DNA from: a virus
Reading direction: 5' to 3' (one strand)
IMG/VR virus record: IMGVR_UViG_3300043823_000478
Coordinates: 1 to 25,719 of that record
DNA: 25,719 bases
How positions within the stretch are numbered: the stretch's first letter is position 1; the number at the start of each line of letters is the position of its first letter. The notes under the pieces are model-generated. The model ran no database searches, was not told the origin of the DNA, and was given only the letters and a program-made list of their open reading frames with translations. Shown piece after piece: positions 1 to 25,719 of the stretch. The position numbers and the translations under genes were made by a program.

Positions 1-140
1 GTAGCTCCAACCGAGCCAGCAGTTCCGGCTACTCCAGTAGCCCCAGTAAGACCAGTAGCTCCAACCGAGCCAGCAGTTCCGGCTACTCCAGTAGCACCTG
101 TAAGACCCGTAGCTCCAACCGAGCCAGTAGCTCCGGTGGG
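1..140. repeat. 54-bp tandem repeat encoding the collagen-like stalk
   Basis: A 54-bp unit starts at 1, 55 and 109, so about 2.6 copies are visible and the array continues past the window edge. Each unit encodes 18 residues, or six Gly-X-Y triplets. The copies differ at only a few positions. Such an array can expand or contract by slippage and change the stalk length. Confidence 0.85.
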
Positions 141-299
141 TCCTTTAAGAGAGTTAAGCCAATCGGTCTCGTTACCTAGGAACCCATCTCTTACTGCAAG
201 TTGATAAGCCGTAAGTCCGGGGGTTCCAGGAGGACCCTCAACATAGATCACACCGGGCGAGGCCGATGTGTCTGGGAATGGGTTCCTGGCGAATGGCAT
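1..299 (-). CDS. Collagen-like tail/fibre protein, N-terminal part (cut by the window edge)
   Basis: This reading frame starts at an ATG (299-297) and stays open to the left edge, so only 99 residues are visible. The protein begins [10 protein letters not shown], then has a GPPGTPG segment, then a short domain ([20 protein letters not shown]) of the type found at the base of phage fibres. From about residue 54 it is pure Gly-X-Y collagen repeat ([19 protein letters not shown]). Collagen-like stretches form trimeric stalks in many phage tail fibres and host-adhesion proteins, so a trimeric fibre or appendage role is likely. No Shine-Dalgarno sequence is visible. It is the most distal visible gene of the minus-strand structural block. 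The total length, the C-terminal receptor domain and any lysis genes beyond it cannot be seen. Confidence 0.8.
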
Positions 300-325
300 G
301 GCGGTCTAAAAATTGTGGGGTGAGA

Positions 326-352
326 AGCGGCGGAGGTTATACTGCCGCCGCT
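326..352 (-). terminator. Hairpin between the acidic gene and the fibre gene
   Basis: Eight bases, AGCGGCGG (326-333), pair perfectly with CCGCCGCT (345-352) around an 11-base loop. On the minus strand the hairpin lies between the stop of the acidic-protein gene and the start of the fibre gene. The T-rich stretch is displaced by about a dozen bases, so termination may be weak or partial, or the stem may only protect mRNA ends. Confidence 0.45.
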
Positions 353-367
353 ATCTCGGGTTTGTTG

Positions 368-922
368 TTACTTGAGCTTTTTCTTGGACTTGGATTTCTC
401 CTCGTCTTTCTTGGAAGCACCACGCTCGATTGCGCTGAGGAAATCCTCGGGTTCGCCCTCGTCGTTGGCATCCTGCTCTTTGGTGCGGGGTTCGGAATCG
501 GATTCGTCATCAGACTCGCCCTCTTCGGGCTCCTCATCCTTGTCCTCGCTGAATCCTTCGCCTTCGGGGGTCTCGGACTCATCGTCCTTATCCTCGTCAA
601 CCTCGGACTCGTCCTCGGAAGCCTCATCAGCCTTGTCGGCATCCTCGTCGCTTTCGTGCTCGTCCTCAACGGGTGCGCCGTCGAGTTCGTGCAGAACGAG
701 TTTGCCATTTTCCATCTTGAGGGTAGCCATAGCGTCGAACGGCTCTCCATCCTTCACGCCCTCGGGCAGCTTGAAGCCGCTCGGTTTGTTAAAGGTTAGC
801 TGTCCGGTTTTCTTACCGGACTTATCGTCCTCGACCATCGCTTCCCCGTTGGGAGACTGACCATCAGCGGAGCCCGCCAAATCGGCGTTCTGCGCGTTCA
901 TGTACTGTTCCATCGGGTTCAT
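368..922 (-). CDS. Strongly acidic, low-complexity virion-block protein of unknown function
   Basis: The product has 184 residues. I chose the start at 922 because AAGGAAA lies about 8 bases upstream, one of only two convincing ribosome binding sites in the window; the frame is open further upstream to 1021. Residues 1-80 look foldable (LTFNKPSGFKLPEGVKDGEP, then ATLKMENGKLVLHELDG). Residues about 82-160 are almost only Asp, Glu and Ser, with a few Lys. The tail (EDFLSAIERGASKKDEE) turns basic and ends in Lys-rich KSKSKKKLK. It lies just downstream of the capsid gene, so head decoration, capsid assembly or a DNA-mimic role is conceivable. I recognise no family. Confidence 0.75.
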   Translation of the reverse strand: MNPMEQYMNAQNADLAGSADGQSPNGEAMVEDDKSGKKTGQLTFNKPSGFKLPEGVKDGEPFDAMATLKMENGKLVLHELDGAPVEDEHESDEDADKADEASEDESEVDEDKDDESETPEGEGFSEDKDEEPEEGESDDESDSEPRTKEQDANDEGEPEDFLSAIERGASKKDEEKSKSKKKLK

Positions 923-1005
923 GTGCGTGTTTCCTTTCTTAGAAGGTTTGCCCATTCCGATGATAAGCATTGTGCCCATACACGGTTTGGAATTTGATCC
1001 CATCT

Positions 1006-1035
1006 GGGACCGGGGCCTCACTGGACCCCGATCCC
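1006..1035. other. Strong intergenic hairpin after the capsid gene
   Basis: A 12-bp stem (1006-1017 with 1024-1035, two G-U pairs when read on the minus strand) closes a 6-base loop. It sits 15 bases after the capsid stop codon, in the direction of transcription. No U-tract follows on either strand, so this is more likely an mRNA-stabilising or processing element, or an attenuator, than an intrinsic terminator. Confidence 0.55.
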
Positions 1036-1049
1036 ATCAGGGAGTTGGA

Positions 1050-2570
1050 TTAGGCTTCAGCCTCGACAGTCTGGCCGGTAGCGGCGGAACTCTCAGAGAG
1101 AACCGGCTGGACCAGGATGTTCGCACTGCCATTCGTGGCACCATCCAGGATCAGCGGAGTGCTGGCGCGGAGGTGGCGGATGACATGACCCCACTCAGGG
1201 CGGATCGGCTTGGAACCGCTGGCGAGGATCGCACGGAAGTATCCGATCGTCCCATCCGGGTTGGTGTCCGGGGTGATGATGTTCTTCCACTTGAAGTCAC
1301 CCATGTAGGAGACCGCATCGAAGGTCACGTTCGAGCCAGCAGCCGTGATGGGCTTGGGCACGAGGTTCGTGAACACATCCTGGTGGAACACGATGGTGTC
1401 TTCGTAAGCCGCAGCCTCGTAAAGAGGGCTGATGTCCCACTTATAGCCCTGGGTCGTGGCGACCTGGGTGTAGGGGAGACGGCGAGCGAAGAAGTACGCC
1501 CCGCTGGACACGTTGGCGGTGAGGCCCTGGCTGAGCACAACCGCCGTGCTGCCGGAAGAGGCAGAACCAGCGGCTCCGATCGAGGCGACGAGCGTCCCGA
1601 CGGCGATACCCGATCCGGAGAGCTGGCCGCCAACCGCGAGGGTAAGGGCGTCAGCATCGGCGATCGAGATCGTGGTGCTAGTAGCAGAAGCGTTCGCTGT
1701 GAAGGCGATCGCATCGTGGCGGGGACCCCAATCGTCCACCATGTGGAAGAAGCCAGCGTAGCTACGCTCGATCCCGAGGGGAGCGAGAAGCTCGTTGACC
1801 TTGCTCGACCAGCGGTAGTCCTGACGGATGTCGGGATTGGCGGCGATGAGGTTGCGGGAAGCCTCGGAGGACATGACCGCACCGAAGACGGGGCGGGCAT
1901 TCTCACGATCGAGGGGGTTGTTACCAGCCCCGTCGCGGATGAGCTTCATGTAGGCCCGATCGAGGAGACCCTGCACCAGAATGCTGGAGGGCAGGACATC
2001 CGAACGGAACTGCGATCCGTCGCCGCAAGCAGCGACCACGCTACCACCGGAGACGGCGGCGTTGATCTTGTTCTGTGCGATGCGGACGAACTCGTCACGA
2101 TAACGATCCTGCCAAGCGTAGGAGGTGTTCTCCTGAAGGATGGCGAAGATGTTGGAGAGCTGCTCCTTGCGCTTGAGCGAGAAACGCAGATCGTTCACGG
2201 AGAGCTTGGGGCTCTCAAGAGCGGTCTGGTTCAGGTTGTAAGCACGGAGGGTCTGCGCGAAGTTGATAACCTGGGCAGAAGGAACCGCGTTGTTGCCCCA
2301 GCCACTTCCAGAAGCCACCGTGGTGTTGTTCGGGAAGCTGCCGTCGTCGGCCTGAACGGGGTCGATCGAGATCCGGTTCCAGCTAAGAGCATTGGCGGGA
2401 AGCGAACGCTCGTAGGTCAGAACGCGGATGGTGTCGCCCATCTCGTCGGGCCAAACGTCCTTCTTGATCAGCTTGAGCCAAGGGGAGGTGTTGAGAGTTT
2501 TGCGGTAGATATCAGGGCCGATACGATTAGCTTCGTTGATCAGCACCTGTTCGATGTCGTAAGTAGCCAT
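1050..2570 (-). CDS. Major capsid protein (putative)
   Basis: The product has 506 residues and follows terminase, portal and scaffold genes in the usual head-gene order. The N-terminal third (MATYDIEQVLINEANRIG, DEMGDTIRVLTYERS) and the helix around ENTSYAWQDRYRDEFVRIAQ look like a capsid N-arm and spine helix. The C-terminal half (KWDISPLYEAAAYEDTIVFH, PDGTIGYFRAILASGSKP) looks like the axial and peripheral regions of such a fold. Residues about 290-358 form an Ala/Ser/Thr/Gly-rich beta insertion that differs in composition from the rest. No Shine-Dalgarno sequence is present; the start directly follows TAATACACCAC. A structured leader of about 210 bases precedes it. The assignment rests on position, length and gene order, because I could not run a profile search. 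Confidence 0.75.
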   Translation of the reverse strand: MATYDIEQVLINEANRIGPDIYRKTLNTSPWLKLIKKDVWPDEMGDTIRVLTYERSLPANALSWNRISIDPVQADDGSFPNNTTVASGSGWGNNAVPSAQVINFAQTLRAYNLNQTALESPKLSVNDLRFSLKRKEQLSNIFAILQENTSYAWQDRYRDEFVRIAQNKINAAVSGGSVVAACGDGSQFRSDVLPSSILVQGLLDRAYMKLIRDGAGNNPLDRENARPVFGAVMSSEASRNLIAANPDIRQDYRWSSKVNELLAPLGIERSYAGFFHMVDDWGPRHDAIAFTANASATSTTISIADADALTLAVGGQLSGSGIAVGTLVASIGAAGSASSGSTAVVLSQGLTANVSSGAYFFARRLPYTQVATTQGYKWDISPLYEAAAYEDTIVFHQDVFTNLVPKPITAAGSNVTFDAVSYMGDFKWKNIITPDTNPDGTIGYFRAILASGSKPIRPEWGHVIRHLRASTPLILDGATNGSANILVQPVLSESSAATGQTVEAEA

Positions 2571-2820
2571 AGTGGTGTATTAGACTTGGGTGTGGTTGAA
2601 TAAACCTGCCCACTGGGAATCCCCCGGTGCATAAAGCAGATCGATTCATACGCATTTCGCGTAGTTGGGTTTCTCCCGTCCCGAGCCAAAGACAGAAATG
2701 TTAAGCTCTAGTAGTGTGATCAACGTGATCGAGGCTCACGCCGCCTGGTTCCAAGTTGGGCGCGACTTGGGGCGCGTGTCATGGGTAATACACCACGCAC
2801 CTACCTGTCAAGTATAAATG
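2571..2820 (-). other. Structured 5' leader of the capsid gene
   Basis: This stretch holds no supported gene. Read as minus-strand RNA it contains several hairpins: a nested stem at 2737-2778 (CACGC/GCGTG, GCC/GGC with one bulge, then CCAAGT/ACTTGG), a 5-bp stem at 2649-2663 (TACGC/GCGTA), and an interrupted stem near 2611-2629 (CAC-GGG/CCC-GTG). The sequence TAATACACCAC lies just before the capsid ATG (2582-2572, minus) and again in inverted orientation at 2786-2796. The two copies could pair over 11 bp and enclose the leader, provided the transcript starts upstream of 2796. A role in capsid translation control is inference. Confidence 0.45.
2785..2811 (-). promoter_or_regulatory. Possible capsid promoter
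   Basis: The minus strand reads TTGACA (2811-2806) and, 15 bases on, TATTAC (2790-2785). The -35 is consensus, but the spacer is short. The extended string CTTGACAGGTA also occurs in the portal promoter at 7430. It lies right after a terminator, where a new transcript for the highly expressed capsid gene would be expected. Confidence 0.45.
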
Positions 2821-2823
2821 CAC

Positions 2824-2873
2824 AAAAAAGCCCCCTCGGTTTGAGCATGCCTTACGGCAGAGGCTTGAGGGGG
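2824..2873 (-). terminator. Rho-independent terminator after the scaffold gene
   Basis: On the minus strand CCCCCTC (2873-2867) pairs with GAGGGGG (2837-2831) and is followed by C and six Ts (2829-2824). An inner TGCC-GTAA-GGCA hairpin with a GNRA-type loop fills the 29-base interior. It ends transcription of the terminase-portal-scaffold unit before the capsid gene. Confidence 0.8.
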
Positions 2874-2946
2874 TCAATAAACGGCTGTGGCCACACCCTT
2901 CCGGATGTGACCACGTATCCTTTTCCGCAGCTTGGCGGATAGGAAA

Positions 2947-4212
2947 TTATCCGAGCTGCTGGTCCAGAGCTTCCAAGAATCCGATATTTTCGGGTATGTC
3001 CTTGGAGGTCTCAGCCGAACCGCTACCTGCTTTGGGGGAGCTATTGCGGTATCCGGCAATCGTCTTGTTTGCCTTATCCAAGTCTGCCTTGGCAGCTTTC
3101 AATGCCTTCAGCAGATGGGGCATCAAGGCACCGGAGTGAGCCAAATACGATTTCAGCTCGGGAGCGGCGTTGGTGTAGTCACCCTTCGCCAGACGCTGAA
3201 CATCCGCTGCAATCTCCTCATCGGAAAGGACGGGGACCTGCTTCTTCAGATCGTCGAAGACTTTCTCGGAAGCCTTCTCATAGGCAGCCTTGGCCTCAGC
3301 CGCCGATTTCTCGGCCTGCTGCTTCTGAACCCAGGACTCTTGCTGCTGTTTGGCAACTTCAGCCTGACGCTGCTGCTCAATCTGGGCGAGACGCTCGCGG
3401 CTGGTGGACTGGTAGTAGTCGCGGCGGCGGATGATCTCATTGTAATCATCGTTTGCGGCGTAAAACCGGAGCCGATCGCGTTCGTTCATGCTTGCCGCGA
3501 TATCCGCAACCAGATCGCTCTGTTTGGAGCCGTCGGTCTCAGCAAAAGCTGCGAGCATGTCCTTTGAGTTGAGTTCGTAACGTCCTGCGAGTTCGTTGAG
3601 ATAACCGATGACGTTAACCATCGGCTCGTACACGTTCTGCTTGTATTCAGCGGTGGCCTCGACGCGAGCAACGGAAAGCTCCTGCTCGTAAGCCTGGTTG
3701 ATCTGGCGTAGACGCTCAACCTCTGCCGGATCAAACTCGGGAGCCGCCGTTTTGGCTTTTTCAAGCTCGGCCTTGAGAGATTCGATCTCCTTTTTCTGGG
3801 CCCGATTTTCGTTGCGGAGTTCGCCCCATTTTACAGCGGCTTTTTCCGTCAGACCCCTCGGGGTCTCCTCGGAAGCAGGTTCAGCCTCTTTCTTCGATTC
3901 ATCAGTAGACTTATCCTCCTCTGGTTCAGTAACTTCAGATTCCTCGGACTTATTCACCACGGGTTCCTTTTTGTCAGAAACTTTGGGTGTTTTTTCTTTC
4001 ACAGGCTTGACCTTCTCGGCCCGTTTTTCAGAGGCGGTTTTGCCCTCATCGGCTTTGCCATATTTGGTGTCGCCGGTCTCTGTGTTGATGTTTTCCATCG
4101 CCTGATCCAGACGACTTGCCCAATCCGACTCCTCAGGAGCGGTAAAGGTATTGGCTACGGGGGTTACTTCAAGGTTTCCTTGAGTTGAGGTTTCTACGGT
4201 GGTGGTTTCCAT
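2947..4212 (-). CDS. Head scaffolding protein (putative)
   Basis: The product has 421 residues and is very rich in Glu, Lys, Ala and Gln. Residues about 45-115 are a charged disordered stretch. Residues about 120-160 (ENRAQKKEIESLKAELEKAKT) and 270-345 (LAQIEQQRQAEVAKQQQESWVQKQQAEKSAAEA in pieces) are predicted coiled coil, and the short C-terminus is amphipathic (NIGFLEALDQQLG). Phage scaffolding proteins guide procapsid assembly and usually bind the capsid through a C-terminal helix; this layout and the position just upstream of the capsid gene fit. It lacks a Shine-Dalgarno sequence and is preceded by an A/C-rich leader. A strong terminator lies 74 bases after the stop. No sequence motif proves the call. 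Confidence 0.65.
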   Translation of the reverse strand: METTTVETSTQGNLEVTPVANTFTAPEESDWASRLDQAMENINTETGDTKYGKADEGKTASEKRAEKVKPVKEKTPKVSDKKEPVVNKSEESEVTEPEEDKSTDESKKEAEPASEETPRGLTEKAAVKWGELRNENRAQKKEIESLKAELEKAKTAAPEFDPAEVERLRQINQAYEQELSVARVEATAEYKQNVYEPMVNVIGYLNELAGRYELNSKDMLAAFAETDGSKQSDLVADIAASMNERDRLRFYAANDDYNEIIRRRDYYQSTSRERLAQIEQQRQAEVAKQQQESWVQKQQAEKSAAEAKAAYEKASEKVFDDLKKQVPVLSDEEIAADVQRLAKGDYTNAAPELKSYLAHSGALMPHLLKALKAAKADLDKANKTIAGYRNSSPKAGSGSAETSKDIPENIGFLEALDQQLG

Positions 4213-4228
4213 ATTTTGGGGTTGTGGT

Positions 4229-4831
4229 TTATGCGGCTACCGAAAGAGGTAGCTGAAAGTTTAGTTTGTTGGATTTTTGGCAGTTGAGAGTGGCAGGAAT
4301 AACCTGAAGGTTGCTGGGCTCATGCGTCCCTTTAACCGAAGAGTCTTTAGGCTTGAGAGGAATGATATGATCTACGTGGTGCTTGATTCCCAGACACTCG
4401 GAGACGCGCTGGGAGTGGTCGTAGATTGACGCCATGATGGCAAAGTCCTGGGGGGTCAGGTAATCGGGGGCAGCGTCTATCTTGCGTGCGCGGTAGCGTT
4501 TAGTAAGTTCATTTACTTTACCCCGATTCGCGTCTCTCCAGGCTTTGTTGCGGCCCCTGCACTGCTCTGAATTTGCTTCATAATACGCCCGGCAGATGGC
4601 CTGTCTGCGCCGGGGATTTCCTCTGTTCCACGCCGTACTATAGGCGATATGCCTCTCGGAGTTGGCCTTGCGCCACGCTTTGTTGCTGATTCTCCTAGCT
4701 ACCTTGTCCCGTTCCCAAGCTTCCGGTGAATACCACCGTTCATACACCCCGCCGCTTCTATTGCGGGAAAAGCTGTGGAACCGATACCCATCCTCCCGAG
4801 TGTCGCCCCTCTTGGGTTTTACTTTACTCAT
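4229..4831 (-). CDS. HNH endonuclease, probably a free-standing homing type
   Basis: The product has 200 residues. The catalytic HNH core is near the C-terminus: HHVDHIIPL at 151-159, then N174 and the N183...N188-K189 end of the motif. Residues 45-115 are a basic helical region built of units of about 15 residues (AWRKANSER, AWNRGNPRR, AYYEANSEQ, AWRDANRGK), likely DNA-binding. The N-terminal REDG...F...W block is shared with the endonuclease VII homologue at 16014. I placed the start at 4831, where ATGAGTAA overlaps the end of the preceding gene by 8 bases; the open frame extends further upstream but would cover more of that gene. Insertion inside a head operon is typical for homing HNH genes. 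Confidence 0.82.
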   Translation of the reverse strand: MSKVKPKRGDTREDGYRFHSFSRNRSGGVYERWYSPEAWERDKVARRISNKAWRKANSERHIAYSTAWNRGNPRRRQAICRAYYEANSEQCRGRNKAWRDANRGKVNELTKRYRARKIDAAPDYLTPQDFAIMASIYDHSQRVSECLGIKHHVDHIIPLKPKDSSVKGTHEPSNLQVIPATLNCQKSNKLNFQLPLSVAA

Positions 4832-5123
4832 CAGACAAGCTCTTGGAGGCGTACTTCCAGGGGGCAAGGGCCTCGGGATCGAGTTTCTGGGGCTTCTCTT
4901 TTGCGAGGGCGTCCAAGTTGCGGAGGGCCTCGAAATATCCTTCGCGCTTGGCATTCAGCAGTGCGCTGTTGACGAGCAGTTCCGGGGTACTAGCCGGGAA
5001 CTTCGTACGAGGAATGCCGACATCCGTGAGAACGGAAATGGCGGTTTGCATTACGGGATCTGCGAGTAACTGACGCAAATTCGCAATCAGATCTGGTCTT
5101 TCGGACCATTCTTTAAGGGTCAT
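4824..5123 (-). CDS. Small conserved-looking protein between portal and scaffold
   Basis: The product has 99 residues (MTLKEWSERPDLIANL..., then PVMQTAISVLTDVGIPRTKFP, ending APWKYASKSLSDE). It is soluble and mostly helical, with no membrane segment or motif I recognise. It starts 21 bases after the portal stop and overlaps the HNH gene by 8 bases. Small proteins at this position often take part in head assembly, but I cannot assign a function. An A-rich, SD-free leader precedes the start. Confidence 0.7.
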   Translation of the reverse strand: MTLKEWSERPDLIANLRQLLADPVMQTAISVLTDVGIPRTKFPASTPELLVNSALLNAKREGYFEALRNLDALAKEKPQKLDPEALAPWKYASKSLSDE

Positions 5124-5144
5124 TAGAATGTAGGGTTTTTGTTT

Positions 5145-7382
5145 TTAGGCTGACTGGGCTCTAATGCGGCTCGCCATTTCGGCATCTCGCAAAGCGAGCT
5201 TCTGCTTGGCCTCGGCGGCTTCCAACTGCATCTGCTGTTGGTGACGCTCTAAAGCGATTTGAGTTTCGGCCTGAGTTTTTTGTGCATTGGCCTGGGCCTC
5301 GGGATCAGGTTGCTCCTGCTGTTGCGGCTGACCTTGCTGTTGAGCGGCCTGCTGCTGTTGTTGGCTTTGGAGCTTCTCGGAAGTCTGCTCGAAAATCTCG
5401 GAAGACTGCTGGAGCTGCTTCTTGAGCTGTCCGTAATCCTGTTTCCTGCTCTGATCTTGGGCAACCTGTTCGAGGTGCTGGGTAGCGTGGGGGAATGCAA
5501 CCTGAGCGTAAGAAACGGCTTGCTGCGGATCGGCCTGACCCTGTTTGAGGGCCTGGGCCTGCTGCGCGATATCGTTGATGTGAACCTGCGCGTGAACAAA
5601 ATGATTTTCTCCAGGGGAAACCTGAACCTGCTTGCCCTGAGACATGGCTGCGTTTTCCAGTTCGGCGATTTTCTGGTCGATGACGGGACGCTGGTCGGGC
5701 TGTTTGGGAACGTAACGGTCGACCTGGTCATAACCGACACGGGTAGCGATGCGATCGCGGAGTAGGTTGGTGCGGCCCTGTTCGTCGAACTGCTGCATCA
5801 TCTGCATCATCTCGTCGAACGCCACCAGACGTAGTTGATCCGAACCAGCACCGATGGCGCGGACTGCGTTCACCGACTCAATCTGGTTGTGAAGCACATC
5901 GAGGGGAACGCCACGGGAAGTGCAATACTTCCAGAAAGCCATCACCTGCTGACCGCCCTGCTCGTAGCTGAGATAGTCGGATCGAGTCGCACGTTTGAAG
6001 CAACCCCGCATAAGCCTCTCCCAAGGAGCATAAAAAAGACTCATGGAAGCAGTGGTGAGCTGCGCGTCTCCCTGCAACTGGGCCTGAACCTCAAACTTTG
6101 TGCGCTCCGTCGGATTCGGGTTCCCCGTGGGTGCGGTATATGAACCTGCCCGACGCTGGAGCTGCTCCGACATGTCCTGAAGGACAGGAATGGCGTTCTG
6201 ACCAAAATTCGGAAGCTGCTTGTCAACGATGTTGACTCCCGACTGCATGATGCTGAAGGGTCCGAGATACTCGAACGACAGATTCTCCAAAGCCTCTTCG
6301 CTCTCGGGCTGGATCAGCAGGGAGCTGGACAACATGGAGCCGTCCACAAGCTGAGACCTCATGCGGTTGCTTACCTGAATGTGCGGAAAGATTTTATACC
6401 CCAAACCTCGGATGGATTGGTAAAAACCGTTGGTGCCGACCCCGTAGGTAAAGGTGACGAAGGCGTCGCACGCTTTGGCGAAGCGACTGCGCTTCTGGTA
6501 GAGAAAATCTTGATTGCTTCCGTCGGCCAAAGAAATGTAGTGGCTGACAGTTCCGTCGTACTCCTTGACCCAAGCGTGAATCACGCGGACCTCGGAGCCG
6601 GAGCCGTGCGCAACAAATACGTCGTTATTTTTGAGATCCTCCTGATACCGCTCCCAGTCAGTGATATGGTACGTGCTCTGTGCGCCGGTGTTGGCGATGA
6701 TTGCCTTCTGGACTTCTTCCAAATTCCATCCCAACTCGGTGGCGCGTTCCTCATCTTTAATAAAGTTGTAAAGCTCGTGAGCCCGCATGATACGGGGGCT
6801 AATCGCAACTTCGATCGCGTCCTCGTTAGCCCATGTTCTACGTGGGAGCAGGAAATCTCCGATCTTGGAGACTTGCCACTTCCAGTTATACTCGTCCTCC
6901 CAATAATTGATCGAGACTCCGTGCTTGATGAAATAAGTCGCATTGAGGAGATACCTGGGGAAGAACTCGTCCCACTCACGAAGCATTCGGGTAAATCCTT
7001 CCGCGATGATCTGCTCGTAATCGCCTTTCTTCTGCGGGTCGGACTCCTTGACGTTGACCGAAACAAGGGTCTCAACGGAATTGATGAGGTCGATGTACCC
7101 GGCCAATGCAGCCTCCAGCATGTACTCGGCTTCACCAAAGTTCAGGTTACAGCGAGAAGCCATGCCCGCCTGACGAAGCACGTTGTCGTCGTAAGGAGCG
7201 GCACCGTCGAACATGGAGTCGACTTCGGCGCGGTTGCGGGCGTTGACATCGTCAGCTTGCTTTAGGCGCAAAAAGACCTGGTGCAGGGAATCGGGGTCCT
7301 TAATTCGGGTCTTTGGGGCAGACCCGTCAGGATTCAGATTACCTACGAGCGGGTCGTTGACGCTGGGTGAGAGATACTCCAT
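5145..7382 (-). CDS. Portal (head-tail connector) protein
   Basis: The product has 745 residues, within the range of large podovirus-type portals. The N-terminal two thirds have the usual mixed alpha/beta character: LRLKQADDVNARNRAEVDSMFDG, RYLLNATYFIKHGVSINYWED and RRTWANEDAIEVAISPR (partial motifs). The last 130 residues are Gln-rich coiled coil (QSRKQDYGQLKKQLQQSSE, QQQQAAQQQGQPQQQEQ) and then a charged helix. Portals form a dodecameric ring at one capsid vertex and serve as the DNA channel and terminase docking site. The gene lies between large terminase and scaffold, as expected. A separate promoter (7402-7430) overlaps the terminase stop. Confidence 0.85.
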   Translation of the reverse strand: MEYLSPSVNDPLVGNLNPDGSAPKTRIKDPDSLHQVFLRLKQADDVNARNRAEVDSMFDGAAPYDDNVLRQAGMASRCNLNFGEAEYMLEAALAGYIDLINSVETLVSVNVKESDPQKKGDYEQIIAEGFTRMLREWDEFFPRYLLNATYFIKHGVSINYWEDEYNWKWQVSKIGDFLLPRRTWANEDAIEVAISPRIMRAHELYNFIKDEERATELGWNLEEVQKAIIANTGAQSTYHITDWERYQEDLKNNDVFVAHGSGSEVRVIHAWVKEYDGTVSHYISLADGSNQDFLYQKRSRFAKACDAFVTFTYGVGTNGFYQSIRGLGYKIFPHIQVSNRMRSQLVDGSMLSSSLLIQPESEEALENLSFEYLGPFSIMQSGVNIVDKQLPNFGQNAIPVLQDMSEQLQRRAGSYTAPTGNPNPTERTKFEVQAQLQGDAQLTTASMSLFYAPWERLMRGCFKRATRSDYLSYEQGGQQVMAFWKYCTSRGVPLDVLHNQIESVNAVRAIGAGSDQLRLVAFDEMMQMMQQFDEQGRTNLLRDRIATRVGYDQVDRYVPKQPDQRPVIDQKIAELENAAMSQGKQVQVSPGENHFVHAQVHINDIAQQAQALKQGQADPQQAVSYAQVAFPHATQHLEQVAQDQSRKQDYGQLKKQLQQSSEIFEQTSEKLQSQQQQQAAQQQGQPQQQEQPDPEAQANAQKTQAETQIALERHQQQMQLEAAEAKQKLALRDAEMASRIRAQSA

Positions 7383-7401
7383 TTAGGAAAAAGGTGTCGT
7401 G

Positions 7402-7430
7402 GTTATGAAGTGGTATGTGATACCTGTCAA
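7402..7430 (-). promoter_or_regulatory. Portal promoter with an operator in its spacer
   Basis: The minus strand reads TTGACA (7430-7425), a 17-base spacer and CATAAC (7407-7402), 20 bases before the portal start. The 13-bp dyad GGTAT-GTG-ATACC (7412-7424) lies exactly inside the spacer, where a bound repressor would block polymerase. Confidence 0.6.
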
Positions 7431-9223
7431 GAGTATTTTAAGTTGAGATTTAATCGGCGTCCTAGGTTGGCCTCTCTAAGTTTTGAAAACGCAGCCCTCT
7501 GCTTGACCTGAATAGAGGTCTCCCGGCGTTTCAATTGTACAGTCATACCGCCGAATCCAAACCGCTGACGGCACAGCTCAATCAAGATCATCGCGGCATC
7601 GGCCAAGTCAGGGCTCTCTCCGGTTCGGGCCTTCATGTCAACTTTAGTTTCTACCACCATCCTTAAGCCCACCCCCTTTTGGGTAGTATACTTTCTATTG
7701 CACATTTCCTTGGCCAGCTCGCGGTCGATCCCTTTGAGCTGTCCGGTACGGATAAGTTCTTTGGCCCCGAACCACAGCTCGGTGACGCGGTTGACATACC
7801 GGTCACTGGACAACGTAGTGTCAGATATAGACACCGGTAAATCACTGGCCTTTCCACCAAACTGCACTCCCAAAACCTCGGGTGACCACATCATGGACAC
7901 TACGTCCCCAAACGGACCGCCTGCTCCGGACTTGTCGAACGCAGCGCAAAAAGGCTCCACGCCTTCTTCCTCGCACAGTTGCCGGTACTGCTGGACAATC
8001 TGCTCGGTACGGGTCTTCTTTTTGTTGGTCACGTCGTCCTGAAGCAACTGCCGGTGGGTGTACATGAGGGTGGGGATTCCGTCTCGGGACATGCCGAAAA
8101 GCCCGAACTGTACTGGCGTGCGGTCACCCCCGTTGGTGAATGCGGGGTCGAGCGCGGCAACCTTCGTGGGCGGTTCAATCCAAATGGCGTCCTGGTCCGC
8201 ACCCGCTGTGATGATTTCCGTCTCGGAATAGATGTTGTCATCCTCGCCGGTAGGGGCCCAGTAGCCTCGGAACATTCGATAGTATGCCAATGAATTCTCA
8301 CCGAATCGTGCCTTGGCCTCGTCCAGCTTGGCCTGAGTCACAATCCAGGGGTAAATGAGTTTCCGGGTCAGGACATTCGGGCTCTTCTCGCCGTCGAAGC
8401 GAATGCACAGCCCGCGTTCGGTCTCCCACTCGTCTTCCAAGGGACTGATCGACTGCCAGCCGTTTTTGGGTTTTGCCAAAATGCCGAATGCGTCAAACCG
8501 GGATGCAGGGTTGCCGATGCCGATGAACTGGAACTCGGGGTTGAGCGAGAGGTTGGACGCGGATGCTTCCAAAATGCTTTCGGAGAGTTCGGGCATTTCG
8601 TCAGCGATGACGATCACGCGCTGATTTTTAAATCCGATCAGTTTGCCCACGGCCTCCTTTTCTTTTTTCTTTTCAGCCGCAATCAACGTCAGCCCGCATT
8701 TGTCCGAAGTCCCTCCGGTGCCGTCGTCAAAACGGATGAGGCCCATTGAGTCCACGAGCTTGCCGGGCAGTGGCGGTGCCGCTTGCCAATAATCTCGAAT
8801 CGAGCCCCAGATACGCTTGCGGCTGTCTTTTAGCGTGGTGGAAGTGACGAGCACCATCGTATCGGCTGGGGCGCATATGAAGTTAACAATCGCCCAGAGA
8901 GCAAACGCGTCGGTTTTCCCGCTCGAAGCACAGCCAGCCACGGCAAGGTACTGATTCTCGCACGCGGCTTCAATCATGCGCTCCGCCCAGGGATGGCGCA
9001 CAAATGGCTTCGGCCCATCTTCAGGCCAAAGCGCAGAGACGATTCGCCAAAAATGTTCAGCTTTGTCCAGCCCGCCTTTCTCCACGGCCACCGGGTTGCG
9101 GAAGCTGTAAAGTTCTCGGTTGAACTGGTCGATGGATTTCTTCCACCAACGTCCGTACTGGTACTCTTTGTCGGACACATCGACGACGCGACCGTCCGAA
9201 GTTTTTAGCAATCTTTTTTCCAT
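7427..9223 (-). CDS. terL: Terminase large subunit
   Basis: The product has 598 residues and is the ATP-driven packaging motor and nuclease. The ATPase domain shows a P-loop (GCASSGKTD, 97-105) and a Walker B with adjacent Glu (VIVIADE, 203-209). The FIGIGNP segment (233-239) fits the coupling region. The RNase H-like nuclease domain supplies three acidic clusters: D359 (ALDPAF), D430 (AAFDKSG) and D539/D542 (SPDLADA). No small terminase is recognisable in the window; it may be outside or unannotatable by eye. The start at 9223 lacks a Shine-Dalgarno sequence and lies beside an integrase arm-type repeat. A promoter at 9347-9375 reads toward it. Confidence 0.93.
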   Translation of the reverse strand: MEKRLLKTSDGRVVDVSDKEYQYGRWWKKSIDQFNRELYSFRNPVAVEKGGLDKAEHFWRIVSALWPEDGPKPFVRHPWAERMIEAACENQYLAVAGCASSGKTDAFALWAIVNFICAPADTMVLVTSTTLKDSRKRIWGSIRDYWQAAPPLPGKLVDSMGLIRFDDGTGGTSDKCGLTLIAAEKKKEKEAVGKLIGFKNQRVIVIADEMPELSESILEASASNLSLNPEFQFIGIGNPASRFDAFGILAKPKNGWQSISPLEDEWETERGLCIRFDGEKSPNVLTRKLIYPWIVTQAKLDEAKARFGENSLAYYRMFRGYWAPTGEDDNIYSETEIITAGADQDAIWIEPPTKVAALDPAFTNGGDRTPVQFGLFGMSRDGIPTLMYTHRQLLQDDVTNKKKTRTEQIVQQYRQLCEEEGVEPFCAAFDKSGAGGPFGDVVSMMWSPEVLGVQFGGKASDLPVSISDTTLSSDRYVNRVTELWFGAKELIRTGQLKGIDRELAKEMCNRKYTTQKGVGLRMVVETKVDMKARTGESPDLADAAMILIELCRQRFGFGGMTVQLKRRETSIQVKQRAAFSKLREANLGRRLNLNLKYS

Positions 9224-9313
9224 TAGTGTCCCAGATGTGTCCCATGACCGCTCTGGAGCCTCGCTCTACAGAGTAAAAATCCCGGAGTTGACGGGGCTCG
9301 AAACCACAGGTGA

Positions 9314-9322
9314 ATTATACCA
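9314..9322 (-). promoter_or_regulatory. Extended -10 element
   Basis: The minus strand reads TGG-TATAAT (9322-9314), a perfect extended -10 with no good -35. It could be a second start for the terminase transcript. Confidence 0.4.
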
Positions 9323-9346
9323 AAATCATACCGCTTCATCAGGGTA

Positions 9347-9375
9347 TATTATGCTTTTTCAGAGTAACTCGTCAA
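9347..9375 (-). promoter_or_regulatory. Promoter for the terminase operon
   Basis: TTGACG (9375-9370, minus) and ATAATA (9352-9347) are separated by 17 bases. Transcription would start near 9340 and cross the putative attP core before the terminase start at 9223. Confidence 0.6.
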
Positions 9376-9390
9376 TACTTGATTTCTAGG

Positions 9391-9415
9391 CATACCACAA
9401 AAGTTGCATGGTATG
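9391..9415. promoter_or_regulatory. Inverted repeat upstream of the integrase
   Basis: CATACCA (9391-9397) and TGGTATG (9409-9415) are perfect inverted copies around 11 bases. The site lies between the terminase promoter and the right arm sites, so an operator or excisionase/directionality site is plausible. Its half-site shares GGTAT with the portal operator. Confidence 0.45.
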
Positions 9416-9476
9416 TACAACCTTTTGGGTTGCAAAGTGTCCCAAAGTGTCCCATGATCTGGTCCTCCTAAAAGCT

Positions 9477-10622
9477 ATGAAGACCAAAAAACGCGATCAA
9501 ATTTCCTACCCGTTCGTGCAATCTACGCCGTTCGGGAAAATCAAAATCTACCGGTCGAGCGACCGATATGTGGTGTCGTGGATCGACGCTGAGAAAGGCC
9601 GAATGCGTCAAACTTTCACCGAGGAAGTGCAGGCTCATCAACGCGCCGAAGAACTCATCGAAGACCTTGAAAAAGGCGTCAGCTTCCGTAACCAGATCAC
9701 GGCTACCAAGGCCGTTCGTATATCCCAGTACGAAGCGGAATTAAAAAAGCACAACGCGACTCTCGGGGATGCCGTGGCGTACTATCTCGCTCACCTCGAA
9801 AAGCGAGAGTCCTCAAAGATCGATACCCTAGAGGCGGTCAATAGGTACCTGGCTCAGATCGACGATCAAAAGGGAAGGCACTATCGCACGGCGAAACACG
9901 TGCTGTTCAGGTTTGCAAGGGCGCACGTCAAGACGCTCGATTCAATTACAGTTCCGGAGCTGGACAAGTACGTTCGGGAAATCTCCGACGTTGGACGTAC
10001 CCGCAACAACCACCTTTGCTATCTCGGAACTTTCTACAAATGGGCTCAGGAGTACGGAAACTACGTGCCGGAAGGAAAACTCATTACCGACAAGATCAAG
10101 CGGTTCGACGAAAAGGCCACCGACATCCAACTCTTCACCCCTGACGAGATTGAGAAGCTGCTACGTGCCGGAGATCGTCTGATGCCGTATATTGCTATTG
10201 GGGCCTTTGCTGGCGTTCGTAGCTCGGAGATTGAAAGGCTCACCTGGGATGACCTAGACTTTGAGTCCAACACGATTCACTTGTCCTCCTCGGTTACCAA
10301 GACAAAGCGTAGGCGTCTGGCTCTGATGTCGGATAACCTGATTCAATGGCTGAACTCCTACACTGGAGAGAAAAAGGGGAGTATCATACCGGAAAAGTTT
10401 CAATTCCAATGGCATCGAGCTTCGGTGTGTGAAACAGCCGGGGTGACGTGGAAACCGAACGCGCTACGCAAAAGCTACATATCGTACCGCATGGCGCAGG
10501 AAGACGCCGACGCGGCAAAAGTGGCCAAACAGTGCGGCAATAGTCCGGCTATGGTTGAGGAGCACTATAAGGGGCTTGTATCACCAAAAGTTGCCGAAAA
10601 GTGGTTTGCCGTGACGCCGTGA
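9477..10622 (+). CDS. int: Tyrosine integrase
   Basis: The product is 381 residues from the ATG at 9477. An in-frame ATG exists at 9408, but it would put the GTGTCCCA arm repeats inside the gene, so I prefer 9477. Residues 1-70 form an arm-binding-like N-terminus, 95-195 a SAM-like core-binding domain, and 218-381 the catalytic domain. Visible catalytic residues are R248 (AFAGVRSSEI), a Lys in the TKTKRRR hairpin (275/277), R331 in N-A-L-R and nucleophile Y364 (EEHYKGL). The usual His of HxxR is N328 and the second His box reads GNSP (N355). The enzyme would integrate the phage at attP, which lies just upstream. Confidence 0.92.
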   Translation: MKTKKRDQISYPFVQSTPFGKIKIYRSSDRYVVSWIDAEKGRMRQTFTEEVQAHQRAEELIEDLEKGVSFRNQITATKAVRISQYEAELKKHNATLGDAVAYYLAHLEKRESSKIDTLEAVNRYLAQIDDQKGRHYRTAKHVLFRFARAHVKTLDSITVPELDKYVREISDVGRTRNNHLCYLGTFYKWAQEYGNYVPEGKLITDKIKRFDEKATDIQLFTPDEIEKLLRAGDRLMPYIAIGAFAGVRSSEIERLTWDDLDFESNTIHLSSSVTKTKRRRLALMSDNLIQWLNSYTGEKKGSIIPEKFQFQWHRASVCETAGVTWKPNALRKSYISYRMAQEDADAAKVAKQCGNSPAMVEEHYKGLVSPKVAEKWFAVTP

Positions 10623-10630
10623 AAAAGTTC

Positions 10631-10659
10631 TTGCATATACCACAAACCACGTAGTATCT
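10631..10659 (+). promoter_or_regulatory. Promoter for the small regulatory genes
   Basis: TTGCAT (10631-10636) and, 17 bases on, GTATCT (10654-10659); TAGTAT at 10652 is an alternative -10 with a 15-base spacer. The spacer contains ATACCACA, an element seen at other gene junctions. Confidence 0.45.
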
Positions 10660-10677
10660 TACCCACTCCTAACCAAA

Positions 10678-10683
10678 AAGGAG
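10678..10683 (+). promoter_or_regulatory. Canonical ribosome binding site
   Basis: AAGGAG lies 8 bases before the ATG at 10692. It is the strongest Shine-Dalgarno sequence in the window, where nearly all other genes have none, so this protein may be made at a higher or differently controlled level. Confidence 0.7.
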
Positions 10684-10691
10684 ACCATACC

Positions 10692-10886
10692 ATGCCAAAC
10701 AAACTAGCTCAACACCGCCGCAGAGTGGTGTACATCGAAGAAAAAGAAAATTGGGAGATCCTTCAAAAGGTCGCCAAATACAATGGAATCGCGCCATCGG
10801 CCATCATCCGAGCCGCGACACATCTGATGTGCCAAAAGCTACGTGAGAACCCGCATACTCGATTCATCAACCCGATTTTCGACTAA
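10692..10886 (+). CDS. Small ribbon-helix-helix-like protein, possible regulator
   Basis: The product has 64 residues. A short beta strand (RVVYIEE, residues 11-17) is followed by a helix (NWEILQKVAKYNG), a turn (IAPS) and a second helix (AIIRAATHLMCQKLRE). This is the strand-helix-helix order of Arc/MetJ-type DNA-binding dimers. The N-terminus is basic (HRRR). Position between integrase and an excisionase-like HTH gene, with its own promoter and strong ribosome binding site, suggests control of lysogeny or of the nearby GGTAT operators. Fold assignment is by pattern only. Confidence 0.65.
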   Translation: MPNKLAQHRRRVVYIEEKENWEILQKVAKYNGIAPSAIIRAATHLMCQKLRENPHTRFINPIFD

Positions 10887-10890
10887 GCCT

Positions 10891-11223
10891 ATGCACCGTA
10901 CTTCCTCCTTAGTTTTAGAAGCCGGTCCGTCTTTGCGGATTACCAACCTCAATAATGGACGAGTCCGGATAGAACTGGAGGAAGTGGAGACCTCAGCACT
11001 TGAAGCCGCTGCTCCGAGCACCGTCTACGATAAAAAGGGGCTGGCGCGGCGGCTAGGTGTCGGGATCAGGTCTGTTGACAATTATATGCGACAGGCGAGA
11101 AACCCCGTGCCGTATACAGTATCTATGGGGCGGCCTAGATTTTTAGAAACCGATATTGTGAAGTGGCTCCAAGAGGGGGCTTCTCCGGCAGCCCGAAGAG
11201 TTAAAGCTCGTCTTGGATTATGA
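10891..11223 (+). CDS. Excisionase/AlpA-like helix-turn-helix protein
   Basis: The product has 110 residues from the ATG at 10891, directly after the preceding gene; an upstream in-frame ATG at 10843 would overlap it. Residues about 44-95 match a MerR-like, excisionase-type HTH: STVYDKKGLARRLGVGIRSV, then a PVPYTVSMGRPRF wing and DIVKWLQ. The N-terminal 40 residues (LRITNLNNGRVRIELEE) look like a small beta domain. Such proteins bend attachment-site DNA and set integrase direction, or act as transcription factors. The short distance to the integrase favours the excisionase role. The stop overlaps the next start (ATGA). Confidence 0.7.
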   Translation: MHRTSSLVLEAGPSLRITNLNNGRVRIELEEVETSALEAAAPSTVYDKKGLARRLGVGIRSVDNYMRQARNPVPYTVSMGRPRFLETDIVKWLQEGASPAARRVKARLGL

Positions 11224-12371
11224 AGCACCGATTTCACGTTCTCGGGGTTCCCCACACGGTGTCCAGCAAGGACTACGTCGCGTGCGCGTTTACCCAGAAG
11301 GTAGTTAAGTTTTGCGAGATGATGTCCGCTCGGGGGCATGGTATCATACACTACGGCCATACCAACAGCGCGGTCGTGTGTGATGAAAACGTACCCGTGA
11401 CCACGGACGCCGACTTGGTCGCAGCTTATGGTACTCACGACTGGAAGAACAACCAGTTCAAATTCGATATGGAGGATGCCGCTTATCGGGCGTTCTTTAC
11501 AAACTCGATCCGCGAGATCGCTAAACGGAAACAGCCCGGCGACTTTTTGCTCTGTTTCTGGGGCGGAGGAGTAAAGCCAGTAGCCGACGCACACTCTGAT
11601 ATGCTTGTTGTTGAACCAGGCATAGGTTACCCGGGCGGAGTCTTTGCCCCGTACAGAGTTTTTGAAAGCCAATGGATCTATGCTGCGTGGTTCGGTATGC
11701 AAGCCGTCGCCACCTGCGATCATTACTCATGGTACGACGCGGTGATACCAAATTATTTTGACCTGAACGACTTTGAGTTTAACGAAGAAAAAGAAGACTA
11801 TTTTCTACACTTGGGCCGGATTGGCCACAACAAGGGCCTTCACATCGCCATACAAGCCACCGAAGCAATCGGGGCAAAGCTGGTAGTCGCGGGTCAGGGC
11901 AAGGATCTTAAACCACTAGGTATTGACCACATCCCCCCGCACGTCGAGATGTTCGGGCACGCCGACGTGGACGCTCGCAAGAAGCTGATGTCCAAAGCCA
12001 AGGGATTCTTCCTGTTGTCCCAATACGGGGAACCGTTTGGCGGGGCTCAGGTGGAAGCAATGCTTTCCGGAACGCCCGTGATTAGCACCGACTGGGGCTG
12101 TTTCGGTGAGATCAACCTGCACGGAGTAACGGGATACCGCTGCCGCACGTTTGAGCAAATCACCTGGGCCGCTCAGAATATCGACAAGATCAAACCGAAG
12201 GATTGCCGCAAATGGGCTGAGAACTTTGATATGAACAAGGTCGCTCTCATGTACGAGGAGTATTTCGATGGTATCGCGAACATTCACAACGGAAGCGGGG
12301 GCTGGTATGCCAAGAACCCCGACCGTACGGATCTCGATTGGCTTCGCCGCCAATACCCCTGCACAGCATGA
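11220..12371 (+). CDS. GT4-family (GT-B) glycosyltransferase
   Basis: The product has 383 residues. The C-terminal nucleotide-sugar domain is clear: YFLHLGRIGHNKGLHIAIQA (194-213), the LVVAGQG strand (221-227) and the E-x7-E signature in EPFGGAQVEAM (E271, E279), followed by GTPVISTDWG. The N-terminal acceptor domain is divergent. No signal peptide or membrane segment is seen, so it is cytoplasmic. It sits between lysogeny and DNA-metabolism genes. Targets could be host surface glycans (seroconversion), a virion protein or modified DNA bases; the sequence does not decide. ATGA overlaps link it to both neighbours. Confidence 0.85.
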   Translation: MKHRFHVLGVPHTVSSKDYVACAFTQKVVKFCEMMSARGHGIIHYGHTNSAVVCDENVPVTTDADLVAAYGTHDWKNNQFKFDMEDAAYRAFFTNSIREIAKRKQPGDFLLCFWGGGVKPVADAHSDMLVVEPGIGYPGGVFAPYRVFESQWIYAAWFGMQAVATCDHYSWYDAVIPNYFDLNDFEFNEEKEDYFLHLGRIGHNKGLHIAIQATEAIGAKLVVAGQGKDLKPLGIDHIPPHVEMFGHADVDARKKLMSKAKGFFLLSQYGEPFGGAQVEAMLSGTPVISTDWGCFGEINLHGVTGYRCRTFEQITWAAQNIDKIKPKDCRKWAENFDMNKVALMYEEYFDGIANIHNGSGGWYAKNPDRTDLDWLRRQYPCTA

Positions 12372-12832
12372 CAACGCTTGCCTTGGACCTAGCAACTCAG
12401 ACCGGATGGGCTTACGAGTCCGCCGGAATGATCTCGTCCGGTACCGAAGGTTTCCAACTCAAAAAGAAAGACCGACCAGGAGTACGTTTCTTGATGTTCC
12501 GCACTTGGTTCCGAGACTTATTGGTTTCGGTGAAACCTACCAAGGTTTCCTACGAGGAAGTCATGCGATGGTCATCCGGGGCTGCGGCCAAAGTTTATTG
12601 CGGGTTGCTGGCGATTGTGATGACCGAATGCGAAGCAAAGCAAATTCCCTACGAAGGTGTGCATGTAGGCACCATAAAGAAATCTGCTACTGGCAAGGGT
12701 AATGCTACCAAAGAGCAAGTAATCGCCGCCATCAAAGCCAAAGGCCACAATCCCAAAGACGACAACGAGGCTGACGCAATCGCGTTGCTATTTTTTACCC
12801 TTGGGGATCATACACCACGAACAAACCAATGA
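12368..12832 (+). CDS. RuvC-like Holliday-junction resolvase
   Basis: The product has 154 residues from the ATG that overlaps the previous stop; an earlier in-frame ATG at 12338 is less likely. The RNase H-like fold begins with ALDLATQTGWA (catalytic D7). A second acidic site is SYEEV (E63/E64), the lysine-rich loop GTIKKSATGKGNATKEQV follows, and the C-terminal helix carries DDNEADAIAL (D132/E134/D136). The order matches phage RuvC-type junction resolvases, which clean branched replication intermediates before packaging. A second branched-DNA enzyme (endonuclease VII type) is encoded at 16014. Confidence 0.82.
   Translation: MTTLALDLATQTGWAYESAGMISSGTEGFQLKKKDRPGVRFLMFRTWFRDLLVSVKPTKVSYEEVMRWSSGAAAKVYCGLLAIVMTECEAKQIPYEGVHVGTIKKSATGKGNATKEQVIAAIKAKGHNPKDDNEADAIALLFFTLGDHTPRTNQ
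12785..12813 (+). promoter_or_regulatory. Possible internal promoter
   Basis: TTGCTA (12785-12790), a 17-base spacer and TCATAC (12808-12813) lie at the end of the resolvase gene, and the -10 continues into ACACCACG, the recurrent junction motif. Confidence 0.3.
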
Positions 12833-13182
12833 GAGCAGCCAAACAAAGAACCCAAACACGACCTCCTGAAAACAATATGAACGAATTAGAACTAAAACGC
12901 AGGTACGTGGTCGACCAAGAAGAGTACGACGAAATTTGTAAGTTGCCCAAGTGCCCTCACTGCAAGGCCCATTCAAACCTACAGTCTCAAAGCTATGTCT
13001 GCGGGTCAATCCCAGCTCGCAAGTCTGAGGGGGTCGTGATGTCGGAGTTATGCATGGAGCGAGAGGTTCGTTTCCGAATGGAAGCATGGATCAAGGAAAT
13101 CCGAGCGCGGCTATCCACTGAGTTTTCTCCCGAAAAGGCAGAAGAAATTCTCACTTCAACCAACCCATCAAACCAACCATGA
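12829..13182 (+). CDS. Small zinc-ribbon-like protein
   Basis: The product has 117 residues from 12829, where ATGA overlaps the previous stop. An in-frame ATG at 12877 would give a 101-residue form; the overlap pattern of the neighbours favours the longer one. Four cysteines (C37, C42, C45, C58) in the region KCPHCKAHSNLQ...YVCG could bind zinc. The C-terminal half is a charged helix (EREVRFRMEAWIKEIRARLS). I recognise no family. It lies in the middle of the ATGA-coupled gene chain. Confidence 0.65.
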   Translation: MRAAKQRTQTRPPENNMNELELKRRYVVDQEEYDEICKLPKCPHCKAHSNLQSQSYVCGSIPARKSEGVVMSELCMEREVRFRMEAWIKEIRARLSTEFSPEKAEEILTSTNPSNQP

Positions 13183-13331
13183 GTGACCGAGTCGAACGTA
13201 ACTACAAAATGGCCCACGCCGCATCCCCCAACGTCAGTTTACCCCCGAGTAAAGCGTACCGGGATAACTTTGACGCCATATTCAATAAGAAAAGGCGTCG
13301 CGCATCTAATAAGAAAACCTCACGGAAATGA
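13179..13331 (+). CDS. 50-residue basic protein
   Basis: This short gene overlaps its neighbours by ATGA at both ends (13179-13182 and 13328-13331), which is the main support. The product begins MSDRVERNYKMAHAASP, has a middle (KAYRDNFDAIFNKK) and ends in a basic tail (KKRRRASNKKTSRK). The tail suggests nucleic-acid binding. No family is recognised. Confidence 0.65.
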   Translation: MSDRVERNYKMAHAASPNVSLPPSKAYRDNFDAIFNKKRRRASNKKTSRK

Positions 13332-13651
13332 GCTGCGCCAAGACTCACGTCACTTGCGTTATTGTAACGCCGTATGGAGAGAGGTTCATTGGCACCAATT
13401 ACTGCCTGAATCCACAGGAGACCTGTCCGAGAGACGCTTTTGAAGGATACGACAAGTGTCTTTCGATCTGCCGTCAGGTAGGCCACGCGGAAGAGGTTGC
13501 CCTGTCCCATGCGGGGCCTAAAGCCAAAGGTTCCCGAGCCTTTATCAAAGGAATCTCCCACGTCTGTCGGAACTGCCAGGAGCAGCTCACAAACGCCGGA
13601 GTCATATCATTTTCCCTAGTCGATAACCTAGATGAAATCATCAAAGATTAA
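13328..13651 (+). CDS. Deoxycytidylate deaminase-like zinc protein
   Basis: The product has 107 residues. It shows the cytidine-deaminase superfamily zinc site: HAEE (H53, E55) and, 24 residues later, C80-R-N-C83. The segment FIGTNYCLNPQETCPRD followed by CLSICRQVGHAEEVAL resembles the extra-cysteine layout of dCMP deaminases. The usual Pro before CxxC is Val here (HVCRNC), and the protein is shorter than typical dCMP deaminases. Deamination of dCMP would feed dTTP synthesis; a related base or nucleotide substrate is possible. The next gene encodes a dNMP kinase and starts 20 bases before this stop. Confidence 0.7.
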   Translation: MSCAKTHVTCVIVTPYGERFIGTNYCLNPQETCPRDAFEGYDKCLSICRQVGHAEEVALSHAGPKAKGSRAFIKGISHVCRNCQEQLTNAGVISFSLVDNLDEIIKD

Positions 13652-14162
13652 CCTCATCGCCCTTTGCGGGCTGGCCGGAAGTGGCAAGAGCACTCTGGCC
13701 AACATTCTCATCGAAGAGCATGACTTTCACCGAGTCAAATTCGCAGGTCCGCTCAAGAGTATGCTAATCACCCTGGGGCTTACCCACGAGCATGTCGAAG
13801 GCAAACTCAAAGAGGTCCCCTGTGACCTGCTGGGTGGCAAGACTCCCCGCTACGCCATGCAAACCCTGGGTACGGAATGGGGTCGTGATCTCATTACTCC
13901 GAGCCTGTGGACCAAAGCGTGGAAGCAGAAAGTGCAGGATTACCTGGACCGGGGCTTCAAGGTGGTCGTAGACGACTGCCGATTCCCAAACGAACTCCGC
14001 GCAGTCAATGAACTCGGCGGTATCAGCATCATGATCGAGCGGCCTGGAATCGCGTCGGTGGAATCGCACATTTCAGAGCAGCACGCACTGGAGACAGACG
14101 TGGTGCTCGTTAACGACGGAACCATTGGGCAGCTACACCTAAAACTTGACTCACTCCTATGA
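13632..14162 (+). CDS. Deoxynucleoside monophosphate kinase (T4 gp1-like)
   Basis: The product has 176 residues. The P-loop GLAGSGKST (13-21) opens the protein, and the family hallmarks RYAMQTLGTEWGRD and VVDDCRFPNELRAV follow. Enzymes of this family phosphorylate dNMPs, in T4 including hydroxymethyl-dCMP, for phage DNA synthesis. It overlaps the deaminase-like gene by 20 bases and the next gene by ATGA. With the deaminase and two glycosyltransferases it could serve either ordinary nucleotide supply or base modification. Confidence 0.88.
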   Translation: MKSSKINLIALCGLAGSGKSTLANILIEEHDFHRVKFAGPLKSMLITLGLTHEHVEGKLKEVPCDLLGGKTPRYAMQTLGTEWGRDLITPSLWTKAWKQKVQDYLDRGFKVVVDDCRFPNELRAVNELGGISIMIERPGIASVESHISEQHALETDVVLVNDGTIGQLHLKLDSLL

Positions 14163-14488
14163 ACCACCTGACTGGGGGACAGAACCCCTACATCACAGCG
14201 ACCGACGGAACCTGGACCGGATACCAAGGGAATTCGACGTACACCAACCTGATGCCCGAGCCGTTCAGGCCCAAATTCCCGGGGCATTGGTGCGAGTCTT
14301 ATGACCAATTTCGCCAATACGTTCAGAATAGCCCCAACGTCCCCGGATGGGTGAAAGAAGCGTTTAAGTCGTTTGATAATGAGGACGACATCTGGCAAGT
14401 CGAGATGTGGTCTGGAATTGTAGCCCATTGGCAGGGTCGCAGGGTGCAGGAGATCAAAGAAGCTCAACAAAGGCTGATCGCAAAATGA
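14159..14488 (+). CDS. Hypothetical 109-residue protein
   Basis: The product begins MNHLTGGQNPYITATDGTWT and contains an aromatic-rich region (FPGHWCESYDQFRQYVQNSP, then VPGWVKEAFKSFDNEDD) and a helical tail (WQGRRVQEIKEAQQRLIAK). No known motif is seen. Both ends overlap neighbours by ATGA, which supports expression as part of the operon. Confidence 0.7.
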   Translation: MNHLTGGQNPYITATDGTWTGYQGNSTYTNLMPEPFRPKFPGHWCESYDQFRQYVQNSPNVPGWVKEAFKSFDNEDDIWQVEMWSGIVAHWQGRRVQEIKEAQQRLIAK

Positions 14489-14706
14489 AAGCCACGCTTG
14501 AATATAACCTCCCAGAGGATCAACGAGAGCACGAGATCGCACTCAACGGATACAAGTACTGCCTAATCCTGAGTGATCTGGATAACGACCTCCGCCTGTA
14601 CATGAAACATGGACATGGATTCAAAACGGCAGATGAAGTCCTAGAACACATACGGCAACGCATTCATCAGGAATGCGAGGAGTTAAGCGTCAGCCTGCAC
14701 TCATGA
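14485..14706 (+). CDS. Small conserved phage protein (KATLEYNLPEDQREHE type)
   Basis: The product has 73 residues from the ATG at 14485; the frame is open upstream to 14407 but that part lies over the previous gene. The pattern KATLEYNLPEDQREHEIAL, then YCLILSDLDNDLRLYMKHG and a C-terminal EHIRQRIHQECEEL helix is one I recognise as a recurrent small protein in phage replication regions. Its function is unknown. It is ATGA-coupled to the helicase gene that follows. Confidence 0.72.
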   Translation: MKATLEYNLPEDQREHEIALNGYKYCLILSDLDNDLRLYMKHGHGFKTADEVLEHIRQRIHQECEELSVSLHS

Positions 14707-15986
14707 AGAAGCTCTACGACCGGCAGGAGACCCATGTACGCACATTGTGCGGCGTGCTCAACAACTATGGTTCCGTGCTCGATAGCAGCGAGACCGGAAC
14801 TGGCAAGACGGTGTGCGGTGCCGAAGTCGCTCGTGTTGCCAATGCTCCGACCCTTGTAGTGTGCCCGAAGGCCGTGATCCCATCCTGGGAACGCGAGCTG
14901 GCCGAGCGTGGAGTCAAGGCTGACGTTATTAATTATGAAAAAGTGCGCGGAGGGAAAACCAAGTTTGGAAAATGGGTGAACAAGAGGTGGGTCTGGACGA
15001 TCCCCGAGTCGCTCATCATTTTCGATGAGGCGCACAAATGCAGTGGAATCGGGACGCAGAATTCCAAGATCCTGATCGAGGCCAAAGACCGGCACGCAGT
15101 GCTCATGCTTTCGGCCACGATCGCCAACAACCCGTTGCAAATGCGTGCTGCTGGCTGGGTGCTCGGGGCCCACGCACTCGGCAATTTCTGGCAGTGGACG
15201 GCAAAATACGGCTGTGTCAAGAACCGATGGAACGGCATGGAATTCGGGGGAACGATCTCGCATATCCAGGCCCTGGCCCAATCGATCTCCCACCGGTGCG
15301 CCCGGATGACCCAAGAGGAACTCAAGGACCATTTCACCGAGACCATGATCGTGACGGAACCCCTGGAATTCGGCGACGAGATCCGGGAGATCTATCGGGA
15401 AATGGAAGACGAGCTTGCGGTGCTGGAGGCCGCAGAAAAACATGACAGCAAGAGCGAGGCTGCGGAGGCCCTTGTTAAGCAGCTCCGCGCCCGACAGCGT
15501 GTGGAATTGCTCAAGGTTCCCGTTATCAAAGACATGGTCGAGGATCTCCTCGCCGAGGGAAAGTCAATAGCAGTGTTTGTAAATTTCAAGGCCACCCTGG
15601 ACGCGTTGGCAGAAAAACTGGGTACTCGGGCTACGGTTCACGGGGATCAGACGACTGACGAACGCCAGCAGCATATTGACGGTTTCCAGAACGACCAGGA
15701 GCGGGTGATTATTTGCAACATCGCCGCAGGGGGCGTGGGCGTCAGTCTCCACGATGTCACGGGACAGTTTCCCAGGGCAGCGATCATAAGCCCGTCTTGG
15801 AACGAAAAAGACATAATTCAGACAATGGGACGAGTCCACAGAGCGGGCGGAAAGACACCCTCGATGCAGCGGATTCTCTTTGCAGCGGGCACGGTGGAAG
15901 AGAAAGTTCAGCAGTCGGTAGTCAAGAAAATAAAAAGATTGAAGACTCTGAACGAAATCTCTTGCACCTCCGCATCGGATGCGTAA
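14703..15986 (+). CDS. SNF2-type superfamily 2 helicase/translocase
   Basis: The product has 427 residues from 14703; an upstream in-frame ATG at 14673 lies inside the previous gene. Motif I SSETGTGKT (28-36), motif II DEAH (108-111), motif III SAT (137-139), motif V GGVGVSLHD (343-351) and motif VI QTMGRVHRAG (373-382) are all present. A Glu/Lys-rich helical insert (230-265) lies between the two RecA lobes. Enzymes of this type accompany the polymerase-nuclease module of many temperate phages and may remodel forks or replication proteins. The exact role is not shown by the sequence. Confidence 0.88.
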   Translation: MKKLYDRQETHVRTLCGVLNNYGSVLDSSETGTGKTVCGAEVARVANAPTLVVCPKAVIPSWERELAERGVKADVINYEKVRGGKTKFGKWVNKRWVWTIPESLIIFDEAHKCSGIGTQNSKILIEAKDRHAVLMLSATIANNPLQMRAAGWVLGAHALGNFWQWTAKYGCVKNRWNGMEFGGTISHIQALAQSISHRCARMTQEELKDHFTETMIVTEPLEFGDEIREIYREMEDELAVLEAAEKHDSKSEAAEALVKQLRARQRVELLKVPVIKDMVEDLLAEGKSIAVFVNFKATLDALAEKLGTRATVHGDQTTDERQQHIDGFQNDQERVIICNIAAGGVGVSLHDVTGQFPRAAIISPSWNEKDIIQTMGRVHRAGGKTPSMQRILFAAGTVEEKVQQSVVKKIKRLKTLNEISCTSASDA

Positions 15987-15989
15987 TAT
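15962..15989 (+). promoter_or_regulatory. Promoter upstream of the endonuclease VII gene
   Basis: TTGCAC (15962-15967), a 16-base spacer and TAATAT (15984-15989) overlap the helicase stop. The -10 runs into ACCACGACC, the recurrent junction motif. The endonuclease gene starts 24 bases further on. Confidence 0.5.
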
Positions 15990-16013
15990 ACCACGACCCT
16001 ACCGCAAGACCAC

Positions 16014-16646
16014 ATGACTTCGATCGTTACCCACAAGGACCCCGAGACCCGCCTTAAATGCGGGTATGTGCGTGAAGACGGCATGTTGTTCTGGGCCTAC
16101 AACCCCACGTCAAAAAACGGGGAGAGTTGGATAGATCAAGAAACTTTTAACGAGAGGACGCAACGTATCTGGGACCGCCGACGAGTTAACCGAGACGTCA
16201 TAAACGAACGTAGGCGTAAAAATGTGGCCAGCAACCCACAAGCCACTAAGGATCGAGTGAGGAGATACCGGGCTGCCAACGCGGACCGGATTCGGGAGTA
16301 CGAAAAAAACTACCGAGCCCGAAACATCTCTAAAATTAGAGAGACCAAGAAGAAATGGAATCTATTGAACCGAGATACGGTTTTAGGAAGGTGGTTAAAC
16401 CGTAGGTACGGAATCTCACTGGAAGAATATCAGGTACTGCTACGTAACCAGGGTGGTGTATGCGCTATTTGCGGAACGTCCAAATGCTCAACCGGCCAAA
16501 GACTAGCCGTCGACCACGACCACAATACCGGTGCCGTGAGGGGGGTGCTTTGCAAAAACTGTAATGTCGGGCTGGGGAGTTTTAAGGACGACCCAGAACG
16601 TTTGCTTAACGCCGCAGATTACCTAACTCAACGCTCCTCTAAATAA
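16014..16646 (+). CDS. Recombination endonuclease VII-like nuclease
   Basis: The product has 210 residues. The catalytic His-Me finger domain (about 130-205) has paired zinc cysteines, CAIC (150-153) and CKNC (180-183), around LAVDHDHNTGAVRG, and ends NVGLGSFKDDPERLLNAADYL. This is the T4 endonuclease VII signature. The N-terminus (REDGMLFWAYNP...GESWIDQETFNER) resembles that of the HNH protein at 4229. Residues 70-125 repeat a basic unit (YRAANADRIREYEK, YRARNISKIRETKK). It could resolve branched DNA for the phage or be a homing enzyme; the tail repeats and the shared module make homing plausible. Confidence 0.85.
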   Translation: MTSIVTHKDPETRLKCGYVREDGMLFWAYNPTSKNGESWIDQETFNERTQRIWDRRRVNRDVINERRRKNVASNPQATKDRVRRYRAANADRIREYEKNYRARNISKIRETKKKWNLLNRDTVLGRWLNRRYGISLEEYQVLLRNQGGVCAICGTSKCSTGQRLAVDHDHNTGAVRGVLCKNCNVGLGSFKDDPERLLNAADYLTQRSSK

Positions 16647-16650
16647 CCCC

Positions 16651-17769
16651 ATGTTAACCATCGTAACCCATGCCGACTCGGCCACAAGACCCCACGCCCA
16701 ATATGGCCCCAGCACCCTTAAAATGTATGAAACGTGCCCCAGCTATCTACCCCGAGGAGGAACCAACGCAGTGGCTGAGGCGGGCACAAGAATCCACGAA
16801 GCAGCGGAAAAAGAAGACCCCTCTCTCCTCACTGACGAAGTCGAGCGTTCCCTGGCCGAGTGGGCTCTCGCATTTGTGGATCACGTCCGCCGAGAGAAGG
16901 ACGCTTCTTCAAATCTTCTGGCTTCACACAAAGAAGTGTTTCTTGAAATGGACTTTGATAGTGTGGGTACTTACGGAACGTGCGATGTACTGGATCTGTA
17001 CAAAGACGGTACCGGGGTTCTCGTCGACTACAAATTCGGGTTTGGGAAGGTCGCCGACGCAGAGGAAAATAGCCAAATCCAAGCTTACGCGTATGGGGCC
17101 TTCCAAAAATTCCCCGAGATCAACGAGCTGGCTAGCTATCTGGTGAGCCCCCGACGCCAAGAAATCTCATATGCGACCTACACTCGTGACGATATGCCGA
17201 GGATTCGCCTTCGGCTCTCTACTATTATCGCTCGGGCAAAACAGTCTTCGGGTTCTATTTTTAATCCGACAGAGGGTGTTTGCGACTACTGCGCGAACCA
17301 AGGCAAATGCCAGGCACTCGCGGATAAGGCCCTGGTCGTCGCGCAAAAGTCGGGGTTCCCGGTGCCGCAATCACTTTCCTACGATGGGTCGCCTAAAGAG
17401 AAGGGTCAGATCCTAAAGCTGGCCAATTTACTCGAAGGCTGGGCCGGAGAGGCTAAGAAAGAACTTTTACGTCAATCCCTGGAAGAGGGTGCTGAGGTTA
17501 CGGGCTACCGCTTGGACCAGCGCAGAACTCCCAGGGCGATTGATAACCCCCTCGTAGGATACGACTCGGTCAAGGACCTGGTTTCCATCGAGGAATACTT
17601 ACTAGCCTGCAAAAGCGTCAGCGTTGCAGAGCTGGAAAAATTTGTAGCAGAACGGGCACCCAGAGGCCACAAGGCGGAAGCCAAACAGCACCTGGAAGAT
17701 GTTCTGAAACAATCCGGTGCCCTCCGCGAGGAAGGTACCATCCACCTTCTCAAACCCATTAGGGCTTGA
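16651..17769 (+). CDS. PD-(D/E)XK nuclease with Cas4/AddB-like iron-sulfur cysteines
   Basis: The product has 372 residues. The nuclease core shows GTCDVL (D112), VDYKFG (D126, K128) and the following QIQAYAYG helix. Cysteines C29 (ETCPSY) and C211-x2-C214-x5-C220 (CDYCANQGKC) match the iron-staple arrangement of Cas4, AddB and the DUF2800-type phage proteins. In many temperate phages this protein precedes an ssDNA-related protein and a family A polymerase, as here. It is likely an exonuclease for recombination-dependent replication. The C-terminal 130 residues are an alpha-helical extension of unknown role. Confidence 0.85.
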   Translation: MLTIVTHADSATRPHAQYGPSTLKMYETCPSYLPRGGTNAVAEAGTRIHEAAEKEDPSLLTDEVERSLAEWALAFVDHVRREKDASSNLLASHKEVFLEMDFDSVGTYGTCDVLDLYKDGTGVLVDYKFGFGKVADAEENSQIQAYAYGAFQKFPEINELASYLVSPRRQEISYATYTRDDMPRIRLRLSTIIARAKQSSGSIFNPTEGVCDYCANQGKCQALADKALVVAQKSGFPVPQSLSYDGSPKEKGQILKLANLLEGWAGEAKKELLRQSLEEGAEVTGYRLDQRRTPRAIDNPLVGYDSVKDLVSIEEYLLACKSVSVAELEKFVAERAPRGHKAEAKQHLEDVLKQSGALREEGTIHLLKPIRA

Positions 17770-17773
17770 AAGG

Positions 17774-17785
17774 TATAATACACCG
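17774..17785 (+). promoter_or_regulatory. Consensus -10 with recurrent junction motif
   Basis: TATAAT (17774-17779) is followed directly by ACACCG. No matching -35 is seen at 16-18 bases, so an activator or a phage-specific mechanism would be needed. It lies 29 bases before the 65-residue gene. Confidence 0.4.
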
Positions 17786-17807
17786 AAACCCAACCAAACA
17801 CACTAAA

Positions 17808-18005
17808 ATGTCAAACGTATCAACTACACTGCATCAGGTGCTGACCTCTCTGCTTAATGCGGAGCAGCACATCATCAAGGAAGTCCACGACCTCCTCGTC
17901 GCCAAGGGAATCGTCAAAGGTCCCGAAACCGCCCCTAACCCCAACCAGTTGGAGCTTCCCCTTGAGGCCGTTCCCGCAACCGGAGAGCAGCAGCCCGCCC
18001 AATAA
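17808..18005 (+). CDS. 65-residue protein with a sliding-clamp-binding motif
   Basis: The start at 17808 follows an A/C-rich leader; a longer frame from 17766 would overlap the promoter-like element. Residues 1-37 form one or two helices (TTLHQVLTSLLNAEQHIIKEV). Residues 38-65 look unstructured and contain QLELPL (47-52), close to the QLSLPL clamp-binding motif of Hda. The gene sits between the nuclease and the 250-residue protein, two bases before the latter. It may tether replication proteins to the host beta clamp. The function is inferred from the motif only. Confidence 0.65.
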   Translation: MSNVSTTLHQVLTSLLNAEQHIIKEVHDLLVAKGIVKGPETAPNPNQLELPLEAVPATGEQQPAQ

Positions 18006-18007
18006 TA

Positions 18008-18759
18008 TGGCCTCGATCACATTCAATCCAAAAGGTGGTGCGGTAGCACCGGCACCCACCGACGAAACCCCGAAGAACGTGACCCTTGAGGTCGCGGCTC
18101 CTCAGAACCAGAGCATTGCTGTCAGCAAGGCACCGGCTCCTACGGGCAACATCACTCGGGACGACATCAACCTGCCCCGAGTTAATCTCGTGCAGAAGAG
18201 CGGAAAGCTCTGCGACGATTTCACTCCGGGATCTTTCCTGTTTGAAAAGCAGGTGGTGCTCGCAAAGCCAGGCGATTCGTTCAACGCGGTTGTGCTGGGA
18301 CACTCCAAGTATTACCAGGAGAAGGTCGAGTACGGCTCCGTTGAGTTTGGTCGCCGCGCAAACTCCGAAGAGGAAGTTCGTAACCTTGGTGGTACTACTA
18401 CCTGGGGTGTCACTGACAAGCCCTACTTCCAGCCCGTCGCCGATCTGCTGCTCGCAGTGAAGGCTCCCGCTGAGACCGAAGGAGATGTGCTCGATCTCTT
18501 CCCCTACCAGTACGGGGACGATCACTACACCATCGCAGTCTATACGGTCGCCGCATCCGCCTACACCTCGCTCGCAAAGCGTGTGTTCACGGACAGCCTC
18601 TACACGCTCAAAGCTGGTCTTCACCTCGGTGAGTACCAGATCCACAGCGAGCTGAAAAAGAACGCTGCAAACTCTTGGTACATTCCGGTTGCCGGGATGC
18701 CCAAGAAGTACAACGACGATGCGAAGGCTGAGTTCTTCGCGGGTCTACGCAGCAACTAA
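18008..18759 (+). CDS. Replication-module protein of unknown fold, possible ssDNA-binding protein
   Basis: The product has 250 residues. The frame is open further upstream to 17857, but that part overlaps the previous gene, and the ATG at 18008 follows its stop by two bases. Residues 1-50 are low-complexity Pro/Ala-rich; 51-250 are ordered (INLPRVNLVQKSGKLCDDF, GDSFNAVVLGHSKYYQEKVEYG, HYTIAVYTVAASAYTSLAKR). In many temperate phages the slot between a DUF2800-type nuclease and polA is held by a DUF2815-like ssDNA-binding protein. I infer a similar job from position, without a motif to prove it. Confidence 0.75.
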
Positions 18760-18767
18760 ACCACTCT

Positions 18768-18880
18768 GGAGTCCTTGAGAGAGTAGGAGCTGCGGGAGAT
18801 CCGCAGACCGAGGAACGTGGCATCCCGATGATGGTCCGGACCCACATTATTTCCTCTAGGTGATCACTCTCAGGGATTCC
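18768..18880 (+). ncRNA. Candidate structured RNA upstream of the polymerase gene
   Basis: The 137-base gap holds no reading frame but folds cleanly by eye. A 14-bp closing helix pairs 768-781 with 867-880 (last three digits; two G-U pairs). Inside are a perfect hairpin, CTGCGG/CCGCAG (18790-18806), and a second helix, GAGGAA/TTCCTC (18810-18815 with 18851-18856). That helix encloses GTGG/CCAC (18817-18820 with 18842-18845) and further small pairings. This is a three-way junction. A cis-regulatory leader, a ribozyme or a small RNA are possible. I cannot match it to a known class. Confidence 0.5.
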
Positions 18881-18896
18881 TCCCTTTTCCCTAACT

Positions 18897-20687
18897 ATGC
18901 CCATCGCAGCCGTAGACTTTGAAACTTTTTATAGTGATGAAATCAGCATCACCACCCTCGGCGTTTACAACTATTTACAAAAAACCGACATCTACCTCGT
19001 CAGTATTGCCACTGACACGGGGCTCGAATTTGTCGGTCATCCGAAAGACTTCGACTGGAGTCAAATTGCAGGCCCTGATTGGACGTGGGTCGCGCACAAC
19101 ACTGGCTTTGACATGGGAGTCTTCATGCGGCTTCAAGAACTCGGCGTTGGCAATACGCAATCGGTTACCGAGATTAAAGACTGGCACGACACGGCAGACT
19201 TGACTGCATACCTGGGGTACCCGCGCTCACTGAAAGAGGCGAGCAAGTACCTGCTGGGCCTTGAGATCTCCAAAGACACCCGAGACAAGATGAAGGGTAA
19301 GGCTTGGGAGTCCATGACCCCCGCTTTTCGTGCAGAGGTTGAGGCTTACGCTCTCAAAGACGCTGAAAACTGCCTGAATATCTGGATTCAGCACGGTGAC
19401 AAGATGCCAGAACACGAACGGGAAATCAGCCGTTTAACCCGTGAAATGGCTTTTCGGGGCGTCCCAATCGACGCTGAAGGGCTTGAAAACGACATCGTTA
19501 AGCTCGAAACGGACCTTTGGAGGCTTCGTTCCAGTATTCCTTGGAGGGACGAGCCTCACCGGGACAATGCGAGAGCGAATCGTGGCGAGAAGATGGCGAT
19601 CCTATCCCCGATCGCCATTCGTGAGGAGTGCCTCAAGGTAGGCATCATTGCTCCGGCTTCTTTCGCCAAGGATGACCCAGGAGCTGAGGAATTTTTCGAG
19701 AAATATGCCGATACCTACCCTTGGGTCGGGGCTGTGCGTGATTATCGTCGGGCAACCAAGCACCTGGCCACGCTCAAGAGCATGAAAGCTCGTATGCGTC
19801 CGGACGGATGGATGCCCTACGGCTTAAAATACTTCGGGGCCCACACCGGACGCGACTCCGGCGACACCGGGCTCAACCTACAGAACCTGCCTAAAGGAAT
19901 TGTTGCCGGTGTGGACGTACGATCCAAGATCTGCGCTCCCGAGGGCTATACATTGGCTATCGTCGATCTCTCGCAGATCGAACCGCGCTGCCTGCACTGG
20001 CTTGCGGAAGACGAGACCACGCTCCAGTACATCCGTGAGATCCCCGATCTCTACGAAGCGCAGGCACGGGCCTGGGGAATCTGGGATGAGCCGGGATCGA
20101 TGAAGAAAGTTGCACCCGACATTCGTCACATGATGAAGCAGTTAGCACTTGGTCTCGGTTATGGTATGGGCGCGAAGAAGTTTGCGGACGTTGCTGACAT
20201 GACCGTGGAGGAGGCTACGCGGCTTACGACGCTCTACCGGTCCAAGAACCCAAAGATCGTCAAGCTGTGGAAGAAACTGGAGGCAGGCTTAAAGAGAGCC
20301 GCCTGCACTCCAGAGAAAACTTTCAAGATGGTTCTGCCGTCGGGACGTGCCCTGAACTATAGGACGGTCGAGGACGGAGACAAGCTGTCCGCTTCGATCC
20401 CACGTGCCGGAAAGCTCATGCAGATAGGTATCTGGGGAGGAGTCCTAACGGAAAATCTCGTCCAGGCAACGGCACGCGAGGTCTTCATGCACCAGTGCGC
20501 GGAGATCGAGAAAGCCGGAATACCTGTGCTGATGCGAGTCCATGACGAAGCAGTCTGCCTAGTTCCCGAAGATCAAGCCGAGCAGAAGCTCGCCGAGATC
20601 ACCCGGATCATGTCCACCGCTCCGGAGTGGGGTGGGGGACTGCCACTGTCCGCCGAAGGTTCCCTATCCAAAGTCTACAAGAAATAA
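18897..20687 (+). CDS. Family A DNA polymerase with 3'-5' exonuclease
   Basis: The product has 596 residues, shorter than bacterial Pol I because it lacks the 5' nuclease domain. The proofreading domain has the full DEDDy set: D7 and E9 (DFET), D72 (GFDMGVF), Y151 and D155 (YALKDAEN). Polymerase motif A is IVDLSQIEPR (D357), motif B runs R410-K414-L418-Y422 (RHMMKQLALGLGYG), and motif C is HDE (549-551). Position 418 corresponds to E. coli Phe762 and is Leu here. It is the phage replicative polymerase. The start lacks a Shine-Dalgarno sequence, and a structured RNA lies just upstream. Confidence 0.95.
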   Translation: MPIAAVDFETFYSDEISITTLGVYNYLQKTDIYLVSIATDTGLEFVGHPKDFDWSQIAGPDWTWVAHNTGFDMGVFMRLQELGVGNTQSVTEIKDWHDTADLTAYLGYPRSLKEASKYLLGLEISKDTRDKMKGKAWESMTPAFRAEVEAYALKDAENCLNIWIQHGDKMPEHEREISRLTREMAFRGVPIDAEGLENDIVKLETDLWRLRSSIPWRDEPHRDNARANRGEKMAILSPIAIREECLKVGIIAPASFAKDDPGAEEFFEKYADTYPWVGAVRDYRRATKHLATLKSMKARMRPDGWMPYGLKYFGAHTGRDSGDTGLNLQNLPKGIVAGVDVRSKICAPEGYTLAIVDLSQIEPRCLHWLAEDETTLQYIREIPDLYEAQARAWGIWDEPGSMKKVAPDIRHMMKQLALGLGYGMGAKKFADVADMTVEEATRLTTLYRSKNPKIVKLWKKLEAGLKRAACTPEKTFKMVLPSGRALNYRTVEDGDKLSASIPRAGKLMQIGIWGGVLTENLVQATAREVFMHQCAEIEKAGIPVLMRVHDEAVCLVPEDQAEQKLAEITRIMSTAPEWGGGLPLSAEGSLSKVYKK

Positions 20688-20690
20688 ACC

Positions 20691-22847
20691 ATGAAAATCT
20701 TTTCCCTACAAAATCTGACCAGCCACGTCATCGCAATAACCGATGACACAACCCTCAGCACCGTCGTCAATCCACGCCCCTCAGGGATGGACAAGAAAAC
20801 GTACGGTGAGTGGTGCCGACTCTCGACAACCAACGGGCACTTCATCTCCGCATGGGAGGGTCTCAATCCACAAGGCCGCATCTGTGCCCAGAACCCAGGT
20901 CGCCTGTTGCATGGGATCATTGCTGACTACGATAACCCGAACGCGTTGGCCGAACTCAATGACCTACCCACCACGACAAGTCATTTACCGATGTGGGTGG
21001 TGGAAAGTTTCTCTCCCGGCAAATGCCGCCTGATCTGGGCTTTTGAAAACCCGGTCATCTGCTCCAATCCGGATCTCACGGAAGCCTTCATCAAGGTACT
21101 CAACGAGAAGATCAAGGTGAGCGAGGCATTGCCCGGTTTTGATAAATCGAGCTGGAAGGATACCCAGTACTTTGAGCTGGGTACGAACTGGCAGTCGGTG
21201 ACCGGAGCGTTCCCCATTCCCGATGCCCTGCTCTCGCAGTGCATGTTTGAGGCGGGTACCCGATCCAAGCTGGAGTCCTCGGATGTAGAGATTCCCCTCG
21301 ACGTGGTCGCAGCCGAAGTGGAAGCAAGGTTCCCCGGTCGCTGGCCCGCAAGTCAGTTTGTCGAGGGAGCCGTCGGTCCTCTCTTCTGGGTCGAGCCCTT
21401 CGTCAATCACCGGAGCTGCGCGGTCACACTGAATGGCATGGTCTGCTTCTCCGATCGAGCTGCATCGAATTTCATGCCGTGGCGTGCAATCTTCGGAAAC
21501 AAGTTCGTGGAGAAGTTCGAGCAGGAAAAAGCGGCTCGTCTCGCGGAAATGTTTTACTACGACGGGGAGAAATACTGGGGGGAAGTCAATGGGTCTTGGG
21601 AGCACCACCGCAGGGAAGACGCGCAGCTCCATATCAAGGATGCAGGGGGTAATCCCAACAAAAAGAAAGGCAAGAACCTTTCCGAGGTTGAGTCCGTTCT
21701 GTGCTACATCCAGAAGCAGCGAAGGGTACATTCAGCAGCCCCCATACTTTTCGAGAGTCAGCAAGTCGTAGACGTTTACTCTCGGAGGATACTCAACACC
21801 TCCAAGAAAAAGGTCATGCAACCAGCCGAGACCGGAGACCCCAAGGACTTCCCCTGGCTCTACGATTTCATCATGAACTCCTTCAACGGGGATCAGAACG
21901 GAGTACCGGCTCACGAATACTTCATTGCTTGGTTCAAGCGTTTCTACCAGACCAGCTACGAACAGAACCCCCAACAGGGCCAGAGCATTGTCATCGCAGG
22001 CGGAGCCCACTCGGGCAAGAGCCTCTTTGTCAACTGGGTGATTGGTCGAGCTATGGGAGGTGCCTGTGATGCCTCCGACATCCTACTGGGCAAGACCCGT
22101 TTCAATATGGAGGCGGCTCACAATTCGGTATGGCTTTGCGACGACGCTGTGAACAACGCCGACATGAACACCCGTCAAGAACTGGCTATGAGGCTAAAGG
22201 CAATGGCGGCAAAGCCGACCGTCCGCTACGAGCCAAAGTTTCAGAACTCTTCAGAACTACCCTTCAAAGGTCGCGTGATCGTCTGCTGCAATACCGACCC
22301 GGAGTCGCTTCGGATTCTCCCCACGATGGACGGCACGATTCAGGACAAGATCATGCTCTTCCGGTTCAACTACAATTACCACGCTCACTTCTTCGACAAC
22401 AACTCGGAGAACGAGGGGCGCATACTCCGTGAGCTGCCGTTCTTCCTGCGCTGGCTGCTGAACTATCAAGTCGACCCAAGGGTCATTGATACCAAGCACG
22501 CACGCTTCGGAGTGATCAGCTTCCACCATCAGGCACTCGTTGAAGAAGCCACCAGTGAACAGCCGGAGACCCGCCTGGCAGAAGTCATTAGGAAACTGAT
22601 GGCCATCGAGAAGGGTAACTATAAGGCGGGAGATCTGATGAAAGTCGACGTGAGTGAACTCAGCCTGGCCCTCAACGGCGCGGGACTCGGCGATCAGATC
22701 CGCCAGCTTGGTGGACTCAACAGACTCGGGAAGCTCCTCAACAAGGTTTTCCAGCAGAAGCTCTCTCCCTACATCACCCAGCCTCCGAAGAAGGTCAAAG
22801 GGTACAACACGTACATCTTTGACCCCCACGCCCAAGAACCCGAATAA
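20691..22847 (+). CDS. Primase-helicase (AEP-like primase fused to SF3 D5-type ATPase)
   Basis: The product has 718 residues. The N-terminal 250 show archaeo-eukaryotic primase features: IIADYDNP (D79, D81) and ESFSPGKCRLIWAFENP (105-121). The C-terminal ATPase has a P-loop GGAHSGKS (437-444), Walker B VWLCDD (480-485) and sensor VIVCCNTDPES (N534), typical of the D5/VapE group of superfamily 3 helicases. The gene begins three bases after the polymerase stop. Together they supply priming, unwinding and synthesis. Confidence 0.85.
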   Translation: MKIFSLQNLTSHVIAITDDTTLSTVVNPRPSGMDKKTYGEWCRLSTTNGHFISAWEGLNPQGRICAQNPGRLLHGIIADYDNPNALAELNDLPTTTSHLPMWVVESFSPGKCRLIWAFENPVICSNPDLTEAFIKVLNEKIKVSEALPGFDKSSWKDTQYFELGTNWQSVTGAFPIPDALLSQCMFEAGTRSKLESSDVEIPLDVVAAEVEARFPGRWPASQFVEGAVGPLFWVEPFVNHRSCAVTLNGMVCFSDRAASNFMPWRAIFGNKFVEKFEQEKAARLAEMFYYDGEKYWGEVNGSWEHHRREDAQLHIKDAGGNPNKKKGKNLSEVESVLCYIQKQRRVHSAAPILFESQQVVDVYSRRILNTSKKKVMQPAETGDPKDFPWLYDFIMNSFNGDQNGVPAHEYFIAWFKRFYQTSYEQNPQQGQSIVIAGGAHSGKSLFVNWVIGRAMGGACDASDILLGKTRFNMEAAHNSVWLCDDAVNNADMNTRQELAMRLKAMAAKPTVRYEPKFQNSSELPFKGRVIVCCNTDPESLRILPTMDGTIQDKIMLFRFNYNYHAHFFDNNSENEGRILRELPFFLRWLLNYQVDPRVIDTKHARFGVISFHHQALVEEATSEQPETRLAEVIRKLMAIEKGNYKAGDLMKVDVSELSLALNGAGLGDQIRQLGGLNRLGKLLNKVFQQKLSPYITQPPKKVKGYNTYIFDPHAQEPE

Positions 22848-22858
22848 ACCAAAACCCC

Positions 22859-23617
22859 ATGAGCCTAGACATAAAACCAAAACCCGCCCGCCAAGCACAA
22901 GGCCGACCGAGCCTTGAAGCAGTAATTGTTTGCGTAGATTACTCCGACTTCCTGGAGGTAACCCTACCCCTCAATCAACCTTACTTCGACCACATTGTCG
23001 TCGTAACAACCCACGAGGACAAAGAAACGCAGAGAGTCTGCCGGAAGCACGGAATAGATCCCGTGCTCACTCAGAGCTTCTACGAATACGGGGACTCGTT
23101 TGCCAAGGCGCGGGGTATCAATTTGGGGTTATCCCATTGCCGGTACAACGATTGGATCATCCACCTCGACGCCGACATCCTCCTGCCTCGGAACTTTCGC
23201 AATCAACTCTTTATATACCCCCTTCAGGAAGATTCTATCTATGGAGCTGACCGACAAAATATTGTGGGCAGGGAAGCATTTCAAAACCTCCTGCTTAGTG
23301 ATCACTACCAACTCCAGCACGGGTACCAGTTCCTTCTGAAGAGGGGTAACTATGATAATGGCAGCCGACTGATTAACCATGACACTGGCTATGCTCCAAT
23401 CGGGTTCTTCCAGCTTTTCAACGCGTCCTACCTTCATGAGCACGGCCTTAAATACCCCCAATACCAAACCGGAGCGGATAGAACGGATGTTCTGTTCAGC
23501 CTGCAATGGCCGATGGTTAAACGCATCCTACTACCCACGGTTTCAGTATTTCACCTTGAGAGTCAGCGACTTAACCAAGGGGTAAACTGGCATGGTCGAA
23601 AATCCCCTCCTTTCTGA
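22859..23617 (+). CDS. GT2-like (GT-A) glycosyltransferase
   Basis: The product has 252 residues. The Rossmann-like start (LEAVIVCVDYSDFLEVTLP) is followed by FAKARGINLGL and the metal-binding DAD motif in DWIIHLDADILLP (104-106). The C-terminal half has a TGADRTDVLF segment and VFHLES, typical of small GT-A enzymes. No membrane segment is seen. It follows the primase-helicase gene by 11 bases. Target and sugar donor are unknown. Confidence 0.8.
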   Translation: MSLDIKPKPARQAQGRPSLEAVIVCVDYSDFLEVTLPLNQPYFDHIVVVTTHEDKETQRVCRKHGIDPVLTQSFYEYGDSFAKARGINLGLSHCRYNDWIIHLDADILLPRNFRNQLFIYPLQEDSIYGADRQNIVGREAFQNLLLSDHYQLQHGYQFLLKRGNYDNGSRLINHDTGYAPIGFFQLFNASYLHEHGLKYPQYQTGADRTDVLFSLQWPMVKRILLPTVSVFHLESQRLNQGVNWHGRKSPPF

Positions 23618-23618
23618 A

Positions 23619-23852
23619 ATGAGTGCCTACACCGAGAAAAACTTCGACGCCTGCTTGGACGCGATCATCACGATCAAATCCCAACGGGATAAGGCCATTG
23701 CGATCGCCGAAGCGTACCGGAATATAACCCCAGAAATAGATGATATAAATGGATCGGAATACATTCTGGCGTCGGCTCTTTCGGGGTTAAAACTTCAGGT
23801 AGCTGAGTTTCAAAAACCCAAGGAACTGAAAATGAATCAGGCAGAACGCTAA
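23619..23852 (+). CDS. Hypothetical 77-residue protein
   Basis: The product (from MSAYTEKNFDACLDAIITIK) is mostly helical and soluble. An in-frame ATG at 23592 would add nine residues and overlap the glycosyltransferase gene by 26 bases; I chose the ATG just after that stop. No motif is recognised. Confidence 0.6.
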   Translation: MSAYTEKNFDACLDAIITIKSQRDKAIAIAEAYRNITPEIDDINGSEYILASALSGLKLQVAEFQKPKELKMNQAER

Positions 23853-23874
23853 AAACTAACCGAAACGAGCCCGC

Positions 23875-24144
23875 ATGTCCTCTACACAACCTGACACGAA
23901 ACGCAAAGTTTTGTCCTGGCTGGAGATCAAGGCGATGCTCCGATTGGGGGCTACGCTTGAGTACCAGTGCTCGACGCGACTCGGCCCGCATAAAGGAAAA
24001 AACTGGTTTGAGAAGGTACGCATGATGCCGGGTGACTCAACCAGGGTTGAGATGGGTTTTGTCGGGTCTGAGTCTGGTCCGGGCTGCTTCTCCTTCGAGA
24101 ATATGGATAAGTGTATGGACAACAAACGCTTCAGACTGCCGTGA
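23875..24144 (+). CDS. Tandem paralogue 1, hypothetical 89-residue protein
   Basis: The product contains WLEIKAMLRLGATLEYQC (15-32), which aligns with the N-termini of the next two gene products (PLEIRAAMRLGIRVYYRG and PDEIRVAIRMLGQPVYWQG). The remainder (VEMGFVGSESGPGCFSFENM) resembles them only loosely. It has a 14-residue basic N-terminal extension. Function unknown. The stop overlaps the next start. Confidence 0.65.
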   Translation: MSSTQPDTKRKVLSWLEIKAMLRLGATLEYQCSTRLGPHKGKNWFEKVRMMPGDSTRVEMGFVGSESGPGCFSFENMDKCMDNKRFRLP

Positions 24145-24398
24145 CACCTCTTGAAATCAGAGCCGCGATGAGACTGGGAATTCGAGTCTACTATAGGGGC
24201 ATACAGAAAGTGGTCCTCACTGACAATGGACACTACCTACTAGAATCGTGGACCGACCCGGTACCAGACTACTTATTCAACCGGAAAGGCGAGTTCCGTC
24301 GTTTGTTGGGGTTTATCCCGCTCTATCATGAAAACGAGTTCGGAACCGAGTTCCTACCACTCTGGAAAAACCCACACGCCGACCACTGCTACCCATGA
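24141..24398 (+). CDS. Tandem paralogue 2, GTG start
   Basis: I set the start at a GTG (24141) that overlaps the previous stop as GTGA. It gives an N-terminus, MTPLEIRAAMRLG, that aligns with MTPDEIRVAIRML of the next protein; an upstream ATG at 24111 would lie inside the previous gene. The 85-residue product continues VYYRGIQKVVLTDNGHYLLESW, then FNRKGEFRRLLGF and ENEFGTEFLPLW. Function unknown. Confidence 0.65.
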   Translation: MTPLEIRAAMRLGIRVYYRGIQKVVLTDNGHYLLESWTDPVPDYLFNRKGEFRRLLGFIPLYHENEFGTEFLPLWKNPHADHCYP

Positions 24399-24637
24399 CA
24401 CCCGACGAGATCAGAGTAGCCATCAGAATGCTTGGGCAGCCGGTGTACTGGCAGGGTGAGTACCCGGTTGAGTATACAGAGTCCGGCTATATCGTGAACC
24501 TAGGGAGCTGGTACGGTAGGAGTGAGCTGATCTTCGATAAAGACGGGGAATTCAGAAACGGGGGGCTTGGGCGGTGGTCTTTCCGAGCGGAAGACTTTGG
24601 AACAGAGTGCAAGCCCAGTGGGATCAACCCCCGGTAG
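24395..24637 (+). CDS. Tandem paralogue 3, hypothetical 80-residue protein
   Basis: The product begins MTPDEIRVAIRMLGQPVYWQ and shares with paralogue 2 the blocks TPxEIRxA, VYxxG, FxxKGEF/FDKDGEF and FGTEFLPLW/FGTECKPSG. Its start overlaps the previous stop as ATGA. It is the last supported gene of the plus-strand block; palindromes begin 18 bases after the stop. Function unknown. Confidence 0.7.
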   Translation: MTPDEIRVAIRMLGQPVYWQGEYPVEYTESGYIVNLGSWYGRSELIFDKDGEFRNGGLGRWSFRAEDFGTECKPSGINPR

Positions 24638-24654
24638 GTAGTAAACCGCGATTA

Positions 24655-24680
24655 CACCTTAAAGGTGGTACGCGTTACCA
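24655..24680. promoter_or_regulatory. Two abutting palindromes (operator candidates)
   Basis: CACCTT-A-AAGGTG (24655-24667) and TGGTA-CGCGT-TACCA (24666-24680) overlap by two bases and end five bases before the -35 of the promoter at 24685. The arrangement suggests binding of a dimeric regulator. Confidence 0.5.
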
Positions 24681-24684
24681 AACC

Positions 24685-24712
24685 TTGACTCTTAAAAATA
24701 TAAGTATAGCAT
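24685..24712 (+). promoter_or_regulatory. Promoter of the putative small RNA
   Basis: TTGACT (24685-24690), a 16-base AT-rich spacer and TAGCAT (24707-24712). The expected start, near 24719, coincides with the first hairpin of the RNA. Confidence 0.5.
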
Positions 24713-24719
24713 CTGTAAC

Positions 24720-24864
24720 GGAGCCTAAGGGATACCGTGGCTCCTCCCCTCGTGCCTAGCTCTACCGTCACCGACTTCACGTCGTATTGGGTAGTGTGGG
24801 GCTTCATATGGCGTAGCCCAGCGAGGGGGTCTCCCTTTATGGGGAAAAACGACCCTCTTTTATT
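24720..24864 (+). ncRNA. Candidate small RNA with own promoter and terminator
   Basis: The transcript would begin with hairpin GGAGCC/GGCTCC (24720-24725 with 24739-24744) and contain GGGCT/AGCCC (24799-24803 with 24815-24819). It would end in an intrinsic terminator, GAGGG/CCCTC followed by TTTTATT (24823-24864). There is no reading frame of note inside. The length of about 145 bases suits an antisense or protein-binding regulatory RNA. The targets are unknown. Confidence 0.5.
24823..24864 (+). terminator. Intrinsic terminator
   Basis: GAGGG (24823-24827) pairs with CCCTC (24853-24857), with an inner TCCC/GGGA pairing (24832-24835 with 24842-24845), and TTTTATT follows at 24858-24864. It would end the putative small RNA. 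Confidence 0.6.
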
Positions 24865-24926
24865 AACACTTTACTCTGATACTGCTCGGCAAGATCTATA
24901 CCCTAAAGTGGGATAAACTCCCAAAT

Positions 24927-24947
24927 ATCGCTATAAATGATAGCGAT
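24927..24947. other. Perfect 8-bp hairpin
   Basis: ATCGCTAT (24927-24934) and ATAGCGAT (24940-24947) are exact inverted copies around a 5-base loop. It could be a protein-binding dyad or an RNA hairpin on either strand. No T-tract follows on the plus strand. Confidence 0.5.
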
Positions 24948-25201
24948 CGGGTACATTTTGCGGAAGTTCACGATCCTTTACTCGCCTGTAACAGATTGAT
25001 CTCTATGTAAAAATACACTCCGTTGCGGGATTTATTGATACATAAATCAACGATTTCTGCGGCGATTAGGTAGGGGCCAAGTTCGCCGATGGGGGGAATT
25101 TTCGGGTAAAACCGAAACAACCGCAGGTCGGATTAGACCGCAGACTAACGGATTTGTTTATAATTGGCGACCACGTTGTGTGGCCTAGCGGATGCGATTG
25201 T

Positions 25202-25219
25202 CTCGAAGGGCTCGAAGGG
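25202..25219. repeat. Two tandem copies of CTCGAAGGG
   Basis: Two exact 9-bp units are directly adjacent. Short iterated units are common near phage and plasmid origins, but two copies alone prove nothing. Confidence 0.6.
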
Positions 25220-25247
25220 TTAAAGTTATATAAAATGTTAAATGTAA

Positions 25248-25268
25248 CCCTGCATCCCTGCATCCCTG
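25248..25268. repeat. Two and a half copies of CCCTGCAT
   Basis: Exact 8-bp units at 25248 and 25256 are followed by CCCTG at 25264. They lie about 30 bases after the other tandem repeat. Confidence 0.6.
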
Positions 25269-25331
25269 TTGCATTGCCTAGGTTGTTAGGAAAAATAAAT
25301 CAGGGTGCTAATATTGCAAGGTGACCGCGTA

Positions 25332-25360
25332 TTGAATAATATAATTTATTATAATATAGG
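25332..25360 (+). promoter_or_regulatory. Possible promoter into the GGGTGGAG array
   Basis: TTGAAT (25332-25337), 17 AT-only bases and TATAGG (25355-25360). Because the whole stretch is AT-rich, a chance match is likely enough that I give it low weight. Confidence 0.25.
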
Positions 25361-25376
25361 AAAACACGGTAAAATG

Positions 25377-25694
25377 GGGTGGAGCAAAAATCGCAGAACC
25401 TCCCGTTTTTCTCCTCCACCCTAGTGGTAAAACAATGAACGGTAAGGGTTTAGAATATACGAGGGTGGAGGGGGTGGGGGTGGAGCAGCCGCCAAACCCT
25501 TATATATATAAAGCACCATATATATTTCATAACATCTATATACTATATAACATAGGGTGGTATTATTACATCAACCTATATAAAAATATTCTATATATAT
25601 ATATAAATATATAAAAATAATACTACCTCCTCCACCCTACAAGAAATACCCCCTGAAAATCAACGACTTACGAGGGTGGAGGTAGGGGGTGGAG
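25377..25694. repeat. GGGTGGAG repeat array in both orientations
   Basis: Exact copies lie at 25377, 25463, 25478, 25674 and 25687 on the plus strand, and at 25414 and 25630 on the minus strand. The copies at 25463/25478 and 25674/25687 are close pairs (15 and 13 bases apart), each preceded by ACGA. The pair 25377/25414 forms a stem extended by AAAAA/TTTTT. The second inverted copy closes over the AT-rich block. The array may continue past the window. Confidence 0.75.
25499..25626. other. TA-rich low-complexity block
   Basis: About 130 bases consist almost entirely of A and T, with runs of alternating TA. It is flanked by inward-facing GGGTGGAG repeats. Such easily melted DNA is typical of unwinding elements. 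No gene is present. Confidence 0.6.
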
Positions 25695-25719
25695 CAAAAT
25701 AGCTCCTACTACCCCGGCC

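Follow-up and report, generated by a model that had tools for sequence, protein, structure and literature searches.

What occupies the gap in front of the polymerase gene of this phage, and what might it do there? The window analysed here is a whole 25.7-kb IMG/VR virus record (25,719 nt), in which 137 bases separate the stop of a 250-residue gene (18759) from the ATG of polA (18897). The original prediction drew a 14-bp closing stem (P1), a perfect 6-bp hairpin (P2) and a third helix (P3) in this gap, and all three are present in the sequence (Table 1). Folding reproduced the claimed three-way junction: the minimum free energy and centroid structures agree with one another and match the earlier drawing, and at -50.6 kcal/mol the element is far more stable than its dinucleotide shuffles (-36.25 ± 3.5 kcal/mol; z -4.1), 1 in 200 of which equals it. 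The third helix was borne out in part, as only its outer 4 bp are conserved in relatives whereas the inner stem varies. The length of the gap had also been set against gaps of 0-40 bases elsewhere in the operon. This comparison could not be confirmed because the starts of the open reading frames are uncertain; with the start conserved in relatives (18007), the 250-residue gene itself begins 237 bases past its neighbour's stop.

The upstream gene may encode a Gp2.5-like single-stranded DNA-binding protein (SSB), judged by gene order: Fusobacterium phage phiPaco carries an exonuclease, a Gp2.5-like SSB and polA in an order matching that of the window. Between positions 9000 and 25719 the gene leaders are pyrimidine- or A-rich and carry no Shine-Dalgarno motifs, which suggests a host for which they are dispensable; since the genes of the window generally lack such a motif, its absence before polA is not special.

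Table 1 Positions in the window of the junction RNA, its parts and the flanking genes
Feature	Position	Strand	Evidence
Three-way-junction RNA element, entire	18768-18880	+	Fold z -4.1; covariance model scores R1 117.7, R2 78.8, R3 70.1 bits
P1 5′ strand, 14-bp closing stem	18768-18781	+	Covariation at 9/14 pairs (close relatives), 14/14 (68 sequences)
J1/2, AGUAGGAG, conserved nUAG(n)AG	18782-18789	+	G/U covariation; extension variants GG:CC, GC:GC, GA:UC
P2 hairpin, 6 bp, GAGAU pentaloop (family consensus GARAn)	18790-18806	+	97% of cells paired; 6/6 pairs double-changed
ACC: conserved A, then 3′ side of P2 extension	18807-18809	+	68-sequence alignment; extension variants
P3 5′ strand, GAGG	18810-18813	+	4/4 pairs covary; 91% paired
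P3 interior, variable	18814-18852	+	No family-wide conservation; relatives differ in length
P3 3′ strand, CCUC	18853-18856	+	68-sequence alignment
J3/1, UAGGUGAUCA; family consensus nnnUUGAWCA, W = U18864	18857-18866	+	W covaries with J1/2
P1 3′ strand, then pyrimidine tract UCCCUUUUCCC	18867-18880	+	Sequence; covariation in close relatives
250-aa upstream gene	18007-18759	+	No Pfam or PHROG match; start 18007 conserved in relatives
Family A DNA polymerase (polA), 596 aa, downstream gene	18897-20687	+	Pfam DNA_pol_A 1.7e-26; PHROG DNA polymerase 5.7e-88

Conservation of the fold in related phages

Close relatives were collected by searching viral contigs with polA and the upstream gene (polA identity 77-79%). 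For the original prediction, an unrelated sequence upstream of polA in such phages would have been a refutation; in all of them the element has stayed in this gap despite diverged sequence, and the compensatory changes that it had called for were found, with 15 of 27 pairs changed on both sides. In the alignment of five close phages 99.3% of cells are paired, the covariation score is 0.619 (0.268 when shuffled and at most 0.141 when slid), and RNAalifold, unprompted, returns exactly the same 27 pairs. A covariance model built from these five sequences (R1) matched the same site in a phage absent from the model (L012, polA identity 65%; E 1.6e-9) and gave no further match in the other records searched. 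In L013 this site holds a plain hairpin only.

Protein-alignment searches yielded a wider polA set of more than 100 loci, in which about 25 distinct phages carry the element in the gap before polA, sharing its core but differing in the sequences of the helices. Three others (L120, L124, L126) have a plain GC hairpin in place of the three-way junction within the last 60 bases before polA, and far relatives (polA identity about 41%, for example L041 and L097) have an intrinsic-terminator-like hairpin directly before the gene instead. The element is not bound to one neighbour, because an extra gene intervenes between it and polA in some phages (L034, L127, L128, L149) and between the upstream gene and the element in others (L130, L132, L147, L165). 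About 700 extra bases lie between element and polA in L034/L116, with a reading frame that looks homing-endonuclease-like by eye.

A phage-specific RNA family absent from Rfam

Searching 50,697 phage records by blastn with the element or with two short consensus cores gave no usable match, and relatives were therefore sought through proteins, patterns and covariance models. In two pattern scans of viral contigs the core bases were fixed and the pairing of the helices was left free. At least 144 matches were returned; among the matches listed, 86 of 144 form at least five of the six P2 pairs, a level expected by chance in about 3% for unrelated letters. A second covariance model (R2), trained on 17 sequences from polA-type phages only, also matches copies that the patterns had located elsewhere, with E-values down to 8.6e-13, and revealed further copies in tandem in L189, L206, L230 and L304. 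These arrays hold two or three copies, which in L304 stand one base apart. The same model located two copies in phage record G033: the first precedes the start of a DUF2800-like nuclease (assigned from its first residues), and the second follows a RuvC-like gene. It also placed a copy ahead of an exonuclease-like gene (PHROG DNA repair exonuclease) on a contig binned with a Rickettsiales metagenome-assembled genome. A third model (R3), trained on 68 sequences, found copies outside its training set at 36-61 bits (L313/L326, L322, L327, L372, L373, L379, L381); in L327, the uncultured phage AP013544.1, the element lies 6 bases before the RNA polymerase gene.

IMG/VR phages have so far yielded more than 60 distinct copies that form the structure, with one to three copies per phage in whole-record searches. 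At about 80-115 nt, members of the family are short enough to be studied by routine transcription in vitro, by probing and by crystallography. The 773 bacterial genomes sampled (385 + 388) gave one match, the Rickettsiales-binned contig, which is probably phage DNA, and a host chromosomal origin was rejected on this count. The cultured pelagiphages HTVC105P and Eistla and the uncultured MedDCM-OCT-S35-C6 do not carry the element.

The RNA had been described as undescribed-looking, and the comparison with Rfam agrees: the 4227 models of Rfam 15 gave no match at the gathering threshold in the window and 18 loci, and at permissive E-values the window gap and 14 family-bearing loci gave sub-threshold matches only. 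A literature search, with subscription papers outside its reach, found no description of the element. We conclude that the window element is almost certainly one member of a large family of structured RNAs that is specific to phages and absent from Rfam, apparently a widespread phage RNA device so far undescribed. The RNA class may be categorically new, and its function may yet prove to be of a known kind. To our knowledge, RNA classes equally common, conserved and poor in relatives are rare, and earlier ones have been riboswitches, ribozymes or regulatory RNAs. Here a nearly phage-exclusive RNA stands at core growth genes, namely those for DNA polymerase, RNA polymerase, resolvase, nucleases, terminase and tRNAs.

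Conserved core and junction contact

The family core runs in the order P1; nUAG(n)AG; a 6-bp P2 with a GARAn loop; A(n)C; P3; UUGAWCA; P1′, with a J2/3 of 0-1 nt. P1, P2, P3 and an extension of P2 all covary. Across the 68 sequences P1 is 93.9% paired, P2 97% and P3 91%, double changes occur at nearly every pair, and the covariation score is 0.762 against 0.185 when shuffled and at most 0.130 when slid; this alignment was fitted to the model, and the independent pattern-based counts therefore weigh more. Beyond an AG/A internal loop P2 continues for one or two pairs, in the window through G18786-G18787 pairing with C18808-C18809, and the extension types are nothing/C (48), G/CC (14), A/UC (2) and C/GC (1). 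An inner RCC:GGY helix extending P3 was rejected as a family feature, being paired in 65%; its bases are explained instead by the P2 extension.

The base before UAG in J1/2 and the W of GAWCA in J3/1 change together. Among 53 matches to an unconstrained pattern in which P1 and P2 form as well, G occurs with GAUCA in 6 of 6 and a non-G base with GAACA in 47 of 47 (p 4e-8, the relatives not being independent events), whereas the control, 50 matches to this pattern that lack P2, shows no G/U link (p 0.76). The G-U type is present in several unrelated lineages (L122, L128, L189, L192, L303 and the window), the window carrying G18783 with GAUCA in agreement with the rule. This covariation supports a tertiary contact between J1/2 and J3/1 that would hold the conserved nUAG/GAWCA core, with G18783 and U18864 as the putative partners in the window. 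On the sense strand G-U cells outnumber A-C cells by 32 to 3 in P1 and by 27 to 13 in P2, so that selection acts on RNA of the coding sense.

Genomic setting and possible function

Copies sit tightly between co-directional genes. The genes that follow are polA, a T7-type RNA polymerase (PHROG 6e-206), the Holliday junction resolvase RuvC, nucleases or exonuclease-like genes, terminase, portal and tRNA genes, and many of those with an assigned function belong to DNA metabolism. Four copies precede phage tRNA genes, with gaps of 1-13 nt in L197, L314 and L325; the end of P1 abuts tRNA-Ile in L314, and tRNA-Asn lies 4 bases on in L197. Promoter-like hexamers (at least 8 of 12 matches, reached at 4.7% of random positions) end 3-15 bases before P1 in 10 of 54 copies, where about 2.5 are expected; host-type promoters precede the RNA polymerase gene in L220 and L262, so that the element would stand at the 5′ end of the mRNA there. 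Possible start codons fall inside P1′ in about seven copies, and inside it or no more than 15 nt away in 21 of 60. In L195, L288 and L290 translation of a RuvC-like resolvase probably starts at a codon inside the 3′ strand of P1, and P1 and translation start would therefore compete. A U-rich tract follows P1 in 7 of 54 copies (1.9 expected), and a pyrimidine-rich tract follows it in 19 of 34 descriptor matches from polA-type phages. Unlike most copies, those in L231 and L271 have a strong hairpin directly after the element, which is terminator-like in L231 and overlaps the end of P1 in L271.

Control of polymerase expression, as first proposed, is unsupported as a general function, and a polA-only role was rejected: the same RNA is also found ahead of genes for RNA polymerase, RuvC, nuclease, terminase and portal, and of tRNA genes. 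Control specific to polA is further made doubtful by the lack of a detectable strand-exchange platform on the 3′ side. The other early suggestion, a free-standing small RNA, is unlikely here, the element nearly filling the gap between two co-directional genes. What fits best is neither a strand-exchange metabolite switch nor polA-specific control. Our preferred explanation overall, in which belief and doubt are evenly balanced, is that the window RNA is a member of the phage-specific family and a cis-acting boundary or protection module. The fold, the sense strand, the conserved core, the tertiary covariation and the location are shown; for the mode of action we tentatively propose a self-contained module that sets a boundary for the RNA that follows or protects its 5′ end. 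Such a module would sit in leaders and between genes, ahead of an mRNA or a tRNA. The closed P1 and folded core could act as a cleavage or processing point, with the RNA cutting itself or being recognised by a nuclease or some other protein; alternatively, they could block decay. In the window phage the polA message would be uncoupled from that of the upstream 250-residue gene. Against this, the start codons inside P1′ suggest translational control in some phages, the U or pyrimidine tract after P1 suggests termination in a subset, and copies at probable transcript 5′ ends leave little role for a cleavage site upstream of P1.

Of the alternatives, the one that survives best, though we hold it improbable, is a cis-regulatory aptamer or protein operator, in which a ligand or a phage or host protein would stabilise the junction and P1 and thereby block the start codon or aid termination. 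The polA ATG 16 nt 3′ of P1 in the window, the start codons in or near P1′ elsewhere, the tandem copies, the U-tracts of a subset and the many DNA-metabolism genes downstream all suit such a device. A riboswitch whose strands exchange 3′ of the element was rejected, however, as downstream complement to P1′ is at the chance level (14.8% against 13.4% in shuffles; 54 copies, 3′ side only) and so offers no alternative strand on that side. Moreover, copies before tRNA genes cannot be translational control, and the downstream genes look too varied for a single metabolite. Purine-type riboswitches have the same P1/P2/P3 junction with conserved joining strands, but the element has no Rfam match or detected 3′ expression platform and is nearly confined to phages. 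The DUF2800 RNA motif, predicted to be cis-regulatory, lies ahead of DUF2800/DUF2815 genes, chiefly in Bacillota, and shares the exonuclease/SSB/polA gene cluster with the element; it gave no Rfam match in the window or 14 family loci, its model being assumed to be in the Rfam set, and four DUF2800-bearing phages had neither an above-threshold Rfam match nor the element.

We consider unlikely a new class of self-cleaving ribozyme that has the nUAG/GAWCA junction as its active site, separates cistrons and trims leaders or tRNA precursors. No Rfam ribozyme family matches, some copies lie at probable transcript starts, and a cleavage site is not inferable from the sequence; yet the RNA is a self-contained domain whose junction nucleotides are fixed while its helices covary freely, is indifferent to gene function, occurs in tRNA arrays and tandem copies, and shows no expression platform on the 3′ side examined. 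Small phage self-cleaving ribozymes (hammerhead, twister, twister sister, pistol, hatchet) are likewise compact junction RNAs with conserved cores beside unrelated genes. The hammerhead core consists of CUGANGA and GAAA around three stems, which the J1/2 nUAG(n)AG, the 0-1-nt J2/3 and the J3/1 UUGAWCA of the element do not fit, and no Rfam hammerhead match was found in the window or loci searched. RNase III sites of T7-like phages are intercistronic hairpins, also found before the RNA polymerase gene; they are intercistronic like the element but lack a conserved three-way-junction core. Pistol ribozymes often occur near phage genes (PMC6154101). Were the ribozyme account true, a widespread new class of catalytic RNA would serve as portable punctuation between genes and in tRNA arrays, and we put only a small probability on such a self-cleaving phage RNA, independent of host nucleases.

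Less probable still is a transcription element: the RNA would be a folded terminator or attenuator ahead of polA, or would act on RNA polymerase as an antitermination RNA of the put kind. Sister phages (L120, L124, L126 and L041 type) bear plain GC hairpins or intrinsic terminators before polA, U-tracts are enriched after P1, and tRNA arrays and intercistronic sites are places where antitermination would help. But 47 of 54 copies lack a U-tract, on which ground a terminator was rejected as the general function, and a terminator needs neither a conserved junction nor a tertiary contact. Given the frequent pyrimidine tract in polA-type copies and the terminators of their sisters, attenuation may be added there. 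HK022 put and lambda nut-boxB are phage leader RNAs, and boxB has a GNRA-like pentaloop; the leader setting and, in P2, such a pentaloop are shared by the element, but the architecture is different. Single-sequence folding alone (z -4.1) is weak evidence of real structure, but a chance fold in an ordinary spacer is refuted by the covariation and the held-out model matches and keeps a negligible probability.

A second conserved structured RNA, GGUAAUGCGGCGGC...GCUGGUUAAUCAUCCGCC...GGGUAACCGCAUAAAAGCCC, was observed before polA in more distant marine phages (L046, L054, L056, L062, L064, L070, L091, L092, L099), without an Rfam match in L062. This RNA stands some 120 bases ahead of polA, near locus position 2866-2960, and has a consensus fold of -15.5 kcal/mol.
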